Made by a program: the position numbers and the translations under genes. Of a stretch of 64,000 nucleotides of DNA, positions 1-64,000 are shown piece after piece (position 1 is the stretch's first letter; every line of letters starts with the position of its first letter). The stretch covers positions 1 through 64,000 of the forward strand of contig NZ_CP099997.1 of the NCBI RefSeq assembly GCF_024138145.1, given 5' to 3'. The notes beneath the pieces were generated by a model. The model had not been told where the DNA came from. It searched no databases and was given only the letters and a program-made list of their open reading frames with translations. This DNA is from Natronosalvus halobius (GTDB lineage Archaea; Halobacteriota; Halobacteria; Halobacteriales; Natrialbaceae).

Positions 1-38
1 CACTCTCCGGTCGCGAACAGCGACGGCGAGAAGATAGC

Positions 39-44
39 TATTAA
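39..44 (+). promoter_or_regulatory. TATA box of mvk
   Basis: The AT-rich hexamer TATTAA stands alone in GC-rich sequence about 27 nt upstream of the mvk ATG. In haloarchaea this spacing puts transcription initiation at or next to the start codon, so a leaderless mvk-ipk transcript is likely. Confidence 0.6.
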
Positions 45-68
45 CCGTCGTCGTCCGAACGCCCCCAC

Positions 69-1055
69 ATGACAGTCTCGAGCGCTCCCGGGAAGGTCTA
101 TCTGTTTGGGGAGCACGCGGTCGTCTACGGCGAGCCGGCGGTTCCCTGTGCCATCGAGCGACGGGCGCGGGTCACCGTCGAACAGCGATCCGACGACCGG
201 CTCAGAGTACAGGCGGACGACCTCAGTATCGACGGCTTCACCGTCGAGTACGGCGGCCAGCACGACGGCCGCCACGACGTGAACGTCCCCGAACCACTCA
301 TCAGCGCCGCGATGGGCTACGTCGACGGCGCCATCGAGCAGGTTCACGACGTCACCGGCGAGGACGACGTCGGCTTCGACGTCACCATCGAGAGCGAGAT
401 TCCGCTCGGGGCAGGCCTCGGCTCCTCCGCCGCGGTCGTGGTCGCCGCCATCGACGCCGCGGCGCGGGAACTCGGGCTCACCCTCGAGACCGACGAACTG
501 GCCGAGCGAGCCTACCGGACCGAGCACGCGGTCCAGGAGGGGCAGGCCTCTCGCGCTGACACCTTCTGCTCGGCGACCGGTGGCGCCGTCCGCGTCGAGG
601 GCGACGACTGCCGATCGATCGACGCCCCGGAGTTGCCCTTCGTCATCGGCTTCGACGGCGGCGCTGGCGAGACAGGCGAACTGGTCGCCGGCGTCCGTGC
701 CCTCCGGGAGGAGTACGACTTCGCCGCCGACACCGTCGAGGCAATCGGCGACGTCGTCCGCAGGGGTGAGTCGGCTCTCCAGGCGGGCGACCTCGAGGAA
801 GTCGGTCGACTGATGAACTTCAATCACGGCCTGCTCTCGGCACTCGGCGTCTCCGCGCGGGACCTCGAGACGATGGTGTGGGCCGCTCGCGACGCGGGCG
901 CCTACGGGGCGAAGCTCACCGGCGCGGGCGGGGGCGGCTGTATCGTCGCGCTCGATCCGACGCCGGAGACGGAGACGGCCCTGCGCTTTACCCCCGGCTG
1001 TGAGGACGCGTTTCGGGCCGAACTGGCCGAAGAGGGGGTGAAGCGACTCACATGA
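69..1055 (+). CDS. mvk: Mevalonate kinase
   Basis: Cytoplasmic GHMP-family kinase that phosphorylates mevalonate with ATP, an early step of archaeal isoprenoid lipid synthesis. The N-terminal APGKVYLFGEHAVVYGEPAV segment (about residues 6-25), the ATP-binding glycine/serine loop GAGLGSSAAVVVA (about 114-126) and the C-terminal GAKLTGAGGGGC loop (about 279-290) are all visible. The 328-aa length is normal for the family. The ATG sits about 27 nt after a TATA box. The last codons overlap the start of isopentenyl phosphate kinase by 4 nt (ATGA), so the two pathway enzymes should be co-translated. The identification is firm. Confidence 0.95.
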   Translation: MTVSSAPGKVYLFGEHAVVYGEPAVPCAIERRARVTVEQRSDDRLRVQADDLSIDGFTVEYGGQHDGRHDVNVPEPLISAAMGYVDGAIEQVHDVTGEDDVGFDVTIESEIPLGAGLGSSAAVVVAAIDAAARELGLTLETDELAERAYRTEHAVQEGQASRADTFCSATGGAVRVEGDDCRSIDAPELPFVIGFDGGAGETGELVAGVRALREEYDFAADTVEAIGDVVRRGESALQAGDLEEVGRLMNFNHGLLSALGVSARDLETMVWAARDAGAYGAKLTGAGGGGCIVALDPTPETETALRFTPGCEDAFRAELAEEGVKRLT

Positions 1056-1828
1056 CCAGCTCTGGTACCGGAACCGAAACCGAAACGACCGTCGTCAAAC
1101 TCGGCGGCAGCGTCGTCACGGACAAGGATCGCGACGAGACGCTCGACGCCGACTCCCTCGAGACGGCCGCCGACGCCGTCGCGACGGCGCTCGAGACGGG
1201 CGACGTCGACGACCTCGTCATCGTCCACGGCGGCGGGAGCTTCGGCCACGTCCACGCCAGCGAGCACGGCGTGAGCACGACCGACGGTACGCACGACGTA
1301 GGCGCCGTCCACGCGATCCACGGCGCGATGAAGACGCTCGACGGATTCGTCCTCCAGCGATTGCTCGAGCGTGACGTCCCCGCGGTTCCGGTTCACCCCT
1401 TTTCGGTCGCATCGCGGGACGCCGAGGGCCGACTCGACCTCCCTACGGCGCAGGTCGAGACGATGCTTGCGGAGGGGTTCGTCCCCGTCCTGCACGGCGA
1501 CGTCGTGAGCCATCGGGGTGAGGGAGCCACCATCGTCAGCGGCGACGAACTGGTCGTCGAACTCGCGACGGCCCTCGAGGCCGAGCGCGTGGGCCTGTGC
1601 TCGACGGTTCCCGGGGTGCTCGACGACGCGGAGGACGTGATCGAGCGCATCGAGGACTACGCCGACGTCGAGGCCGTCCTCGGGGCCAGCGAGTCGACGG
1701 ACGTCACCGGCGGCATGGCTACGAAGGTGCAGGCACTGCTCGCCCTCGAGAGCCGTGCCTCGATCTTCGGCCTCGAGTCGCTGCCGGCGTTCTTCCACGG
1801 GGAAGGAGCGGGGACGACGATCGAGTAG
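1052..1828 (+). CDS. ipk: Isopentenyl phosphate kinase
   Basis: Amino-acid-kinase-fold enzyme that makes isopentenyl diphosphate from isopentenyl phosphate in the archaeal mevalonate pathway. The N-terminal VVKLGGSVVTDK motif (about residues 12-23) and the VIVHGGGSFGH motif with the family's histidine (about 52-62) are present. A later GDVV..GATIVSGDELV stretch is the nucleotide-binding region. The 258-aa length fits. It starts inside the last codons of mevalonate kinase (ATGA overlap), consistent with a two-gene lipid operon. Confidence 0.93.
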   Translation: MTSSGTGTETETTVVKLGGSVVTDKDRDETLDADSLETAADAVATALETGDVDDLVIVHGGGSFGHVHASEHGVSTTDGTHDVGAVHAIHGAMKTLDGFVLQRLLERDVPAVPVHPFSVASRDAEGRLDLPTAQVETMLAEGFVPVLHGDVVSHRGEGATIVSGDELVVELATALEAERVGLCSTVPGVLDDAEDVIERIEDYADVEAVLGASESTDVTGGMATKVQALLALESRASIFGLESLPAFFHGEGAGTTIE

Positions 1829-1963
1829 TTGGCTGGCTGCCGCTCGATAACCGTTGCTTGTCGCTCGTTACCAGCCGGACGCCGTTCACGTTCACCCTCT
1901 CGCCGAACCCGACCCCGACACACGAAACCCAACGGCTACCGTGCTCGATGTGGTACGGCGCCT

Positions 1964-2206
1964 ATGGACCGAGACATGCTCGACGACCAGCGCGAACTCG
2001 TCGACCTGATCGAAGACGCCGGTTGGGAGGTCACCGGCCTCGAACTCTCGAGTTACGACAGCCCGTGGGTGGACGAGGACGCTCCCGAGGCAGAGGTGAC
2101 GATCACGGCGAGAAAGCCGTACGTCGACGGTGACGCGGGCGGAGACGGAGACGAGAGTGGCAGCGACGAAGACGGCGAGGACGACAGCCCGTTCCGAATC
2201 AACTGA
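1964..2206 (+). CDS. Small acidic haloarchaeal protein, unknown function
   Basis: An 80-residue protein. I place the start at the internal ATG (MDRDMLDDQRELVDLIEDAG) because upstream residues of the open frame are Arg/Pro/Ser-rich and not protein-like. Residues 1-50 look like a compact alpha/beta domain (LVDLIEDAGWEVTGLELSSY). The tail is a low-complexity Gly/Asp/Glu stretch ending SPFRIN. It lies 135 nt after ipk and converges on rtcB. No family recognised; the acidic composition and codon use match genuine haloarchaeal genes. Confidence 0.6.
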   Translation: MDRDMLDDQRELVDLIEDAGWEVTGLELSSYDSPWVDEDAPEAEVTITARKPYVDGDAGGDGDESGSDEDGEDDSPFRIN

Positions 2207-2237
2207 CGAACCCCGGGGCTGCCGGATCGGACGACGA

Positions 2238-3701
2238 TCACCCCTTGATGTTACACACCGGGAACGTCCGGGCGACCCTGTCGCCGATCCCGAGTTCGTC
2301 CGAGACGCGCACGACCTCGTCGACGTCCTTGTAGACGCCCGGGGCCTCTTCGGCCACCGTCGCCCCCGACTGGGCCTTGACGTAGATCCCCTGGCCCGAC
2401 TCGAGGTCCTCGCGGACGTCCTCGCCCCAGTACTCGTTTTTGGCCTGGGTGCGACTCATCAGTCGGCCGGCGCCGTGGGCCGTCGAGCCGAACGTGAGGT
2501 CGAGTGAATTTTCGCCCCCGCGAAGGACGTAGCTGCCGGCGCCCATGCTCCCGGGGATGATCACCGGCTGGCCGACGTCGCGATAGGCTGCGGGGACGTC
2601 GGGGTGACCCGCCGGGAACGCCCGCGTCGCACCTTTCCGGTGAACGTACAGTTCCCGATCTTCGCCGTCGACCTCGTGGACCTCCTTCTTCGCGATGTTG
2701 TGAGCCACGTCGTAGAGGAGGTCCATCTCCATCGACTCCCAGGGGCGGTCGAACACGTCCGCGAACACCTCGCGGGTCCGGTGCATGATCAGCTGACGGT
2801 TGACCCAGGCGTAATTGATCGCGGCGTTCATCGCCGCGTAGTACTCCTCGGCCAGTTGCGACCCAGCGGGGGCGGCGGCGAGTTCCTTGTCGGGGAGTTG
2901 ATTGAGGAGGCCACCGTGCTGGCGCTCGATCTTCCGCAGATAGTCGTTGCAGGTCTGGTGGCCCAGCCCGCGGGAGCCACAGTGGATGAGCACGACGATC
3001 TGATCGCGCTCGAGGCCGAACGCCTCCGCCACGCCGTCGTCGTACACGTCAGTCACCCGCTGGACCTCGAGGAAGTGATTACCAGAACCCAGGGAGCCGA
3101 CCTGGTTCTTCCCGCGATCCTTCGCCTTCTGGCTCACCATCGACGCGTCGGCGCCCGCCCGGACGCCCTCGTCCTCGCAGTGAAGGAGATCGTCCTGGAC
3201 CGCGTAGCCGGCCTCGAGCGCCCAGTCCACGCCGCGCTCGAGGATCTGCTCGACGGTGTCGACGCCGGTCTCGACGACGCCGCCGCCGCCGAGGCCGGAG
3301 GGGACGGCCTCGAATAGGGCGTCGACGAGTTCGCGTTCGTGCCCGGCGACGTCGTCGTAGCTCAGGTTGGTCTTCATCATCCGGACGCCGCAGTTGATGT
3401 CGTAGCCGACCGCTCCGGGCGAGATACAGCCGTTCTCGGCGTCCATCGCACCAACGCCACCGACCGGAAAGCCGTACCCCTGGTGGCCGTCGGGCATGCA
3501 GATGGCGTAGTTCGTGATCCCCGGCAGGTGCGTCGCGTTGCGCAATTGCTCGAGCGTCCTGTCCTCGCTGATCTCCTCGAGTAGCGATTCGCTGGCGAGT
3601 ACGCGTGCGGGGACACGCATCCCGTCTTCCTGTGGGAGCTCCCAGACGTGTTCGCGAACCTGCTCGAGCACGATGCCATCGGCGTCGAACGTGGTGGTCA
3701 T
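2238..3701 (-). CDS. rtcB: RNA-splicing ligase RtcB
   Basis: GTP- and Mn-dependent ligase that joins 2',3'-cyclic phosphate and 5'-OH RNA ends, used in archaea to ligate tRNA halves after intron removal. Visible signatures are the metal-binding DINCGVRMMKT segment (about residue 100), HCGSRGLGHQT (about 240) and the guanylylation region STAHGAGRLMSRTQAKNE. The 487-aa length matches intein-free RtcB, and I see no intein. Its activator archease lies nearby on the same strand, upstream beyond a DoxX-like gene, so the pair is close but not adjacent. Confidence 0.95.
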   Translation of the reverse strand: MTTTFDADGIVLEQVREHVWELPQEDGMRVPARVLASESLLEEISEDRTLEQLRNATHLPGITNYAICMPDGHQGYGFPVGGVGAMDAENGCISPGAVGYDINCGVRMMKTNLSYDDVAGHERELVDALFEAVPSGLGGGGVVETGVDTVEQILERGVDWALEAGYAVQDDLLHCEDEGVRAGADASMVSQKAKDRGKNQVGSLGSGNHFLEVQRVTDVYDDGVAEAFGLERDQIVVLIHCGSRGLGHQTCNDYLRKIERQHGGLLNQLPDKELAAAPAGSQLAEEYYAAMNAAINYAWVNRQLIMHRTREVFADVFDRPWESMEMDLLYDVAHNIAKKEVHEVDGEDRELYVHRKGATRAFPAGHPDVPAAYRDVGQPVIIPGSMGAGSYVLRGGENSLDLTFGSTAHGAGRLMSRTQAKNEYWGEDVREDLESGQGIYVKAQSGATVAEEAPGVYKDVDEVVRVSDELGIGDRVARTFPVCNIKG

Positions 3702-3786
3702 ACTCGAGGATGGGGCGCCGTCGCTGAAAGACCTTTGTTACCGTTGCGGGGAGAGTCGGAACCGTACCCGGTTCGACGAGCGACGG

Positions 3787-4923
3787 TCAGCCCGCCGTCG
3801 ACGTGACCGCGTCCTCGAGTTTGCTTTCGACGGCCTGGAGGCGATTGTCGACGGCGTAGGGGCCCGCGCCGGTGATGAGCAACAGCGAGGCCATCCCGAA
3901 CAGCGAGACGTGTGCCAGCACGGGGTCGTCGGGCAGGGCGAACAACGTCAGCGAGAACATGGCGATGGCGACGGCGGCGCTGGCGCGCGTGAACAGGCCG
4001 ACGACGAGCGCGAGGCCGAGAGCCGCCTCGGTGAACCCGGCCCCGAACACCCACAGTTCGGCCGGAACGGGGACGACGCTCGTCAGGTCGTACCGGTCGA
4101 CGACGGCCAGGGCAATGCCGGGGCGCAGGAGTTTCTGGCCGACGCCGAGGGTGATGAACGTCAGCCCGAGGCCGACGCGGGCGATCGTCGGGGCGTACAC
4201 CACGTAGGGGTCGATTCGCGACTGGAACACCTGGGCCACGTCGTGAACCCGGTCGATTCGGCCGTACTCGGTTCCCGGGCCGCCGGCGACTCGCTGGAGG
4301 ACGTGATCGGCGCTTGGTCGGCCGCTGCCGACGAGGGCGATGGCCAGCAGGCCGCCGACGAACTCGAATTGCAAGAGGAGCGTCGGCCAGACGACCAGCC
4401 CGACGAGGTACGCCGCCAGGGTCACGAGGGCGACGAGGCGGGTGGCGAGGCCGAACAGGAGCAGGAAGCCGAGGGCCACCTGGAGCAGACGGGCGTCGAC
4501 TGCGACAGACGGGCTGATGAAGTAGCCGGCGAAGCCCGCTCCGACCAGCGGAATGCCGAACGAGATCCGGAGCAACCAGGGGACGAACTCGGTGTACTCC
4601 CGCATGGCCGTCCGGAAGGCGGCGACGTCGTTGGGCACCGGGTTCACGCGCAGATAGGCGACCATCGCGAGGGTGACGACGAGCGCGCCGAGGGCCAGCG
4701 GACCGACGACGACGGGGTCGGTGAGTCCGTCAACGAGAAATTCGAGGGCTGAGACGTCGTGCTCCTCGTCGACGACGTACTCTTCGTGGGCGCTGACAGG
4801 CCTCGAGAGGATGGTTGCCAGCGCTAGCGACAGCAACAGCGTCAGCGTCAGTGCCAGCGACAGCAGTCCGTCCAGGACGCTGGAACGGGCTTTTCCTCGC
4901 CGGGATCGACGAGCGTCGTTCAT
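3787..4923 (-). CDS. DoxX-like multi-pass membrane protein
   Basis: A 378-aa integral membrane protein. An N-terminal hydrophobic segment (SLALTLTLLLSLALATI, about residues 22-38) is followed by a short outside loop. Around eight further hydrophobic stretches follow in two blocks, each resembling a four-helix DoxX/TQO-small-subunit unit (for example LRISFGIPLVGAGFAGYF and IARVGLGLTFITLGVGQKLL). The DoxX family is linked to quinone or redox partners, but the function here is unknown. It sits between archease and rtcB on their strand, with an 11-unit hexamer array just upstream of its start. Confidence 0.7.
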   Translation of the reverse strand: MNDARRSRRGKARSSVLDGLLSLALTLTLLLSLALATILSRPVSAHEEYVVDEEHDVSALEFLVDGLTDPVVVGPLALGALVVTLAMVAYLRVNPVPNDVAAFRTAMREYTEFVPWLLRISFGIPLVGAGFAGYFISPSVAVDARLLQVALGFLLLFGLATRLVALVTLAAYLVGLVVWPTLLLQFEFVGGLLAIALVGSGRPSADHVLQRVAGGPGTEYGRIDRVHDVAQVFQSRIDPYVVYAPTIARVGLGLTFITLGVGQKLLRPGIALAVVDRYDLTSVVPVPAELWVFGAGFTEAALGLALVVGLFTRASAAVAIAMFSLTLFALPDDPVLAHVSLFGMASLLLITGAGPYAVDNRLQAVESKLEDAVTSTAG

Positions 4924-4979
4924 ACGTCACTTATCCAGTCGACAGGCAAAAGTGCTCGAGTTGCGCCTGCGTCTGCGAC

Positions 4980-5045
4980 GGACCCGGACCCGGGCCCGGA
5001 CCTGGACCTGAACCTGAATTTGGACCTGAACGTGAACCTGGACCC
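4980..5045. repeat. Degenerate hexanucleotide array, 11 units
   Basis: Sixty-six bases made entirely of hexamers of the form G(G/A)ACC(C/T), with single variants GGGCCC, GAATTT and GAACGT. It fills the gap between the archease stop codon and the DoxX-like gene. One strand is strongly purine/C-skewed. The period of 6 keeps every frame open, so it could have been part of either neighbour's coding end. No function is evident. Confidence 0.85.
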
Positions 5046-5065
5046 TTGCTGAACATCGACCCCGC

Positions 5066-5626
5066 TCAGACGTCGAAGACGACGTACGCCTCCCAGCCGT
5101 CGTCGACGGCGTCGAGGCGCATCTCCGAGTAGGTGACGGCTTTGACCTCCCTGGCGTCGATTTCCGTGAGCGGAACCCCGCGGGCGTCGGCCGCGAGCCG
5201 CCACCGGTCGTCGGTGTGTCGGTCCCGGCTGGCTGGTTCCTCGATTGCACCCTCGTCGCCCGTGCCTGCGCCCTCGCTCTCGTCTCCCGTATCCTCGTCG
5301 ACCCGCTCGAGCGTCCGAACGCGGTTGTCGACCGGCAACTCGAGGCGGACGTCTCGCAGGTAGATGAGTTCGTCCAGGTACTCGAAGAGGAGGGCTTCGC
5401 GGCTCTCGGCGCGCACCTCGAGTGTGAACCGGTCGTCGCTCTCGCCGGAGTCGCCACTCGAGTCGCTGTCCACATCGCTACTCGCCTTGTCCGCGTCGCC
5501 ACCGGGAATCTCGTCACACGAGGCCGCCGCTAGACCGTCGGCCACGGCGGCGACGGTCGTCTCGAGGGTGTCGCCGCGAGCGGCGACGGCGACGTCCGCG
5601 GTGTGTGCGCGGAGTTCGTAGCTCAT
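5066..5626 (-). CDS. Archease, activator of RtcB
   Basis: Small protein that promotes RtcB guanylylation and multiple turnover. The family start (MSYELRAHTADVAVAARGDT) carries the conserved HTAD segment. The strand E-F-DELIYLRDVRLEL and the C-terminal LTEIDAREVKAVTYSEM block are also typical. At 186 aa it is longer than the usual roughly 140: an Asp/Ser-rich insert (about residues 44-63) and a Glu/Gly-rich one (about 115-140) account for the excess, a common halophilic elaboration. It lies in the rtcB neighbourhood on the same strand, which supports the call. Confidence 0.88.
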   Translation of the reverse strand: MSYELRAHTADVAVAARGDTLETTVAAVADGLAAASCDEIPGGDADKASSDVDSDSSGDSGESDDRFTLEVRAESREALLFEYLDELIYLRDVRLELPVDNRVRTLERVDEDTGDESEGAGTGDEGAIEEPASRDRHTDDRWRLAADARGVPLTEIDAREVKAVTYSEMRLDAVDDGWEAYVVFDV

Positions 5627-5794
5627 GCGGGCTCGTTCCGTCGCCAGTGTGCTATGTGCATCGATTCCGCGCGAGTCGACCCCAGTCAGCCGTTCCTCGA
5701 CGGGTCTCGAACGGGGTCTTTCGACCGGTCAGAACGTCTACTTGGCGGGCTACCGGCCCGTTTCGACGAGAGTTGTCGATCCAGCCGCCGGTGG

Positions 5795-5803
5795 AATTAT
5801 ATT
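5795..5803 (+). promoter_or_regulatory. TATA box of the GNAT gene
   Basis: AATTATATT is isolated in GC-rich sequence and centred about 27 nt upstream of the GTG at 5827. This decides that start over the longer open frame, and implies a leaderless transcript. Confidence 0.65.
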
Positions 5804-5826
5804 GGCGACGGTGGTACGGTTGGTTA

Positions 5827-6306
5827 GTGAGCGTCAACATCGACAGTCGCGTCGTCGAGCCCGGCAACGACGAGTTCGTCGACTCGGCCTGGGACCTCAA
5901 AGAAGTGATTAGCCGGGACGAAGGGGTGCTCAAACAGCGACGCAACTTCTTCGTCGATGCCTACCGGCGCTCGACGGTCCACTGTTACGTCCGCAACGGA
6001 ACGGACCTCGTCGGGTTCGCTGCCGTTCGACGCGACGGCTACATCCTCTTTCTGGCCGTCTCACCCGACTGTCGCGGCAAGGGTATCGGCAAACGACTCG
6101 TCGCCCAGGTTGCCGAGGACCACCGCTCGATCACCTGCCACGCCCGCACGACCAACGAAAACGCCCTCCAGTTCTACGAACACCTCGGCTTCGAGATCAA
6201 GCGCCGCATCGACAACTACTACGAGGACGGCGGCGACGCCTACTACCTCAAACTCGGTTCGAGTGCCGGACTGTCGGATCGAATCTCGGAACTGATCCGC
6301 CGGTAG
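5827..6306 (+). CDS. GNAT-family N-acetyltransferase
   Basis: A 159-aa acetyl-CoA-dependent transferase. The acetyl-CoA binding motif A is clear (LFLAVSPDCRGKGIGKRLVA, about residues 73-92, with the R-G-x-G-I-G loop), followed by the TNENALQFYEHLGF segment typical of RimI-like members. Substrate unknown. I use the GTG at 5827 because a TATA box lies 27 nt before it and the residues upstream in frame (Arg/Ser/Pro-rich) look non-coding. It is a single gene, divergent from archease. Confidence 0.85.
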   Translation: MSVNIDSRVVEPGNDEFVDSAWDLKEVISRDEGVLKQRRNFFVDAYRRSTVHCYVRNGTDLVGFAAVRRDGYILFLAVSPDCRGKGIGKRLVAQVAEDHRSITCHARTTNENALQFYEHLGFEIKRRIDNYYEDGGDAYYLKLGSSAGLSDRISELIRR

Positions 6307-6395
6307 CGATCGGCTTCTCTCGCCTGCCCCGACTTGCTCCAGCGACGGCCATTCGGAAACGCCTATATGCCAGTACCGCCGACTACCGGGGACGC

Positions 6396-7571
6396 ATGGA
6401 GGAGCGCACGCGGGCCTATCTTCGGGGGCGATTTCGGGACCACTACCGACGGACGGAGATCACCCTCCCCCCGGAGGCGAACGAACGCGAGTGGGGCTAC
6501 ATCCCCTGGACGGAGGGCCCCAAGACCACGATGGTTCGCCACCGCTCGCTCCTCGAACTCGGCTCGCTCGAGGACTTCCTCGAGCGTAAGCGCCCCCAGC
6601 ACGTCTACTACTCGGTCGGGCGCTACCGCGACCCCGGCGCGAACTCGATGAGCGCGAAGGACTGGCGCTCCTCCGACCTGGTCTTCGACCTGGACGCCGA
6701 CCACCTGCCGAGCGTAACCCTCGGCGAGGATTCGTACGCGGAGATGCTCGAAAAGTGCAAGGACGCCCTGTTTCGCCTGCTCGACTTCCTGGAGGATGAC
6801 TTTGCCTTCGAAGACCTGGAGGTCGTCTTCTCGGGCGGCCGGGGCTACCACGTTCACGTCCGCGACGAGTGCGTTCAACGGCTGGAGAGCGACCACCGCC
6901 GCGAGATCGTCGACTACGTCCGCGGGATCGGCCTCGAGTACGACGCGCTGATCGAGACCGAGACCGTCGCCGGATTGGGCCGAAAGACGCCGACCCAGCG
7001 TCGCCACCTCTCGATCGACGGTGGCTGGGGCCGACGCACCCACCAGCGGTTCATGGCCTACGTCGACGACCTGCTCGACCTCGAGGAGGAGGCCGCCCTC
7101 GAGAAGCTACAGTCGTTCGACGGCATCGGCGAGGGGAAGGCGCAGGCGACACTCAACGCCGCCCGGAACAACCGTGCGGAACTCGAGGCGGGGAACGTGA
7201 CGGTCCACACCGCGGTCTCCCAGCTCGCCGAGCGCTTCGCTGGACGGGCCGTCGAGGCCGACAACGCGCCGATCGACGAACCGGTCACGACCGACACGAA
7301 CCGGCTCATCCGACTTCCGGGGAGCCTCCACGGCGGCAGCGCGCTCGAGACGCAACGAATCGACAGGGACGACCTGGCCGACTTCGACCCGCTGGTCGAC
7401 GCCGTCCCCGAGACGTTCAGGGGCCACGAGATCGTCGTCGACGTCACCCGCGGCGGCGATGTCGAACTGGGGGGCGATATCTTTACAGTCCAGGAGGGTG
7501 ACCAGTCACTACCGGAGTACGTCGCCATGTTTCTCATGGCGCGTGGTCGCGCCGAAAAGGAGAAAGAATGA
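6396..7571 (+). CDS. priS: DNA primase small (catalytic) subunit PriS
   Basis: Catalytic subunit of archaeal/eukaryotic-type primase. The metal-binding acidic motif is DLVFDLDADH (about residues 93-102), preceded by the RKRPQHVYYSVGRYRDP block. SGGRGYHVHV (about 146-155) carries the catalytic histidine. A downstream DTNRLIRLPGSLHGGSAL motif matches family motif III. The 391-aa length is normal for haloarchaea. The GINS gene starts 8 nt downstream, so these replication proteins form an operon. Confidence 0.95.
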   Translation: MEERTRAYLRGRFRDHYRRTEITLPPEANEREWGYIPWTEGPKTTMVRHRSLLELGSLEDFLERKRPQHVYYSVGRYRDPGANSMSAKDWRSSDLVFDLDADHLPSVTLGEDSYAEMLEKCKDALFRLLDFLEDDFAFEDLEVVFSGGRGYHVHVRDECVQRLESDHRREIVDYVRGIGLEYDALIETETVAGLGRKTPTQRRHLSIDGGWGRRTHQRFMAYVDDLLDLEEEAALEKLQSFDGIGEGKAQATLNAARNNRAELEAGNVTVHTAVSQLAERFAGRAVEADNAPIDEPVTTDTNRLIRLPGSLHGGSALETQRIDRDDLADFDPLVDAVPETFRGHEIVVDVTRGGDVELGGDIFTVQEGDQSLPEYVAMFLMARGRAEKEKE

Positions 7572-7578
7572 ACCAAGA

Positions 7579-8496
7579 ATGAATCTAGACGAGTTACGCA
7601 CGGTGCAGAGCAAAGAGCGCCAGAAGGACAGCCTCCAGCACCTGCGTCCGTCATTTTACAAAGAAGTCGGCGAGTACATCGCGAACCTCGAGGCCGAGCG
7701 CGAGCGCGTCGCCGAGGCCGCCGACGATCCCTTCTCCTCGCCCGAGGTCGGACGTCTGACGGACGAGATCGAGACGGCGAAGGACGTCGTCGAGGCCGTC
7801 TACGAGCGCCGGATGGGCAAACTCGTCAAGCAGGCGAGCCTCGCTGCGGCCGGGATGCCCGCCAACGACGAGGGACTGACCGCGGAGGAGTCGGACCTGT
7901 TCACCGATCTCGTCGACCGCATCCAGGGCAACAAACAGCGTGTGCTCGACGTTCTCGATGGGAACGAGGCCGAGGCCGAGGACGCGGTCGCGGAGACGAC
8001 GGCCTCGAGCGAGTCGACCGTGCCCGACCCGTCAGCCGACCCCGGCGACGCGCTGGCCGACGTGGCCGGTTCCGCGACCGACGAGTCGGCGGTCGACCCG
8101 TCGTCGGAGGGCTCGGTCAGCGCCGCCGACGCCATGGGTGGTGACCTGCCCGCGAGCGACGACGTGGATGCCGCCGAAGCCGCCGAGGCAGGGGCGGCGA
8201 GTGGACCGAGAGTGGGAGACACTGACGACGTCCCGCCACCGCCGCCGGACGAACCGCCTGCGAACCGCGAGGACGCTGGCGATGCCGAATCCGACGCCGA
8301 GACGACGGGAGGCGAAGACTCGAGCGATTTGGCACCCGACATCGACCGCGTCACCGTCCGCATCACTCGCGATGTCGGCTCGATCCTTGGGATCGACGAC
8401 CGCGAGTACACCCTCGCGACCGACGACGTCGTCACGCTGCCCGAGCAGAACGCGACGCCGCTGGTCGAGCGCGAGGCGGCCGAACCGCTGGAGTGA
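7579..8496 (+). CDS. GINS complex subunit (Gins51-like)
   Basis: Subunit of the archaeal GINS complex, which joins MCM and the GINS-associated nuclease at replication forks. The start MNLDELRTVQSKERQKDSLQ is followed by a helical A-domain to about residue 130 (FYKEVGEYIANLEAERER). A long Ala/Ser/Asp/Pro-rich linker spans about 135-250. A C-terminal B-domain-like strand region (VTVRITRDVGSILGIDDREY, about 258-277) completes it. The linker makes it 305 aa, longer than non-halophile homologues. The ATG at 7579 is preferred over the longer frame, which runs into priS. It is coupled to priS. Confidence 0.85.
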   Translation: MNLDELRTVQSKERQKDSLQHLRPSFYKEVGEYIANLEAERERVAEAADDPFSSPEVGRLTDEIETAKDVVEAVYERRMGKLVKQASLAAAGMPANDEGLTAEESDLFTDLVDRIQGNKQRVLDVLDGNEAEAEDAVAETTASSESTVPDPSADPGDALADVAGSATDESAVDPSSEGSVSAADAMGGDLPASDDVDAAEAAEAGAASGPRVGDTDDVPPPPPDEPPANREDAGDAESDAETTGGEDSSDLAPDIDRVTVRITRDVGSILGIDDREYTLATDDVVTLPEQNATPLVEREAAEPLE

Positions 8497-8562
8497 CTCG
8501 AGGTACAAATGGTACAAGTAGCGGACCGACAACACTACAACCCGCGAGACGAATCACCGGAC

Positions 8563-9018
8563 ATGCTCGAGGCTGGCGACGACGCACCCGACTTTGCACT
8601 GCCGAACCAGCACGGCGAAACGGTTCGCCTGGACGACTTCGAGGGCCAGTACCTGGTCGTGTACTTCTACCCCCGGGCGAACACCGAGGGCTGTACGGTC
8701 GAGGCCTGTGAGTTCCGCGACGCGCGCCCGACGCTCGAGACCGAGAACGCGGCCGTCGTCGGGATCAGCGACGACCCCGTCTCCGACCTCGAGGACTTCG
8801 CGGCGGACTATGACCTCGAGTTCGATCTCCTCTCCGACGAGGACGGCTCCGTGTCGACCGCGTACGATTCCTACGGCGAGAAGCAGATGTTCGGGAATAC
8901 GTTCGACGGCGTCTTCCGGAACACGTTCGTGGTTGGCCCGGACGGCACCATCGAGGCGGTGTTCGAGGGCGTCACCCCCGAGGGACACGCCGACGAAGTG
9001 CTGAACGTTCTCGAGTGA
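8563..9018 (+). CDS. bcp: Peroxiredoxin, BCP type
   Basis: Thiol peroxidase reducing hydroperoxides in the cytoplasm. The thioredoxin-fold start MLEAGDDAPDFALPNQHGE is followed by YFYPRANTEGCTVEACEFRD, which carries the peroxidatic Cys and a second Cys five residues later, the BCP/PrxQ pattern. The 151-aa length is typical. An in-frame ATG at 8509, 12 nt after the GINS stop, would add 18 residues. I prefer 8563 because family members begin a few residues before the APDF motif. It may be read from the priS-GINS transcript. Confidence 0.9.
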   Translation: MLEAGDDAPDFALPNQHGETVRLDDFEGQYLVVYFYPRANTEGCTVEACEFRDARPTLETENAAVVGISDDPVSDLEDFAADYDLEFDLLSDEDGSVSTAYDSYGEKQMFGNTFDGVFRNTFVVGPDGTIEAVFEGVTPEGHADEVLNVLE

Positions 9019-9201
9019 GACGACCGGACGGTTCGGTTCCAGTTCTCGGTACGACAGCGACGATCCAGGCGCGCGTTCTTTTCGAAACGATCAGTATCGC
9101 GACTGGAGATTCCCTCGAGATTGCTCTGAGCAGCACTCGGAGCGCTCCCGCGATACGGTCGACGTCGGCGCTCACCTGGCTGGACGAGGACACTCCTCGA
9201 A

Positions 9202-9254
9202 GTGGACGACAATTCTCACTCGAGTGGACGACAATTCTCACTCGAGTGGACGAG
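9202..9254. repeat. 22-bp tandem repeat, 2.4 copies
   Basis: The unit GTGGACGACAATTCTCACTC plus GA occurs twice perfectly (9202-9223 and 9224-9245), followed by a third partial GTGGACGAG. A related GTGGACGA occurs again near 9267. It is non-coding as far as I can tell. Confidence 0.85.
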
Positions 9255-9342
9255 ATGATTTCCCAGGTGGACGAACGACCAACTCCCACCGCGCGTGACG
9301 AATCGCATCGTTACGTCCTCAACAAATCGAGCGGAATTTACA

Positions 9343-9396
9343 ATGCTACGTCGTACCGTGACCGGAACTGGCATAGTATCATTGGGTGGCGTATAA
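9343..9396 (+). pseudogene. Possible remnant of a Tat signal peptide
   Basis: ATG opens a 17-codon ORF reading MLRRTVTGTGIVSLGGV and then TAA. The twin arginine followed by a Gly/Val/Leu-rich core is how haloarchaeal Tat lipoproteins begin (RRTVLTGTG...), but here it stops before a lipobox. Nothing protein-like follows in frame. I read it as the debris of a lost secreted protein; chance is possible at this length. Confidence 0.3.
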
Positions 9397-9499
9397 GGTC
9401 TACCCGTTCGATATAGGTCGTTTACGTCGTGCGGTTTTTCGGACTTGCACGATCGTACATCGGCGTGTAAAAACTGCCAGCGTCTGTTTCAGCGCCAGG

Positions 9500-9507
9500 T
9501 TTATATA
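9500..9507 (+). promoter_or_regulatory. TATA box of leuA
   Basis: TTTATATA is the strongest TATA box in this stretch. Its centre lies about 29-30 nt before the ATG at 9533 but only about 20 nt before the TTG at 9525. Normal spacing puts the transcript start near 9528-9531, just before the ATG and after the TTG. This matters for how leuA is started. Confidence 0.75.
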
Positions 9508-9524
9508 CTCCCTCGGGCCTGGGG

Positions 9525-10772
9525 TTGGGTACATGTCGACACCAAACGACACCAGCTCTGAGACCCCTCAGGGCGGTCGAGTTCTTCCAGGGCACGTTAG
9601 ATTCTACTGACGAAATCGCAACTGCACGCGTTTTCGACACGACCCTGCGCGATGGCGAACAGTCCCCAGGAACCTCGTTCTCGTACGACGACAAACGCGA
9701 GATCGCACGGGTTCTGGACGAAATGGAAACCCACGTCATCGAAGCAGGCTTCCCCGTCAACTCCGAGGCCGAGTTCGAAGCCGTCAGCGACATCGCGTCG
9801 TCGACGCAGACCACGACCTGTGGACTGGCCCGCGTCGTCGAAGGCGACATCGAAGCGGCGCTGGACTCCGGCGTCGAGATGGTCCACGTCTTCGTCTCCA
9901 CGAGCGACGTGCAGATCGAGGACTCGATGCACTCGAGCCGAGAAGCTGTCGTCGAGCGCGCGATCGACGCCGTCGAGCGCGTCACCGAGGCGGGCGCAAT
10001 TTGCATGTTCTCGCCGATGGACGCCACCCGGACCGACGAGCCGTTCCTGCTCGAGGTCATCGAGGCCGTCACGGAGGCGGGAACCGACTGGATCAACGTC
10101 CCCGACACGTGCGGGGTCGCGACCCCGCGACGCTTCTACGATCTGATCCAGACGGTGACCGACCATACCGACGCGCGCATCGACGTCCACACTCACGACG
10201 ACTTCGGGCTGGCAACGGCGAACGCGCTGGCAGGGATCGAAGCCGGCGCCGACCAGGCGCAGGTCTCGGTCAACTCGATCGGCGAGCGTGCCGGCAACGC
10301 CGCTTACGAAGAGTTCGTGATGGCCGTCGAGTCGGTCTACCAGGCGGACACGGGCATCGACACGACGCGGATCACCGAACTCTCCCAGGTCGTCGCCGAT
10401 CGAAGCGGCGTCCCGGTCCCCTCGAACAAGCCGGTCGTGGGCGCGAACGCGTTCTCCCACGAGAGCGGCATCCACGCCGCCGGCGTCATCGAGAACGCCG
10501 ACACGTTCGAACCCGGCGTCATGACCCCGGAGATGGTCGGCGCCCGGCGCCGACTCGTCCTGGGGAAACACACGGGAACCCACTCGGTTCGCGAACGGCT
10601 GGTCGAGACGGGCTTCGACCCGACCGAGACCGAGGTACGGGCCGTGACCCGTCGCGTCAAGGACTACGGCGCCGAAAAACGTCGCGTCACGGTCTCCGAC
10701 CTCGAGCGATTCGCCGAAGCGGAAGGCGTCGCTCGGCTCCCCGAGCGGGAGCGAGAGGAGGTGCAGGCGTAA
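9525..10772 (+). CDS. leuA: 2-isopropylmalate synthase (LeuA-type), start uncertain
   Basis: Condenses acetyl-CoA with 2-oxoisovalerate, the first committed step to leucine. Catalytic motifs are VFDTTLRDGEQSPG (about residues 35-48) and the metal-binding HTHDDFG (about 222-228). FSHESGIHAAGV and VLGKHTGTHSVRERL are typical of the family's C-terminal half. At about 415 aa it lacks the long regulatory LeuA dimer domain, as archaeal short forms do; a citramalate synthase role cannot be excluded. The only start in frame is TTG 9525, upstream of the expected transcript start, so the true N-terminus is doubtful. First gene of the leu-ilv cluster. Confidence 0.88.
   Translation: MGTCRHQTTPALRPLRAVEFFQGTLDSTDEIATARVFDTTLRDGEQSPGTSFSYDDKREIARVLDEMETHVIEAGFPVNSEAEFEAVSDIASSTQTTTCGLARVVEGDIEAALDSGVEMVHVFVSTSDVQIEDSMHSSREAVVERAIDAVERVTEAGAICMFSPMDATRTDEPFLLEVIEAVTEAGTDWINVPDTCGVATPRRFYDLIQTVTDHTDARIDVHTHDDFGLATANALAGIEAGADQAQVSVNSIGERAGNAAYEEFVMAVESVYQADTGIDTTRITELSQVVADRSGVPVPSNKPVVGANAFSHESGIHAAGVIENADTFEPGVMTPEMVGARRRLVLGKHTGTHSVRERLVETGFDPTETEVRAVTRRVKDYGAEKRRVTVSDLERFAEAEGVARLPEREREEVQA
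9533..9610 (+). other. 25-codon ORF at the leuA 5' end, out of frame
   Basis: This ATG is where a near-leaderless leuA transcript would be expected to begin translation. It reads MSTPNDTSSETPQGG, then RVLPGHVRFY and TGA at 9608. Up to the GG it looks like the N-terminus of a haloarchaeal LeuA. The continuing leuA sequence (VEFFQGTLDS) lies one base further on, so a +1 shift near 9575 would join the two. It may be a sequencing or real frameshift, or a short upstream ORF. Confidence 0.5.
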
Positions 10773-10943
10773 CGATGCACCCTTCGGTTGCTTCGGCCGG
10801 CCAGCGTCGGCTGTCGCGGATCGACGTTCGATCGGATGGATCAGTCAGCCGCTCGAGCGCCGCGCGTGCCGACGTCGCCTCGAGTGGTGGTCGCCCCTCG
10901 TCCGTTGACTCGAACGCGAGCAACGTTTGCCACTCGGGCAACG

Positions 10944-10950
10944 GTTATAT
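10944..10950 (+). promoter_or_regulatory. TATA box of the ilvB leader transcript
   Basis: GTTATAT, about 30 nt before the ATG of the 26-codon leader ORF at 10977. The expected transcript start is near 10972, so the leader ORF is the first thing translated. It gives ilvB-ilvN-ilvC-leuC-leuD a promoter separate from leuA. Confidence 0.7.
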
Positions 10951-10976
10951 GCCTCGAGGCGTCTACCAGTGTAGTA

Positions 10977-11057
10977 ATGACGACCCGCGCTTCCAGATCG
11001 GCTCGCGGTGCCGACAGCGGCGCGGTCGCGACGCTCATTATTGTAGGGGCCGCCTAG
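10977..11057 (+). CDS. Putative ilv leader peptide (26 aa)
   Basis: A 26-codon ORF begins about 5 nt after the predicted transcript start and ends at TAG 11055. It starts MTTRASRSARGADSG and ends AVATLIIVGAA. The Leu-Ile-Ile-Val run uses CTC ATT ATT GTA. ATT and GTA are rare choices here, since Ile is almost always ATC and Val mostly GTC or GTG in the neighbouring genes. A 6-bp hairpin begins at the last base of the GTA codon. In bacteria such peptides sense charged Ile/Val/Leu tRNAs upstream of ilv genes. By position and content this looks like an archaeal analogue; that role is inference. Confidence 0.55.
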   Translation: MTTRASRSARGADSGAVATLIIVGAA

Positions 11058-11062
11058 CCCCT
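11045..11062 (+). promoter_or_regulatory. Hairpin across the leader-peptide stop codon
   Basis: AGGGGC (11045-11050) and GCCCCT (11057-11062) form a perfect 6-bp stem with loop CGCCTA. A ribosome waiting on the preceding Ile or Val codons would cover the 5' arm. A pyrimidine-rich stretch follows (CTCACTTCACCCTCTCTG), not the plain T-run of a standard archaeal terminator. Confidence 0.55.
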
Positions 11063-11146
11063 CACTTCACCCTCTCTGTCCCGACGTTGCACCGATTTCC
11101 TAGCGACCAGCGACGCAGCACCCACAGTCCCCAGCGACCCCGAACG

Positions 11147-11203
11147 ATGACACGACAGCACACACGAAATCGCCGCCATCCGGCGGCAGGAGGGTATCGA
11201 TGA
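11147..11203 (+). CDS. 18-codon mini-ORF coupled to ilvB
   Basis: ATG 11147 reads [18 protein letters not shown] and its TGA overlaps the ilvB ATG (ATGA at 11200-11203). A ribosome finishing it would end exactly on the ilvB start, beside the AGGAGG Shine-Dalgarno. It resembles in style the mini-ORF joining ilvB to ilvN, which also begins MTR and is Arg/Thr-rich. Being so short it could be chance; the exact overlap is the support. Confidence 0.4.
11172..11193 (+). promoter_or_regulatory. Stem-loop abutting the ilvB Shine-Dalgarno
   Basis: GCCGCC (11172-11177) pairs with GGCGGC (11182-11187) across the 4-base loop ATCC. It is followed without a gap by AGGAGG (11188-11193), which sits 6 nt before the ilvB ATG. 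A folded stem next to the ribosome site could control access. Strong Shine-Dalgarno sites are not the rule for haloarchaeal first genes, so this one stands out. Confidence 0.6.
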
Positions 11204-13038
11204 GCGAACGCGCGACACCGGTGACACCGCGGACCGAAGCGGACTCCAGCGCGGCGGAAACTGAGCGCGAACGCGAACGCGAGCGCAACCCCGAAGCCGC
11301 CGCCGACGTCTCGACCGAACCGAGTTCGAACACCGACGCATCGACAAAGCCGGTCACGACGGGCGCCGAATCCGTCATCCGCGCGCTCGAGACCGCGGGC
11401 GCCGAGTACGTCTTCGGCGTCCAGGGCGGGGCGATCATGCCCGTCTACGACGCACTCTACGACTCCGAGATCCGCCACGTGACGATGGCTCACGAGCAGG
11501 GCGCCTCCCACGCCGCCGACGCCTACGGCATCGTCTCGGGCGATCCGGGCGTCTGCTTCGCGACCTCCGGACCCGGCGCGACGAACCTGGTGACGGGCAT
11601 CGCCGACGCCGACATGGACTCGGATCCGATGATCGCGCTGACGGGCCAGGTGCCGACCAGGATGGTCGGCAACGACGCCTTCCAGGAGACCGATACCACG
11701 GGCGTCACGAAACCGATCACGAAGGCCAACACGTTCTCGAGCGACCCCGATCGCGTCGGCGACGACGTCGGCGAGGCATTCGCGCTCGCGGGCGCGGGCC
11801 GACCCGGCCCGACGCTAGTCGATCTGCCGAAGGACGTGACCCTGGGCGACACCTCGACCGAGCCGGGCCAGCCACGGACGCCGGACACGTACGAGGTGCA
11901 AGAGCACGCCGACCCCGAGACGGTCCGACTTGCCGCGCGGCGCATCGAGCAGTCCACGAAGCCGGTCTTGCTGCTGGGCGGCGGCGTCATCAAGGGCAGC
12001 GCCACCGAGGCCGTGCGGGCGTTCGCGGTCGAACACGAGATTCCGGTCGTGACGACGATGCCCGGCCTCGGCGCGTTCCCCGAGGATCACGAGCTCGCGA
12101 TGGAGATGGCCGGGATGCACGGGACGGGGTACGCCAACATGGCGATCACCCATTGCGACACCTTGATCGGCGTCGGCACCCGGTTCGACGACCGGCTGAC
12201 CGGCGGCATCGAGCACTTCGCGCCCGACGCGGAGGTCATTCACGTCGACATCGATCCAGCCGAGATCAGCAAGAACATCCACGCGGAGTACCCGCTCGTC
12301 GGCGACGCGGAAACGGTGATCGAGCAGTTGGCCGACGAGGTCACGGAATCTCCGCGAGCCACCAAGTGGCGCGCCCAGTGCCAGCAGTGGAAGTCGGAAT
12401 ACTCGATGGCCTACCGGACGCCCGAGGACGAACCGGTCCAGCCGCCGTTCGTCGTCGAAGCGCTCGACGAGGCCACGAGCGACCGGGCGATCGTGACCAC
12501 GGGCGTCGGGCAACACCAGATGTGGGCTTGCCAGTACTGGACGTTCACCGAACCCCGGACCTGGGTCTCGAGCCACGGGCTCGGGACGATGGGCTACGGC
12601 CTACCCGCGGCCGTCGGTGCGAGACTCGCCGCCGAGGACGACCAGGAGGTCGTCTGCTTCGAGGGCGACGGGTCGTTCCTGATGACGATCCAGGAACTGG
12701 CCGTGGCCGTCCGTGAGAACCTGAACATCACCGTCGTCGTGCTCAACAACGAGTACATCGGCATGGTTCGCCAGTGGCAGGACGCCTTCTTCGAGGGTCG
12801 CCACGCCGCCTCGGAGTACAACTGGTGTCCCGAGTTCGACACCCTGGCGGAGGCTTTCGGCGCGAAAGGATTCCGCATCGACGACTACGACGAGGTCGCC
12901 GACACGGTCGAGGCCGCGCTGGCCTACGACGGCCCCTCGGTGATCGACGCCCACATCGACCCACGGGCGAACGTTTACCCGATGGTGCCGAGCGGCGGCG
13001 ACAACGGACGGTTCGCGCTGTCGGAGGACCAGCTATGA
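11200..13038 (+). CDS. ilvB: Acetolactate synthase large (catalytic) subunit
   Basis: ThDP- and FAD-dependent enzyme making acetolactate or acetohydroxybutyrate for valine, leucine and isoleucine. After a variable, charged N-terminal 45 residues come the ThDP glutamate region ([18 protein letters not shown]), [18 protein letters not shown], and the C-terminal ThDP/Mg motif [20 protein letters not shown]. The 612-aa length fits with the N-terminal extension. It is translated from an AGGAGG site 6 nt upstream, in a leader that carries a peptide ORF and hairpins. The stop overlaps a mini-ORF leading to ilvN. Confidence 0.95.
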
Positions 13039-13130
13039 CCAGGACGCGAACGCGACCAGCTACGGCCGGGACGCGAACGCGATTCGACGACGCGCGACGC
13101 TCGAGGCCGGCCTCGAGGTGGTCCGCGTGA
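13035..13130 (+). CDS. 31-codon mini-ORF bridging ilvB and ilvN
   Basis: Its ATG overlaps the ilvB stop (ATGA at 13035-13038) and its TGA overlaps the ilvN GTG start (GTGA at 13127-13130), so it exactly fills the gap between the two subunits of acetolactate synthase. It begins [19 protein letters not shown]; the DNA contains a GGACGCGAACGCGA direct repeat. The composition (Arg/Thr/Ser) is unlike the acidic proteome, so I think its value is in carrying ribosomes from ilvB to ilvN rather than in the peptide. Confidence 0.4.
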   Translation: MTRTRTRPATAGTRTRFDDARRSRPASRWSA

Positions 13131-13783
13131 CTGACCGACGCGGACTCGAGGGCCCCGCTCCCGGCGAACGGCCGGCCCCGGCGGGCAAGCGCAACGAACT
13201 CGGCATCCGGGTCGATCCGGAAGTCGAGGCTGCGCGCCCGCCGCGACGGACCGTCATCTCGGCGCTCGTCGAACACGAACCCGGCGTGCTCTCGGACGTC
13301 TCGGGGCTGTTTTCGAGGCGACAGTTCAACATCGAGAGCCTCACCGTCGGCCCCACGGAGGACGAGGCCCACGCACGCATGACGATCGTCGTCGAGGAGC
13401 CCGATCCCGGCATCGAACAGGCGAAAAAACAGCTCCGGAAGCTGATTCCGGTGATCGCGGTTCGCGAACTCGAGCCCGACGCGATGCGTCGCGAACTGGC
13501 GCTCGTGAAGGTGAACGCGACGCGACCGGACCGGGTCGCCGCCGTCGCGGAGATGTACGGCGGGAAGACCGTCGACGCCAGCCCGGAGACGGCGACGATC
13601 GAGATCACCGGTTCGCGCCAGAAGATCGACGCGGCCATCGACTCGTTCAGCCAGTTTGGCATCCGCGAGATTTCCCGCACGGGAACGACCGCGATGGCTC
13701 GCGGGACCGACGATACGGCCGCCGAGCAGACGAAAGCACAGCCAGCCGACCAGCGACACACCGTTCCAGCAGACGATGACTGA
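13127..13783 (+). CDS. ilvN: Acetolactate synthase small (regulatory) subunit
   Basis: Regulatory subunit that confers branched-chain amino acid feedback control on IlvB. An ACT domain is clear at about residues 40-110 ([20 protein letters not shown], then [20 protein letters not shown]), followed by the C-terminal half with [20 protein letters not shown] and a Ser/Thr/Gln-rich tail. 218 aa. GTG 13127 is used because it overlaps the bridging mini-ORF stop and gives the typical TDRRGLEGP start; another GTG lies three codons upstream. Confidence 0.93.
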
Positions 13784-14867
13784 CGACACTCACACTCACA
13801 CCGACGCAGACGCAGACGCAGATGCAGACGACACGTTTACGACGAACATCTACTACGGCGAGGACGCCGATTCCAGCTCCCTCGAGGATAAGACAGTAGC
13901 CGTCCTCGGCTACGGCAGCCAGGGCCACGCCCACGCACTGAACCTGCACGACAGCGGGTTCGACGTCGTGGTCGGCCTCCGCGAGGATTCGAGTTCCTGG
14001 GCGCAAGCCGAGGACGACGGCCTGCGGGTGACGACGCCCGACGACGCCACCGCGGAAGCCGACGTGATCATGTTCCTCGTCCCCGACACTATCCAGCCCG
14101 CGGTCTTCGAAGCCGTCGAGGACGGCCTCGAGGAGGGGAACACGGTCATGTTCGCCCACGGGTTCAACATTCACTACAATCAGATTCAGCCACCCGAGTA
14201 CGTGGACGTCACGATGGCCGCCCCGAAGGGCCCGGGTCACATCGTGCGCCGCGACTACGAGAACGGTGGCGGCACGCCGGCGCTGATCGCGGTCTACCAG
14301 GACTACACAGGCGACGCCAAGGAGGAGGCCCTGGCCTACGCCCAGGGCATCGGCGCCACCCGCGCGGGCGTCGTCGAGACGACGTTCCGCGAGGAGGTCG
14401 AGTCGGACCTCTTCGGCGAGCAGGCCGTCCTCTGTGGCGGCGTTACCTCGCTGGTCAAACACGGCTTCGAGACACTGATCGACGCGGGTTACGCCCCCGA
14501 GATGGCCTACTTCGAGTGCCTGAACGAACTCAAACTGATCGTCGACCTGATGTACGAAGACGGGATCGGCGGCATGTGGTACTCCGTGAGCGACACGGCG
14601 GAGTACGGCGGCCTGACCCGCGGCGACCGCATCGTCGACGACTCCGTGCGCGAGAACATGGAGGAAGTACTCGAGGAGGTTCAAAGCGGTGCGTTCGCCC
14701 GCGAGTGGATCAACGAGAACCAGGCCGGACGCCCCTCCTACACCCAGTTGAAGCGCCACGACGAGGAACACGAGATCGAATCGATCGGCGCGCCCCTGCG
14801 CGACCTCTTCGAGTGGGAGGACGACTCGAGCGAGAACGAACCGGCGGAGGTGCCGGCGGACGACTGA
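13776..14867 (+). CDS. ilvC: Ketol-acid reductoisomerase
   Basis: NADPH/Mg enzyme converting acetolactate to dihydroxyisovalerate. The N-terminal Rossmann loop [20 protein letters not shown] (about residues 33-52) and C-terminal knotted-domain motifs ([35 protein letters not shown]) are plain. It starts inside ilvN (8-nt overlap). The N-terminus carries a short His-Thr / Asp-Ala dipeptide run ([14 protein letters not shown]) encoded by a GCAGAC repeat, likely from slippage. The length of 363 aa is normal for class I with this extension. Confidence 0.95.
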
Positions 14868-14879
14868 GAGGAGAGAACC

Positions 14880-15221
14880 ATGACACGAACCACCGACTCC
14901 ACGACCCCAGCGAAATCGAACGACGTGAAACGGAATCAAGACCGACGAACGATGGACGACGTCAGCCACACCAATCCCTACACGGGCGAGTCGACCGGCC
15001 ACCTGTTCAGCCGCGGGCCGATCGTGGCCGCCGACGGCGGGGAGGCGAACGCGGTTCCCGATGATCGGGTGGACGAACGGGATGACCGAGTCTCGAGCGA
15101 CCCCGCAGACGGGGGCAGGGAAGACCGCATGAAAGACGTGAGTCACACGCCGCCGCGCGACGCCGACGACGCGAACGCGGTGTTCGAGCGCGGCGGGAGC
15201 GAGGTCGGAGCCGACGAATGA
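14880..15221 (+). CDS. Haloarchaeal protein between ilvC and leuC, unknown function
   Basis: A 113-aa polar protein with a Shine-Dalgarno-like GAGAGGAGAG before the ATG. The TGA overlaps the leuC ATG (ATGA), so it is part of the operon. It contains an imperfect internal duplication: [20 protein letters not shown]...ANAVPDD at about residues 26-62 and [20 protein letters not shown] at about 84-103. From the duplication and operon position I suspect a small regulatory or partner protein of the leucine enzymes; no domain is recognised. A shorter start at 14952 (MDDVSHTNP) is also credible and would remove a weak N-terminus. Confidence 0.65.
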
Positions 15222-16639
15222 GCGAGGGAACGCTCTACGACAAGGTCTGGGACCGCCACGCGGTCACCCGCCTGCCCACCGGCCAGGACCAGCTGTTCGT
15301 CGGCCTCCACCTCATTCACGAGGTGACGAGCCCGCAAGCGTTCGGGATGCTCCGTGAGCGTGACCTCGAGGTCGCCTACCCGGACCTGACCCACGCGACG
15401 GTCGATCACATCGTGCCGACATCGAGCAAGGAGCGCCCGTACGCCGACACGGCGGCCGAGGAGATGATGGCCGAACTCGAGGAGAACGTTCGCGAGTCGG
15501 GTATCGAGTTCTCTCACCCCGATACGGGCGAACAGGGGATCGTCCACGTCATCGGCCCGGAGCAGGGGCTGACCCAGCCCGGGACGACCATCGTCTGCGG
15601 CGACAGCCACACCTCGACCCACGGCGCCTTCGGCGCGCTCGCGTTCGGCATTGGTACGAGCCAGATCCGGGACGTCCTCGCCACAGGAACCGTAGCGATG
15701 GAGAAACAGAAAGTCCGCAAGATCGAGGTCACCGGCGAACTCGCCGAGGGCGTCGAAGCCAAAGACGTCATCCTGGAGATCATCCGACGACTCGGAACCG
15801 AAGGCGGCGTCGGCTACGTCTACGAATACGCCGGCGAGGCCATCGAGAACCTCGACATGGAGGGGCGAATGTCGATCTGTAACATGTCGATCGAGGGTGG
15901 CGCCCGCGCGGGCTACGTCAACCCCGACGAGACCACCTACGAGTGGCTCGAGGGTCGCAAGCGCGTCCCCGAGGGCGAGGCCTTCGAGGAGCGCAAGGCG
16001 TACTGGGAATCGATCCGATCGGACGACGACGCCGAGTACGACGACGTCGTGACGATCGACGGAAGCGAACTCGAACCGGTCGTCACCTGGGGCACGACAC
16101 CAGGACAGGGCGTCGGCGTCACCGAGCCGATTCCCGAACCCGAGGACCTCCCCGCGGACAAGGTCGAGACGGCTCGCCGCGCCCAGGAGCACATGCGGGT
16201 CGAACCGGGCGACACGATGGAGGGCTACCCCATCGACGTGGCCTTCCTGGGTTCGTGTACCAACGCGCGCCTGCCGGACCTCCGGCGGGCCGCTCGGCTC
16301 GTGAAGGGCCGGACAGTCGACCCCGACGTCCGTGCGATGGTCGTCCCCGGTAGCCAGCAGGTCAAGCAGGCTGCCGAAGAGGAGGGCCTGGACGAAATCT
16401 TCACCGATGCCGGCTTCGACTGGCGCGGTGCCGGCTGTTCGATGTGTCTCGGCATGAACGAAGACCAGCTCGAGGGCGACGAGGCCTGCGCCTCCTCCTC
16501 GAACCGGAACTTCGTCGGCCGCCAGGGGAGCAAGGACGGCCGCACAGTACTGATGAACCCCCGGATGGTCGTTGCGGCGGCGATCAACGGAGAAGTGACT
16601 GACGTGCGGGCGATCAAGGAGGTGACGGTGAATGAGTAA
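15218..16639 (+). CDS. leuC: 3-isopropylmalate dehydratase large subunit
   Basis: Aconitase-family Fe-S enzyme that isomerises 2-isopropylmalate to 3-isopropylmalate with LeuD. Signatures are [20 protein letters not shown] (about residues 125-144), the cluster cysteine in [16 protein letters not shown] (about 345), and the [12 protein letters not shown] pair (about 408-411). 473 aa, bacterial/haloarchaeal LeuC length. It overlaps the preceding small gene by 4 nt and leuD by 8 nt. Confidence 0.95.
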
Positions 16640-17264
16640 CCAGAACGAACTCGAGATTCCGAGCGTCGATTCGGTATCGGGAACGGGCGTCGCCGTTCGC
16701 GGCAACGACATCGACACCGACCAGATCATCCCGGCTCGCTTCATGAAGGTCGTCACGTTCGACGGCCTGGGCGAGTTCGCCTTCTTCGATCAGCGGTTCG
16801 ACGACGACGACAACGAGAAGGACCATCCACTGAACGAGCCACAGAACCGCGACGCCTCGGTGATGGTCGTCAACGCCAACTTCGGCTGTGGCTCCTCGCG
16901 CGAGCACGCCCCCCAGGCGCTCATGCGCTGGGGCATCGACGCCTTCATCGGCGAGAGCTTCGCCGAGATCTTCGCGGGGAACTGTCTCGCGCTCGGCATG
17001 CCCACCCTCGAGGCCGACACCGAGGTCGTCGAGGAGCTACAGGCGTGGGTCGAAGCGAATCCCGACGGCGAGATCGACGTCGACGTGGCCGACGAGACCG
17101 TCACGTACGGCGGGAAGGCGGTCGACGTACGCGTCGACGACGCCCAGCGAAAGGCCCTCGTCGAGGGCGTCTGGGATACCACGGCCCTGATGAAGGCAAA
17201 CGCCGAGGCCGTCGACGAGACCGCCGAGGCACTCTCGTACGTCGAAGACGGGAAACGAGTGTAG
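16632..17264 (+). CDS. leuD: 3-isopropylmalate dehydratase small subunit
   Basis: Swivel-domain partner of LeuC. The typical [20 protein letters not shown] (about residues 24-43) and [20 protein letters not shown] (about 77-96) motifs are present. 210 aa, normal. Last gene of this part of the operon: leuB, which I would expect next, is displaced to 22265 by an inserted block on the opposite strand. No clear terminator follows; leuD and the methyltransferase gene converge with only 31 nt between stops. Confidence 0.94.
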
Positions 17265-17295
17265 GTCCGCTTCTCAATCCTTTCCTCAGATCGGC

Positions 17296-18120
17296 TCACT
17301 TCGTTCCGATACCGATGTTGACGGTGTTGTTCAACACGGCTGGACCGCTCCCGTCGGAACGCTCGCTCAGTTTGTCGTCCAGCACCGTTCGGGCCGCATC
17401 CTGCTGCTCCGCCGTCAGGTCGGCGACTAACCCCGCCCCGATCGGATTGCTGGCGGTCACCCAGTCCCACAGCTGCGCGCCGGAGTGGAACGCCAGCCGA
17501 TGATTCGTCGTCTCCACGCGAATCTTCGTGAGGCCGGCGTCGGACAGTTTCTCGTGCAACTTCTCGGGATCCGCCACCTGGAACGGTAACGGCGGCGGGT
17601 CTGACGGAAGGCCCGCGAAACCTGGGACGGCGGCTTTCACGGCACCGAGGAAGAACTGTAGGAACTCGATTTCGGCGGGCGGCCCCATCGTGACCAGGAG
17701 GACGCGGCCACCGGGTCTGGTAACGCGCGTCAGTTCGTCCAGTCCCCGTGGGAGGTCGGGAAACAGCATGACGCCGAACTGTGAGCCGGCGACGTCGAAG
17801 GTGTTCTCCTCGAGTTCGAGTGCTTGCCCGTCCATGACGCGGGCCTCCAGGGTGGTGAGCCCCTCGTCACGCGCACGTGCCTCGAGGTGCTCGACCATGG
17901 CGGGGGAGATGTCCGTCGCCAGCACCTGTGCCCCCGCGCGAGCCGTGGGGATGCTCAACGCGCCACTGCCGGCCGCGACGTCCAGCACTCGCATTCCCGG
18001 CTGGAGCCCCACCCGCTCGAGGGCCTGTTCCGCGATGGCCACGTTCGACGGAGTTACGTACTCGTCGTACTCCGGCGCGATTTTGGTCCATTCGTCCTGG
18101 ATCTCTGCTTGTTCGGGCAT
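17296..18120 (-). CDS. Class I SAM-dependent methyltransferase
   Basis: A 274-aa cytoplasmic methyltransferase of the UbiE/Methyltransf_11 type. Motif I is VLDVAAGSGALSIPTARAGA (about residues 47-66), motif II ATDISPAMVEHLEAR, and then FDVAGSQFGVMLFPDLPRGL and VTRPGGRVLLVTMGPPAE. The substrate is unknown. I start at MPEQAEIQDEW; residues further upstream read through a palindromic promoter region. A 16-bp perfect palindrome lies 46 nt before the start. It lies in the insert between leuD and leuB. Confidence 0.85.
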   Translation of the reverse strand: MPEQAEIQDEWTKIAPEYDEYVTPSNVAIAEQALERVGLQPGMRVLDVAAGSGALSIPTARAGAQVLATDISPAMVEHLEARARDEGLTTLEARVMDGQALELEENTFDVAGSQFGVMLFPDLPRGLDELTRVTRPGGRVLLVTMGPPAEIEFLQFFLGAVKAAVPGFAGLPSDPPPLPFQVADPEKLHEKLSDAGLTKIRVETTNHRLAFHSGAQLWDWVTASNPIGAGLVADLTAEQQDAARTVLDDKLSERSDGSGPAVLNNTVNIGIGTK

Positions 18121-18165
18121 GATTCCTCGAATTCCAGTGCGTTCGCTGGATACATCTACATATCC

Positions 18166-18181
18166 GGTGAAATATTTCACC
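18166..18181. promoter_or_regulatory. Perfect 16-bp palindrome, candidate operator
   Basis: GGTGAAATATTTCACC reads identically on both strands. It is centred about 53 nt upstream of the methyltransferase start, with an AT-rich core, in otherwise GC-rich DNA. Two FilR1-like HTH regulators are encoded within 3 kb, so a binding site for one of them is a natural guess. Confidence 0.6.
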
Positions 18182-18315
18182 CCGTGAAGAACCGGTTGGG
18201 TTTGCGATAGCTATGGTCAATACAGTGGATCACCGTGGTCGTCCGATTCCGTGATCTTTGGCCGTATCGGTAGTCGCCGAGCGTCTCCTACGTCTCCTCA
18301 ACTCGTGGACGCACT

Positions 18316-19140
18316 CTACCGTTGGCGGTCCGACGAGACGAGCGTCTCGAACGCTTGCGACTCGACTGGCCTCGCCTCGTCGCGGACGCGCTCGAAGGTG
18401 GAGATGGCCCACTCTCGAGCCGCCAGTGCATCCGTATCGATTATGGCCGTCAGCGCGCCAGTCTCCGCGTCGTGACAGCAGATGCCGGCGCGGTCGTCGA
18501 CGACGCCGAGCCCGCACCGGGACCGGTCAGGGAGGTCGTCGTGGACGAGAACGGTGCAGTGGTCACACGATGCGGCTTCCATCACCCGTTCGGGATTCCA
18601 GGCGAGGGTCTGCTCGAGCGCCGTCGGGGAGTACACGTACTCGAGCTCCATCCCGTCGAGGACGGCCTGGCACACCGCCTCGTTGTTGATCGACTTGAAC
18701 ACGATACTGTCGAACCCCCGCATTCGAGTGGTCCCCTCGATGAGGTGGGTGAGACGTTCGATCGGCTCGTACGGGTACCCAGGGCCGGGGTACGAGACCA
18801 CCGCATCGGTGAAGAGGTCGACGGAGAACCCCTCCATCTCCCGGGGGAGCCACTGCCAGACGTCGCGGAGCTTGTGTTCGATTTCCATCGCTTCGCGGAG
18901 CTCGAGGAACCGCTCTGCGACGAACTCGCCGAGCGACGTCAGGCAATAGGTCGGCCCATCCCGGGCGATCCATCGACGGTCTTCGAAGTCGGCGAGAATC
19001 CGACTCATCGTCGGTGTAGAGGCTCCCGTCGCGGCGGCGAGATCGCGCCGTTCGCGGGCGCCATCGGTCAGCCCCTCCAGGACACCAACTCTGTGGGTGG
19101 ATCTGGCGAGAAAGTCGATCTCTTCGAGGGCAGCATCCAT
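18316..19140 (-). CDS. FilR1-like winged-helix transcriptional regulator
   Basis: A 274-aa DNA-binding protein. The N-terminal winged HTH (EEIDFLARSTHRVGVLEGL, then RRDLAAATGASTPTMSRILA, recognition helix about residues 38-55) is followed by a dimer/sensor region that resembles the FilR1 (DUF1724) domain. That region is shared with the regulator at 20762 (IEHKLRDVWQWLPREM here; AEHRLREPLQWMPSDL there). Cys-rich spot SCDHC (about 198). ATG 19140 is chosen because TCATACA lies about 24 nt upstream on this strand. Probably controls the adjacent methyltransferase genes; ligand unknown. Confidence 0.8.
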   Translation of the reverse strand: MDAALEEIDFLARSTHRVGVLEGLTDGARERRDLAAATGASTPTMSRILADFEDRRWIARDGPTYCLTSLGEFVAERFLELREAMEIEHKLRDVWQWLPREMEGFSVDLFTDAVVSYPGPGYPYEPIERLTHLIEGTTRMRGFDSIVFKSINNEAVCQAVLDGMELEYVYSPTALEQTLAWNPERVMEAASCDHCTVLVHDDLPDRSRCGLGVVDDRAGICCHDAETGALTAIIDTDALAAREWAISTFERVRDEARPVESQAFETLVSSDRQR

Positions 19141-19336
19141 GGTATGTTTACACATGGCATTGTATGATGCGTATCGGTGCTCGTCTCCTTCGAGACGGAA
19201 TGTGTTCCGTCTACTCAGCATCGTCTGAGTGTGCTACTCGATACTCGAGTTCGGTTATGCCCCAATTCTCGAGCGATTCGGGACAAACAGCATTTCATTT
19301 CGCCTGCACCGGCCCCTATCGCTCGCTCGTTTCGCC

Positions 19337-20395
19337 TTACGGCTTGGCTTCGAACACGAGATTCAGGGGCGTCTCGGCCGCCCGGCGGAACCGGGTGAAG
19401 CCGCCGTCGGCGACGGCTTCCTGAATACCAGTCTCGCCAGCCTGAGCGCCTAGCACGCGCTCGGCCTCCTGATCGAGTGCACACGGCGTACAGATCAGCG
19501 TCGAGATCGAGTAGGCTGCCCGTCCCATCGGGTTGAGGTTGTCCGCCACGCGGTCGTTGGCGAACAGCTCGACGATCATCCACGTGCCGTCGTCGGCGAG
19601 CGTTTCCCGGACGTGCGCGGCCGCCCCCACCGGATCTCCCATGTCGTGGAAGGCGTCGAACGTGGCCACGAAGTCGTAACTCGCGCCGTCGTACGACTTG
19701 GCCGTCGCCACCTCGAAGCTCACACGGTCGGCGACACCGGCTTCGGCTGCTCGCTCCCGGGCCGCCGCTATCGAGGGTTCGTGCGGGTCGATGCCGACGA
19801 ACGTCGACTCCGGGTACGCCTCCGCCATCAGGATGGTCGAGGCGCCGTGGCCACAGCCCACGTCGGCGATGCGCCCACCGTCCTGGAGCGTCGTGTCCAC
19901 CCCCTCGAGCGCGGGAATCCAGTTGTCGACCAGGTTCGCCGCGTACTGTGGTCGCCAGGAGTACTCGATTGCGTGGAACAGGTCCGCGTCGTGTTCGTGC
20001 CAGCCTACGCCCTCGCCCGTGCGGAACGCCTCGACGAGTTGTGATTCGATCCTGGCCGCCGACAGAGCGACCTGGAAGTTACCGACCATGAACGCCGGGC
20101 TGGTTTCGTCGGCGAGCACCGCGGCCTGCTCGGGGGTGAGGGTGTAGCGATCCGTCTCCGAATCGTAGGTGACGTACCCTCCAGCGGCCTGCGAGGGGAG
20201 CCACTCGCGGACGTACCGTTCCGCGGTATCCGTTTTCTCGGCCAGTTCGGCTGACGTAAGTGGGCCCGCTTCGGCGAGCGTATCGTACAGGCCGAGTTTG
20301 TCGCCGATGACGACGAGCGGCGCATGTGCTGTCGCTCCGAAGTCGGTTATCGCTGTCTGTACGTGCTGGTTCAGTCGTTCTTCGTCGAGTGTCAT
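19337..20395 (-). CDS. SAM-dependent methyltransferase with N-terminal winged helix
   Basis: A 352-aa enzyme. Residues about 15-95 form a winged-helix dimerisation domain (PLVVIGDKLGLYDTLAEAGP, then SAELAEKTDTAERYVREWL), as in Rv2258c-like and O-methyltransferase families. The C-terminal Rossmann domain has motif I ADVGCGHGASTILMAEAYPE (about 176-195), followed by FVGIDPHEPSI and VATFDAFHDMGDP. It is probably a small-molecule methyltransferase; substrate unknown. There is no good TATA box at leaderless distance. The start overlaps (ATGA) the end of a possible 60-aa ORF upstream. Confidence 0.85.
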   Translation of the reverse strand: MTLDEERLNQHVQTAITDFGATAHAPLVVIGDKLGLYDTLAEAGPLTSAELAEKTDTAERYVREWLPSQAAGGYVTYDSETDRYTLTPEQAAVLADETSPAFMVGNFQVALSAARIESQLVEAFRTGEGVGWHEHDADLFHAIEYSWRPQYAANLVDNWIPALEGVDTTLQDGGRIADVGCGHGASTILMAEAYPESTFVGIDPHEPSIAAARERAAEAGVADRVSFEVATAKSYDGASYDFVATFDAFHDMGDPVGAAAHVRETLADDGTWMIVELFANDRVADNLNPMGRAAYSISTLICTPCALDQEAERVLGAQAGETGIQEAVADGGFTRFRRAAETPLNLVFEAKP

Positions 20396-20574
20396 GATTG
20401 GTCGTCGTAGGTGTTGTCGGCTGGATTGTCGATTGCGTTCGACCGCCCGGTTCTCACGTTTCTCACTCGATGCGGCCCGAGGACCGCCTTCGTGTGGGGT
20501 GCATTCTCATCCGTCGATTCGCACCAGCATGACGTTCCGGGGGTTACGTCGATCACGGTGTCTTCGATGATCAC
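20392..20574 (-). CDS. Possible 60-aa protein coupled to the methyltransferase
   Basis: GTG-started ORF beginning MIIEDTVIDVTPGTSCWCES, whose TGA overlaps the ATG of the downstream methyltransferase by 4 nt. The wobble positions are only moderately GC-rich, and no domain is recognised. The exact overlap, and the lack of a separate promoter for the methyltransferase, are the reasons to list it. Chance is a real alternative. Confidence 0.3.
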   Translation of the reverse strand: MIIEDTVIDVTPGTSCWCESTDENAPHTKAVLGPHRVRNVRTGRSNAIDNPADNTYDDQS

Positions 20575-20579
20575 GGTGT
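20551..20579. repeat. Direct repeat GATCACGGTGT, 18-bp period
   Basis: GATCACGGTGT occurs at 20551-20561 and 20569-20579 in the divergent region between the methyltransferase and the second FilR1-like regulator. The roughly two-helical-turn spacing suits a dimeric regulator binding one face. Confidence 0.5.
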
Positions 20580-20731
20580 GGACGACGAACGGATGGTGAG
20601 ATGACGGCCTCGTCGGCCGTGAATCAAATCGACTTGATCAGACGATCTCGAAGCACTTGGCCAACGATCGGAAGCCCAAGATATGGCTATCCCACCACTA
20701 CCACCACCCCACCACCATCTCGCCCCATAGG

Positions 20732-20737
20732 TTAATA
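20732..20737 (+). promoter_or_regulatory. TATA box of the second regulator
   Basis: TTAATA lies about 27 nt before the ATG at 20762, supporting that start and a leaderless transcript. A CCA-rich tract lies just upstream. Confidence 0.6.
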
Positions 20738-20761
20738 CCACGATTCGAGTTACCAATAGAC

Positions 20762-21610
20762 ATGGCCACTGCACTCGAGGACGTTGCGTTTCTCGCGAAC
20801 TCGGAGAACCGCGTGGCAGTCTTACGGCTCCTCGTCGAGGCTCCGCACAGTCACGACGAGATACGTGATCGGATCGGTGCATCGCGGGTGACGACCGCGC
20901 GCATTCTTCGGGAGCTCGAAGAGCGCAACTGGATCGCACGCTCGGGCCAGGAGTCCACGGCGACACCGACTGGTGAATGGGTGTGTGACGAATTCACGCG
21001 CCTGGTGGGCGAGATGGAGGCCGAACATCGGCTGCGTGAACCCCTGCAGTGGATGCCGTCCGACCTTCTGACGTTCGACGTCCAGCGCCTTCGCGATGCC
21101 GAACTCATCGTTCTCGAGGAGAGTGACGCGACCGCCATCATTCGACGGATACTCGAATTTCGCCGCTCTGGCGACCGGATTCGGGGCGTTACACGCACGG
21201 TCGCCCCGGAGTTCATCGAAAACGACTGGGAGTCGACCGTCCACGGGGACACCCACCTCGAAATGGTAATCACGCCGGACGTCCTCGACGCCATCCGAAC
21301 TCATCCGACCTCCGCAAAGCAGTTGCGTGAGATGCTCGATGAGACAGATGTCCACGTGTCTGTCTTCGAAGACATCCCGATTTCAGTCGGTATCGTCGAC
21401 GGCGCGGTGGGAATCGACCTCACTGACGAACAGGGAGTCGTCAAAGGAGGGTTCGTCACTGAGGACGAGGCCGTCTACGAGTGGGCAGTCGACCTCTTCG
21501 AATCGTGCCGTGACGAAGCGAGCCCAGTGGATCCTGACGAGGCCACGGCTGACCACTCAGTTGGCGTGAATCTTGCTCGGCCTCGGGAGCGAGACGGGCC
21601 CGTGTCGTAG
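20762..21610 (+). CDS. FilR1-like winged-helix transcriptional regulator
   Basis: A 282-aa paralogue-like relative of the regulator at 18316-19140. The N-terminal HTH (LEDVAFLANSENRVAVLRLL, then DEIRDRIGASRVTTARILRE, about residues 28-47) is followed by a wing (ERNWIARSGQ) and a FilR1-type C-terminal domain ending in FVTEDEAVYEWAVDLFESCR. That end parallels ALAAREWAISTFERVRDEAR in the other protein. The ATG has a TATA box 27 nt upstream. Divergent from the winged-helix methyltransferase, so it likely regulates it or itself. Confidence 0.82.
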   Translation: MATALEDVAFLANSENRVAVLRLLVEAPHSHDEIRDRIGASRVTTARILRELEERNWIARSGQESTATPTGEWVCDEFTRLVGEMEAEHRLREPLQWMPSDLLTFDVQRLRDAELIVLEESDATAIIRRILEFRRSGDRIRGVTRTVAPEFIENDWESTVHGDTHLEMVITPDVLDAIRTHPTSAKQLREMLDETDVHVSVFEDIPISVGIVDGAVGIDLTDEQGVVKGGFVTEDEAVYEWAVDLFESCRDEASPVDPDEATADHSVGVNLARPRERDGPVS

Positions 21611-21929
21611 TCCGTATCGCCGGGGTCGACCTCGGGTCTTACCGTCTTGTCGTGGGGACCCATCGAACCACTCGACGTGTGTCGAACCGCTCGAGTCCCT
21701 TCGAGAAAGTTCGATCCAGCGCTGCCGCAGATCGTCCCAGCCTGCTACCAGTAGACTCGGCGAATCCGTGACGACTTCGCTGCTCCGACGGCGCCGAACT
21801 CGTTGAGAGCGAACGCTCGAAGCGATTCAGTCGTCACGTTTCCGTTTTCTGGACAACGGGTGCCTCAAGGTAACCGCGGTACCAGGTTACTGGGGGTTCG
21901 ACGGTACCACGAGGTCCTGTTCAGCTCCG
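21611..21929. other. Intergenic region with a hairpin
   Basis: No gene seen. It contains GTAACC...GGTTAC (21870-21890, 6-bp arms with a KpnI-like GGTACC inside the loop), lying downstream of the small membrane protein stop on the minus strand. It might help end that transcript. Confidence 0.4.
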
Positions 21930-22109
21930 TCACAGGGTTCGTGCGTGGAGCAAGAACCCGAGGGTAAACAGCACCGGAACGACGGCGAGCCATCCGAAGA
22001 GGTACAGGAAGAGTACGTTCAGAAGCACCAGTCCGCTGTAAGAAAATTCTCGCTTCCCGAGTGTATTCAGTGTACTGTACGCGATCTGGTTCCGTCCAAG
22101 CACCACCAT
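21930..22109 (-). CDS. Small membrane protein, 59 aa
   Basis: A short ORF that could be missed by length filters: it starts MVVLGRNQIAYSTLNTLGKR and continues into an almost wholly hydrophobic 28-residue stretch (SGLVLLNVLFLYLFGWLAVV, then PVLFTLGFLL) and the end HARTL. That is long enough for one membrane span plus a turn, or two short helices. TTATCATA on the minus strand (22132-22139) lies about 26 nt before the ATG, the leaderless spacing. Function unknown. The wobble positions are less GC-rich than in neighbours, which hints at transfer with the insert. Confidence 0.55.
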   Translation of the reverse strand: MVVLGRNQIAYSTLNTLGKREFSYSGLVLLNVLFLYLFGWLAVVPVLFTLGFLLHARTL

Positions 22110-22214
22110 GAAGCAGACACTCGAATGCGAGTATGATAACCTTTCTGGCTATTCGGATTCTCGAGACTGTACGATATATTGATATACGACCGCTCGTCGA
22201 CGACCAGGACTGGC

Positions 22215-22221
22215 AAATATA
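22215..22221 (+). promoter_or_regulatory. TATA box of leuB
   Basis: AAATATA about 47 nt before the leuB ATG, giving a predicted 5' leader near 20 nt. leuB therefore seems to have its own promoter after separation from the leu operon. Confidence 0.5.
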
Positions 22222-22264
22222 CCGCTTTCGATACCCTCTTTGGGCTTCCACGACGAGCGCGAGC

Positions 22265-23245
22265 ATGACCCACGACATCGCCGTCGTTCCAGGAGACGGC
22301 ATCGGCCAGGAAGTGACGCCGGCCGCGCTCGAGGTACTCGAAGCGATAGACGTCGACTTTTCGTTTCGCGAGGCGGCGGCGGGCGACGCCGTGAAGGCGG
22401 AGACTGGCGAGGCGCTTCCGCAGGAGACCTACGATCTCGTCGCCTCGAGTGACGTGACGCTCTTCGGCGCGGCGGGCGAGACCGCTGCGGACGTGATTCT
22501 TCCACTGCGCGAGGCCGTCGACTCGTTCGTCAACGTTCGGCCCGCCAGGGCGTACCCTGGCGTCGACGCGGTTCGGCCCGAGACGGACCTCGTCTTTCTC
22601 CGGGAGAACACCGAGGGGGTCTACGCGGGCCACGAAACCCGGCTGAGCGACGACCTCTCGACGCTGACGCGCGTAGTGACCGACTCGGGCTCGCGACGGC
22701 TCGCCGAGTACGCCTGCGAGTTCGTCGACGACCGTGGCCTCGACGAGTTTGCAGTCGTTCACAAGGCCAACGTGATGCGCGAGACGGACGGCCGGTTTCG
22801 CGACGCGGTCGTCGGCGTGGCCGACGCGGAGGGCGTGGAGACACAGGAGGTGCTGATGGACGCCTTCGCCACTCACGTCTGTCTCGACCCGGCGCAGTTC
22901 GACGTCGTGGTCTGTCCCAACCTCGCGGGCGACGTGCTCTCGGACCTCGCGGCGGGCCTCGTCGGCGGTCTCGGCTTACTCCCGAGCGCGAACGTCGGAC
23001 CCGACCGAGCGCTCTTCGAACCGGTCCACGGCACCGCTCCCGACATCGCCGGCCAGGGCGTCGCCAACCCCGCCGCCGCCATCCTCTCGGCGGCGATGCT
23101 GCTCGAGTACCTCGGCCACGAAGACGAGGGCGCGGCCGTCCAGGAGGCCGTCGAAGGCGTGCTCGATGACGGCCCGCGGACGGGTGACCTCGGTGGCGAC
23201 GCCTCGACGGACGAGGTGACGGCGGCAGTTATCGATCGACTGTAG
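22265..23245 (+). CDS. leuB: 3-isopropylmalate dehydrogenase
   Basis: Oxidises and decarboxylates 3-isopropylmalate with NAD, completing the leucine-specific pathway. [20 protein letters not shown] opens the protein. The substrate/metal region [14 protein letters not shown] (about residues 112-125) and [20 protein letters not shown] (about 238-257) are family signatures. 326 aa, archaeal length. It is isolated from leuCD by about 5 kb of inserted genes. The ATG at 22265 is favoured since [14 protein letters not shown] is the usual start. Confidence 0.93.
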
Positions 23246-23255
23246 CGCGTTTCGA

Positions 23256-23261
23256 TTTTTT
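23256..23261 (+). terminator. T6 terminator after leuB
   Basis: A T6 run (within CGATTTTTTGCG), 11 nt after the leuB stop and just before the convergent GrpB-like gene. Archaeal RNA polymerase stops at such U-runs without needing a hairpin. Confidence 0.55.
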
Positions 23262-23280
23262 GCGAGCGAGACTGGTTCGG

Positions 23281-23877
23281 TCAGGGTCGCTCGCCGACGT
23301 CGTACCCCGAGGAGGCCCCCCGCTCGAGAATCTCCCCGACGAGTGGTTCCTTTCGGTCGGTGTATGCCGCCCGATCATCCGAATGACGCTCCACGAGCCG
23401 TCGCTTGAGCGTCTCGTATGCCTCGGCCGCGGATGGGGTCGCCTGCAGAAAGTCCCGAAAGACCACCTGCTCGCGGTGACAGTCGCTTCCCCACGGCGCG
23501 ACCGACAGGTAGTGCGTTCGGTCGGTTTTCGGCCCCTTCGCGAAGAAGGCGCGCTCCGGAACCCCGTCGTTCGCTCGACGTTCGTATCCGAGGCGCTCGA
23601 GCGCCGGTTGCAGCTCGGAAACGGCCTCGAGGTCCGCGACCAGGACGAGCAGATCCAGGATCGGCTTCGCGGCGAGTCCGGGGACGGCCGTCGAGCCGAC
23701 GTGCTCGTATCCGAGAATCTGGTCACCAACCCCGTTCCGTTCGAACGCCTCCTGGAGGCACTCGAGCTCGGCCGCGGCCGCGTCGAGCCATCCCGGGTGG
23801 TGTGAAACGAGGGAGACGGTCCCTCGTTCGAGGCCGAGCGGTGGGCCGTCGTTGGAGGGACTGGAGTCCGTCATCAA
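23281..23877 (-). CDS. GrpB/UPF0157 family protein
   Basis: A 198-aa member of the GrpB nucleotidyltransferase-fold family (function poorly known; the CoaE-associated domain). The family's signature YEHVGSTAVPGLAAKPILDL (about residues 57-76) is present, followed by LGYERRANDGVPERAFFAKG and the THYLSVAPWGSDCHREQVVF region. The last gene of a minus-strand pair with dphB upstream (6 nt apart), so it is probably co-transcribed with it. Confidence 0.85.
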   Translation of the reverse strand: MMTDSSPSNDGPPLGLERGTVSLVSHHPGWLDAAAAELECLQEAFERNGVGDQILGYEHVGSTAVPGLAAKPILDLLVLVADLEAVSELQPALERLGYERRANDGVPERAFFAKGPKTDRTHYLSVAPWGSDCHREQVVFRDFLQATPSAAEAYETLKRRLVERHSDDRAAYTDRKEPLVGEILERGASSGYDVGERP

Positions 23878-23883
23878 CGACCG

Positions 23884-24657
23884 TCAGGCGATCTCGAGGT
23901 CGTCCCGGTCCGCCCCCGCCAGTTCACAGAGAGCGTCGGCCTCGAGCAGGTGCAGTTCGCCGGGGATCACGAGCAGGTGGAGCGGGTCGCCAAACTCCCG
24001 TCCGGCGAGGTCGGTCATCGTCCCCGCCTCGATCAGGGGGTCGGGACTGCCGGCTCGAGCGACCACGACGCCCACCAGGTCGGGGTACGCGTCAGCGAGC
24101 AACTCGGCGGCGACATCGGCGGTCATGTACTCGCCGCGTTCGGCCTTGATGTCCAGGTAAACCACGGTGTGCAGGTTCGCCTCGTGGTTCGCCTCGATGG
24201 TCTCGGTGACGCTGGCCGGCAACCCATCGGCGCCGTGGGCGTAGGGGAACGGGAGAGTCGTCGCCTTTCCGAACCGGTAGTTCTGGAGTCCGGTGAGCGA
24301 ACTGGTTGCCGTTTGAGCGGTAATGCCGTGGATCACGCGAGTCTCGATGCCGCGTTCGTGGGCCCGCAGTCGGAGGTCGACGTGCGTGGTCGAGATCATG
24401 GTGTCGCCGGCTGTGAGGAAGACGACGTCCTCGGTTTCGGCGGCCTCGAGGATGTCGTCCGGATGTTGTTCGACCCCCGCCCGGTCGCGGACCTCGACGT
24501 CGATGTCGTGGTGGTCTTCGAGCGACTCGACGGTGGTCCCGACGAGCTGGCTGGTGTAGAACTCGGCGTAGGCGCGGTCGGCGTTCCGGAGGGCGTCCTG
24601 ACCCTCGACGGTGATCGACCGCTCGTCGTAGAGGCCGAGTCCGACGAACGTGAGCAT
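23884..24657 (-). CDS. dphB: Diphthine synthase
   Basis: SAM-dependent methyltransferase for the diphthamide modification of elongation factor 2. The TP-methylase fold start MLTFVGLGLYDERSITVEG, the VVFLTAGDTMISTTHVDLRL motif (about residues 78-97) and SLTGLQNYRFGKATTLPFPY (about 123-142) are characteristic. 257 aa, normal. ATG 24657 is the family start; upstream residues in the open frame look non-coding. Confidence 0.94.
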   Translation of the reverse strand: MLTFVGLGLYDERSITVEGQDALRNADRAYAEFYTSQLVGTTVESLEDHHDIDVEVRDRAGVEQHPDDILEAAETEDVVFLTAGDTMISTTHVDLRLRAHERGIETRVIHGITAQTATSSLTGLQNYRFGKATTLPFPYAHGADGLPASVTETIEANHEANLHTVVYLDIKAERGEYMTADVAAELLADAYPDLVGVVVARAGSPDPLIEAGTMTDLAGREFGDPLHLLVIPGELHLLEADALCELAGADRDDLEIA

Positions 24658-24805
24658 ACCGGGTCTTTCGGGGGCGAGTGGAATACGTTTTCGAGTCACG
24701 CCTGCCCCGAACCCGACGAACCGTGCGTATCGAGCGGTGAGTCGACCGCTGAAACGGTCCGAACTACTAAGGTACGACCAGGAGATTTCGAATGTAGTTA
24801 CTAGT

Positions 24806-26608
24806 ATGGTCGAGATGGACGTGCAATTTCTGGCCGGTGTCGCTGTAACGGTCTTTCTGGCGCTGTTGTTTTTCGGGGTCGTCGTCCTCTGGGACCTCTC
24901 GCTCGCCCTCCGAAGCGTCGGTGACAAAGTCGACAAACTCGAGGATACGCTCGACGACGGGTTGACCGACGTCGGGCACAACCTCGAGGGGTTCTCACAC
25001 GGTTCCAGTGGCGGAACCCAACTGCACCTGAGCAGTGGGACGATCAGTTCGGGCCCGCAGGGTCAGACCCAGCAACCTCAGCAGTCCCAACAACCCCAGC
25101 AGGGTCAGCAGGCGCCACACCAGGGACAGGCGGGCCAGGCGCACGCACAGCCCCAGCCCACATCCGAGGGCCAGGCCGAACGGGTGGAACCGACGTCCGA
25201 GGACGAACAGGCACGAGCGGCTGACTCCGCGACGATCGACGAAGCGACAACCCAGCCGACCGAGCCGGAGGGTGATGATCCAGGCGAGTCGAACGACGAC
25301 GGTGCCGGGTCGGCCGAACCGGAACGCGGGGCTGACGAGCAGGAGGATACCGCGAGCGACGGCGACGGCGAAGACGATGAAGACGATGAAGACGAACTCG
25401 ACGACGCCGAGGACTCAGCACCCGACGACGCGCTGGTCGCGCGCAACCGCGGTAGATTCATCACGTCCCCGGATCGAACGGCGTGGTACGCTACCTCGCT
25501 CGATCGGGACGTGATCACCGACGCGACGTATCCCGAGATCGCCGGTGAACTCGAGAGCGCCCCGGAACCGGACGTCGAAGGTTCGGGTTCGGGCGACGAT
25601 GGTGACGATTTGGGTTCGGACAGCGAGGATGACGACTCACGTTCAGGCGACGGCGACGAGCAGAGGGTAACGGACGAAGACGACGACGCCGAGACAGCGA
25701 CCGACGACGAACCCACCGTCTACGCCGCCCCGCCAGCGAACAGTCCCGACTCTCCCGAAGCCGTTCGACAACCGACGACGGATGGCTCCGACGGGGTCGG
25801 ACCCGAGGCGTCATCCAACGCCGATGGAGGCGAGTTCACCTTCTCGGAAGCGGTCACCGGCGATGCCGAGGCCGAGAACGAACGGCGAGACGGTGACGAG
25901 GAGGCCACGGATACCGATGCTGCAGGTGACGACGCTACAGATTCCAACGCCACAGATGCCGACGCCGCGGTCCAGACTGGACGAGACTCGTCCCTCGAAA
26001 CGCCCACTCCTCGAGAATCGAGCGACCTGGACGAGGCGAGCGACGACGGGGGTGTCGAGGTCGTGGGCGACGACCCGGGCGACCCGGACGACCCGGACGT
26101 CCCGGACGAATTGGACGAACTGGACGAACTGGACGAATTGGACAAAACAGACGGCGCGGACGACACGGACGATTCGGACACACCGGACGACACGGCCGCC
26201 GCATTCGATCCGTTCGACCCCGCCGGTCACGTCGACCCTGTCGATGACGACATCGAGGAGATCCCGGTCGACCGCGCACTCGAGACACTCAACGAGGAGA
26301 AACCGGACCTCTCGCTGAGCAGCCACGGTTTCGAGGTATCCGCCGAGGAGAACGAGGACGGGGCCGTGTTGACCTACACGTTCGACCCCGAAACGGTGTC
26401 CATCACGGGGTCGACGAAGCGCCTGCTCACCTACCAGCTCCAGAGCTTCGCGGACCAGGAGTCGACGCCGGACGGTGACGTGACGATCGACGGTCAGCGC
26501 ATCGTCATCGACGTGCCGGACGCCGACGGCGCGGCAATCCAGCGCTGGGGACAGGGTGCCGTCAGCATCATCGACCGAACGCTCTACCTGTCGGACAACG
26601 GGAACTGA
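24806..26608 (+). CDS. Membrane-anchored, highly acidic haloarchaeal protein
   Basis: A 600-aa protein of unknown function. One N-terminal membrane span (VQFLAGVAVTVFLALLFFGV, about residues 6-25) is followed by a short coiled-coil-like helix (ALRSVGDKVDKLEDTLDDGL). A Gln/Pro-rich part follows, then roughly 300 residues dominated by Asp, Glu, Ser and Thr, with repeated DEL units near residue 435. A folded C-terminal domain of about 100 residues (LSLSSHGFEVSAEENEDGAV ... RWGQGAVSIIDRTLYLSDNG) ends it. The layout suggests a globular domain held away from the membrane by a charged, disordered tether. The ATG at 24806 gives the shortest start with an intact span. Confidence 0.75.
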   Translation: MVEMDVQFLAGVAVTVFLALLFFGVVVLWDLSLALRSVGDKVDKLEDTLDDGLTDVGHNLEGFSHGSSGGTQLHLSSGTISSGPQGQTQQPQQSQQPQQGQQAPHQGQAGQAHAQPQPTSEGQAERVEPTSEDEQARAADSATIDEATTQPTEPEGDDPGESNDDGAGSAEPERGADEQEDTASDGDGEDDEDDEDELDDAEDSAPDDALVARNRGRFITSPDRTAWYATSLDRDVITDATYPEIAGELESAPEPDVEGSGSGDDGDDLGSDSEDDDSRSGDGDEQRVTDEDDDAETATDDEPTVYAAPPANSPDSPEAVRQPTTDGSDGVGPEASSNADGGEFTFSEAVTGDAEAENERRDGDEEATDTDAAGDDATDSNATDADAAVQTGRDSSLETPTPRESSDLDEASDDGGVEVVGDDPGDPDDPDVPDELDELDELDELDKTDGADDTDDSDTPDDTAAAFDPFDPAGHVDPVDDDIEEIPVDRALETLNEEKPDLSLSSHGFEVSAEENEDGAVLTYTFDPETVSITGSTKRLLTYQLQSFADQESTPDGDVTIDGQRIVIDVPDADGAAIQRWGQGAVSIIDRTLYLSDNGN

Positions 26609-26619
26609 GCGCTCTATCT

Positions 26620-27591
26620 TTATCGCTCTCGAGTCGCGCCTTCGGTCGCCGCCCGCGAGACGAGGACTCGTCCCTCGACGCCTGCTCCCTCGAGTGCGTC
26701 CCTCGCCGCAGCGACGGCCTCGTCGGCGTATCGGTCGTCGGTGACGCCGTAGACGGTCGGCCCCCAGGACGATTGCCCGACGCCGGTGACGACTGGGCTC
26801 GAGGCCAGCGCGTCGACGAGTTCGCCTGCAGGCGGGCGAAAGACGCCGCCCTGGACGTCGGCGTACCAGGCACCGTTCTTGTGACCGATGGTCGATATCG
26901 CCTCGCCGAAGGCCTCGAGTCGGCCTTCCGCGGCCGCCGGGAGCAATTTTCGCGTGAGGACGCCGGCGATGTCGTCGGCGATTCCCGGGTCGGCGTGTTC
27001 GATGACTGACCGGAGGCTGGCGTCCTCGGCCTCGCCGCAACGGCCGGGTTCGACGTCCGGGACGACGACCAGAAACCGCCAGGAGTCGGGAAGGTCGTGT
27101 CTGGCGACGACGGGCGGGACCGTCCAGTCGCCCTCGGCCGGCGGCTCGGTGGTGAACCGGCCCGTCGGGTGGCCCGCGTCGACGACGAACCCGCCGTCCT
27201 CGAACGTCGCGACGCCGATCCCGCTCCGGCCGGCCCGTCCGAGCGCCGGCGCCAGGTCGCGAATTGAGGGGTCGAGGTCGTAGGCCCTCGCCGTCGCTGC
27301 CAGGACGGCGAGGGCGAGTTGCGTCCCGCTCCCCAGCCCGACGTGGCGCGGGAGTCGCTCCTGGAGGGCGAGGTAAACTCCGGGAACGGGTAACCGCTCG
27401 ACTGCTCGCCGGGCGTACTGCTCGGCGAGCGGGTCCTGGACGCGGACGGCGTCCGCGGGTTCGGCGGTGACCGTCACGCGCGGCTCCTCGAGGCCGACTC
27501 CGATGCCGCCGTAGAGGCGTTCTCGGGCCAGCGAGAGGTTCTGGAAGCCGAAGTGCAGGCGGGCGCCCGCGCTGACGGTCACGCTCGGCAT
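26620..27591 (-). CDS. Beta-ribofuranosylaminobenzene 5'-phosphate synthase
   Basis: GHMP-kinase-fold enzyme catalysing the first committed step of (methano)pterin-type C1 carrier synthesis from PRPP and p-aminobenzoate. The start VTVSAGARLHFGFQNLSLAR, the GGIGVGLEEPRV region, PRHVGLGSGTQLALAVLAAT (about residues 84-103) and RAGRSGIGVATFEDGGFVVD (about 122-141) match the family. 323 aa. It converges on the acidic membrane protein gene. The haloarchaeal product is not certain, since these organisms use folates or modified pterins. Confidence 0.9.
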   Translation of the reverse strand: MPSVTVSAGARLHFGFQNLSLARERLYGGIGVGLEEPRVTVTAEPADAVRVQDPLAEQYARRAVERLPVPGVYLALQERLPRHVGLGSGTQLALAVLAATARAYDLDPSIRDLAPALGRAGRSGIGVATFEDGGFVVDAGHPTGRFTTEPPAEGDWTVPPVVARHDLPDSWRFLVVVPDVEPGRCGEAEDASLRSVIEHADPGIADDIAGVLTRKLLPAAAEGRLEAFGEAISTIGHKNGAWYADVQGGVFRPPAGELVDALASSPVVTGVGQSSWGPTVYGVTDDRYADEAVAAARDALEGAGVEGRVLVSRAATEGATRER

Positions 27592-27735
27592 TGCTGGCCC
27601 TACGAAACGAGCGGAAAAGGGGGTTGTGACGGTGGCAACGACCGCCGACAGTCCGCTTCGTCGTTCCGAACCGGTGACCGCCGTCTCGAAGGGCGAATCA
27701 TCTCAATTTTTGTCCTCGAGACGACAGTCCGGCGC

Positions 27736-28479
27736 ATGGTCAGCGTCTCGGTCGTCGTGCCGGCGAAAGCCGAAGGATCCCGACTCGAGGCGACGCTCGA
27801 CTCGCTGTCGGCCCAGCGTTTCGACGGCGACCTCGAGGTGATCGTCGTCGCGAGCGGGGCGGAGACGATTGCCGTCGCTCGCGAGCACGCCGTCGTCGAC
27901 GACGTGCTTTGTGACGAGTCCGGGAGTCGATCCGACGAGACCGGAGATGGACCCGAGAAGACGGCCCCAGGGCCGGCCCGGGCACGAAACCGCGGCGCGA
28001 GACGAACGACCGGCGACGTGCTCTGTTTCACCGACGCCGACACCGTCGTTCCGGCGACGTGGGTGCGCGATCACCGCCGTCACTACCGAGAGTCCGCCGT
28101 GGTGGGCGTCGGCGGACCGCTCGAGCCGCTCGAGCTCGGCCTTCGCCACCGCGTCTGCTTTCGGCTCCTCTCGGACTGGTGGTATCGAGTGAGCTGGCCG
28201 CTTGGATTCGTACAGCAACCGGGGCCTAACTGTAGCGTGCGCCGGACGGCGTTCGAACGGGTGGGCGGCTTCGACGAATCGCTCCCGTTTCTCGAGGACA
28301 CGGACCTCTCCCTGCGCCTCCGTCGAGAAGGCGAGGTGGTCTACGACCGGGAGTGTGCGGTCAAAACCTCCGCCCGCCGACAGGAGCGAGTGGGATACGG
28401 GCGCCTCTTTCTGACCTACGCTCGCGGTTATCTGGCGTATCTGCTACCGGGCCGGTCACCGCCGGCGACGTACTTCTAG
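27736..28479 (+). CDS. Family 2 glycosyltransferase
   Basis: A 247-aa GT-A-fold transferase, probably acting on lipid-linked or surface glycans. VSVVVPAKAEGSRLEATLDS (about residues 3-22) is the nucleotide-sugar entry. FTDADTVVPATW (about 98-109) contains the DxD metal motif. GGFDESLPFLEDTDLSLRLR (about 177-196) is the acceptor-side ED motif. No membrane helices apart from a weakly hydrophobic C-terminus. The ATG 27736 is chosen since the preceding frame lacks protein character. It is divergent from the RFAP synthase gene. Confidence 0.88.
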   Translation: MVSVSVVVPAKAEGSRLEATLDSLSAQRFDGDLEVIVVASGAETIAVAREHAVVDDVLCDESGSRSDETGDGPEKTAPGPARARNRGARRTTGDVLCFTDADTVVPATWVRDHRRHYRESAVVGVGGPLEPLELGLRHRVCFRLLSDWWYRVSWPLGFVQQPGPNCSVRRTAFERVGGFDESLPFLEDTDLSLRLRREGEVVYDRECAVKTSARRQERVGYGRLFLTYARGYLAYLLPGRSPPATYF

Positions 28480-28650
28480 GTCCCTCCGAGAACCCGGTGA
28501 TGCGAGTTAACCGTCGTCTAAGCGACCTCGGGAACCAAAGCAGGTGTCCATCGGGGGAGCCAGCTCCATCGCCATATCCTATCGACCGAACCAAACGACG
28601 ATCGATGGCAGGCGGGCAATAGTTTTGGTGGCGAGTGTCGTCTCACGTTT

Positions 28651-29052
28651 ATGGCTTCGATTGGCAACGTAACGTTCGCATGCGCAGATCCCGGTGCTCT
28701 GTCTGAGTTCTGGGCAGAAGCAGTTGACTACGAACTGCAGGAACCCCCGCCAGGTCTTCGAGAGGCGATCGAGGCCGAAGGTGGTGATCGTAATGCGGCC
28801 GCTGCGGCTGTCGATCCGGCGGGTCACGGGCCCCGGCTTTTCTTCAAGAAAATGCCGCGCTCGTCACCGGACCACATTCCTATCCACCTCGATCTCGCCG
28901 CCGACGACCGCGAGGCTGAGGTCGAGCGGTTGACGGCGCTCGGGGCAACCGTCGTCGAGACGAAAACGGAGACGACCGGCCCCTACGCCGAAACTTGGAC
29001 GGTCATGCGCGATCCCGAAGGAAACGGGTTTTGCGTACAGTCTTCGCCCTGA
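28651..29052 (+). CDS. VOC-family (glyoxalase-like) protein
   Basis: A 133-aa single vicinal-oxygen-chelate fold unit. IGNVTFACADPGALSEFWAE opens the first beta-alpha-beta module. IHLDLAADDREAEVERLTAL and TVMRDPEGNGFCVQ form the second, with the candidate metal ligands His (IPIHLD) and a final polar residue. Such proteins include lyases, dioxygenases and resistance proteins, so the substrate cannot be assigned. Stand-alone gene. Confidence 0.8.
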   Translation: MASIGNVTFACADPGALSEFWAEAVDYELQEPPPGLREAIEAEGGDRNAAAAAVDPAGHGPRLFFKKMPRSSPDHIPIHLDLAADDREAEVERLTALGATVVETKTETTGPYAETWTVMRDPEGNGFCVQSSP

Positions 29053-29159
29053 TAGTCTCTCGAGAACGCGAGCGTTCCGTCCTAGTCGTTTCTCATCGAC
29101 GGAGAGCAGTTCCGTCCGCCATACAGTGGTATCGCAGTGGTCGAACGCGCGACGACCGA

Positions 29160-31103
29160 TTAGAGGAACCGGAACGTCTCGAGGTTCTTCGGCGCGAACG
29201 TCCGCATGTTGAACTCGTGGTAGAGCGCCGAGGAGAGGTCCTGGACGGAGCGTTCGTCGCCGTGGACGCAGAGCACCTTCTCTGGCCGGGGGTTCATCGT
29301 TCGGACGAAGTCCTCGAGGCCGGCGCGGTCGGCGTGTCCGGAGAAGCCGTCGACGGTGTCGACGTTCATGTTGAGTTTGAGCGTGCCGCGGCCGTTGCCG
29401 TTGCCGTTCCGGCCCACGCTCCCGACCTCGCTCGTCGGAATCTCGTCCCAGCCGTTCTGGATGCGTCGGCCGAGCGTTCCCTGGGCCTGGTAGCCGACGA
29501 AGACGAGCGTCGAGTTCGGATCGGGACCGATGTGCGAGAGCCAGGACATGATCGGGCCGCCCGTGACCATCCCGGACGTCGAGAGGATGATACAGGGGTC
29601 GCCGTCGGCGACCTCCTGTCGCTCATCTTCACCCCGGTCGATGTGATTGAACTCGTCGGCGAGGAACGGGTTCTCGTCCTCGTGGAAGATCCGATTCCGG
29701 AGGTCGTCGCGCAGGTACTCCGGATAGGTGGTGTGGATCGCCGTCGCCTCCCAGATCATCCCGTCTAAGTGGACTGGCATCGAGGGAATGTCGCCCTCGC
29801 GCATGGCCTCCTCGATGACGAGCATGATCTCCTGGGAGCGGCCGACGGCGAACGCCGGGATGAGCACCTTACCGCCGCGTTCGGCCGTCTCCCTGATGAC
29901 CTTCTTGAGTTTCTCCTCGGAGTCGGCCTGGTCGGTCTGGTAGTCGTTTCGTCCGCCGTAGGTCGACTCCAGGACGAGCGTCTCCACGCGCGGGAAGTCG
30001 TTGGTCGCGCCGTTGAACAGGCGCGTGTCCTTGTAGTGGATGTCGCCGGAGAACGCGACGTTGTAGAGGCCATCGCCGATGTGGAAGTGCGAGACGGCGG
30101 AGCCGAGAATGTGGCCCGCGTTGTGGAAGGTGAGTTTGACGTCCGGGGCGATGTCGGTGACGTCGCCGTACTCGAGCGGGATGGTGTGTTTGATCGTCTC
30201 TCGAACCATCTCGCTCTCGTAGGGCGGCGTTCGTCCCTCTTTGGCGGCGACATCGAGGTAGTCGAGCTGGAGCAGTCCCATGAGGTCGCGGCTCGGTTCC
30301 GTACAGTAGACCGGGCCGTCGTAGCCGTACTTGAACAGGAGCGGCAGCAGTGCGGAGTGGTCGAGGTGGGCGTGAGTGAGCACTACGGCGTCGATCGTCT
30401 GAGCGCCCGCGCCGAGCGCTTCGGGGACGTGGAGGTACGGCACCTCGCCTTCGGCACCGGGTTTGTCGCCGCAGTCGATCAGAATCCGGGTTTCGGGCGT
30501 CGAGAGGATGAACGAGGCGCGTCCGACCTCTCGACAGCACCCGAGGGTCGTGATGCGAACCCAGTCGTCGTCGGACATCTCCTCGCGGTGGATCTGTCGA
30601 CCGACGCGCTCTAAGATGTCTCGGCGGTCGCTTCGTTCCTGTTTGAGGAAGTTGCGAACGTTCGAGACGGTCGAGGATTCGATCGGCGGCGTGCGGACGA
30701 CTTCGGGCGTCCAGCCGACCTGTTTCGTGATTTCCCGAAGCGTCGAGCCGTGGCGACCGATCACCATGCCGGGCTTGCCGGCTTCGATGACCACCTCGCC
30801 CGTGTCGGCGTGGAAGTCCAGGTCCGTCACGCCCGCCTCCTCCGGGATCACGTCCATGATCTTCGCTCGAGCGGTGTCGGGCGGGGAGAGGACGTCCGGG
30901 TCTGGTCGGATCGTGATGCGCTTGCGAAGCTTGCTCGCGAGTTTTCGCACGAGGTCGCCCTGGCGGGCGAACTTCTTCGGGTCGCGCGTGTAGACCACCA
31001 GTTCGGGGCCTTCGTATTTCACCGAGGAGACCGAGATGTCGTTCGGTAACTCGCTCGTGATCTCTGCTTTCAAATCGTCGAGTTGCTGCTCTACAGTACT
31101 CAT
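29160..31103 (-). CDS. aCPSF1, beta-CASP ribonuclease (FttA)
   Basis: Archaeal CPSF73 homologue. It cleaves nascent RNA 3' ends and mediates factor-dependent transcription termination. The N-terminal KH-like domains (about residues 1-150, with VVIEAGKPGMVIGRHGSTLR) precede a metallo-beta-lactamase domain (VVLTHAHLDHSALLPLLFKY, about 242-261), the beta-CASP region (LVLESTYGGRNDYQ; PAFAVGRSQEIMLVIEEAMR) and the final metal histidines (DGFSGHADRAGL; CVHGDERS). 647 aa, as expected. The ATG at 31103 gives the usual MSTVEQQLDDLK start. Confidence 0.95.
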   Translation of the reverse strand: MSTVEQQLDDLKAEITSELPNDISVSSVKYEGPELVVYTRDPKKFARQGDLVRKLASKLRKRITIRPDPDVLSPPDTARAKIMDVIPEEAGVTDLDFHADTGEVVIEAGKPGMVIGRHGSTLREITKQVGWTPEVVRTPPIESSTVSNVRNFLKQERSDRRDILERVGRQIHREEMSDDDWVRITTLGCCREVGRASFILSTPETRILIDCGDKPGAEGEVPYLHVPEALGAGAQTIDAVVLTHAHLDHSALLPLLFKYGYDGPVYCTEPSRDLMGLLQLDYLDVAAKEGRTPPYESEMVRETIKHTIPLEYGDVTDIAPDVKLTFHNAGHILGSAVSHFHIGDGLYNVAFSGDIHYKDTRLFNGATNDFPRVETLVLESTYGGRNDYQTDQADSEEKLKKVIRETAERGGKVLIPAFAVGRSQEIMLVIEEAMREGDIPSMPVHLDGMIWEATAIHTTYPEYLRDDLRNRIFHEDENPFLADEFNHIDRGEDERQEVADGDPCIILSTSGMVTGGPIMSWLSHIGPDPNSTLVFVGYQAQGTLGRRIQNGWDEIPTSEVGSVGRNGNGNGRGTLKLNMNVDTVDGFSGHADRAGLEDFVRTMNPRPEKVLCVHGDERSVQDLSSALYHEFNMRTFAPKNLETFRFL

Positions 31104-31408
31104 AGTCGCCAGAGGTGGCTTGCGTGAACTCGTCGCCGGGTGAGTGCCGTCACGGCGAGGACACGGAACCAGATGCGGGTGACCGGTCGTTCGCTGTCTA
31201 CCCACGCGAATCGACGAAGTCGGTTCGAAGCCGCCGGGTGAACTGCCCACGTCGATTCCGGTTCGGGGACGAATGGTCCGTCGTGTCGGATCATCGTCTC
31301 GAGTGTCCGGTGTCGTGCTGTGACGAACACGCTCCCAGGTCGGTTAGCCTGGTTCGTGCGGGAAGATTCCAGGAAGAACCCGCTTATCGGAGCCTATCCG
31401 GCGCGTAG
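31104..31408. other. Divergent intergenic region upstream of aCPSF1
   Basis: About 300 bases with no supported gene. I find no clear TATA box for the minus-strand aCPSF1 gene within 35 nt of its start. Open frames crossing the region have no protein-like features. Confidence 0.5.
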
Positions 31409-31415
31409 TATAAAA
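31409..31415 (+). promoter_or_regulatory. TATA box, TATAAAA, with palindrome at the start site
   Basis: A textbook TATAAAA. Its predicted start site (about 31437-31440) falls inside the 12-bp palindrome CGGTTCGAACCG (31432-31443). The next ATG (31494) leaves a leader of about 55 nt, unusual in this window. Confidence 0.65.
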
Positions 31416-31493
31416 GTCTTCGCAACCCGGGCGGTTCGAACCGTTGACTCGACCCGCCCGAACACCCACGACGCTCGAGTCCGTAGGGCCGGC

Positions 31494-31982
31494 ATGGACA
31501 CGCTGACGCTGACGCCCGAGCGCGTCGTCGCCGAGCGCGACTGGGTACGAGACCGCGCGGGGATCATCGTCTCGCTCATCAACGCCGTTCGAGACGAGTT
31601 TAGCGACCTCTTCGACACCGACGTCGACCCGGTCACCGAGGCGCAGTACCTCGACGCAGTCGACGACGTCTTCGCCGACGGCGACCTCGCGGTCAACGTC
31701 GCCGGCATGATCGCCATACTCAGGGAACTCGACGTCGAGGGCGACTACCCGGGATTCGTCGTCGACGAAATCGTCGGGCGAGAACTCGCGGGCGCGATCG
31801 CCGGACCGCAACCGCTCCGGACGCTCGGGGAGGCCACGTTTCACTACGCGGACGTCCACCACCACGGCAGCGACGAAAATGCGGGCGTCGACGACCTCGA
31901 GGCGGCGCTCGCGGCCGGCTTCCAGGAGCGACTACCGGGCTGGCCGTGGGTGGAGCGTGAGAGTCCGTTCAGCGTTCGGTAG
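31494..31982 (+). CDS. Conserved-looking haloarchaeal protein, unknown function
   Basis: A 162-aa soluble, acidic, mostly helical protein (MDTLTLTPERVVAERDWVRD ... FHYADVHHHGSDENAGVDDL ... PGWPWVERESPFSVR). The HHH stretch (about residues 123-125) could bind metal but nothing else points to an enzyme. Codon use is typical for the genome. It is read from a TATAAAA promoter with a leader of about 55 nt. No family recognised. Confidence 0.65.
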   Translation: MDTLTLTPERVVAERDWVRDRAGIIVSLINAVRDEFSDLFDTDVDPVTEAQYLDAVDDVFADGDLAVNVAGMIAILRELDVEGDYPGFVVDEIVGRELAGAIAGPQPLRTLGEATFHYADVHHHGSDENAGVDDLEAALAAGFQERLPGWPWVERESPFSVR

Positions 31983-32032
31983 GTACGTGTCGTTACGGTC
32001 GGTCTACGACGATAGACGCGTTCAGTACGCAA

Positions 32033-32617
32033 TTAGGACGAGTTTTCCTGCTGGTCCTGTTGACCCTGCTGACCCTGTTGCCCTTGCTGTGCCAGCTGGC
32101 TCTGCACTTCCGCGAACCGACCGCCAGGCAAGAGCGCGCTCACGGCGTCGTCCTCGAGCGTGGCGACGAGCGGGCCGTCGTCCCCCTCGAGCAGGAGCAA
32201 CCCGTACTCGCCGATGCTGCCGGCGACGGAGAGGCCGTCGGCGTCTGCGACGTACGATTCGAACTCGGTGACGGCTTCGATCGTGAGTTCTAGCTGTCGT
32301 TGTTGCAACTGGGCCTGGGCTTCCTCCTGGCTGATCTCGTCGTCCTGGATCTGCGTCCCGAGTTCTTGCTGGAGGGCGGCGAGTTCAGCCTGCCCCTCCT
32401 CGTCCGGTTCGACGACCGCGGCGATACCGTCTTCGGGATCGATCGTCGGCTCCTTGTTCGAGTACTCGGTGTCGTTCGAGTCGCCGGTGTCGTTCGTCTC
32501 GTTGCCGTCCGCCGGCGAGTCGTCCTGGGACCGAAGCTGACTGCAACCAGCCAGCGAGGCGAGACCGGCTACGCCGGTCGCCTGGAGGACTCGTCGGCGG
32601 TTAGGGGCAGCATCCAT
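32033..32617 (-). CDS. Tat-exported lipoprotein, unknown function
   Basis: A 194-aa protein. The N-terminus NRRRVLQATGVAGLASLAGC has the twin arginine, hydrophobic core and lipobox cysteine (about residue 25), so it should be folded inside, exported by Tat and lipid-anchored. An Asp/Asn/Glu-rich linker follows, then a helical segment rich in Gln/Glu (EEAQAQLQQRQLELTIEAVT). A strand region (SIGEYGLLLLEGDDGPLVAT) precedes a C-terminal run of QGQ repeats from a CTGTTGACC-like DNA repeat. Function unknown. Confidence 0.75.
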   Translation of the reverse strand: MDAAPNRRRVLQATGVAGLASLAGCSQLRSQDDSPADGNETNDTGDSNDTEYSNKEPTIDPEDGIAAVVEPDEEGQAELAALQQELGTQIQDDEISQEEAQAQLQQRQLELTIEAVTEFESYVADADGLSVAGSIGEYGLLLLEGDDGPLVATLEDDAVSALLPGGRFAEVQSQLAQQGQQGQQGQQDQQENSS

Positions 32618-32765
32618 CGTGCATTAGCTTCCCGGTCTGGCCGCCAATAAGGCTTGGCTATCGCGTGACGGAGCCCCGTTCCGGGCGGTTTTTACTCGTT
32701 CGAGTTCTGCGTCAACACGTGCGCTCTCCCCGCCGAAAGCACCTGTCCGAGCCACCGATTTCCCC

Positions 32766-33536
32766 ATGACGACCGACAGCGACCCCCACTCCGTGACACG
32801 ACCCCGTTCTCCCGTCACCAGCCTCGCGTCTCCCTCCCTCGCTACCGCTCGGGACACCGTCCATCGCGGCCTCCAGGACGGTGCGCTCGTGACCGTTTTC
32901 GGACGCTGTACGGTCGACTACGAGGGAAGGGCGGCCAGCCGACTCGAGGCTGGCGACCGTCACGTCATGCTCAAGCCCGACGGCGCCGCGCTGGTCCACA
33001 CGGCGGAGGGACAGCAGCCGGTCAACTGGCAGCCGCCGGGGTGTGAGCACGCCGTCCAGGTCGCAGACGATGCGGACGCGCTCGTCCTCCACAGCACGCG
33101 CTCGACGCCCGCGGAAGAACTCGTCGTCACCGTCCAGGACGTCCTCCAGGTATCGACGTTCGCGATGTCCGACCCCGACTCGGTCGCCGTCGTCGGTACC
33201 GAGGCCGACCTCCGGGATCGTATTCTCGAGGACCCCGCTCTGCTCGAGCCCGGGTTCACACCGCTGGCGACCGAGCGCGAGACGCCCGCCGGGGCCGTGG
33301 ACATCTACGGGGAGGACGACACGGGTCGTACGGTGGTCGTCGAACTCAAGCGGCGACGCGTCGGCCCGGACGCCGTCGGACAGCTTCGCCGGTACGTCGA
33401 CGCCCTCTCTCGCGACCTCCACACCGAGGCCGAGTTACGGGGTATCCTCGTCGCGCCCTCGGTGACTGACCGGGCCAGGCGGCTCCTCGAGGAGCACGAC
33501 CTCGAGTTCGTCGCGCTCGAGCCGACGGCGGACTGA
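32766..33536 (+). CDS. nucS: Endonuclease NucS (EndoMS)
   Basis: RecB-like nuclease that in archaea and actinobacteria acts on mismatches or branched DNA, giving MutSL-independent mismatch repair. The N-terminal DNA-binding half (VTVFGRCTVDYEGRAASRLE, GDRHVMLKPDGAALVHTAEG) precedes a catalytic half with PAGAVDIYGEDDTGRTVVVE LKRRR (Asp, then Glu-x-Lys; about residues 176-200) and the GQLRRYVDAL motif. 256 aa, typical, with a short extra N-terminus. Single gene. Confidence 0.93.
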   Translation: MTTDSDPHSVTRPRSPVTSLASPSLATARDTVHRGLQDGALVTVFGRCTVDYEGRAASRLEAGDRHVMLKPDGAALVHTAEGQQPVNWQPPGCEHAVQVADDADALVLHSTRSTPAEELVVTVQDVLQVSTFAMSDPDSVAVVGTEADLRDRILEDPALLEPGFTPLATERETPAGAVDIYGEDDTGRTVVVELKRRRVGPDAVGQLRRYVDALSRDLHTEAELRGILVAPSVTDRARRLLEEHDLEFVALEPTAD

Positions 33537-33677
33537 TCCGGTTACACCAGTCCAGATTGCTCAAATCGTTGGACTGTCTCTTCTCTGGTGCCGTATCCGG
33601 GATCTCTTCTCGCTCTTCTCGACCGCATCTAAAGGCAATTTTCTCATCGAATACTTGAGTGGCCAAACACGCTACCG

Positions 33678-34502
33678 TCACACACTGTCGGTACTGTTGG
33701 CTTCTCCACCGACTTCCGCTCTGGCTTCGGGTACCCACTCCGGTTGGGTAACGTCGATATCTGGATCACCGACCCGATCGACCGTAACCTGAGTGACGAC
33801 GGTCTCCCGTTGATCGCCATCTCCCCGATCGTACTCGAACCGGTAGGACTCGACGTAGCCTGCTTCGTGAACGACCAGTCGAAGCGAACCGTTATCGTAG
33901 CTGTACGGCGCTGTATCCGACTCGAGAACGTACCGCGTCACCCCGTTTTCGTGTGTCGTCGTCACCGTAAACTCGTCCATTGCGGTGAGACCCGTTTCGA
34001 TCGAATCGACCGCTGTGAAGTCGTGTGTGGAGCGCGGTGTATACTCGTATTGCTGTTCGTGCCACCGCTCGTTCCGGATGAAGACGCCGTCCTCGTCCTC
34101 GCTTGCCCACGCCTCTCTCACGACGGTCTCGTTTCCATCCTGGGCGGGTGCATCGAAGGTGTGGCGGAGCGATAGTTCCCCTTCGGCGTCGGCGAGAATT
34201 GTAACCGAACTCGTCCGGACGGGTGTCTCGTTCGACTGTGGGATCAATCTGGAGGTTCGATCGATGCGATACGATCGGTTCGATACGTACGCGTCGTGTG
34301 CCTCGAGTAACGCCTCTGCATCCGTGACGGGTGCCTCGGTGACCCCAGGAAGCACCTCGGTCTCGGGTGACACAGGCTCATCGACGCCGTATGGATCACG
34401 GGTGGGGTCGTCCGCGCCGCCGAATGCACTGCAACCTGCGAGGAGGACGACGAGAGTGAGGAGACTCCACAGCAGAACTCCTCGAGAGCGGCACCCCATC
34501 AC
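33678..34502 (-). CDS. Secreted lipoprotein, haloarchaeal family
   Basis: A 274-aa (273 from ATG 34499) protein. Its N-terminal hydrophobic segment VLLWSLLTLVVLLAGCSAFG ends in a lipobox cysteine (about residue 24), without twin arginines next to the core, so it may use Sec or Tat. The mature part looks beta-rich (RIDRTSRLIPQSNETPVRTS, YRFEYDRGDGDQRETVVTQV), like outer lipoproteins that bind another surface factor; role unknown. GTG 34502 and ATG 34499 are alternative starts. ATTAATA on the minus strand, about 26 nt upstream, is the likely TATA box and sits among nested inverted repeats. Confidence 0.75.
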   Translation of the reverse strand: MMGCRSRGVLLWSLLTLVVLLAGCSAFGGADDPTRDPYGVDEPVSPETEVLPGVTEAPVTDAEALLEAHDAYVSNRSYRIDRTSRLIPQSNETPVRTSSVTILADAEGELSLRHTFDAPAQDGNETVVREAWASEDEDGVFIRNERWHEQQYEYTPRSTHDFTAVDSIETGLTAMDEFTVTTTHENGVTRYVLESDTAPYSYDNGSLRLVVHEAGYVESYRFEYDRGDGDQRETVVTQVTVDRVGDPDIDVTQPEWVPEARAEVGGEANSTDSV

Positions 34503-34507
34503 AGATG

Positions 34508-34570
34508 ACGTTCACTCCACAGGTATTAATTCCATTGCTGTAACACTCGTCGAGTGAACGTTACAGCAAT
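34508..34570. promoter_or_regulatory. Nested inverted repeats in a divergent promoter
   Basis: Three overlapping inverted repeats. ACGTTCACT (34508-34516) pairs with AGTGAACGT (34553-34561). ATTGCTGTAAC (34534-34544) pairs with GTTACAGCAAT (34560-34570). CACTCGTCGAGTG (34544-34556) is palindromic in itself. They surround the TATTAAT box (34523-34529) and lie between the lipoprotein gene and the 51-aa ORF, so they are likely operator sites or mutually exclusive RNA/DNA structures. Confidence 0.7.
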
Positions 34571-34573
34571 CCA

Positions 34574-34729
34574 ATGGAAGCATTTCGATTTTTCACTCCT
34601 GACCGGTTCGAGTCCTCGGCATCCGTCTTCCGGGAGTCGCACGTGGATCGGTTCGGTGACGGCAATCTGCCGCGGCTCCTGGAGGAGGCCAGGTCGGCAC
34701 TCGAGATGCGGTCGAACACCTTGCACTGA
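34574..34729 (+). CDS. Possible small protein, 51 aa, with duplicated 3' end
   Basis: ATG opens an ORF reading MEAFRFFTPDRFESSASVFR and ending LEEARSALEMRSNTLH before TGA 34727. The composition is protein-like and acidic, unlike the shadow frames here. Its last codons (ATG CGG TCG AAC .. CAC TGA) are then repeated three times in the same frame, each copy ending in its own TGA, because of the 33-bp tandem array. No family recognised. It lies directly downstream of the nested inverted repeats. Confidence 0.45.
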   Translation: MEAFRFFTPDRFESSASVFRESHVDRFGDGNLPRLLEEARSALEMRSNTLH

Positions 34730-34833
34730 CGGATCGAGATGCGGTCGAACATCTCGCACTGACGGATCGAGATGCGGTCGAACATCTCGCACTGACGGAT
34801 CGAGATGCGGTCGAACGCCTCACATTGACTGGG
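34702..34833. repeat. 33-bp tandem repeat array with hairpin units, four copies
   Basis: Copies start at 34702, 34735, 34768 and 34801. The two middle copies are essentially identical. Each contains CGAGATG-CGGTCGAA-CATCTCG, a perfect 7-bp stem with 8-base loop; the outer copies have decayed 3' arms. The unit is a multiple of 3 and overlaps the 3' end of the 51-aa ORF. It fills the convergent gap to the DUF5800 gene, so it is also in that gene's 3' untranslated region. Confidence 0.9.
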
Positions 34834-34834
34834 T

Positions 34835-35029
34835 TCAAATGATGTCGGCGATGCGCCGCGGTTCGCCCTGGAGATTCGGCTGTTCGGCCACCATCTGCAG
34901 CACCTCGTGGTCGGTCACCTCGGGGTAGGGTTTCCCGACGGCTTCCTCGATGAGGGCGCGTTCGAGGCGAAACTCAGTTCCTTCGTAGACGACGTCGACG
35001 CCAGCATCGTCGAACGCGAGCGTGGTCAT
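34835..35029 (-). CDS. DUF5800-like small haloarchaeal protein
   Basis: A 64-aa acidic protein starting MTTLAFDDAGVDVVYEGTEF and containing RLERALIEEAVGKPYPEVTD, then HEVLQMVAEQ and GEPRRIADII. I recognise it as the short DUF5800 type found across haloarchaea, whose function is unknown. Its transcript runs directly into the 33-bp hairpin array. ATG 35029 gives the conserved start; nine extra codons are open upstream. Confidence 0.7.
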   Translation of the reverse strand: MTTLAFDDAGVDVVYEGTEFRLERALIEEAVGKPYPEVTDHEVLQMVAEQPNLQGEPRRIADII

Positions 35030-35185
35030 ACCGCCATCGAAGCGATGCGCGAGCAAAAAAGATGCGAACTACGGGGCGTCCGTCGTGAACCGCGGAGCGT
35101 CCGTGCTCTCGACATTGCCAGCGTTCGGCGTCCGAGGCCCCGTCTGCCGTCCGTCAGACGTTCGCGCGGGGTTTATTACCCGGGG

Positions 35186-36058
35186 GTGACATTGGCTCAG
35201 AGTGTGGCGTTCAGTAGCGATCCGCTCGACGAACTCGTCGTGCCGACGGGGACGGAAGCCGAGGAGCACGACCTCGTAACCGGCGGCGACGTACTCGTCG
35301 GCGGCCGGTCGACGGTCGGGTTCGGCGTTCGCGGGCGAAACGTCCTCGCCGGCGAGGGCGCCAAGTTCGGTGGATCGATCGAGGCCGAGGGGGACTGTCG
35401 ACTCGACATGTGGTGTGAGGTGGCCGACAACGTCCTCGTCGGTGAGGACGCCTACCTCGGCGAACGCGTCCACGTCGGCGGCGAACTCAAGGTCGCAGGG
35501 GACCTCGATATCGGCGACGACGTCGACATTGAGGAGGGATTCGAGGCTAACGGCTGGATCGTCATCCGCAACCCGATGCCGACGATCATCTTCCTGTTCA
35601 TGTACCTCAAACACCTCCTCCTGATTGGCGAGGAAGACGCCGCCCAGCAGCTCATCTCCGAGGTCGTCGACGACGACGCCGAACCCGAGACGGAACCGCT
35701 CGTCATCCCGCGGAACGCGACCGTCAGCGACGACGCCTGGCGGGTCTCGACGCCGGCCAGGATCGGCGACGACTGCCGACTCCACGGGAACGTCCGCGCG
35801 GAAACGATTTCCGTTGGTACCGACGGCAACGTCTTCGGTAGCCTGCGCGCTCGAGGCGACATCGCGGTTGGCGAAGGAACCCGTATCCACGGCGACGTAA
35901 CGACTCGAGACGGTGCCGTCGCGCTCGGCTCCGACGTTCGCGTGCTGGGCGACGTCTCCTGCTCGGACCTCGAACTCGGCCCCGGTGCGGAGGTCGACGG
36001 CTCGATCCGGGCCAGCGGCGAAATCACGATGAGGACGACGGAGCGCGATCTCGAGTAG
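35186..36058 (+). CDS. Bactofilin-like polymer-forming protein (beta-helix)
   Basis: A 290-aa protein of short hydrophobic/Gly repeats of a right-handed beta-helix (GGDVLVGGRSTVGFGVRGRN, GSIEAEGDCRLDMWCEVADN, then in the second half GNVRAETISVGTDGNVFGSL and GDIAVGEGTRIHGDVTTRDG). A hydrophobic loop (MPTIIFLFMYLKHLLLIGEE, about residues 131-150) splits two helix halves and may touch the membrane. Bactofilin-like proteins form filaments that position enzymes or shape cells. GTG 35186 or GTG 35204 may be the start; a TTTATTA box near 35173 fits the latter as leaderless. Confidence 0.75.
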   Translation: MTLAQSVAFSSDPLDELVVPTGTEAEEHDLVTGGDVLVGGRSTVGFGVRGRNVLAGEGAKFGGSIEAEGDCRLDMWCEVADNVLVGEDAYLGERVHVGGELKVAGDLDIGDDVDIEEGFEANGWIVIRNPMPTIIFLFMYLKHLLLIGEEDAAQQLISEVVDDDAEPETEPLVIPRNATVSDDAWRVSTPARIGDDCRLHGNVRAETISVGTDGNVFGSLRARGDIAVGEGTRIHGDVTTRDGAVALGSDVRVLGDVSCSDLELGPGAEVDGSIRASGEITMRTTERDLE

Positions 36059-36204
36059 CGCGCTCGAGCGACGTCGGCGGCTCGCAACTATCGTTCTGAT
36101 GACTATAATGTGACGCGTCGACCGTATGCTATCGCCGCGGGTGTCGGAAAAATCGATTCGTCGGTCGAAAAAAACCGCTACGTCAGCGGATTTCACCACC
36201 ATTC

Positions 36205-36210
36205 TTAATA
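36205..36210 (+). promoter_or_regulatory. TATA box of the etf operon
   Basis: TTAATA (within ATTCTTAATAACACC), giving a predicted start near 36233 and a leader of about 45 nt before the etfB ATG. The region just upstream includes an A7 run (36163-36180). Confidence 0.5.
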
Positions 36211-36276
36211 ACACCTGTTGTGATGGAACGTACTAGGCATGATACGAACAACCATACCACGTCCGCGGGGGCGATT

Positions 36277-37140
36277 ATGCGATCGATAGTACTGACGAAG
36301 GGCGTCCCGGACTTCTCGGAGGGGGCCGTCTCCTTCGACGAGGACGGTCACTTAGAGCGGGGGAAGACGCCGACGGTGATGAACCCGAACGACTACTTCG
36401 CGCTCCAGGCCGCCCTGCAGACCAAGGTCCGCCACGGCGGACACGTTACGGGGATGAGTATGGGGCCACCGAGTTACGCGAGCGTCCTGGAGGAGGCGAT
36501 GGGATCAGTCTACGCCGACGACAGCATCCTGCTCTCGGATCGCGAACTCGCGGCGTCGGACACCTGGGCGACCGCGATCACGCTCTCGGCGGGGGTCGAG
36601 AAGTACCAGGAGGAGATCGCGGACGTCGACCTGGTGTTCGCGGGTTTCAAGACGGCCGACGGGGAGACGGGCCACACCGGCCCGCAGACCACCTGGTGTC
36701 TCGACTGGCCGATCGTCACCCACGTCCTGGCGCTGGACATCGACCCCGACGAGGGAATGCTGCGAGCGAAGCGTCTCGTCGAGGGCGACGTCGACGAGAT
36801 CGAGACGGTCGAGGCGCCCCTGCCGTGTGTCGTCATCGCCGATCCGGAGTTCGAACCGACCTACCGAAAGGCGGCTCACCGCCTCGAGCACAAGCGACTC
36901 CGCGCCGAGACCCAGGAGCGGGTGGTCGACCACGAGGAGCAACTGAGGACGTGGAACCACCAGGATCTCAACCTCGATCCGGACTACATCGGCCTGGACG
37001 GGTCGCCCACCATCGTCTCCTCGGTCGACCCGATACCGAAGGCCCCCTCCGAGCGGGAGGCCACGATGGTCGATCCGGGCGACGACGACGGGATGGGACA
37101 GGTTGTCGAGGAACTGCAGCCGTTTGCGACGGGTGACTGA
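36277..37140 (+). CDS. etfB: Electron transfer flavoprotein beta subunit (EtfB/FixA)
   Basis: Small subunit of the ETF heterodimer, which passes electrons from acyl-CoA and other dehydrogenases to the quinone pool. The start MRSIVLTKGVPDFSEGAVSF, then RGKTPTVMNPNDYFALQAAL and LVFAGFKTADGETGHTGPQT (AMP-binding side) and WCLDWPIVTHVLALDIDPDE are family features. 287 aa. ATG 36277 is chosen as it gives the conserved N-terminus. A longer GTG start at 36220 lies upstream of the predicted transcript start. The operon continues with etfA after 2 nt. Confidence 0.9.
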   Translation: MRSIVLTKGVPDFSEGAVSFDEDGHLERGKTPTVMNPNDYFALQAALQTKVRHGGHVTGMSMGPPSYASVLEEAMGSVYADDSILLSDRELAASDTWATAITLSAGVEKYQEEIADVDLVFAGFKTADGETGHTGPQTTWCLDWPIVTHVLALDIDPDEGMLRAKRLVEGDVDEIETVEAPLPCVVIADPEFEPTYRKAAHRLEHKRLRAETQERVVDHEEQLRTWNHQDLNLDPDYIGLDGSPTIVSSVDPIPKAPSEREATMVDPGDDDGMGQVVEELQPFATGD

Positions 37141-37142
37141 TC

Positions 37143-38783
37143 ATGACACTGGATCCTGACGAGTACACGGTAGGGGAATTGCGCGACGAGCTGGACGCGG
37201 TCGACGACCTCGAGACCGTTCAGTCGGTCCTCGAGGCCGAACAGACCGGGCAGAACCGGAAGACGGCCCGCGAGGTAATCGAGCGACGGCTCGAGGTGCT
37301 CGGCGAGGACGCCGGGACCGAAACCGACGACGAGACCGAGGGTGAGTACGAGGAGACGCGGAAGGACGTCGGCGAGGACGCCGAAGGGGAGGAAGTAGAG
37401 ACCGAGTCCGAGTCGGACGAGACGACTGAAGCCGTGGAAGAAGCGAATGTCGAGGAGGAAGCGGACGAAGCGGAAGCCGGGGACGAATCGGATGAAGCGG
37501 AAGCCGAGGAGGAATCGGATGAAGCGGAAGCCGAGGAGAAAGAAGACGACGGACTCTCTCACCCGACTCGAGACAAGAAGCACATCCGCGCGCTCCAGGG
37601 CGGCACCTACCGCGACATGTGGGTGTTCTGTGAGACCCAGCAGGGCGAACTGCTCGACGTCTCGAAGGAGATGCTCGGGAAGGCCCGCGAGCTAATGGAC
37701 GACTACGCCGAGGAGTACGAGGAAGAGGACGTCGTCGCCTTCCTCATGGGCGACGATTGCCAGGGCCTGGCCGAGGAGGCCATCGCCTACGGGGCCGACG
37801 TCGCCGTCTACCACGAGGACGACCGCCTCGAACGATTCCTGCACACGCCGTTCACCCGGATCACGGCACACATGGCCCGTGGTCAGGGAAGCGAGGAGAG
37901 CACCGACTGGCGTGATTACGACGAACCGCGATACGCCCTCTACCCGGCGACGAACAACGGCCGGGACCTCTCGGCACTCGTCCAGGGCGAACTCGACTCC
38001 GGGCTAGCGTCGGACTGTTCGGACCTCTTCATCGAACCGGAGAAGATCTCGAACCCGGTCAAGACCGGCGAACCCGGCGTCAAGAAGACGTTCGAGCGCG
38101 TGCTCCACATGAAGCGCCCGGACTTCTCGGGCTTCGAGTACTCGACGATCCTCTGCCTGGACAACCCGGATCGGGACTTCCACCCGCAGGGGGCCTCCGT
38201 GATTCCGGGGACCTTCGACGTCCCCGAGCCCGATTACGACCGTGAGGGACTCGTCGTCGAACACGAGATGGACCTCGAGGACGAGTGGTTCAGCGTCGAG
38301 ATCACCGAACACGACACCCTCGAGGGCGGCGTCGACCTCACGGGACACGACGTCGTCGTCTGTCTCGGGCGCGGTATCAGCGACGACCCGACCCTCGGGA
38401 TGGAACTCGGCCTCGAACTGGCCGACGCTTTCGAGGACGCCGCCCTGGGGATCACCAGGGGCATCGTCACCTCGTCCTACCAGTTCGAGGGCCACGTCGA
38501 GCAGTACTCGAAGGAAGAGCGCCAGATCGGCGAGACGGGGCAGATCGTCGCACCGCCGCTTTACATCGCCGCCGGCGTGTCTGGAGCAGTCCAGCACAAG
38601 GTCGGCATGGACGAGTCGGACACCATCGTCGCCATCAACACCGATCCGGAGGCGACGATCAGGGACTTCAGCGACTACTTCATCGAAGGCGACCTCTTCG
38701 ACGTACTGCCGCGGCTCACCGAGGCGGTGAAGTCCGGGGAGTTACCGATGGAGGCCGCGGCCGACGGAGGTGAAGCGGAATGA
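37143..38783 (+). CDS. etfA: Electron transfer flavoprotein alpha subunit (EtfA/FixB), extended N-terminus
   Basis: FAD-binding subunit of ETF. The C-terminal domain carries VCLGRGISDDPTLGMELGLE, then GETGQIVAPPLYIAAGVSGA and QHKVGMDESDTIVAINTDPE (about residues 460-510), the FAD site. At 546 aa it is about 200 longer than usual. The first 55 residues form a helical module (YTVGELRDELDAVDDLETVQ, then RKTAREVIERRLEVLG). Residues 56-138 are almost pure Asp/Glu with an AEEESDEAEAEE repeat, a disordered tether. Its 3' end overlaps fixC by 4 nt. Confidence 0.9.
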   Translation: MTLDPDEYTVGELRDELDAVDDLETVQSVLEAEQTGQNRKTAREVIERRLEVLGEDAGTETDDETEGEYEETRKDVGEDAEGEEVETESESDETTEAVEEANVEEEADEAEAGDESDEAEAEEESDEAEAEEKEDDGLSHPTRDKKHIRALQGGTYRDMWVFCETQQGELLDVSKEMLGKARELMDDYAEEYEEEDVVAFLMGDDCQGLAEEAIAYGADVAVYHEDDRLERFLHTPFTRITAHMARGQGSEESTDWRDYDEPRYALYPATNNGRDLSALVQGELDSGLASDCSDLFIEPEKISNPVKTGEPGVKKTFERVLHMKRPDFSGFEYSTILCLDNPDRDFHPQGASVIPGTFDVPEPDYDREGLVVEHEMDLEDEWFSVEITEHDTLEGGVDLTGHDVVVCLGRGISDDPTLGMELGLELADAFEDAALGITRGIVTSSYQFEGHVEQYSKEERQIGETGQIVAPPLYIAAGVSGAVQHKVGMDESDTIVAINTDPEATIRDFSDYFIEGDLFDVLPRLTEAVKSGELPMEAAADGGEAE

Positions 38784-40465
38784 GCGCCAGCGAAGGCGGC
38801 GAGTACGAACACTACGAGGCCATCGTCGTCGGCTGTGGCCCCGGTGGGGCCGCGGCGGCGGCGCGACTGGCGCAGCACGGCATCGAGACGCTCGTCCTGG
38901 AGCGGGGAGTCGAGGCCGGCTCGAAGAACGTCTCCGGCGGCCTCATCTACGCCGAGGAGTCCGCGCCGTACACGATCGACGACTTCTTCCCGAACTTCCG
39001 GGAGGAAGCGTCCGAACGGCCGATCACCGACTACGAGATCCACAACATCGCCGGCCGGAAGGTCAAGTCCTACGATCTGACGGACCTTCACGAGCACGAC
39101 ACCGAGTGGTGCGACGCCGTTCTCCGCCGACACATGGACGGCTGGCTCGAGGACCGGGTCCACGAACTGACGAGCGAGAACGGCGGCGGGTTGTTGACCG
39201 GCGTGCGCGTCAACGGCCTCCTGCGGGAGAACGGCGAGATCGTGGGCGTCACCTGCGACGAACTCGACCCGATCACGGCCGACTTCATCGTCGCCGCCGA
39301 CGGCGCCAACTCCGAACTTGCGCGCGACGCAGGCCTGATGGACTGGGAGGAGCCCGACGAGTGGTTCCAGGGCGTCAAGGCCGTCGTCGAGATGGATCCC
39401 GAGGTCATCAACGACCGCTTCGACATCGAGGAGGGCGAGGGCGTCGCTCACCTCTTCTCGGGCGACCTCTTCGACGACGTCCGCGGCGGCGGCTTCCTCT
39501 ACACTAACGAGGATACCCTCTCGATCGGGACCGTCTTCCACCTGGACAGCCTCGTCGCCGAGCAGGCCGAGCCACACGAACTGCTCGACGCCCTGCTTAC
39601 CCACCCGCTGCTCGCCCAGTGGCTCGACGAGGAGTACGTCGAACTCGAGTACGGCGCGAAACTCGTCCCCGACTCGAAGAAGGTCGCCCACCGCGAACCC
39701 TACAGCGACCGGCTCGTGCTCGTCGGTGACGCTGGCGGGCAGATGCAGGCCCAGGGGCCGATCATCAAGGGGATGAACCACGCAGTCACTGCAGGTGCGC
39801 TCGCGGCCGACGCCCACGCGGTCACCCGCGGAAACGCCGACGCCGAAGCGGCCGGGCGACGGTACACGACGATGCTCGAACAGTCGGGCACGATGGGCAA
39901 ACTCCGCCCGCGGCGCTACGAGATGACGAGCCCCGTCGGCGAACACGGCCTGGTTACGCGGGCAATCGAGGGCGTCCTGGGTTCGCCGGTCGGCTCTGCC
40001 GCCGTCGGGAATCGACTCTCGAATCGGCTACTCGAGAAGGCCTACAACTCCCCGACGCTCGTCGGGATGCTCCCCGACACGGAGACGGGCTACACCACCT
40101 TGCCGTCGATCATCGGGGAAAAGCAGGGGCGGACGATCCACTGGGACAACGAGGTCGAACCGCCGACGCTGGAAGAGCGCATCGGCGACCTGACCTACGA
40201 CACGGACGTCGGCAATCCGCACATCCGACTGCGCGACAACTCAGTGGAGGCGAGCGGCGCCGCCGTCTACGCCTGCCCGGTCAGCGCCGAGGACTTCGGC
40301 GGCGGCTGTTACCGCTCGGAGACCGTCAAGACAAACGGCGGCGAGGAGACGGTCGTCAGCCTCGACACCCAGCCCTGCGTCGAGTGTGGCACGTGTGCCA
40401 TCGTCGCCGACACCGAGTGGGAACACCCCCGCGGCGGGAAGGGCGTCGAGTTCCGGCAGGGGTAG
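38780..40465 (+). CDS. fixC: ETF:quinone oxidoreductase FixC fused to a FixX-like domain
   Basis: Membrane-associated flavoprotein that takes electrons from ETF to menaquinone. The N-terminal FAD motif is VVGCGPGGAAAAARLAQHGI (about residues 16-35), with VVAADGANSELARDAG in the middle. The C-terminal ~85 residues carry CPVSAEDFGGGCYRSE and PCVECGTCAIVADTEWEHPR, a FixX-like ferredoxin/4Fe-4S segment normally encoded separately. The total of 561 aa fits a fixC plus fixX fusion. It overlaps etfA (ATGA). Four nt separate it from the next gene. Confidence 0.88.
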   Translation: MSASEGGEYEHYEAIVVGCGPGGAAAAARLAQHGIETLVLERGVEAGSKNVSGGLIYAEESAPYTIDDFFPNFREEASERPITDYEIHNIAGRKVKSYDLTDLHEHDTEWCDAVLRRHMDGWLEDRVHELTSENGGGLLTGVRVNGLLRENGEIVGVTCDELDPITADFIVAADGANSELARDAGLMDWEEPDEWFQGVKAVVEMDPEVINDRFDIEEGEGVAHLFSGDLFDDVRGGGFLYTNEDTLSIGTVFHLDSLVAEQAEPHELLDALLTHPLLAQWLDEEYVELEYGAKLVPDSKKVAHREPYSDRLVLVGDAGGQMQAQGPIIKGMNHAVTAGALAADAHAVTRGNADAEAAGRRYTTMLEQSGTMGKLRPRRYEMTSPVGEHGLVTRAIEGVLGSPVGSAAVGNRLSNRLLEKAYNSPTLVGMLPDTETGYTTLPSIIGEKQGRTIHWDNEVEPPTLEERIGDLTYDTDVGNPHIRLRDNSVEASGAAVYACPVSAEDFGGGCYRSETVKTNGGEETVVSLDTQPCVECGTCAIVADTEWEHPRGGKGVEFRQG

Positions 40466-40469
40466 CTAA

Positions 40470-40826
40470 ATGAGTCGGTACGGTCCCCGGATCGCCGCCC
40501 TCGAGCGCCGGGCCGAACGCGACCGCGAGGCGTTCGATCCGGCGGCTGCCACGGTCGCAGACGGACGGCAGTACCTTCGAGACGGGGCCGGACAGGCGAT
40601 CTGGCTCTACGTCGAGGCGCGAACGGGTGGTCGAATGGTCCCGTTTTCGGAACCGGAGTTGACCGCCCTGCGGACGTCGATGAACGGCTGGCTCGAGCTA
40701 TACGCTCGCTGTCACGGCGTCGAACTCGAGGCCGAGTTCACCGTTCGCGAAGCCGCAGAAGTGTTGCTCGAGACGCGAAACGTCTTCGACACGGCGCAGT
40801 TGTTGACGCGGGTTCCGGAGCGGTAA
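40470..40826 (+). CDS. Small protein at the end of the etf-fix operon, unknown function
   Basis: A 118-aa mostly helical protein (MSRYGPRIAALERRAERDRE, then GRQYLRDGAGQAIWLYVEAR, then FTVREAAEVLLETRNVFDTA). It starts 4 nt after fixC, so it is co-transcribed. It may be an accessory or redox-linked subunit. No motif such as Cys pairs is seen. No family recognised with certainty. Confidence 0.65.
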   Translation: MSRYGPRIAALERRAERDREAFDPAAATVADGRQYLRDGAGQAIWLYVEARTGGRMVPFSEPELTALRTSMNGWLELYARCHGVELEAEFTVREAAEVLLETRNVFDTAQLLTRVPER

Positions 40827-40884
40827 GGGTGCCACCGCCCGAATCGGCGTGTTTTAGTTTACTTCGCGTGCGCATTCGAATAAT

Positions 40885-41424
40885 ATGAAGGCTGAACGGC
40901 GATTTCGTGTATTCACCATCGTCCTGGTCGTACTCGGCACAGGTATGGGGGCTCTCGGCTGGCGTTTCGGGGGCGTTGGCGAAGTCGTTCTCGGAACACT
41001 GGCTGTGGCTCTCGGTATGGTACTCTATTCGTTCGCCCGTCGTTCCCCTGAAGCGATACGTGCGTCGACGGAGTCGACACGTGAGTCCCTGATCGTTCAA
41101 CTCGCCACTGCAATTGTCCTGTTCATATTCCTCGCGTATCTGGGTACGATGGTCAGTTCCGTCGATTCGTCTGCTGTTCTCGCCGTTCCCGCTTCACCAG
41201 TGCTCGCGACAGGCGGGATACTTCTCGGTGTTTCGTTCGGTGGCCTCTTGCCGATTCTCGCACGGTCGGGTGGACACTCCAGTTTCGTGACTGCCGTCGG
41301 GAACGCACTCACGTCGGCAGTGTTCCTGGGTCTGTTCGTCGTCGCACCTCCCACGAGTGTGGTGTATGCGACGGCGTACCTGGCGAGTCGAACTGGTGTT
41401 CTCTGGCGTGGATTCCGACCGTGA
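40885..41424 (+). CDS. Four-helix membrane protein, unknown function
   Basis: A 179-aa integral membrane protein with five hydrophobic segments: FTIVLVVLGTGMGALGWRFG, VVLGTLAVALGMVLYSF, LATAIVLFIFLAYLGTM, AVPASPVLATGGILLGVSFG plus GLLPILA, and SAVFLGLFVVAPPTSVVYAT. Weak TATA-like TTTTAGTTT sits about 30 nt upstream. The use of GTT/TCG/GTG codons is less biased than in neighbours, possibly transferred. No family recognised. Confidence 0.65.
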   Translation: MKAERRFRVFTIVLVVLGTGMGALGWRFGGVGEVVLGTLAVALGMVLYSFARRSPEAIRASTESTRESLIVQLATAIVLFIFLAYLGTMVSSVDSSAVLAVPASPVLATGGILLGVSFGGLLPILARSGGHSSFVTAVGNALTSAVFLGLFVVAPPTSVVYATAYLASRTGVLWRGFRP

Positions 41425-41528
41425 AATCACTATAGTAGAGTCAGGAGGTCGACCCACGCACCACTATCGGGTTTACGACCGACAGGAACGTACAACTAAC
41501 AGAGAAGTGGTTCGCTCCCTGTCCGTTA

Positions 41529-41966
41529 CTACGATCGCGTGACGACCGTCGTCGACTCAGCCGTCTCCTCGAGCACGCGGTGGGCGTAGAAGGCCACGGA
41601 GAAGTCCTGCGGGGAGGGGATCGAACACGCCAGCCAGCCGACGAGGACGGCGGCGACGGCCGGATGCGAACTCGGGAACGCGGTTGCGAGGACCAGCGCG
41701 GGCACCGCGAGTACGAAGGGGATCATCGCTGCGGTCCGAAGCTGCCAGGGGGGTTCGTCCCCGGTCGGCCGCGGGTGAACGGCCGCCCAGGGACAGCTCG
41801 CCAGGGCGGCGAGGACGCCGTCGCGTCGGTCGGGGAAGTACACGACGTCGTAGTCGATGCCGGCGAGTCGAAGTACCAGGGCGTGGGCCCACTCGTGGGC
41901 GACCAGGCCGAGCAGTACCGTTATCGGGAGGGCGATTCCAGCAACCAGTAGATCGATTCCGTTCAT
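41529..41966 (-). CDS. HEXXH membrane metalloprotease-like protein
   Basis: A 145-aa membrane protein. The first span LLVAGIALPITVLLGLVAHE runs into the zinc motif HEWAH (about residues 23-27), the pattern of site-2-type (M50) proteases in the membrane. Then LRTAAMIPFVLAVPALVLAT and HPAVAAVLVGWLACSIPSPQ, with the Pro-Ser-Pro-Gln-Asp end supplying a possible third ligand. It is too short for a full S2P protease and may be a non-proteolytic relative. The start at MNGIDLL is preferred over a longer frame. Confidence 0.65.
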   Translation of the reverse strand: MNGIDLLVAGIALPITVLLGLVAHEWAHALVLRLAGIDYDVVYFPDRRDGVLAALASCPWAAVHPRPTGDEPPWQLRTAAMIPFVLAVPALVLATAFPSSHPAVAAVLVGWLACSIPSPQDFSVAFYAHRVLEETAESTTVVTRS

Positions 41967-42116
41967 TCGTCGTTTGCGCTCGTATCGGTCTCTCACGAAC
42001 GGGTTATCAATCCGTCGGTCTGACCAACTCACGCACTCGAGGATTCGAGTCGGGGGAGAAACCGTTCGGGGTGGATAGTTTGCGACTTGAAGTAGGCGCC
42101 AACCCGGCGGCACGAT

Positions 42117-42140
42117 AACCGTGAACAACGGTTAAGTATA
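42117..42140 (+). promoter_or_regulatory. Inverted repeat plus TATA box of HTH-GNAT gene
   Basis: AACCGT (42117-42122) and ACGGTT (42128-42133) form a perfect inverted repeat with a GAACA spacer. It runs directly into TTAAGTATA (42132-42140), 21-24 nt before the ATG. The overlap with the BRE/TATA region would block the promoter if bound. Confidence 0.6.
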
Positions 42141-42160
42141 CTGGTGCGTTATAGCATGCC

Positions 42161-42892
42161 ATGAAGTTCGCTGACGAGATCGAATTCGGACACGAGGACC
42201 GAAAGCGAATCTACGAGTACGTCGAGCGCCACGGGGCGGTCGACCCCGACGACGCCCAGGAGCGCCTCCGGATCGATCCCGGCGGCTTCCGACATCACGT
42301 CGCCATCCTCAAACGCGACGGCCGACTCGAGGACCGGAACGGTCGCCTGCAGGTAGCTATCGACGCGGGAGCTGAAGAGGAGTACCAGAGCGATGACCTC
42401 GAGTTTCACATCCGCCCGGCCCGCCAGGACGACCTCGCGGGAATAGTCGGCGCGATTCGGCAGGTCGCTGAGGAACGAACCTACATCGTCGCCGAGAGCG
42501 TCGCCGACGAGGTCGACCACCAGAACGCCCTGCTCCGGCACAACGAACTGGAGTCCAGGATGTTCTTCGTCGCGACCGTCGGCGACGAGGTCGTCGGCTG
42601 GGTCCACCTCCACGCGCCCGAACTCGAGAAACTGAGCCACACGGCCGAACTCACGGTCGGCGTCATCGAGGAGTACCGCGGGAACGGGATCGGCTCACAC
42701 CTCCTCTCGCGTGGGCTCGAGTGGGCCGGCAGCAATGCCTACGAGAAAGTCTACAACAGCGTCCCCTCGAGCAACGAGGACGCCATTGCCTTCCTCGAGG
42801 GCCACGGCTGGGAGGTCGAAGCGATTCGCGAGGATCACTACAAGCTCGAGGGCGAGTACGTCGACGAAGTAATGATGGCCCTCGAACTGTAG
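42161..42892 (+). CDS. GNAT acetyltransferase with N-terminal winged-helix segment
   Basis: A 243-aa protein. The first ~65 residues (EDRKRIYEYVERHGAVDPDD, then QERLRIDPGGFRHHVAILKR) look like a DNA-binding winged helix. Residues about 85-243 are a GNAT domain (FHIRPARQDDLAGIVGAIRQ, acetyl-CoA loop ELTVGVIEEYRGNGIGSHLL, then AFLEGHGWEVEA). Perhaps a regulator whose activity is tied to acetylation; substrate unknown. A leaderless start is supported by the TATA box, and the adjacent inverted repeat suggests autoregulation. Confidence 0.82.
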   Translation: MKFADEIEFGHEDRKRIYEYVERHGAVDPDDAQERLRIDPGGFRHHVAILKRDGRLEDRNGRLQVAIDAGAEEEYQSDDLEFHIRPARQDDLAGIVGAIRQVAEERTYIVAESVADEVDHQNALLRHNELESRMFFVATVGDEVVGWVHLHAPELEKLSHTAELTVGVIEEYRGNGIGSHLLSRGLEWAGSNAYEKVYNSVPSSNEDAIAFLEGHGWEVEAIREDHYKLEGEYVDEVMMALEL

Positions 42893-42968
42893 CACCGCTC
42901 TCGTCTGGACGCCTCGAGCGAACTCGGAGAACCGAAAGACAGTTTTCCCGATCCCGGTAACGGACGGT

Positions 42969-44150
42969 ATGCTCTCGATCGCGCTTGCCGGGAAGCCCAA
43001 CGCCGGCAAGTCCACGTTCTACACTGCGGCGACGATGGCCGATGTCGACGTCGCGAACTACCCGTTCACCACGATCGACGCCAACCGCGGGGTCAGCTAC
43101 GTCCGCACCGAGTGCCCCTGCCTCGAGCGCGACGAACGGTGCGGGAACGAGAACTGCCACGACGGCAAGCGCTACGTCCCCATCGAACTGCTGGACGTCG
43201 CGGGACTCGTGCCCGGCGCCCACGAGGGGAAGGGTCTCGGGAATCAGTTCCTCGACGAACTCACCAACGCGGACGTGATCGTCAACGTGATCGACGCCTC
43301 CGGCGGGACCGACGAGAAGGGCGAACCCGTCGACATCGGGAGCCACGACCCGCTCGAGGACATCGACTTCGTCGAGACAGAGATGGATATGTGGCTCGCG
43401 GGAATCGTCGAGCGCAACTGGGAGAGCGTCGAGCGCAAGTCCCGCTCGCCCGATTTTGACCTCGACGAGGTGCTGGGGGACATGATGTCGGGCTTCGGTG
43501 CCTCGCCCACCGAAATCGCCCGTATTCTGCGCGAACTCGAGTACCCCGCCGACCCGATCCAGTGGACCGACGACGACCGTGAAGCGCTCGCAACCGAGAT
43601 CCGCCAGCGGACCAAGCCGATCGTCGTCGCGGCGAACAAGATCGACGTCGCGCCCGAGGAAAACGTCGACCGACTGCTCGACCTCGACAAACCCGTGATT
43701 CCGACGTCGGCCGAGGGCGAGCGAGCCCTCCGGAACGCCGCCGAGGGTGAGCTGATCGACTACGACCCAGGCGACGCCGACTTCGAAATTACCGGCGACG
43801 TCAGCGACGCCCAGCGCGATGCCCTCGAAGGGCTCCAGGACACGATGTCCCGCTGGGACGGCACCGGCGTCCAGGGCGCGCTAGATTATGCGGTCTACGA
43901 ATTGCTGGAGCACCTCACCGCCTACCCCGTCCAGGACGCCGCGAAGTGGTCCGACGGGAGTGGGAACGTGCTCCCCGACGCGTTTCTCCTGCCACATGGG
44001 TCGACGCCGGTCGACCTGGCGTACGCCGTTCACTCCGACATCGGCGACGGCTACCTCCACGCGGTCGACGCTCGCAGTTCGAGAGAGATCAGCGACAGCT
44101 ACGAACTCGAGGAGGGGGACGTGATCAAAATCGTCTCGACAGCGTCCTGA
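42969..44150 (+). CDS. YchF/Obg-type GTP-binding protein with TGS domain
   Basis: A 393-aa P-loop NTPase of the OLA1/YchF branch. G1 is ALAGKPNAGKSTFYTAAT (about residues 5-22), G2/G3 region NYPFTTIDANRGVSYV and LLDVAGLVPGAHEGKGLGNQ (about 74-93), G4 VAANKID (about 220-226). C-terminal TGS domain (LLPHGSTPVDLAYAVHSDIG, about 340-359). A small Cys-rich insertion CPCLERDERCGNENCHDGKR (about 49-68) may bind a metal. Probably acts at the ribosome. Single gene. Confidence 0.92.
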   Translation: MLSIALAGKPNAGKSTFYTAATMADVDVANYPFTTIDANRGVSYVRTECPCLERDERCGNENCHDGKRYVPIELLDVAGLVPGAHEGKGLGNQFLDELTNADVIVNVIDASGGTDEKGEPVDIGSHDPLEDIDFVETEMDMWLAGIVERNWESVERKSRSPDFDLDEVLGDMMSGFGASPTEIARILRELEYPADPIQWTDDDREALATEIRQRTKPIVVAANKIDVAPEENVDRLLDLDKPVIPTSAEGERALRNAAEGELIDYDPGDADFEITGDVSDAQRDALEGLQDTMSRWDGTGVQGALDYAVYELLEHLTAYPVQDAAKWSDGSGNVLPDAFLLPHGSTPVDLAYAVHSDIGDGYLHAVDARSSREISDSYELEEGDVIKIVSTAS

Positions 44151-44190
44151 TCGGTCGACGGCGGGACCCGTAGAAAACCCTGAGACGCAC

Positions 44191-44216
44191 GTTATACGCG
44201 CTCGAGTCCTATATAA
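44191..44216 (+). promoter_or_regulatory. Two TATA-like boxes before the ester-cyclase-like gene
   Basis: TTATAC near 44192 and TATATAA at 44210-44216. The first is at a fitting distance for a 10-nt leader. The second is only about 19 nt before the ATG, so use of it would start transcription inside the gene. Confidence 0.5.
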
Positions 44217-44231
44217 TGTGGTGAGCTAGCT

Positions 44232-44711
44232 ATGAGCACGGCAGCAGAGAACAAAGAAATCGTCCGCCGGTACTACGAGGAAGCCTTCAACGAGGGTCGA
44301 ACCGACCTGCTCGAGGAGCTAATTTCGGAGCGCGTCGTCAACCACGACCCGGTATCGGAGGAGACGCTCACGCCCGACGAGGCCAGGGGGTTCGAGGGGT
44401 TCGTCCGCCACGTCGAGGCCGCCCACGAGGCGTTTCCCGACGCGACGGTGACGATCGAGGACGTGATCGCCGAAGACGACATGGTCGCGGTCCGGTTCGC
44501 GTTCGAGGGAACTCACGAGGGACCGTTCGCCGGGTTCGAACCCACGGGGAACCGAGTCAGGGGATCGAACATGGTCTTCATGCGACTCGAGGACGGAATG
44601 ATCGCCGAGCGCTGGGAGGAGTCGGACAGCCTGGATGCCCTGGAACAGCTCGGTATCCTCTCGATGGCGGAACGCTCGCCGTCGGACGATCGAACTCGAA
44701 AGGTGGCGTGA
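44232..44711 (+). CDS. SnoaL-like / ester cyclase family protein
   Basis: A 159-aa NTF2-fold protein. The family's start NKEIVRRYYEEAFNEGRTDL, the HDP dyad in VVNHDPVSEETL (about residues 36-47), FVRHVEAAHEAFPDATVTIE and the GPFAGFEPTGNRVRGSNMVF core match SnoaL-type polyketide cyclase relatives. Its real reaction is unknown. Followed by a T6 terminator before a convergent gene. Confidence 0.8.
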   Translation: MSTAAENKEIVRRYYEEAFNEGRTDLLEELISERVVNHDPVSEETLTPDEARGFEGFVRHVEAAHEAFPDATVTIEDVIAEDDMVAVRFAFEGTHEGPFAGFEPTGNRVRGSNMVFMRLEDGMIAERWEESDSLDALEQLGILSMAERSPSDDRTRKVA

Positions 44712-44731
44712 GTCGTCGCCCCACGCAGAAC

Positions 44732-44737
44732 TTTTTT
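44732..44737 (+). terminator. T6 terminator
   Basis: TTTTTT (in GAACTTTTTTCGCC), 20 nt after the ester-cyclase-like stop and just before the convergent gene's stop at 44743. Confidence 0.55.
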
Positions 44738-44742
44738 CGCCG

Positions 44743-44958
44743 TTACCAGTACGGACTGCTGAGCCAGCGGTCAGACCGCGCGCCCAGGACGAACAGTACA
44801 AAGACGAACGCGAAGGCGACGACGAGGGCGCCAGCCGTCAGGAGCAGGTACTCGGTGTACGACCTGACGACGTAGGTGTCAACGACGGTCCAGAGCGCGG
44901 CCACGACCAGACCGGCGGTCGCGAGCGGAACCCCGAGACCGGAGACGACGCGATGCAT
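44743..44958 (-). CDS. Small two-span membrane protein
   Basis: A 71-aa protein with two hydrophobic segments (VPLATAGLVVAALWTVVDTY and YLLLTAGALVVAFAFVFVLF), ending GARSDRWLSSPYW. I use the ATG at 44958 because CCTATATACGG lies 27 nt upstream on this strand; a start 3 codons earlier is possible. Function unknown. Confidence 0.65.
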   Translation of the reverse strand: MHRVVSGLGVPLATAGLVVAALWTVVDTYVVRSYTEYLLLTAGALVVAFAFVFVLFVLGARSDRWLSSPYW

Positions 44959-44982
44959 GGCCGACACGACGCTCGAGAGCCG

Positions 44983-44988
44983 TATATA
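44983..44988. promoter_or_regulatory. Shared, bidirectional TATA box
   Basis: TATATA is self-complementary. It sits 27 nt from the minus-strand ATG (44958) and about 52 nt before the plus-strand ATG (45038), giving a leaderless transcript one way and a leader of about 25 nt the other. Confidence 0.5.
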
Positions 44989-45037
44989 GGTCTAGGCTTC
45001 GACGGCTTCAAGGCCGCGGCGGTCCCCGTTTGGGTAT

Positions 45038-45787
45038 ATGATCGTCGTCGTTCCCGTCGACCCGCCTCACGAGGCGCTGGCTCCCGACTCGCTGCTCGAG
45101 CACGACTCGTTCGCAGCCGCGAATTGGCCGGAGTACTATCGGGCGATGGTCGCCGACGTCGCGAACGCCGTCGCCTCGAGCGGTGGCGATCTGCTGATCA
45201 ACTACCGCGACGAGGAGACTCTGCCCGACGACGTGGCCGTCGAGGACCCCGAGGCGGCCGTTCGGGCGATGGTGCTCGAGGCTCTTGGGGACCTCGAGGG
45301 GCTCGACGGAGACGCCGAAGTCGCTGACGGCGCCGAAGCCGTCCGATTCGAGCGCCAGGTCGGCTCGAATCGAGCCGCTCGCGTCGGTAACACGGTGACC
45401 CACCTCCTCGAGCGCGAGGAGGTCCAGAGCGTCGGGGTACTCGAGCCGACGGCGCCGCTCGTCGGACGGACGGAAATCGACGGCGTGGCGATGTCGCTGC
45501 GCCGTAACGAGGTCGTCCTCGGCCCGTCCCAGGGCGGGGACGTGTACCTGGCGGCGTTCACGGAACCGATCGATTTCACGGACGCCTTCGCGGAGCCGGC
45601 GGTGTCGACGCTGACGACTCGAGCGGACGACGCCGGCCTGGGGGTCGGGTTCGCGCCGCGGGTGCCGACGGTGACGGATCGTCGGGGGCTCGTCGGGACG
45701 GCTGCGGAGGCCCGGGCCCGTCGGCTGGCGGGGCGAGTCGCGCCGGAACGGACGCTTTCGGTCCTCGAGACCGACAACGCTTTTTGA
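45038..45787 (+). CDS. Nucleotidyltransferase/glycosyltransferase-like protein (DUF2064-type)
   Basis: A 249-aa soluble protein. The N-terminal MIVVVPVDPPHEALAPDSLL and LYR-like AMVADVANAVASSGGDLLIN, and especially VVLGPSQGGDVYLAAFTEPI (about residues 161-180), resemble the GT-A-like DUF2064 group and CofC-type nucleotidyltransferases. The typical DxD/acidic site is not obvious, so activity is uncertain. The tRNA-Ser gene follows directly downstream. Confidence 0.55.
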   Translation: MIVVVPVDPPHEALAPDSLLEHDSFAAANWPEYYRAMVADVANAVASSGGDLLINYRDEETLPDDVAVEDPEAAVRAMVLEALGDLEGLDGDAEVADGAEAVRFERQVGSNRAARVGNTVTHLLEREEVQSVGVLEPTAPLVGRTEIDGVAMSLRRNEVVLGPSQGGDVYLAAFTEPIDFTDAFAEPAVSTLTTRADDAGLGVGFAPRVPTVTDRRGLVGTAAEARARRLAGRVAPERTLSVLETDNAF

Positions 45788-45810
45788 TTCGGTCGAAAAG
45801 GGGGACTCGA

Positions 45811-45892
45811 GGTGAGGTGGCAGAGCGGCCCAACGCGCCTGCCTTGAAAGCAGGTGGCGCAAGCCTCATGGGTTCAAATCCCATCCTCACCG
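45811..45892 (+). tRNA. tRNA-Ser (anticodon TGA)
   Basis: An 82-nt class II tRNA. Acceptor arm GGTGAGG/CCTCACC with discriminator G. Anticodon arm CCTGC-CTTGAAA-GCAGG with TGA at 45845-45847. Long variable arm GGC-GCAA-GCC as expected for serine. T arm ATGGG-TTCAAAT-CCCAT. CCA is not encoded. A partial, decayed copy of its 3' end lies 115 bp further on. Confidence 0.95.
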
Positions 45893-45987
45893 CTTCTGCG
45901 ACGAGTGGACGCGAGGAGCGAAGCGCGAACGCTGGAATTTGAATTATACTGGGGTTCTGCGAACGAAGTGAGCAGGTTCTCAGGGGT

Positions 45988-46020
45988 GGTTCAAATCTCA
46001 TCCTCATGCTTCTGCGACGA
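45988..46020 (+). repeat. Decayed copy of the tRNA-Ser 3' end (likely old att site)
   Basis: A 33-base stretch matching the tRNA T arm/acceptor end plus 12 bases of flank (45871-45904), differing at only a few bases and one deletion; the shared part runs on into CTTCTGCGACGA outside the tRNA. This is how integrases that use tRNA 3' ends leave attR-type duplicates. The ~80 bases between the two carry no genes. Confidence 0.75.
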
Positions 46021-46182
46021 ACAGGCATGCAGAGCGACGCGTGATCGCTCGATCGACAACACTACAAATAGTATAGTGTGACGACTCGACGACGATTGCT
46101 GTCGACTGCCGAAATCCGCGAATCGTCCACGTCACCTCGGCAATCACCCACCTTTTTCTCGATCTCGAACCTCGAGACGCGT

Positions 46183-46989
46183 ATGACCGGGACAGATACT
46201 GACACGAACACGGACGCCATTCGTCTCGAGCGCGACGACGAAACCGCGACGATCACCGTCGACAGACCGGAGCGCCACAACGCGATGGACGAGGCGGTCG
46301 CCCGAACGCTCGCCAGGACGGTGGCCCAGGCCGCGGAAGACGAGGCGGTCCGGTGTCTCGTGCTCACTGGTACCGGCGGCGTATTCAACACGGGTGCGGA
46401 CCTCTCGACGTTCGAGGGCGACGAGACGGACGCCGAGCGCCTCGAGGCCATCGCGACGCCCCTCCACGAGACCGTCTCGATGCTCGTCTCGGCGCCGAAG
46501 CCGGTCGTGACCGGGGTCAACGGGGTCGTCGCCGGTGGCGGACTCGGACTCTCCCTCGCGGGCGACGTCGTCCTCGCCGCCGAAGACGCCCGATTCGAGT
46601 ACGCCTACCCGAAGATCGGCCTCTCGGGCGACGGCGGGGCAACGTGGCTCCTGCCGCGACTCGTCGGTCGACGGACGGCCCAGCGAATCGCGTTCCTGGA
46701 CGAGCCGATCGACGCCGGGGAGGCCGTCGAACTGGGACTGGCGACCGAAGCCGTCACGTCCGAGCGGTTCGACGACCGTCTCGAGGCCATCGCCTCGGAA
46801 CTCGCGAGCGGTCCGACGAAGGCCTACGCGGAGATCAAGCGCCTGTTCGCGGCTGCCTCGACGGACGGGCTCGAGGCCCACCTCGCGGAGGAACAGGAGC
46901 GAATTACCGACCTGGCGTCGACGGCCGACTACGCCGCGGGCTTGCGTGGGTTCCTGGAGAAGGAGTCGCCGACGTTCAGGGGGGAGTGA
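46183..46989 (+). CDS. Enoyl-CoA hydratase/isomerase
   Basis: A 268-aa crotonase-fold enzyme. ATITVDRPERHNAMDEAVAR, the oxyanion-hole GTGGVFNTGADLSTFEG, and GVNGVVAGGGLGLSLAGDVV (about residues 109-128) are family motifs; YPKIGLSGDGGATWLLPRLV carries the downstream catalytic loop, where the hydratase Glu appears replaced (GDGGAT). It may be an isomerase-type member. ATG 46183 is the first Met of the recognisable protein. First of two close genes with the dehydrogenase. Confidence 0.88.
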   Translation: MTGTDTDTNTDAIRLERDDETATITVDRPERHNAMDEAVARTLARTVAQAAEDEAVRCLVLTGTGGVFNTGADLSTFEGDETDAERLEAIATPLHETVSMLVSAPKPVVTGVNGVVAGGGLGLSLAGDVVLAAEDARFEYAYPKIGLSGDGGATWLLPRLVGRRTAQRIAFLDEPIDAGEAVELGLATEAVTSERFDDRLEAIASELASGPTKAYAEIKRLFAAASTDGLEAHLAEEQERITDLASTADYAAGLRGFLEKESPTFRGE

Positions 46990-47045
46990 TCGAGGCAGCC
47001 TGAGCCGACCACAGGTTCAAGAGGAATCGACGTGAGGGTAGCGAT

Positions 47046-48050
47046 ATGACCGAGACGGACAGCAGTCGGAGCGGCGAGGACCTCTCGATACTGGTCCTCC
47101 GCAAGGGAACGCACGGAACGCCAATCTCGGCGTACGCGAACGCACTTCGAGAGCGCGTTTCGAACGCGGACGTCGAGATCACCGTCGCCAGCACGCCCGC
47201 CGAAGAACGGGAGGCGATTCGAGGGGCCGATATTGCGACGGGGATGACGATCGACGAGTCCCTCCTGGGCCACGCCGAGAACCTGGAGTTGTTCGCCTGT
47301 GCCTACGCGGGTACCGGTCATCTGCCCCTCGAGACCCTCGAGGAGATGGGCGTCACGGTGACGAATGCGTCGGGCGTTCACGGCCCCAACATCGGCGAGC
47401 ACGTCCTGGGGGCGATCCTCTGGTTCACCCGCCGGTTCCACGTCGCGTCCCGCCGGCAGCGTCGCCGCGAGTGGCGCCACTACCAGGCCAACGAACTCCA
47501 GGGTTCGACGGTGACGGTCGTCGGTCTCGGCGCTATCGGTCGATCCGTCTGTGCGCGACTCGAACCGTTCGGCGTCGACGTCCAGGGCGTCCGTTACACG
47601 CCGGAGAAGGGCGGCCCGGCGGACGAAATCTACGGCTTCGACGCGGACGACTTCCACGAGGCCCTCTCTCGAACCGACTACCTCGTGTTGGCGTGTCCGC
47701 TCACAGACGAGACCCGGGGACTGGTCGACGCGGCGGCGTTCGACACCCTCCCGCCGAACGCAGTGGTGATCAACGTCGCTCGCGGGCCGGTCGTCGAGAC
47801 CGACGCGCTCGTCTCGGCACTCCGGCGTAACGGCATCCGCGGGGCCTCGCTAGACGTGACCGACCCCGAACCCCTGCCGGAAGATCACCCACTGTGGACG
47901 CTCGAAAACGTCCAGATCACTCCGCACAACTCGGGGCACACGCCGAAGTACTACGACCGCCTGGCGGACATCGTTGCCGGGAACGTCGAGCGGGTGCTCG
48001 AGTCGGGTACGTACGAAGACCTCGAGAACCAGGTGCTGCCCCGGTCGTAG
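47046..48050 (+). CDS. D-2-hydroxyacid dehydrogenase
   Basis: A 334-aa NAD-dependent dehydrogenase. Rossmann motif TVTVVGLGAIGRSVCARLEP (about residues 156-175), active Arg in INVARGPVVETDALVSALRR (about 239-258), Asp/Glu in ASLDVTDPEPLPEDHPLWTL, and the catalytic His in ITPHNSGHTPKYYDR. These are the family's R, E and H. Substrate unknown. It starts 57 nt after enoyl-CoA hydratase; the MBL hydrolase gene follows. Confidence 0.9.
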   Translation: MTETDSSRSGEDLSILVLRKGTHGTPISAYANALRERVSNADVEITVASTPAEEREAIRGADIATGMTIDESLLGHAENLELFACAYAGTGHLPLETLEEMGVTVTNASGVHGPNIGEHVLGAILWFTRRFHVASRRQRRREWRHYQANELQGSTVTVVGLGAIGRSVCARLEPFGVDVQGVRYTPEKGGPADEIYGFDADDFHEALSRTDYLVLACPLTDETRGLVDAAAFDTLPPNAVVINVARGPVVETDALVSALRRNGIRGASLDVTDPEPLPEDHPLWTLENVQITPHNSGHTPKYYDRLADIVAGNVERVLESGTYEDLENQVLPRS

Positions 48051-48124
48051 CGAATCGTCGGAACCGGGTCGTCGGTATCGACCGCAGCGACAACCCTTTT
48101 CGACCCGCTGGCCGAAAGGCCGCT

Positions 48125-48823
48125 ATGACCGTCACGTTCGACTCGCTTCGCATCGATTGGTTCGGCTACGCGACCGTTCGCCTCGAGGGCGAGACCGGCA
48201 CCGTCGTCTACCTCGATCCCGGCCGATACGGCGTCCTCGACGACGTCGAACCGAAAGATGGCGACCTGGTTCTTGTCAGCCACGACCATCACTACGACCC
48301 GGACGGCATCCGGCGTGTCGCACACGAGGACGCCATCGTCGTGGTTCACGAGGCCGTCGACGCCGACGAAATAGACCGCGTCGACGAACAACCCGAGGTC
48401 CTCCCCTACGAGGTCGAACGCGTCCGGGAGGACGAGTCGTTCGTCCTCGGCCCGCTCGACCTCTTCACGACGCCCGCGTACAACGAGCCGGACGGTCCCT
48501 ACACTCGCGACGACGGCACGCCCTACCACCCCGAGGGCGAGGGCTGTGGCTTCGGCGTGACGATCGACGGCATCTGTGCGTTCTGGCCCGGCGACAGCGA
48601 CGTCCTCCCGGTTCACGAGCGACTGGACGTCGACCTCTTGCTCCCGCCGATCGGCGGGAGTTTCACGATGGATCGCCACGACGTCGCCGACCTCGCCGAG
48701 ACGATCCGTCCCGACCTCGTCCTCCCGATCCACTACGACACGTTCGAGGCGCTCGAGACCGACGCCGACGCGTTCGTTCTCGATGTGGCGAGACGAGCCG
48801 TCCCGGTCGTCCTGGACGAGTGA
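48125..48823 (+). CDS. MBL-fold metal-dependent hydrolase
   Basis: A 232-aa UlaG/YtnP-like metallo-beta-lactamase fold. IDWFGYATVRLEGETGTVVY, then LVLVSHDHHYDPDGIRR, in which SHDHHYDP is the HxHxxH-type metal motif (about residues 51-58). AFWPGDSDVLPVHERLD supplies the Asp, and DLVLPIHYDTF the final His. Function unknown; candidates are RNase-, lactonase- or phosphodiesterase-like. ATG 48125 gives the shortest complete fold. Confidence 0.88.
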   Translation: MTVTFDSLRIDWFGYATVRLEGETGTVVYLDPGRYGVLDDVEPKDGDLVLVSHDHHYDPDGIRRVAHEDAIVVVHEAVDADEIDRVDEQPEVLPYEVERVREDESFVLGPLDLFTTPAYNEPDGPYTRDDGTPYHPEGEGCGFGVTIDGICAFWPGDSDVLPVHERLDVDLLLPPIGGSFTMDRHDVADLAETIRPDLVLPIHYDTFEALETDADAFVLDVARRAVPVVLDE

Positions 48824-48900
48824 TCGTCCCATCCACGTGACCGTCAGCACAACATGTATATTCCACAATAATTACGTCGCGCGGCCCCTATTCACCGGTG

Positions 48901-49887
48901 ATGGACGGATCTCGAGCCTCGAGTCGGTTCTGTGAATCCTGCGGGGAACGGCTCTCCAGGCGAGCGAACTTCTGTGGCCAGTGCGGGACGGCCGTCGACG
49001 GTGACGTCGGCGATTCCAGCCGGGATCGAACGACCTCGAGCGGAGCCGTGACCGAACTGCTGCAGTGGGCCGTTCGCTCGCGGGGGTCGTCCGTCCCGCG
49101 GTCAACTGCGACCCCCGACCAGCGAGCACGACTCCGCCGCCGCGTCCGACGACACGTCGAAGACGGCTGGCGAGTCGAGGACCGAACGGACGACAGTGCG
49201 ACCCTCGTGCGACGGAGCCTCGGTTCCACGCGAACCCACCTGCTGATCGCGGCGATCACGGTCTGGTGGACGATGGGACTCGCGAACGTGATCTACGCGG
49301 CGATCTGTTACTACGACCGAACCGAGCGGACAGTGCTCCACGCCGACGATTCGCCGTCGGCGGATTCGCCCACTCGCGAGCGGGCGAGTCCGTCCGCCCG
49401 AGCGGGAAACGAACCGGAACGACGCTCGAGGTGGTTCTCAGCGCTCGTATCGCTCTCCCTCCTCGCACTCGGGCTCTGGATCGTCGCCTCGAGCGCGAGT
49501 CTCGGCGGGTTCCTGGTCGGCGCGCTCGTTCTCGGTGCCGGGGTCGTCGTCTCGCCGCCAGCCAGGAGCCGTCTCGAGCGTCGAAAACCGATCACGACGA
49601 ACGGTCGGACGAGGTCGATCGAGGAGCGGAGTGTTCACGCCCCCGAAAAACGCTGTACGGGCTGTCTCGAGCCGGTCGTCGATGGCGTCGAACGAACCTA
49701 CCGACAGGAACTGATCGTCGCCGGCGTACCGATCGTCACGACGAACGAGGGCTCGAACTGCTACTGCGACCGTTGTGCCTACGCTGATCCCTCCGCCGGT
49801 TCGATCCGCGACGCGCTCGAGGTGGACGTAGACAATGGTCTGGCGGCCGAAGAAACGGAGTCGAACGCAGAAGTGAAAACGAACTGA
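48901..49887 (+). CDS. Zinc-ribbon membrane protein, unknown function
   Basis: A 328-aa protein. An N-terminal zinc ribbon with two CxxC pairs (FCESCGERLSRRANFCGQCG, about residues 10-29) is followed by a charged region and a membrane-spanning segment (HLLIAAITVWWTMGLANVIY). A second pair of spans follows (WFSALVSLSLLALGLWIVAS, LGGFLVGALVLGAGVVVSPP). A C-terminal pair of CxxC knuckles (RCTGCLEPVVDGV and CYCDRC) ends it. GTG 48898 is also possible. It may be a sensor or scaffold. Convergent with top6A. Confidence 0.7.
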   Translation: MDGSRASSRFCESCGERLSRRANFCGQCGTAVDGDVGDSSRDRTTSSGAVTELLQWAVRSRGSSVPRSTATPDQRARLRRRVRRHVEDGWRVEDRTDDSATLVRRSLGSTRTHLLIAAITVWWTMGLANVIYAAICYYDRTERTVLHADDSPSADSPTRERASPSARAGNEPERRSRWFSALVSLSLLALGLWIVASSASLGGFLVGALVLGAGVVVSPPARSRLERRKPITTNGRTRSIEERSVHAPEKRCTGCLEPVVDGVERTYRQELIVAGVPIVTTNEGSNCYCDRCAYADPSAGSIRDALEVDVDNGLAAEETESNAEVKTN

Positions 49888-49890
49888 CAA

Positions 49891-50979
49891 TCAGAGGACG
49901 CCCATCTCCTCGAGTCGCTCCGGCAGGTACGTGTCCGTCACGAAGTCCAGGCCGCGCGAGGCGAGGGCCTGCTGCTCGGCCTTCTTCCCGATTTCGAGTT
50001 GCAGTTCGATCTGTTCCTTCCAGTAGTCGGTCTGGAAGCGAGGATCGGTGAGTTCGTTCTCGAGAGCGTTGATGTCCGAGTCCGAGAGGGGATCGGTCGG
50101 GAGGTCGTACTCGACGATGTCGGCGGGCTGGATGCCGATGAACTGCGCTTCGGGCGTCGCCAGGTACTCAGAGAGGTGGGCGGACTTGATCGAGCCGTAG
50201 GCGACGGAGCCGAAGATGCGGTACGACCACGGGTCGCCGTCGGTGAACACCACCACGGGGAGGCCGAGTTCGTCGTGGAAGCGCTTCGTCAGTCGGCGCG
50301 TGGCTCGTGCGGGCTGGCCCCCGAGGTGGACGATGATGGTGTCGTACTCCTCGTCGAAGCCGTTCTCGACGAGGCGGTCGCGCATACCACCGGTCTCCAC
50401 GCAGAGGACGAACTCGGCGTCGTGGTCGAGGAACTCGATCGTGTCGGGGTTGTTCGGGATCTGGTAACCGCCCTGCCCCACGTCGAGCTGGCAGTGGATG
50501 TCGCGGTCGCCCCGCTTCGTCTGCTCGCGGATGTGCAGCGGCCCCATCACCTTCGCGCCGGACTCCTCCGGACGCATGTGGAAGTCCTCGCGGGTGACCC
50601 CGGAGACGATCTCTAGGTCCTCGACCAGGCCGTTGGACTCGTCCTGGTCGTTGAACTGGGCCTCCTCGTTGTCCCAACTTTCCGAGAGGTAGTACAGTTC
50701 ACGCAGGGTCGAGGAGCGATCCTCCTCGAGCTGATTTGCCAGGAACTCGATGGTGAAGACGGCCTTGAGAAGCTTCCGGGCGCCGCGAACGGAGTTCGCA
50801 CTCCGGGTCGATGTTCGGTCGCCGTACACCCAGACGTTAGCCTCCTCGTCGAGTTCGATGTTGCTCTTCGATCGGGTCGGAACCTCCATGTGGGGAATTT
50901 CGCCCAGTTCGAACTGGTCGTAGAACTGGGCGGCGAGGTCGATCAACTGTTCTCTGGCCTGTGATTCGTCTGTGCTCAT
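49891..50979 (-). CDS. top6A: DNA topoisomerase VI subunit A
   Basis: Spo11-like cleavage subunit of type IIB topoisomerase VI. The catalytic tyrosine is one of the YY pair in [20 protein letters not shown] (about residues 96-97). The Toprim metal site includes [20 protein letters not shown] (Glu about 217) and [20 protein letters not shown] (DGD about 268-270). 362 aa, normal. Its ATG overlaps the top6B stop (ATGA), so both subunits are made from one message. Confidence 0.95.
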
Positions 50980-53483
50980 GATGTGATCGTCAGTTTTTCC
51001 GCGTCGACGCCTTTGACGTCGATGTCGAACGTCGCCTCGCTCGAGACTTCGTACTCGAGAGTCGCCTCCTCGCCGCCGGGAACGTCCGCCTCCCAGGAGA
51101 CGAACCACTCGCCGTCCATCTCGACGGCCGAGGCGCCGTCGGAGAGGTTCCGCGGTTCTGCGGAGACGATGTCGGTTATCTCGAGGGTCTCGTTCGTGCT
51201 CGAGTGGTTCTCGACGACGAGTTTGACCGTCGATGCGTCGCCGTCGCCATCGCCGGCGTCGTCGTCACCGTCAACACCCTCCAGGTGACGCTCGACCAGG
51301 ACGTTGTTCATGATCCGCGCCACGGCGTCGTCGATGTTGGGCTGGTTGCGCCCCGTCACCTCCGCGACCTTCTCGGCCATCTCCGGGAGAATCTTGCCCA
51401 GGACGTTCTGTTTCTTCCGGCGCTTTTGCATCGAGCGCCGTTTGTTGAGGTAGCGCTTGAGTTCGCGGGCGGCCTCCCGGATGGCGAGTTCGATCTCGTC
51501 TTCGATCTCGGGGACGTTCGCGATGGCGTCTTTGGACTCGCTCGTGAAGGGGACGTTCGTCGAGGCGACGTGGACCATGATCACGGCGGGTCCGGTCGGT
51601 ATCCCGGAGCCCCCGGGCTGGTCGAGGCCGTAGTTGCGCCAGCCGATGCTCTTGACGACGTCGGTGGTAGCACAGGCACCGCGCTGGTAGACGAGCGGCA
51701 CCCGGTTCGCGAACCGGAGGACGTCGGCGGTTCCCTCGGCCGGGAGGTCACCACCGTAGGCGATGCCGGCCTCGACGATGAACGGGTCGCCGCCGGAGAC
51801 GCCCGCGTCGCGAGTCGCCGCCGCGTAGAAGTCCGCGTCGAACTCCTTCTTCAATCCGGCTTCGACCAGGTCGGCCGTGATCGGCGAGAGACACCGTGTC
51901 GGCGGGGCCATGATGTTCGTCGCGCGCATTCCCTCGACGAGGTCGCTGGCGGCGTCCCGGTCGCTCGCGAGTTCGCGAACGAGCGGCGTGTCGTCCGGGA
52001 CGGTCACCATTACGTCCCATATCGCTTCGACGACGTTTTCGCGGGCAGTGTCGCCGAACGCCACGTCGTCGTACTCCTCGGTCAGGTCCGCGGCTCGGTC
52101 GACGGCGGACTCGAGAGCCTTCCTGGTGAGTCGGTGTCGGTCGTCCTCGAGGTCCTCGAACGTGCCGGCCAGACGGACGGCGAAGGCGTGGACGACCTCG
52201 TCGTCCTTCCGGGTGCTCGTGGCGTCGTCGCTGAGTTCGTAGAGGTCGGCGACGATGCGGGAGACGTCTTCCGGGGTCGTGGCGTCTGCGCCGTTCTGGT
52301 CGTCGTCGCCGTCCTGGTCGTCCACCTCATCGTGCCCGACGAGCGCGGACCACGCCGATTCGAGCGCCTTCTCGCGAACGGTCGACCCGAACGTCGTGCC
52401 GTACTCGTCACCGACCTCGTCGGCGACCTCCTCGACGACCGTCGACAGTTCGTGGTGGGAGATTCGATCCCGACTCGAGACGGCGTCCGCGATTCCGTTG
52501 GCAAAGTCAGTCGTCGCGTTGGCTCCCTTGTTTGCCGTGGAGTTTTCGACGGCGGCGGCGACGTCCGCCGCCTCGTGGCTCGCTGGCGGTTTCCAGGCCA
52601 TCTCGCGGCCGTAGTGGCGGTCGCGGAACTCGTCGATGATCGAATTGGCCGTCTTCTTGCCGACGCGAGTGAACTCCTCCTGGAGGAACCCCGAGACGGA
52701 GTGAGAGTCGGTTGCGGCGAGCATCTTGATCACCGTTCCCAGTTCGACCCCGTGGGGGTGGGGACGGATCTCCTCGGTCTCCTCGGGGAGCTGATCGGTC
52801 GCACGCTCGAATTTGAAGTGTGCCGTGGGCTCGCGCAACTCGAGGCGGGCGTGGGGATTGACGACCGCGGTGTGCTTGAAGTAGTCGTGGAGCTGGGCGC
52901 GAGCGCGCATGTTGGCCTCCATCTCGAGTTCGATTCGGGTGCCGTGGGGGCGGTCCCACGACGTCGTCTCCGCGACGCTGATCTCGGGTTCGTTCTCGTC
53001 GGTGTCGACGATCAACTCGAAGTACTCGGCCTCGCTCGACCCCTGGGTTCGGCTGGTGATCTTCGCGGGTTTGCCGCTCGTGAGCTGGGAGTAGAGCACT
53101 GCCGCGGAGATACCGATCCCCTGCTGGCCACGGGCCTGTTCGCGAGCGTGGAACCGAGAGCCGTAGAGGAGTTTTCCGAAGACCTTCGGGAGCGATTCTT
53201 TCGTGATTCCCGGTCCGTTATCCTCGACGATCAGGCGATAGTAGTCGTCGGCTTCCTGGATCTCGACGTAGATATCGGGGAGAATGCTGGACTCTTCGGC
53301 GGCGTCGAGAGCGTTGTCGACGGCCTCTTTGACGGCCGTGACGAGCCCGCGAGCACCGCTGTCGAAGCCCAGCATGTGCTTGTTCTTTTCGAAGAACTCG
53401 GCGATGGAGATCGCTCGCTGGTTGTCAGCGAGTTCCTCGGCGATCCCCGGCTCGTCGCCGAGTGTCGACTGTAGCGACGTCAT
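50976..53483 (-). CDS. top6B: DNA topoisomerase VI subunit B, with insertion
   Basis: GHKL ATPase subunit of topoisomerase VI. ATP site: [15 protein letters not shown] (about residues 53-67), IVEDNGPGI and [14 protein letters not shown]. The H2TH and transducer regions follow, with the C-terminal [18 protein letters not shown] and a Ig-like tail. At 835 aa it is about 200-300 longer than crenarchaeal forms. The excess lies at about 330-510 and contains two similar modules ([36 protein letters not shown]). Start [13 protein letters not shown]. Confidence 0.93.
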
Positions 53484-53668
53484 CGTCGTTCTGTTGTAGC
53501 GGCGGGGGTAAAAGGTGTGCGTTACCGTAGTGAAAGTGATCGAGGCTCGAGGCGGCCGGTGCCTGGTCTCTTCGTGCGTTCCGTTCGCGGTTGTTTCTGC
53601 GCACCCGGGGCGAGCGGTTCGACGAGTCGTACTCGACTCGAGGCGTAGGTGAATACTCGTGTGTCGCA

Positions 53669-53722
53669 TACGTGACAGTCGGCCGAAATCCGCGCGCTCG
53701 CGCGCGTACGTGACTTTTATTA
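53669..53722 (+). promoter_or_regulatory. gyrB promoter with alternating-CG tract and TACGTGAC repeats
   Basis: TACGTGAC occurs at 53669-53676 and 53707-53714, exactly 38 bp apart. Between them is CGCGCGCTCGCGCGCG, most of it strict purine/pyrimidine alternation, which favours left-handed DNA under negative supercoiling. TTTTATTA (53715-53722) follows at once, 33-40 nt before the gyrB ATG. The tract lies in the 271 bp shared with divergent top6B. Confidence 0.65.
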
Positions 53723-53754
53723 CCCCCCGACCACTACCCGCAATCAGGTTTTGT

Positions 53755-55686
53755 ATGTCTCAAGATAGCGAGTACGGCGCCGGACAAATCCAGGTCCTAG
53801 AGGGCCTGGAAGCGGTCCAAAAGCGACCGGCGATGTACATCGGTTCGACGGATACGCGGGGACTCCACCACCTCGTCTACGAGGTCGTGGACAACTCCAT
53901 CGACGAGGCGCTGGCCGGCCACTGCGACGACATCACCGTGACCATCCACGAGGACGGTGCGGTGAGCGTCGCCGACGACGGCCGTGGCATCCCCGTCGAC
54001 ACCCACGAGGAGTACGACCGCCCGGCCCTCGAGGTCATTCTCACCGTCCTCCACGCCGGTGGGAAGTTCGATAACAAGTCCTACCAGGTCTCCGGGGGTC
54101 TCCACGGCGTCGGCGTCTCCGTCGTCAACGCCCTCTCAGGACGCTTCGAGGTGACCGTCAAGCGCGACGGCGGTGTCTTCTCCCACGCGTTCGAGAACGG
54201 CGAGCCACAGGGGGACATGGAGCGGGTTCGCGACCTCGAACCCGACGAAGAGACGGGTACCCAGATCACCTTCTGGCCCGACCGCGACATCTTCGAGACG
54301 ACCGAGTTCTCCTTCTCGACGCTCTCGAATCGGCTCCGCGAACTCGCGTTTCTGAACTCCGGCGTTCGGATCACGCTTCGGGACGAACGCGAGACGGACG
54401 ACGAGGGGCAGCCAGTCGAGGATACGTACGTCTACGAAGGTGGGATTCGCGAGTTCGTCGAGTACCTCAACGAGACGCGATCCTCCCTCCACGACGACGT
54501 TATCTACTTCGAGGACGACGCCCAGAACATCCAGGTCGAGGTGGCGATGCAGGCCACCGAGGAGCTCCAGGGCTCGATCCACGCTTTCGCCAACAACATC
54601 AACACGCGCGAGGGCGGGACACACCTGACTGGGTTCAAGACCGCCCTCACCCGCGTAGTCAACGACTATGGGGGCGAAAACGGCCTGCTCTCGGACCTCG
54701 AGGAGAACCTCCGCGGCGACGACATTCGTGAGGGGCTCACCGCAGTCATCTCGATCAAACACCCCGATCCGCAGTTCGAAGGGCAGACGAAGACGAAACT
54801 CGGCAACTCGGAGGTGCGGGGTATCGTCGAGAGCGCGATGCACGACGGGCTGTCGACGTACTTCGAGGAACACCCAGACACCGCCCAGGCCATCGTGATG
54901 AAGGCCGTCGAGGCCGCGAAAGCCCGCAAGGCCGCGAAGAAGGCAGAGGAGCTCACGCGACGAAAATCCGCCCTCGAGTCGACGTCTCTCCCCGGCAAAC
55001 TCGCGGACTGTCAGACCAAAGATCCCGACGAGGCCGAACTGTTCATCGCGGAGGGTGACTCCGCGGGCGGCAGCGCGAAACAGGCCCGAAATCCGGAGTT
55101 CCAGGCCGTTCTCCCCATCAAGGGGAAGATCCTCAACGTCGAGAAGCACCGACTGGATCGCATCCTCGAGAACGAAGAGATTCGGAACATGATCACCGCC
55201 ATCGGCGCGGGGATCGGCGAAGAGTTCGACATCGACAACATCCGGTACAAGAAGATCATCATGGCGACCGACGCCGACGTCGACGGGGCCCACATCCGGA
55301 CCCTGCTGCTGACGTTCTTCTACCGGCACATGCGCCCGCTGCTCGAGGGTGGCTACGTCTACGCGACCCAGCCGCCGCTGTACCGCATCCGGTACCGTGG
55401 GGAGACCTACGACGCGATGACCGACGCCGAGCGCGACGAGATCGTCGAGGAGAAGTGCAACGGCAACCCGACGCAGGTCCAGCGCTTCAAGGGGCTCGGC
55501 GAAATGAACCCCGAGCAGCTCTGGAGTACGACGATGAATCCGGACAACCGCATCCTCAAGCAAATCGCGGTCGAGGACGCGGCGGCGGCCGATCGCATGT
55601 TCTCGGTACTGATGGGCGATGCCGTCGAGCCGCGAAAGCAGTTCATCAAGGACCACGCCCCCGAGGCAGAGTGGATCGACATATAG
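53755..55686 (+). CDS. gyrB: DNA gyrase subunit B
   Basis: ATPase subunit of gyrase, which introduces negative supercoils. GHKL motifs [37 protein letters not shown] and [14 protein letters not shown], then the Toprim region with [17 protein letters not shown] (about residues 424-440), [11 protein letters not shown] and [20 protein letters not shown]. 643 aa, intein-free. Followed by gyrA after 84 nt, so one operon. Haloarchaea are unusual among archaea in having it beside topoisomerase VI. Confidence 0.97.
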
Positions 55687-55770
55687 ACGTCAGCAAACGC
55701 CACCAATGTATTCAGCCACATTCCGATCGACGATGAGCCAGCCACGACGAACAGAGGTGTCCTTCGAGCG

Positions 55771-58323
55771 ATGAGTTCCGAAGTGCCAGACCCCAGCGAC
55801 ATCGACGCGGCCTCAGTCGAACCGGTCCGCATCGAAGACGAGATGGAGCAGAGCTACATCGACTACGCGATGAGCGTCATCGCCGGACGCGCCCTCCCCC
55901 GGGTCGAAGACGGCCTCAAACCCGTCCACCGGCGCATCCTCTACGCGATGCACGAGATGGGCGTCTCGAGTCGCTCGAGTCACCGCAAGTCCTCCTCGAT
56001 CGTCGGGGAGACGATGGGTGACTTCCACCCCCACGGCGACCGGGCGATCTACGACACCCTGGTCCGGATGGCCCAGGACTTCTCGATGCGCTACCCGCTC
56101 GTAGACGGCCAGGGGAACTTCGGTTCGATGGACGGCGACCCGCCAGCCGCCCAGCGATACACGGAGGCCCGCATGGCCGCCATCGCCGAGGAGTTGCTCG
56201 AGGACATCGACAGGGACACGGTCGACTTCTCCTCGAACTACGACGACCGCCTTCAGGAGCCGGACGTGCTCCCGGCGGCGTTCCCGAACCTCCTCGTGAA
56301 CGGCTCGTCGGGAATCGCCGTCGGGATGTCGACGAACATCCCGCCGCACAATTTAGGAGAGGTGATCGACGCGACGGTCGAACTCATCGACAACCCCGAC
56401 GCGACCGTCGAGGATCTGATGGAACACGTCAAGGGTCCGGACTTCCCGACGGGGGCCAACATCGTCGGCCGTGACGCAATTTACTCGGCGTACAAGACCG
56501 GCCGCGGGCGGATCCGCGTTCGCGCCGAGTTCGAGGTCGAGGAGTGGAAGCGTGATCGCGAGCGCATCGTCGTCACCGAAGTGCCCTACCAGGCGAACAA
56601 GGCCCGTCTGGTCGAGCGCATCGCCGAGGACGTCACCGAGGGCGCTCTCGAGGGCATCTCGGACCTGCGCGACGAGTCCGACCGCGACGGCGTTCGCATC
56701 GTGATCGAACTCAAGCGTGGTGCGAACACGGACGTCGTCAAGAACCGACTGCTCGAGAACCACCTCGAGCGAACCTTCGGCGTCATCAACCTCGCGCTGG
56801 TCGACGGCCAGCCGAAGGTGTTGACGCTCAGGGAGACGCTCCAGGAGTACATCTCCCACCGAAAGGAGGTCGTCCGACGGCGCAGCGAGTACGACCTCGC
56901 GGAGGCGGAAGACCGCGCGCACATCCTCGAGGGCCGTCTGAAGGCGCTCGAGAACATCGACGACGTGGTCGACCTCATCCAGGACTCCGAGGACCGCGAC
57001 GAGGCGCGAACGGGGCTCGAGGAAACCTTCGACTTTTCCGAATCGCAGGCCGAGCACATCGTCCGGATGCAACTCGGGAGCCTCACCTCGATGGAGTCGG
57101 CGGAAATCGAGGACGAGTACGAGGAGGTTACGGCGGAAATCGAACGCCTCGAGGCGATCCTCGGGAGCGAGTCGGCGCTGTACGAGGTCATCAAAGAGGA
57201 GTTACTCGAGATCAAAGACGAGTACGCCGACGACCGGCGGACCTCGATCATCGAGGACATGGGGGCGGTGACCCACGAGGACCTGATCCCCCAGGAGGAC
57301 GTCTTCGTCGTCATGACCGAGGACGACTACGTCAAGCGGATGCCGATCGAGAACTTCGAGGCCCAGGGTCGGGGCGGCAAGGGAATCATCGGTGCGGACG
57401 TCAAGGACGAGGACCGCGTGACGACGGTCTTCCGGGCGAACACCCACGACTACCTGCTGTGTTTCACCAATCACGGCCAGGTCTACCGGCTCAAGACATA
57501 CGAGATCCCAGAGATGAGTCGGACGGCGCGGGGGAAATCCGCCGTCAATATCCTCGACCTCGATCCGGGCGAGGACATCACGGCTATCGTCGACACTGAC
57601 GCCTTCGACGGGGAGGAGTACGTGACGATGGTGACCAAACACGGGTACGTAAAACGGACGGCAGGCGAGGAGTTCGACAACATCCTCTCGACGGGCATCA
57701 TCGCCGCCAGCCTCGAGGAGAGCGACGAACTCGTCGACGTGGACGTGACCGACGGGTCGAAGGATCTCGTCATCGGGACCGAACAGGGGATGACGATTCG
57801 CTTCGACGAGGACGAGGTTCGGTCCATGGGTCGGAACGCCCGTGGGGTCAACGGAATCAAACTCGAGGACGGCGACGCCGTGGCCGGCCTGGTCTCGACC
57901 GACGAGGGCGACGAGCGTGCGTTACTGACGGTGACCGAGAACGGCTACGGCAAGCGGACGTTGCTCTCGGCCTACCGGACCCAGTCGCGGTACGGGAAGG
58001 GATTGATCGACATCAAGACCAACGAGCGAAACGGCCCGGTGACGGCGGTGAAGGCGGTCACGGAAGACAACGAACTCGTCCTGATGAGCGAGCGTGGCCA
58101 GATCATGCGTACACGGGCGAGCGAGATTTCGACCGTCGGTCGGAACACGATGGGCGTAACGGTGATGGACGTCGAGGCGAGCGACGCGGTCGCCAGCGTC
58201 GACGTGATTCCGGCGGAACTCGGGGTGGATGCTGACGAGACGGAGGCTGACGACGTAGACGTCGCTGACGAGACGGATATCGACGAGGCGGCCGTCGACG
58301 CGGATTCGACAACCGACGAATAA
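55771..58323 (+). CDS. gyrA: DNA gyrase subunit A
   Basis: Breakage-rejoining subunit of gyrase. The catalytic tyrosine is Tyr130 in [12 protein letters not shown]; the quinolone-region [20 protein letters not shown] (about residues 85-104) is standard. The GyrA box, needed to wrap DNA, reads QGRGGKG (about 532-538), followed by six-bladed C-terminal repeats ([55 protein letters not shown]). The tail of about 35 residues is nearly all Asp/Glu/Ala/Val. 850 aa. Confidence 0.97.
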
Positions 58324-58501
58324 CCGACCTCTCGTTTTCGTTCGTCCTCGAGAGACCGCTTTCGGGGAGAACCTGGTTCGGTCAGTCTCGAGAATCTGTC
58401 CTGTAACCCGCGTTCCAAAGGTCGAACGTACTTTCGAGGGCTCGAAGCGTGTGGTTCAGGGTCCAAACGAGGTCCACGGACGTATTCGTCACTCTGCCGG
58501 G

Positions 58502-58530
58502 ATAGTGTGGGAGCACACTATGCTTTATGA
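58502..58530 (+). promoter_or_regulatory. Operator palindrome and TATA box of vapBC
   Basis: ATAGTGTG (58502-58509) and CACACTAT (58514-58521) form a perfect 8-bp inverted repeat separated by GGAG, immediately followed by the TATA box CTTTATGAG (about 28 nt from the vapB ATG). The layout is that of an antitoxin-bound, self-repressing promoter. Confidence 0.75.
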
Positions 58531-58553
58531 GTAGCGGCCTCGTATTCTCGCCC

Positions 58554-58805
58554 ATGAGCAGTGAGCGTGTCGACTCCGAGAGCAAGGTGTCGGGGAATCA
58601 GGCGAATATCCCCGCTCGTATCCGACGGGAACTCGAGATCGACGACGGCGACAGACTCCGCTGGCACGTCGAGGACGACGGAACGCTCCGAGTACAGGTC
58701 GTCCAGCAGCGAACCGGGACGTTCAGCGACTTCGACGGCTACGACGGCGATCAGGCAACGGAAGCCGAGAACCAACACGACGCGTGGGGCGTCGACCTCG
58801 AGTAG
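58554..58805 (+). CDS. vapB: AbrB/SpoVT-fold antitoxin (VapB type)
   Basis: An 83-aa protein with an N-terminal swapped-hairpin AbrB domain (VDSESKVSGNQANIPARIRR, then ELEIDDGDRLRWHVEDDGTL, about residues 6-45), which normally binds the operator and is often conditional. The C-terminal half (TGTFSDFDGYDGDQ...WGVDLE) is acidic and likely wraps the toxin. The leaderless start is set by the TATA box. The toxin gene starts 9 nt on. Confidence 0.88.
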   Translation: MSSERVDSESKVSGNQANIPARIRRELEIDDGDRLRWHVEDDGTLRVQVVQQRTGTFSDFDGYDGDQATEAENQHDAWGVDLE

Positions 58806-58814
58806 CTGAGATAG

Positions 58815-59249
58815 ATGCCGCGTGCACTCGTCGATACAACCGTTCTCTTTGCGGCGGCGTACCGCCAAGACAGCGCACACGACGCCGCCCTCCCTATCCT
58901 CAGGCAAATCGACACCGCTGCTCTCCCGGAGGCAGTGATTCTCGACTACGTCCTCGCGGAGACGCTAAACGGGTTGACGACGCACGCGGGTCACGACGCC
59001 GCTGTCGATTTCCTCGATCGGGTGGAAGAGAACACGCAATTCCACATCGATTCTCTGACGGCGGACGAATTTGCCGCGGCAAAAGCCCTCTTCCGGCAGT
59101 ACGAGTGCTTCTCGTTCGTTGATGCCGCGATCGTCGCGTACATGCAAGCGGAGGGACTCGGGTACCTCTACGCGTTCGACGACGATTTCGACGCTGCAGA
59201 GGACGTCTACCGACTCGACGTCGCAACGAACCCGTATCAACCAGAGTGA
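58815..59249 (+). CDS. vapC: PIN-domain ribonuclease toxin (VapC type)
   Basis: A 144-aa PIN nuclease, probably cutting tRNA or rRNA when free of antitoxin. The four acidic residues are Asp7 in MPRALVDTTVLFAAAY, Glu about 50 in YVLAETLNGL, Asp about 101 in FSFVDAAIVAYMQ, and Asp about 120 in YLYAFDDDFDAAED. All are intact, so it should be active. Operon with vapB. Confidence 0.9.
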   Translation: MPRALVDTTVLFAAAYRQDSAHDAALPILRQIDTAALPEAVILDYVLAETLNGLTTHAGHDAAVDFLDRVEENTQFHIDSLTADEFAAAKALFRQYECFSFVDAAIVAYMQAEGLGYLYAFDDDFDAAEDVYRLDVATNPYQPE

Positions 59250-59594
59250 TCGAGACACACCCCGAATTCAGCACAACTCGACGATCACCGGATGAAGTTG
59301 GGGGCTCTATCGATGCTCACGTCGGAACTCAATTCGCACACAGTGAGTCGCACCAGTGAGAGTGTATTCCCCGCACACTGCTTCTGAAGCAGGGGTTTCA
59401 CCGAATGCCAGGGTAGAGTCCCTCGAGTAGCCTCGCCCTCTCCAGCCGAATGCGGTGCTCGCTTCGCTGCGCTCTTCACCCCTCGCGCGACGTGGATGAC
59501 CGACCCTCGCTACGCCCGGGCTGCTCGACAGCACGCGCCGCGGTGGGCCGGTCCCACCCGATTATCCGATCCGCAGGATGCGTCCTGGACACGG
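59250..59594. other. Intergenic region, possible transposon remnant
   Basis: About 345 bases without an intact gene. On the minus strand one frame reads STLAFGETPASEAVCGEYTL then VRIEFRREHR before a stop, which has the style of the C-terminal end of haloarchaeal TnpB-like proteins. Nothing upstream resembles the rest of such a protein. A CGGTGCTCGCTTCGCTGCGC run common at haloarchaeal insertion scars lies at 59452-59471. Confidence 0.35.
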
Positions 59595-60920
59595 TCACCG
59601 TCTGGTGAGCAGGCGCTGGTAGCTCGCCTTCGCCGCGCTCCAGGCGGGGTACAGTGTCGTGTACACCGGGTCGGGCGCGTTGCGGGCGCCCGCTCGAAGG
59701 ACGCGGTGGCGCAGCGGCGACCCCGAGTTGTCGACGATCTCGGAGAGGCTGGCGGACTCGAGCCAGGCGAAGAAGGCGCGTTCGGCCGCCGTTTTCGGCT
59801 CCGTTTTTCGAACCCGGTCGCGGATGTCTGCCCACATGTAGCGCTCGTCCTGGCCGAGGATCCAGCGGCCGCCCTCGAGCCCCTGTCGGAGGTCGTGGTA
59901 CCGGTCGTCAGTGAACGGGTAGCCGTGTTCGGTCGGTTCGAGGCCGGCCAGTCGGAGGCCGACGGCCGTCCGGTAGCACTTCTCGCAGACTCCGCAGTTG
60001 CCGTCCATCCGGTCGTTGCAGGTCTGAAGGGCGAGGTCAGGGGCGTCGCTCTCGGCGTAGGCGGCGAGCACGTCGAGGCGCTCCTGACGGGTCAGGTCGT
60101 AGGCGTCGTGGTGACACCGGGTGCCATCCCAGCGGACGTTGTCGTCGATGTCGGGGTGAGAGCCCCACTCGAGGTCGATCCCCTCCCAGTGGGTGGCGGC
60201 CATGTAGAGGTCCGTCATCCCGCGTGCGGCGGCCAGCGGGGCACAGAGCCCCAGCAAGCCGAGGCCGTGGCCGACGGAGCTGTACCAGCCGCCGTCGACG
60301 TAGCGTTTGTAGTGGGCGAGCAACATCGGGTGGTCGAGGAAGGAGAGCATGTTGGCCTCGACGAAGGCGGTCTCGAGGTTGCGGTCGGTGGCGAAGTCGG
60401 TCACCCGGTCGACCAGGTGGTTCCACTGCTCGTCGTCCGAACTGTCGGGCGTAATCGTCCAGCCGCGGATGCTGATCAGCGTGGGTTCCTCTTCGCGGTG
60501 ACGGACGTACGAGCACGTGGAGTCGACGCCGCCGGTGAAGAGGAGGCCGCTCTCCGCGTTCTCATCGTCGCCGTCGTCGCTGGATACACGCGTGTCGACG
60601 ACCTCGCGAGCGTAGAGGTCGCCACCCTCGAGGAAGTCGTACATCTCGAGCATGGCCGCCTGGACGTCCTCGAGCGCCGAGACGAACGTCGCGTCGACGG
60701 TATCGACGTACACGTCCGCGCCCGCGGCCCAGGCGACGGGACAGACCTGAGCCAGCGCCGGGACGACGAGCAGCGAGTCGGGGACCGACTCGATGTCGAC
60801 GTCGTAGGTGACCTCGAGCGGATCGCCAGTGAAGAACCGGGCGAGGTCGTTCGAGGGGCGAACGGTCGTTCGAAGGGTGCGTCCATCCGTCGTCGGGGTG
60901 TCGATGTGTATCGATGCCAT
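59595..60920 (-). CDS. PP-loop ATPase with QueC-like zinc site
   Basis: A 441-aa protein. An N-terminal part of about 120 residues is unassigned. LLFTGGVDSTCSYVRHREEE (about residues 127-146) is the PP-loop, in the variant FTGGVDST. Further on, a CNDRMDGNCGVCEKCYRTAV cluster (Cys301, 309, 312, 315) matches the zinc site of QueC-type synthases. It presumably adenylates a carboxyl or carbonyl group of an unknown substrate; it is twice the length of QueC. Start MASIHIDTPTTDG. Divergent from the large membrane protein, so it may take part in surface polymer synthesis. Confidence 0.75.
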   Translation of the reverse strand: MASIHIDTPTTDGRTLRTTVRPSNDLARFFTGDPLEVTYDVDIESVPDSLLVVPALAQVCPVAWAAGADVYVDTVDATFVSALEDVQAAMLEMYDFLEGGDLYAREVVDTRVSSDDGDDENAESGLLFTGGVDSTCSYVRHREEEPTLISIRGWTITPDSSDDEQWNHLVDRVTDFATDRNLETAFVEANMLSFLDHPMLLAHYKRYVDGGWYSSVGHGLGLLGLCAPLAAARGMTDLYMAATHWEGIDLEWGSHPDIDDNVRWDGTRCHHDAYDLTRQERLDVLAAYAESDAPDLALQTCNDRMDGNCGVCEKCYRTAVGLRLAGLEPTEHGYPFTDDRYHDLRQGLEGGRWILGQDERYMWADIRDRVRKTEPKTAAERAFFAWLESASLSEIVDNSGSPLRHRVLRAGARNAPDPVYTTLYPAWSAAKASYQRLLTRR

Positions 60921-61361
60921 GGTCGAAGAGTGGGGTCGCCACCGGTTTCGGCTCGAGGGTGACGACCGGTCGTCTCGTGACCACCACCGAGGACGGTAAA
61001 AACAGGCACAATCGTTGACGCGTTGGGCATCGTAGAAATCACCGCCTAGAGACTGGTAGGCGCTCGTATCCGCCTCTGACGCCCCTTCGATCGTCGTCTC
61101 GACCGCCAAATTGAACTCCCGCATCCCCCGCTCTACTAGCGTGCACCATCGTCTCGAGCGTCGCCTCACGCCTGGCGCAGGAGGGGAGGGACGATGCCGG
61201 GTGCAAGCGGGCGCTGGCCAGTCATCCACCGGGCCGACCCGTGGCGCGACTGCTTCGATAGGGTAGGCGGAGGATAACAAACCCCTCCCTTCTCGAGGCA
61301 TTTCACCAATGCGAACTGTCACGCCAGCCATCGTCGACGGTCGCCTCGCGCGGGTGAGTCG
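60921..61361. other. Divergent intergenic region
   Basis: About 440 bases between the PP-loop gene and the membrane protein gene. TTTTTAC on the minus strand near 60995-61003 may be the PP-loop gene's TATA box, leaving a leader of about 55 nt. A minus-strand open frame (61124 downward, starting MREFNLAVETTIEGASEADT) joins the PP-loop gene in frame, but its sequence becomes Arg/Ser-rich, so I do not accept it as an extension. No RNA gene seen. Confidence 0.45.
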
Positions 61362-63161
61362 ATGACGCAGAGACGAACCCTGCTCGATCTCGTCCTCACG
61401 GTCGGCTTTCTCGCCGTGGCGACCGCGATCGCCGTCGCGCATCGGTCCCCACCCTCGGGGTACGAATCGTCGATCTACACGGGTACGCCGACGCTCACCT
61501 GGGTCGCCTTCGGTCTCGCGCTCGCCGTCGCGGTTGGCGTGACCATTGGGACCCGCGGGTGGTATCAGGCCGGCGGGATCGCCCTTGGCGGGCTCGCGGT
61601 GACGAGCATCGTCAGCCTGCCGGTGATCCGTAACTACCACTTCCAGGGGATGGGCGACTCGCTCACCCACCTGGGGTGGGTCCGGGACTTCGTCCAGGGG
61701 ACGATGCAGCCACACGAACTGTTCTACCCCGGGCTCCACGCCGTCGCGACGACCCTCCACCTCGGCGGCGGTGTCTCGATGGAACGGGCGCTCCTGATCG
61801 CCGTCGTCCTCCTGTTCGTCCCGTTCGTCGTGTTCGTTCCCCTCATCGCACGCGACATCTCGGGAACGGGCGCCGCCGCCGGGTTCGCCGCCATCGCCTC
61901 CTGGATGGTGCTCCCCATCAACAACGTGGCGACGCACATGGGGCCGCACACGAACTCCAACGCGCTGTTCGTCGTCCCCGTAGCCCTCTTCGCGACCGTC
62001 GCGCTTGTGAGCCGTCGGTCGGACCTCGAACGCCTCCCGCTCGGCATCTCGCCGTTCACCGTCTGCCTGTTCCTGGCCGGGATCGGACTCCTGCTAGTTC
62101 ACCCTCAGCAGATGATCAACGTGGTCGTCTTCCTCGGGGCGCTCGCCGGGGTGCAGTTCCTCGCGAAGCGCCGGTATGACGATCATCCGATGGTGCACCA
62201 CCCGTCGCTGTTCGCGCCGGCAGTCATGCTCGGCGTCCTGTTCGTGGTCTGGGCAGCCGCGAACGCGCGGTTCCGACGTGCCTTCTCGGGGCTCGTCTAC
62301 GGTTTGTTCAGCCGTGACATCGGGACCGGCTCGACCGTCGGTCAGCGAAGCGGGTCGCTGACGGAACTGGGCGGTAGCCTGCTCGAACTGTTCGCGATCA
62401 TGTTCCTGGTCGCCGCCGTGCTCGGGGCTATCGCAGCGCTGTTCATCCTCGCGACGTGGCTCGGGCGAACGAGTCTGGACCCCGACGGTCGCTCGTACGT
62501 CACCTACTTCGCGCTCGCGCTGGTGCCCCTCGGCGGCATGTTCGTGGTCTACTTTCTCGGGACGCCGACGATGGCGTTCCGACAGGTTGGCTTCATCTAC
62601 GTCGTCCTGACGATCCTCTCGGGAATCGCCCTCGCACACCTCTTCGGTTGGTTGGCCGGGCCGCTGACGACCCCGGGTGCGAACGCACTCGCCGCCGTCT
62701 TCGTCGCGGCCTGTCTCGTCCTGACGCTCGTGACGCTGTTCACGTCACCGCTGATCTACCAGCCGACCCAGCACGTCACCGAACAGCAGCAGTTCGGCTA
62801 CGACACCGCCCTCGAGACCCGGGCCGACGAGCGCCTGTACGCCGGCTTCGGCTACGGGATCAACCGCTACGGCGACGCTCACTACGGCACCGAGGCCGGG
62901 AGCGAGATCAACTACGACGGCGGCGCCGGCGGGGCGGTCCTGGTCGAGGAGTTCGAGGACGGCAACTACCGGGAGGCCTACCACGGTGCGGATTACTACT
63001 TCACCGTGAGCGCCTACGATAAAGCGCGGGAACTCGAGGTCTACGACGAACTCCACCACTCCGAGGCGGCTCTCGAGGGAATCGAGCGCGAACCCTACGT
63101 GGACCGACTGATCTCGAGTGAGGAATTCACGATGTTTTCGGTCGAGGGAACCCCCTCTTGA
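61362..63161 (+). CDS. Large multi-pass membrane protein, glycosyltransferase-like
   Basis: A 599-aa integral membrane protein with about 12 hydrophobic helices (for example LVLTVGFLAVATAIAVAHRS, WVAFGLALAVAVGVTIGTRG, ALLIAVVLLFVPFVVFVPLI, LLELFAIMFLVAAVLGAIAA) and an extracytoplasmic C-terminal domain (ADERLYAGFGYGINRYGDAH ... VDRLISSEEFTMFSVEG). The first big loop has GMGDSLTHLGWVRDFVQG (about residues 99-116), acidic like the catalytic loop of GT-C-type transferases. I infer a surface-glycan transferase or polymer protein; the donor is unknown. Confidence 0.65.
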   Translation: MTQRRTLLDLVLTVGFLAVATAIAVAHRSPPSGYESSIYTGTPTLTWVAFGLALAVAVGVTIGTRGWYQAGGIALGGLAVTSIVSLPVIRNYHFQGMGDSLTHLGWVRDFVQGTMQPHELFYPGLHAVATTLHLGGGVSMERALLIAVVLLFVPFVVFVPLIARDISGTGAAAGFAAIASWMVLPINNVATHMGPHTNSNALFVVPVALFATVALVSRRSDLERLPLGISPFTVCLFLAGIGLLLVHPQQMINVVVFLGALAGVQFLAKRRYDDHPMVHHPSLFAPAVMLGVLFVVWAAANARFRRAFSGLVYGLFSRDIGTGSTVGQRSGSLTELGGSLLELFAIMFLVAAVLGAIAALFILATWLGRTSLDPDGRSYVTYFALALVPLGGMFVVYFLGTPTMAFRQVGFIYVVLTILSGIALAHLFGWLAGPLTTPGANALAAVFVAACLVLTLVTLFTSPLIYQPTQHVTEQQQFGYDTALETRADERLYAGFGYGINRYGDAHYGTEAGSEINYDGGAGGAVLVEEFEDGNYREAYHGADYYFTVSAYDKARELEVYDELHHSEAALEGIEREPYVDRLISSEEFTMFSVEGTPS

Positions 63162-63191
63162 TGCCTGATCGCGGCCGTCGATAGTCCAGCG

Positions 63192-63809
63192 TCAGTTATC
63201 GACGCCCGCTCCCGTCGGCGCGTCCGGCAGTTCCTGTTTGTCGACATCGATTCCCAGTTCCTCGAGGGCGGCCTCCATGTGTTGCTCCTCGGCGAAGTCC
63301 GAGCCGTCCTCCTCGCGGATCCGCTGGGTCGTCGCGAGCACCTCGGCACGGCGGTCGTCGGGAATCGAGAACTTGTCCGTGGCGAGTTCGATGGTCAGGC
63401 CGTTGTTGTCCCTGGTATAGAGGGAGTGGAAGATGCCCCGATCGAACTCGTTGTAGCCGTAGCCGGCCTCCTCGAGGGCCTCCCGGGTGTCGACGAATCG
63501 CTCGGGGTCGATGCTGAACGCGAGGTGGTGGACCGAACCGATCTGATGGCGAAGGGGAGACGGGTTCGACTGGCGGTCGTCGCTCACGAAGAACGTGATG
63601 ACCCGGCCGTCCCCGGTGTCGAAGAAGAGGTGCGTCGATGTCGGGTCGTCCAGGTTCGGCTGTTTCAGGACGAGGGGCATCCCCAGCACGTCTCGGTAGT
63701 AGGCAATGGTGTCCTCGGTGTTCGAGCCGATTAGCGTGATGTGGTCGGTCCCGGTGGTCTGAATCGGGCTGTCGGGTCGGTCGGCGGTGATTTCGAAGTC
63801 GTCGCTCAT
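63192..63809 (-). CDS. VOC-family dioxygenase/lyase-like protein
   Basis: A 205-aa protein with a two-module vicinal oxygen chelate fold. TGTDHITLIGSNTEDTIAYY (His ligand, about residues 21-24), GMPLVLKQPNLDDPTSTHLF (His in THLFF), GSVHHLAFSIDPERFVDTRE (second-module His), and TRDNNGLTIELATDKF (Glu ligand) supply the usual metal set. It may be an extradiol ring-cleavage relative. The start MSDDFEITADRPD is favoured over an upstream frame with poor protein character. Confidence 0.85.
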   Translation of the reverse strand: MSDDFEITADRPDSPIQTTGTDHITLIGSNTEDTIAYYRDVLGMPLVLKQPNLDDPTSTHLFFDTGDGRVITFFVSDDRQSNPSPLRHQIGSVHHLAFSIDPERFVDTREALEEAGYGYNEFDRGIFHSLYTRDNNGLTIELATDKFSIPDDRRAEVLATTQRIREEDGSDFAEEQHMEAALEELGIDVDKQELPDAPTGAGVDN

Positions 63810-64000
63810 ACCACCTCTAGGTTCCGAGCGTACATACATTTCCGCTAACGTCGATGTCACCCGGGGCCAAATCGCGGCTCGAGTACGCCGTCGCTCATCG
63901 TCGCTACTGCTCGAGAGGCCGCCACCGCCAGGCACGGCATCGCCACGGCCACGCCACACACGGCCGGGAACGGCGCTCGAGCGCGGCGTACGAAGCGAGG
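63810..64000. other. Intergenic DNA at the window edge
   Basis: The last 190 bases carry no supported gene. A GCTCGAGAGGCCGCCACCG stretch and other GC-rich sequence suggest a spacer or the edge of the next gene beyond the window. Confidence 0.4.

Follow-up and report, generated by a model that had tools for sequence, protein, structure and literature searches.

A conserved leader upstream of the haloarchaeal ilvB operon and its possible role as a ribosome-read attenuator

Genes and leader elements at the ilvB locus

The window, the whole stretch of 64,000 nucleotides of Natronosalvus halobius DNA analysed here, carries on its forward strand, like the leader elements described below, the gene ilvB for the large subunit of acetolactate synthase (11200..13038, ATG at 11200), which matched model TIGR00118 with 696 bits, above the cut-off. 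It is followed by ilvN, ilvC, leuC and leuD, all with model matches above cut-off, and preceded by a leuA-like gene that matched 2-isopropylmalate synthase models, but below their cut-offs. Analysis of the sequence 5′ of ilvB revealed a TATA-like promoter element, GTTATATG, at positions 10944-10951 and a 26-codon open reading frame (uORF1, 10977..11057, with ATG at 10977 and a TAG stop at 11055-11057), recognized from its sequence and conservation, whose predicted leader peptide, MTTRASRSARGADSGAVATLIIVGAA, ends in L-I-I-V-G-A-A. The putative regulatory codons of this frame, singled out by composition and codon rarity, are CTC ATT ATT GTA (Leu-Ile-Ile-Val, 11034..11045). The last base of GTA is the first base of a 6-bp hairpin (hairpin 1), formed by AGGGGC (11045-11050), the loop CGCCTA (11051-11056) and GCCCCT (11057-11062); the stop of uORF1 lies at this loop. 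Beginning in the 3′ arm, a G-free, pyrimidine-rich tract extends over 11058..11077, the first G being at 11078. A second reading frame, uORF2 (11147..11203), contains no Ile, Leu or Val codon and overlaps the ilvB ATG in the sequence ATGA, an arrangement common in these leaders. The Shine-Dalgarno (SD) sequence of ilvB, AGGAGG, is located at 11188..11193. An earlier note on this DNA had described a TATA box with a 26-codon ORF behind it, the Leu-Ile-Ile-Val run at the end of that ORF and the hairpin starting at the last base of GTA, and re-reading of the sequence found each of them in its place.

Known cis-regulatory RNAs (riboswitches, T-boxes and others) were considered as an identity for the leader. 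Rfam includes the leuA-Halobacteria RNA motif, a candidate for cis-regulation of a gene for branched-chain amino acids in this class. No Rfam covariance model matched the region 9000-14000 of the window at E values up to 1, no match at gathering score was obtained in 20 related loci, and only a tRNA was recognized in the whole window; an identity with a known Rfam element was thus rejected.

Within the genus, an ORF ending in [LF]IIVGAA* is kept in eight of eight genomes. At the family level, 99 of 101 genomes yielded ilvB, and the core of the leader, defined as ATT or ATC followed by GTA at a hairpin holding the stop, was present upstream of ilvB in 57 of the 57 genomes read, 54 of them with an in-frame ATG for uORF1. 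Across the class, the exact pattern TTGTAGGGGC-N6-GCCCC occurred in 130 of 292 genomes, nearly always once, in comparison with five matches for the reversed control pattern, and all 30 loci fetched from this search were situated upstream of ilvB. In other genera, represented by 42 genomes picked for lacking the exact motif, a variant of the leader (e.g., LIIVGV*, RIVGV*, VLGIVGV* or IVGPA*) was observed in 37; a degraded form was found in L132, and no leader in L149, L151, L152 and L153. The earlier note had set the retention of the ORF and its codon run in relatives as a test, and the family and other-genera counts are in line with it. The leader was also present in all seven haloarchaeal records among the 80 named-genome loci listed, corresponding to Haladaptatus halobius, a Halovivax sp., Natronolimnohabitans innermongolicus, Halorubrum salsamenti, Halolamina rubra, Natrialba asiatica and a Halobacteriales MAG. 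When 246 genomes of the phylum were searched with a covariance model under strict filters, 36 matched, all inside the order, with at least seven non-matching genomes inside the order among those listed.

A leader ORF with a run of end-product codons, as is characteristic of attenuators, was found in 125 of the 130 ilvB loci read (30 of them motif-chosen), which reduced to 94 non-redundant leaders; the variants L129, L136, L142 and L150 were added by eye, and L132, L149, L151, L152 and L153 were left out. As L081-L110 and L200-L229 are motif-selected loci, they carry no information on its frequency. L136, in which the ilvB start is misassigned, is one of the 16 leaders lacking the uORF2 overlap described below and was dropped from the other analyses, which comprise 93 leaders at most.

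A TATA-like element followed by an ATG within 22-48 nt was identified in 76 of 93 leaders, the remaining 17 having no such pair by the rule used. Of these 76 promoter-bearing leaders, 75 have the ATG and the Ile-Val codons in one frame despite the varying length of the ORF, and the TATA-to-ATG spacing was 31-33 nt in 69 of them, as would be expected of a leaderless or nearly leaderless start of uORF1; in the window, uORF1 is expected to begin at the transcript start or a few nt after it. TATA-like hexamers downstream of uORF1, taken from a strict list, were nearly absent (1/93 leaders). Both the spacing and the scarcity of downstream elements agree with a transcription start just before uORF1, which in the window would lie upstream of 11057, the limit proposed in the earlier note.

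In 89 of 94 leaders uORF1 stops within the hairpin loop or at its edge, the stop (TAG, TAA or TGA) having codon index 4 or 5 as counted after the Ile codon; in the other five the frame continues past hairpin 1. In L079, L154 and L155, all from one genus, the uORF1 frame is open and has no ATG. The codon preceding GTA (n = 94) was ATT in 73 leaders, ATC in 19, TTC in one and CTC in one. The earlier note had taken ATT and GTA for rare codons, and they are rare in the IlvB coding sequences of the same loci, where GTA accounts for 0.4% of 2853 Val codons and ATT for 6.5% of 1527 Ile codons. Rarity of the regulatory codons in bulk genes is a feature of attenuators for which a theory is given in the available part of PMC1183508. 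Ile, Leu and Val (ILV) together accounted for 53% of codons -8..0, the nine that end with GTA, in comparison with 12.6% in codons -18..-9. Upstream of the motif no third-codon-position bias was detected in uORF1 (differences 100:85:96 over 31 pairs), indicating that the peptide is not conserved in this part; only its end seems to be important. The invariance of GTAGGG is largely built in, since the leader set was assembled with a pattern containing it.

Hairpin 1, the overlapping uORF2 and the candidate helix P0

Hairpin 1 of the window has a computed energy of -11.9 kcal/mol (z -2.4 against dinucleotide shuffles), and the stretch 10977-11075 as a whole folds no better than its shuffles (z -0.7). 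These modest values would be compatible with a short ORF and a hairpin lying side by side by chance and without function, an explanation whose probability we consider practically nil, refuted as it is by the class-wide conservation and the frame statistics. Pairing in hairpin 1 is maintained among leaders while the length of the loop varies from about 3 to 8 nt, and in L129 both arms have changed (GGGCC/GGCCC). In 88 leaders the mean computed probability of the hairpin was 0.95.

The almost letter-for-letter constancy of GTAGGG, together with the dyad formed by the match GTAGGGG...CCCCTAC, could also be accounted for by a DNA operator bound by a regulator, or by an RNA-protein site, the reading frame being incidental. 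We regard this as very improbable. The variable loop is at odds with the fixed half-site spacing of an operator, the frame is kept in all but one of the promoter-bearing leaders, the stop at the loop is preserved in three spellings, the enrichment in ILV codons reaches upstream of the site, and the element is found again, with its frame unchanged, upstream of valS. An RNA-binding protein working together with translation would still be compatible with these data.

A uORF2 with a TGA overlapping the ilvB start was present in 78 of 94 leaders, versus 16% expected from shuffled gaps, and the ATGA/GTGA overlap typical of pairs coupled by termination-reinitiation was accordingly found in these 78. 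ATG triplets in the gap between uORF1 and ilvB lie mostly in the overlapping frame (89 of 100 without the misassigned L136, 94 of 114 with it), and the uORF2 ATG is the first ATG of the gap in 78 of the 85 leaders having any. The length of uORF2 is variable (3-45 codons), the overlap with the ilvB start being retained, and the distance from the uORF1 stop to the uORF2 ATG is 68-80 nt in 47 of 78 leaders. In the uORF2s of at least eight codons (n = 72), ILV residues amounted to only 31 of 1455 (2.1%), in comparison with 11.5% and 7.8% when the same DNA is read in its two other frames, and 49 of the 72 had no Ile, Leu or Val at all. This depletion was restricted to the uORF2 frame (p 6e-25 and 2e-12, values derived from rounded fractions and treating residues of related leaders as independent), and it did not extend to Met plus Phe (1.2% versus 0.4% and 0.9% in the other frames). 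Codon-position differences in uORF2 were 32:14:22, over only 12 pairs. Whereas 66 of 93 leaders have an SD-like motif ahead of ilvB, one of 78 has such a motif ahead of uORF2. This pattern is what would be expected of an ORF that can be translated under branched-chain amino acid shortage and that would feed ilvB by termination-reinitiation. Strict coupling has been described for 13 of 14 overlapping gene pairs tested, nine from Haloferax volcanii and five from Escherichia coli, in the available part of PMC6728339.

The position of uORF2 as the first ATG, its distance of 68-80 nt from the uORF1 stop in most leaders and the near absence of an SD-like motif ahead of it would also suit a reinitiation scheme of the GCN4 kind, in which small subunits leaving uORF1 would travel about 70 nt to the uORF2 AUG and reinitiate again at ilvB, the signal altering the number of subunits that stay on after uORF1. 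Stalling on uORF1 would, however, lower downstream initiation under this scheme unless another step inverts the sign, and archaea are not known to scan in this way; we consider the scheme improbable.

A second stem, GCCGCC (11172-11177) pairing with GGCGGC (11182-11187), lies inside uORF2, directly 5′ of the ilvB SD sequence. The stem alone scored z -1.25 in the window. For the statistics on this stem and on the helix described below, the leaders were separated into 40 from the family and 53 others, L154 and L155 being family members counted among the latter. A perfect stem of at least 5 bp within the 39 nt before the ilvB start was found in 26 of the 40 family leaders versus 5.7 expected from shuffling; in 21 of these 26 it stands directly 5′ of the SD sequence, and many of the stem sequences are unrelated to one another. 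Outside this group no excess was observed (3/53 versus 4.1 expected, two of the 53 being the family leaders L154 and L155). The second stem beside AGGAGG that the earlier note had reported stands in the window and is supported in its family, but not elsewhere. Since the stem lies inside uORF2, translation of uORF2 would be expected to open it.

A long-range pairing, designated here the candidate helix P0, may link the uORF1 stretch just 5′ of the regulatory codons (-28..-4) with a stretch before the uORF2 ATG or, in leaders without uORF2, just before the ilvB ATG. In the window it is weak, with only 6 bp between GGTCGC (11024..11029) and GCGACC (11134..11139), the latter 7 nt 5′ of the uORF2 ATG. 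Helices of at least 7 bp were found in 25 of 93 leaders versus 10.6 when partners were permuted inside the two groups (0/1000 permutations), and helices of at least 9 bp in nine leaders versus 1.3 (0/1000), counts in which kinship among leaders can inflate the excess. The helix sequences differ among genera, so kinship is unlikely to be its whole cause. For the control uORF1 stretch -60..-36 there was no clear excess (9 versus 7.2; 273/1000). Examples are TGCTGTCGGTT/AACCGACAGCA in L120, GTCGAGCGCG/CGCGCTCGAC in L114, GGTCGCTGCG/CGCAGCGACC in L042 and GTCGTACGGA/TCCGTACGAC in L076, and the 3′ strand ends 0-29 nt 5′ of the ATG. Duplex energies over wider windows were weakly better than those of permuted pairs (z -1.4 and -1.8, with 179 and 81 of 2000 as low). 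P0 was not detectable in most leaders, and the valS leaders described below gave no signal (1/30 with at least 7 bp, their own mean not exceeding that of all partners taken together).

The first 15 nt after hairpin 1 contain 3-5% G, and T rises from 21-29% over the first 10 nt to 41% at +10..14 of this C/A/U tract (93 leaders), which makes it a possible signal for termination or cleavage. No U-run was found directly after hairpin 1, nor a conserved competing partner for either of its arms. Both results speak against the classical bacterial design of terminator and antiterminator; the earlier idea of an attenuator-like leader is supported by the comparative anatomy. With the 5′ arm of hairpin 1 masked, the starts of uORF2 and ilvB were computed to be as accessible as before. 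A design in which the freed 3′ arm would mask the ilvB SD sequence was also considered and rejected, as there was no conserved partner and start accessibility was unchanged.

Hairpins within 10 nt upstream of the 3′ end were associated with 503 ends in H. volcanii, and one such hairpin, tested in this organism, ended 59% of transcripts, according to the available part of PMC7237163. In view of these hairpins, the output of the leader could equally, or also, be transcriptional. In a purely transcriptional control, hairpin 1 and the G-free C/U tract would constitute a haloarchaeal terminator, either of hairpin type or dependent on aCPSF1/FttA; a ribosome stalled on the Ile/Val codons would block the hairpin, polymerase would read into ilvB, and uORF2 would be a coupling device only. 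The high probability of hairpin 1, the G-poor tract with its T peak, the H. volcanii 3′ ends and the lack of P0 signal in valS leaders all fit this explanation. On the other hand, there is no U-run; the stop codon at the loop is awkward for a plain terminator, since the terminating ribosome would also cover hairpin 1; and both helix P0 and the ILV-poor uORF2 are left unexplained. We judge this purely transcriptional explanation unlikely, although by no means negligible.

Related leaders upstream of aminoacyl-tRNA synthetase genes

In several genomes the covariance-model search revealed a second site. Nine such sites, obtained from this and the pattern searches, have a valS-like gene downstream, which in L242 and L243 was identified as valS by NCBIfam. 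The pattern TTYGTAGGGGC-N4-TAGCCCC was found in 51 of 292 class genomes, belonging to two families, and in each of the 30 valS loci read a leader ending in [VIA]FVGA[x]* was accompanied by an overlapping uORF2, with a valS signature in the gene behind them. The codon common to the ilvB and valS leaders is GTA. The uORF2s of valS leaders contain Val, indicating that codon avoidance in the second frame is not general. In the genome of the window, valS (L243) is preceded by a leader ending in IVVGAP*, with an apparently broken stem. A search around class I synthetase genes in eight genomes found the valS leader absent in G132 and G117, with G013 counted neither way. A different type of valS leader is represented by MSATRSVVRGL* (L240) and MSVGIAVVRV* (L238).

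Comparable ORFs were observed before other synthetase genes. In one genome, ileS (L232) is preceded by a leader ending in PIIAGQ* with an 8-bp hairpin that holds the stop in its loop. Phe-rich ORFs precede pheS in six of ten genomes, including that of the window (L257), and Trp-containing ORFs precede all three trpS genes of one type in the nine genomes searched, again including that of the window (L280). The tested genes were confirmed by NCBIfam as valS, ileS, pheS and trpS.

Two further cases were set aside. Frames reading MVFAL..WLSV..RLTP or similar before five trpS-like loci were dropped, as they are apparently the end of the coding frame of the upstream gene, which we take to be EndA. 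The pheS leader of L256 differs in mass from the published H. volcanii uORF (2822 Da versus 2772 Da), and the two are not claimed to be identical.

A separate observation concerns the leuA frame upstream of ilvB. In the 21 genomes read (21/21), no ATG in this frame follows its TATA box. An ATG, located 33 nt after the leuA TATA box in the window, opens instead a short ORF of 20-27 codons in the frame one base back. This ORF carries RVL[PR] towards its end and, at GTTCTTC, overlaps the conserved [VI]EFF sequence of leuA, in place of which L373 has GFF. The short ORF and the leuA frame would be united by a conserved +1 shift at the Leu codon CTT, which we mention as a lead.

A possible mechanism and its relation to known systems

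The leader upstream of ilvB is a real and widely conserved regulatory leader, a statement supported at the level of anatomy. From comparison of the sequences, the element is very likely a regulatory leader peptide, and we are fairly confident that its signal would be the charging of Val and Ile (and perhaps Leu) tRNAs. The mechanism that we favour, and consider probable, is an attenuator read by the ribosome that would tune the ilvB operon to the charging of Val and Ile (probably also Leu) tRNAs through the coupling of uORF2 with ilvB, and possibly through transcription. As regards the main output, a translational one has an even chance, and a transcriptional one is possible, if somewhat doubtful.

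When Val and Ile are plentiful, the ribosome would run through uORF1 and leave at the stop in the loop. With the ribosome standing at the stop or already released, the 5′ strand of P0 would be free, hairpin 1 and P0 would form, and P0 would shut the start of uORF2; as uORF2 would feed ilvB by termination-reinitiation, closing its start would also close ilvB by coupling. Hairpin 1 and the pyrimidine tract may in addition end or cut the transcript. When Val or Ile is short, the ribosome would stall on the ATT and GTA codons. With an Ile or Val codon in the A site, the stalled ribosome would have a footprint of about 15 nt on either side, so that the 5′ arm of hairpin 1 would be covered and, with it, the 5′ strand of P0. 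The start of uORF2 would then stay open, and since this frame needs almost no Ile, Leu or Val, ilvB would be made. The net effect would be an induction on starvation.

Leader-peptide attenuation is a textbook bacterial mechanism, which requires that ribosomes follow RNA polymerase or gate the next start, and the E. coli ivbL and ilvGMEDA leaders are known ilv examples. In Corynebacterium, a three-hairpin attenuator controls ilvBNC (available part of PMC11857589). The haloarchaeal leader is similar to the bacterial ilv attenuators in having a short ORF with Ile/Val/Leu codons before a biosynthetic gene, rare codons and a hairpin where the ORF ends. It differs from them in being archaeal, in its leaderless start, in the stop at the loop, in the lack of a U-run and of any antiterminator partner found for the hairpin arms, in the second, overlapping uORF and in the presence of the element before valS as well.

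With the translational attenuators of the ermC type, as far as the available part of PMC10219788 describes them, the leader would share the opening of the start of the next ORF by stalling, here through helix P0. Unlike in the ermC type, the signal would be amino acid supply and not a drug, the start that is opened would be that of a coupling uORF instead of the main gene, and the opening helix is clear only in a subset of leaders. The overlap of the uORF2 stop with the ilvB start, often with an SD sequence before ilvB, resembles the translationally coupled ATGA pairs treated in the available part of PMC6728339, although the upstream partner is here an ORF of 3-45 codons with no conserved product.

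Mapping of transcript starts in H. volcanii had revealed uORFs of 26 amino acids before pheS and of 23 amino acids before the tryptophan--tRNA ligase gene HVO_A0127 (PMC4983044). These are, like the frames described here, short ORFs in the leaders of amino-acid-related genes; in the available part of that paper they are presented as small proteins in long 5′-UTRs, without codon analysis or a regulatory proposal, and ilvB is not among the 16 entries of its table. The uORF4u paper states in general terms, in its available part, that uORFs regulate in archaea too (PMC10219788). In the open-access full texts searched we found no description of an archaeal amino-acid leader-peptide attenuator, in agreement with the remark of the earlier note that none was known for ilv. 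The features new here are the uORF2 overlapping ilvB, the candidate helix P0 and the same leader before valS.

A broader reading, to which we give slightly less than even credence, is that haloarchaea possess an amino acid attenuation system of their own acting on several genes, with ilvB and valS and one or few examples each for ileS, pheS and trpS. Such a system, held with the same reserve, would combine a leaderless peptide with cognate codons, a hairpin holding the stop and a second uORF overlapping the main gene, poor in the sensed residues at ilvB. Equally tentatively, stalling would free the start of this second uORF instead of preventing a terminator.

Archaeal promoters and polymerase resemble the eukaryotic ones. 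If the proposed mechanism is true, leader-peptide attenuation evolved in archaea too, with its anatomy kept across the class and before valS. With ordinary reporters in Haloferax, the leader allows both transcription-translation coupling and control through leaderless initiation to be tested, and it may explain some of the short ORFs now catalogued as small proteins in the 5′ leaders of haloarchaea.

Sequences around the ilvB leader

The stem at 11172-11187 adjoins the ilvB SD on its 5' side, and it recurs with many different sequences within the Natrialbaceae, the family of the window; no recurrence of a stem directly 5' of the ilvB SD was found in other families. The tRNA at 45811-45892 was the sole Rfam match at gathering score within the 64,000-nt window.

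Leaders upstream of valS and ileS

Analysis of the region upstream of valS, encoding valyl-tRNA synthetase, revealed an ilvB-type leader in two haloarchaeal families (loci L200-L229, chosen by motif pattern and no measure of frequency, and L191-L199); in the window's own genome (L243), the valS leader ends in IVVGAP and a stop, and its stem looks broken. The leader of the two families consists of a short ORF ending in FVGA and a stop within a GTAGGGGC/GCCCC hairpin, together with a second, overlapping uORF. In these valS leaders, the gap carries a strongly conserved stretch around TTTCGACGGATGTATTGTCGCCGACCAG. Another type of valS leader, with tandem Val codons, reads MSVGIAVVRV-stop in genome G103 (L238) and MSATRSVVRGL-stop in genome G128 (L240), the stop codon of the latter being held in a hairpin. 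Upstream of ileS in genome G132 (L232), a leader ends in PIIAGQ, with ATT ATT, its stop is located in the loop of an 8-bp hairpin, and a second uORF overlaps the ileS start, likely GTG.

Short ORFs before pheS and trpS

Short ORFs with the motif GF[GD]FF[F] were identified upstream of pheS in 6 of 10 genomes (L257, from the window genome, and L252, L254, L255, L256 and L259), and five of the six stop soon after the motif. These ORFs are likely phenylalanine leader peptides. Upstream of trpS, WRW[RW] was observed in short ORFs of the window genome (L280) and at L277 and L270, with the Trp codons closer to the N-terminus than to the stop. These are possible tryptophan leader peptides.

The two frames at the leuA start

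No ATG was found in the leuA frame downstream of the TATA box in the 21 genomes read (window 9500-9660; loci L362-L381). In the window, an ORF encoding MSTPNDTSSETPQGGRVLPGHVRFY up to its stop starts at ATG 9533, one frame back from leuA, and such an ORF, with RVL[PR] close to its end, is kept in 21/21 genomes. This arrangement has the appearance of a programmed +1 frameshift that is conserved in leuA and would occur at the Leu codon CTT (GTT CTT C); the candidate frameshift may be leucine-sensitive.

Follow-up and report, generated by a model that had tools for sequence, protein, structure and literature searches.

FilR1 of Methanosaeta harundinacea, which has the FilR1_middle domain (PF08350), serves as the response regulator in a two-component system and carries a REC domain at its C-terminus (PMC5847659). 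Regulators with a FilR1_middle domain are present in every genome of the Natrialbaceae that we searched, at 1–18 copies each, yet their function is almost unreported in the open-access literature beyond methanogen two-component systems; only papers on such systems were found for FilR1 or DUF1724, and none was found for HVO_A0261. Haloferax volcanii has OxsR, a thiol-based winged-helix regulator whose palindromic motif lies 5′ of the BRE/TATA (PMC9426492). Among methyltransferase-like proteins, TnmJ is listed as an oxygenase that needs no cofactor, and its SAM motif is degenerate (PMC11181247).

We analyzed a stretch of 64,000 nucleotides from Natronosalvus halobius (NZ_CP099997.1, positions 1 to 64,000; hereafter the window), in which a block of five genes lies between leuD and leuB. 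We regard it as probable that this block is accessory cargo joining two regulator–enzyme modules, in which reg1 would control MT1 through an operator and reg2 probably controls MT2. What is new here is the regulation, that is, the reg1 family and a nearly invariant operator before interchangeable enzymes; the insertion itself is ordinary.

Layout of the Block

The first-pass annotation, made from the sequence alone, had listed two methyltransferases, two similar FilR1-like regulators, and a small membrane protein in the block. Gene content and order held up (MT1, reg1, MT2, divergent reg2, and a 59-aa ORF; Table 1), and the Pfam domains agreed for the methyltransferases and regulators. The two regulators do share a domain pair (HVO_A0261_N and FilR1_middle), but "similar" was too strong for proteins that are only ~32% identical. 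The TATA box proposed for leuB was also confirmed, with a second conserved TATA-like sequence (~22214–22223) before the ATG at 22265. ATG 18126 is the most likely start of MT1 because GTG 18180 falls within the operator. For reg1, a longer reading of the ORF begins at 19221. The 59-aa ORF had no Pfam match.

Table 1. Features of the block and its borders, in window coordinates.
Feature	Position	Strand	Description
leuD	16632..17264	+	Upstream border of insert
MT1	17296..18126	-	Predicted class I SAM methyltransferase, UbiE/Methyltransf_11-like (Pfam); ATG at 18126
TATA-like box of MT1, ATATGTAG	18156..18163	-	~34 nt before ATG, directly after operator
Operator TTCACGGGGTGAAATATTTCAC upstream of MT1	18167..18188	-	Inverted repeat plus third half-site
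reg1	18316..19167	-	HVO_A0261_N winged helix and FilR1_middle; Cys-rich subfamily
MT2	19337..20395	-	Rv2258c/TnmJ-like winged helix (HTH_65) and predicted SAM methyltransferase, motif ADVGCGHG intact
Tandem TCACGGTGT repeats	20553-20561, 20571-20579	.	MT2/reg2 divergent region; candidate reg2 site (weak)
reg2	20756..21610	+	The other HVO_A0261_N/FilR1_middle regulator; lacks the Cys set seen in reg1
59-aa ORF	21930..22109	-	Putative membrane protein; only in three block-carrying genomes
TATA-like sequence upstream of leuB	~22173-22186	+	Conserved
leuB	22265..23245	+	3-isopropylmalate dehydrogenase; downstream border; own promoter

Two Methyltransferases

MT1 matches UbiE/Methyltransf_11 in Pfam, and its SAM motif reads DVAAGSG. 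In MT2, an HTH_65 (Rv2258c-like) domain precedes a methyltransferase domain with the SAM motif DVGCGHG. On the basis of the Rossmann domain and SAM motif, we assign both to the class I SAM-dependent methyltransferases. An arsenite methyltransferase was ruled out for MT1, which contains no cysteine. The kin of MT2 in the PDB are TnmJ (9e-54) and Rv2258c (1.4e-43), which have the same whole architecture of HTH_65 and Rossmann methyltransferase. TnmJ reads AHVGSGGG where MT2 has the canonical ADVGCGHG; because MT2 keeps the SAM motif, it does not fit a TnmJ-type oxygenase, and cofactor-free chemistry should not be assumed for it. The substrate of MT1 and MT2 would most likely be a small molecule, a metabolite or xenobiotic that is probably aromatic or quinone-like.

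Since the closest PDB relative of MT2 belongs to enediyne biosynthesis, and the neighbors of relatives include SnoaL-like proteins, BBE flavoproteins, and a second methyltransferase, the block could, instead of serving detoxification or acting on xenobiotics, be part of a biosynthetic cluster whose product is a secondary metabolite or signal that carries a methyl group and whose regulators sense intermediates of the pathway. We consider this unlikely, because a core biosynthetic enzyme is absent from both the block and the inspected relatives, each cassette holds just one to four enzymes, and MT2 has an intact SAM motif where that of TnmJ is degenerate.

The reg1 Family

PF25213 (HVO_A0261_N) and PF08350 scored well above cut-off in both reg1 and reg2. 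There was no REC domain among their Pfam hits, both proteins end just past the middle domain, and no TrmB Pfam family was matched at E 1e-3. Because the REC domain is absent, reg1 is filed, by its domain content, as a one-component FilR1_middle regulator and not as FilR1. Its family is apparently undescribed and forms a Cys-rich branch of the HVO_A0261_N/FilR1_middle regulators that have no receiver domain. Cys184, Cys236, and Cys248 are conserved in 36–37 of 38 close homologs and are rare in distant ones, a pattern suggesting that reg1 may sense through cysteines. AlphaFold2 run on the single sequence gave a pLDDT of 38.5, and that model was discarded for the alignment-based one (pLDDT 92.8), which has a TrmB/PLD-like C-terminal fold.

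The genes downstream of 28 reg1-type regulators include nine flavin monooxygenase-like genes, seven hydrolases, five BBE-type genes, and two MT2-like genes. When the highest-scoring family members were sampled, no general rule that FilR1-type regulators adjoin methyltransferases emerged. Beside those regulators, BBE/FAD_binding_4 flavoproteins were enriched (11 of 78 neighbor genes, as against 80 control genes in which neither family was among the listed top 25). The methyltransferase link is a property of the reg1 and MT2 branches.

An Operator in Front of MT1

A stereotyped operator, TTKCAC-N3-GTGMAA-TATTTCAC, is found just upstream of the TATA-like box that precedes the adjacent enzyme gene. 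It occurs once in the window, as an exact match before MT1, which is not expected by chance. One other site was found in the rest of the genome at ≤3 mismatches, and across the family 55 sites were counted, spread over 40 of 125 genomes; the reversed control gave 0 in both searches. The spacing between operator, TATA-like box, and start codon is fixed at most sites, and the position of the box is conserved at about 30 operator loci. Linkage to reg1-type genes was directly observed, with such a gene adjoining 29 of the 32 sites inspected; there is none beside the genomic site C1:3474321, located at a gene for a 248-aa membrane protein, or the family site L422. The 25 operator-linked genes include 13 methyltransferases, 9 alpha/beta-hydrolases, and 2 FAD oxidases.

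The two arms of the palindrome covary among the 55 sites (39 T/A, 15 G/C, and 1 mixed), and they also covary with the regulators. Residues 68 and 70 of the winged-helix core separate the operator classes (19 versus 9 regulators), with Ser68/Pro70 paired with T/A arms and His68/Ser70 with G/C arms. All G/C variants control hydrolases, so the nine G/C-class sites are not independent events, and the covariation of operator and helix may be partly a one-clade signal. These patterns suggest that reg1 binds the operator directly and that reg1–operator cassettes would act as inducible small-molecule-modifying units. The reg1 operator is absent from reg2 and MT2. The tandem repeats in their common intergenic region are largely conserved across the three species.

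The site might instead be a strong promoter element, or be recognized by some other widespread haloarchaeal regulator, and its proximity to reg1-type genes would then only reflect the co-inheritance of promoters in mobile cassettes. It does always adjoin a TATA-like box, a few sites have no reg1-type gene beside them, and each locus has a single site, with none upstream of reg1 itself. However, the target genes are unrelated (MT, hydrolase, FMO, BBE) and have the reg1-type gene as their common neighbor, the site is absent from 85 of 125 family genomes, and its arms covary both mutually and with recognition-helix residues. We find either alternative rather improbable and favor an operator for reg1.

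Recurrence of the Modules

The pairing of each methyltransferase with a regulator, as first annotated, recurs in other genomes. The reg1–MT1–hydrolase combination is a mobile cassette that is found in other genera and is often plasmid-borne; reg1–MT1 lies on plasmids in Haloterrigena turkmenica, Natronorubrum aibiense, Natrinema, Halorussus halophilus, and Salinigranum rubrum. The block had been described as a self-contained module, and part of that description stands. It consists of two joined sub-modules, and both methyltransferase/regulator pairs are also together in a reg–MT1–reg–MT2 insert of Haladaptatus salinisoli, from another haloarchaeal family, but elsewhere the pairs are mostly found apart. 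Where relatives of MT2 in other genomes have a FilR1-type neighbor, that neighbor is not orthologous to reg2.

Insertion at the leuD–leuB Junction

Two of seven congeners have the block, with genes 87–98% identical to those of the window, so it is not a chance array. Both carry an additional alpha/beta-hydrolase gene in the block, frameshifted in one of them; this gene is gone from the window. In a third congener, only 85 bp separate leuD from leuB, and the two genes are likewise adjacent in genera g18, g19, and g23. The reading of the block as an insertion in this lineage is supported. The expectation that leuB directly follows leuCD fared less well, since in 84 of 112 family genomes the junction holds 1–15 kb of cargo, most of it unrelated. 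Because most family genomes are interrupted by at least 1 kb, usually with unrelated genes, the leuD–leuB split in itself is ordinary cargo turnover. That a block ancestral to the family was lost elsewhere, with leuD and leuB never contiguous here, would fit the frequency of cargo at the junction but is very improbable, as this cargo is mostly non-homologous between genera, MT1 and MT2 homologs elsewhere are never at leuD–leuB outside the three-species clade, and the two genes nearly abut in a congener and several other genera.

The base composition and flanking repeats suggested as a check gave nothing convincing as a signature of integration, a mobile element, or a genomic island. The GC content of the block is slightly lower (~58–67% versus 65–70% for most leu genes), the repeat scan of its flanks found no notable repeat, no tRNA was found nearby, and there is no integrase gene within it. 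With PADLOC, no specific match to a defense island or a known defense family was obtained; the overlaps were those of a generic methyltransferase (with mad2) and, weakly, of winged helices.

Discussion

In the explanation we favor, the block would have entered a tolerant leuD–leuB junction in an ancestor shared by the window organism and two congeners. In the first module, reg1, as a one-component winged-helix protein with a Cys-rich TrmB/PLD-like effector domain, would bind 18167–18188 beside the BRE/TATA region and switch MT1 on or off, triggered by a small molecule or by thiol/redox chemistry. This module continues into the alpha/beta-hydrolase in relatives, a gene that is gone from the window. 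In the second module, MT2 is probably under the control of reg2 through their common intergenic region, as their divergence and the weak repeat suggest.

More tentatively, haloarchaea may share a plug-in cassette made up of a Cys-rich, TrmB-fold, one-component regulator and a fixed operator–TATA promoter, whose enzyme (a methyltransferase, an alpha/beta-hydrolase, a flavin monooxygenase, or a BBE oxidase) is exchanged by horizontal transfer, giving inducible defenses against electrophilic or aromatic compounds; the operator base and the recognition-helix residue would have changed together with the target class. For one FilR1_middle subfamily, the operator predicts both where the regulator binds and which gene it targets, and it offers a recognition code that can be tested. 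It is usable for genome-wide regulon mapping, and the operator–TATA promoters could serve as inducible promoters for haloarchaeal genetics.

Like reg1 and reg2, FilR1 has a winged helix and a FilR1_middle domain; unlike FilR1, neither protein matches a receiver domain. The modeled fold of reg1 resembles TrmB/TrmBL2, with a PLD/NucT-like effector domain after the winged helix. TrmBL2 gave the best Foldseek matches (E 4.6e-11), TrmBL2/TrmB and PLD-fold matches had Z scores of 12.9–14.8, and the TrmB sugar-binding domain aligned with VIA Z 12.9 over 129 residues (rmsd 2.7). Identity to TrmB is only ~10–13%, however, with no TrmB Pfam match and with conserved cysteines in reg1, and the partners of the reg1 type are methyltransferases, hydrolases, and flavoenzymes, not sugar genes. 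OxsR is likewise a haloarchaeal winged-helix protein with a palindromic motif beside the BRE/TATA, and thiol sensing may be a further likeness. It is, however, a TrmB-family protein (PF01978) made of a single winged helix, with one Cys for sensing and a motif of CG repeats, while reg1 carries a further domain and as many as six conserved Cys, and its operator is a different one. YodB was the top-scoring match to the DNA-binding part of reg1 (Z 13.6, 88 residues), with many winged helices nearly equal. YodB and QsrR, HxlR/MarR-type quinone/electrophile sensors, are Cys-bearing winged-helix repressors, but these bacterial proteins have a single domain, and their likeness to reg1 is one of fold and cysteines.

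Gene Content of the leuD–leuB Interval

Gene calls and a domain search gave the same genes and coordinates for the block between leuD and leuB as the first-pass annotation: two methyltransferase genes (MT1, MT2), two genes for regulators with HVO_A0261_N and FilR1_middle domains (reg1, reg2), and a 59-aa ORF. Its description of the regulators as similar is right for their common domains, but reg1 and reg2 share only ~32% identity. MT1 most likely starts at an ATG rather than at GTG 18180, since reading from the GTG crosses the operator described below. The separate promoter proposed for leuB holds, because TATA-like sequences upstream of leuB are conserved in the three species compared. A 113-aa ORF between ilvC and leuC keeps its position in all inspected relatives that retain the stretch.

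Coordinates of features in the window and at other inspected loci
Feature	Location	Strand	Remark
113-aa ORF	14880-15221		between ilvC and leuC
leuD	ends 17264		upstream border of block
MT1	ATG 18126 (most likely start)	minus	between leuD and leuB
Operator	18167-18188	minus	upstream of MT1
reg1		minus	between leuD and leuB
MT2		minus	between leuD and leuB
Candidate reg2 site	20553-20579		tandem TCACGGTGT; weak proposal
reg2		plus	between leuD and leuB
59-aa ORF		minus	between leuD and leuB
leuB	starts 22265		
1203-aa protein gene	L076:3301-6912		family genome G009, leuD–leuB interval
DUF4135 gene	L129:7906-9912		family genome G077, inside 17-kb leuD–leuB insert
MT1 homologue	L402:5001-5813		Sinorhizobium meliloti plasmid pA (conjugative)
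Second exact operator	L405 = G000:C1:3474321-3474342		window's genome

The leuD–leuB Junction in the Genus and Family

The block recurs in the same place, at high identity, in two congeners (G002 and G004). Their leuD–MT1 interval holds an extra alpha/beta-hydrolase gene, frameshifted in G004; the window lacks it, and its leuD–MT1 gap is only 31 bp. The leuD–leuB gap is 85 bp in a third congener (G007), and leuB is located elsewhere in G001 and G003. In 112 family genomes with both genes on one contig and strand, the spacing was within 200 bp in 18, 0.2-1 kb in 8, 1-15 kb in 84, 17 kb in one and far apart in one, the last being G001, which is counted as far apart and not in the shortest class although its gap is negative. 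The cargo differs from genus to genus and includes transport proteins (EamA transporter, ArsP permease, amino-acid permease), a subtilase, an HTTM protein, a BAAT thioesterase, a VWA protein, a GH3 glycosidase and a lanthipeptide-synthetase-like protein (DUF4135), among others. Given this variety of cargo and spacing, the junction is a tolerant insertion place that has been used repeatedly. The split attributed earlier to an insertion is thus a lineage insert, but an unsurprising one. Searches of the block and its surroundings turned up neither an integrase nor a tRNA target, and no noteworthy flanking repeats. The block is an ordinary lineage insert with a real, recurrent regulator-methyltransferase module. 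One family interval encodes a 1203-aa protein combining HVO_A0261_N, FilR1_middle, a STAND NTPase and TPR repeats.

Distribution of the Methyltransferase-Regulator Pairs

MT1 is rare, occurring in 9 of 125 family genomes and, at a stricter cut-off, in 14 of 392 in the order. Its closest homologues (~74% identity and up) all come after a reg1 homologue and most precede the hydrolase or its remnant; several at ~60% identity lack that arrangement. Five close copies are on named plasmids, and annotation of the Haloterrigena turkmenica copy gives the order regulator, methyltransferase, alpha/beta hydrolase, second methyltransferase. In the MT1 tree, the window clade groups with these cassettes and haloarchaeal families are intermixed, which points to horizontal transfer of MT1 cassettes. 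The Sinorhizobium homologue (49% identity) lies where no gene is annotated.

MT2 homologues are commoner (28/125 family genomes), mostly at other places. Outside the clade, 15 of 31 adjoin and diverge from a FilR1-type regulator by manual count; others adjoin a DUF7347/DUF7351 regulator. A further MT2-family gene occurs outside the block in G002 and G004 (L185, L174) but not in the window's genome; the G002 copy diverges from a DUF7347/DUF7351 regulator. On occasion the two pairs are found side by side: in Haladaptatus salinisoli, reg-MT1-reg-MT2 stand consecutively, flanked by a helicase gene and metabolic genes.

A Shared Operator and an Apparent Recognition Code

The interesting result concerns the reg1-type (Cys-rich) subfamily, its operator and an apparent recognition code, none of which we found described in the open-access papers searched. 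The stretches that separate reg1-type regulators from the following gene share the site TTTCAC-N3-GTGAAA-TATTTCAC, followed by a TATA-like sequence ~10 nt on and a start codon usually ~35-50 nt on. In an ungapped scan, best scores reached 29/30 positions, whereas the highest among 6000 shuffles was 20; roughly one locus in three stayed at or below that value, some owing to a one-base spacing difference. The window has one operator, an exact one, where none was expected, and its genome has one further at up to three mismatches. This second operator, itself exact (L405), precedes a gene for a 248-aa membrane protein by 45 nt and has no adjacent FilR1-type regulator; the gene is a predicted trans target of reg1. 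Allowing up to two mismatches, 40 family genomes together hold 55 operators, and the reversed pattern has no match.

A reg1-type gene adjoins the operator at 29 of 32 inspected sites. The 25 target genes include 13 methyltransferases, 9 alpha/beta-hydrolases and 2 FAD oxidases. Operator arms come as two variants, TTTCAC/GTGAAA and TTGCAC/GTGCAA, and the variable position matched across arms in 54 of 55. Regulators beside the G/C variant have His68 and Ser70; those beside the T/A variant have Ser68, plus Pro70 in 18 of 19. These residues lie at the beginning of the recognition helix, and in the winged-helix core no others separate the classes beyond conservative Leu/Ile differences. Adjacency, matched arms and residues that follow the arm variant make a strong, though not phylogeny-corrected, case that reg1-type proteins bind the operator.

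Predicted Functions of the Enzymes and Regulators

SAM motifs are retained in both methyltransferases. The nearest PDB entries to MT2 are TnmJ and Rv2258c, of which the former is classed as a cofactor-independent oxygenase. Because the SAM motif is degenerate in TnmJ and intact in MT2, methylation is the better guess for MT2 than a TnmJ-like oxygenation. Other reg1-type targets are flavin monooxygenases, BBE oxidases and hydrolases; together with MT1 and MT2, they suggest the modification of small, probably aromatic, molecules as a common theme. BBE/FAD_binding_4 flavoproteins are enriched beside FilR1-type regulators in general (11 of 78 neighbours; family, L224-L263).

Close reg1 homologues almost always keep Cys184, 236 and 248, and often 249, 222 and 219, which suggests that reg1 may work by thiol, metal or electrophile sensing. 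Distant relatives do not keep these cysteines, nor does reg2. With a FilR1 winged helix and middle domain and no receiver domain, reg1 is a one-component regulator, not FilR1. Its fold in an alignment-based AlphaFold model (pLDDT 92.8) resembles that of TrmBL2/TrmB, a winged helix joined to a PLD/NucT-like domain.
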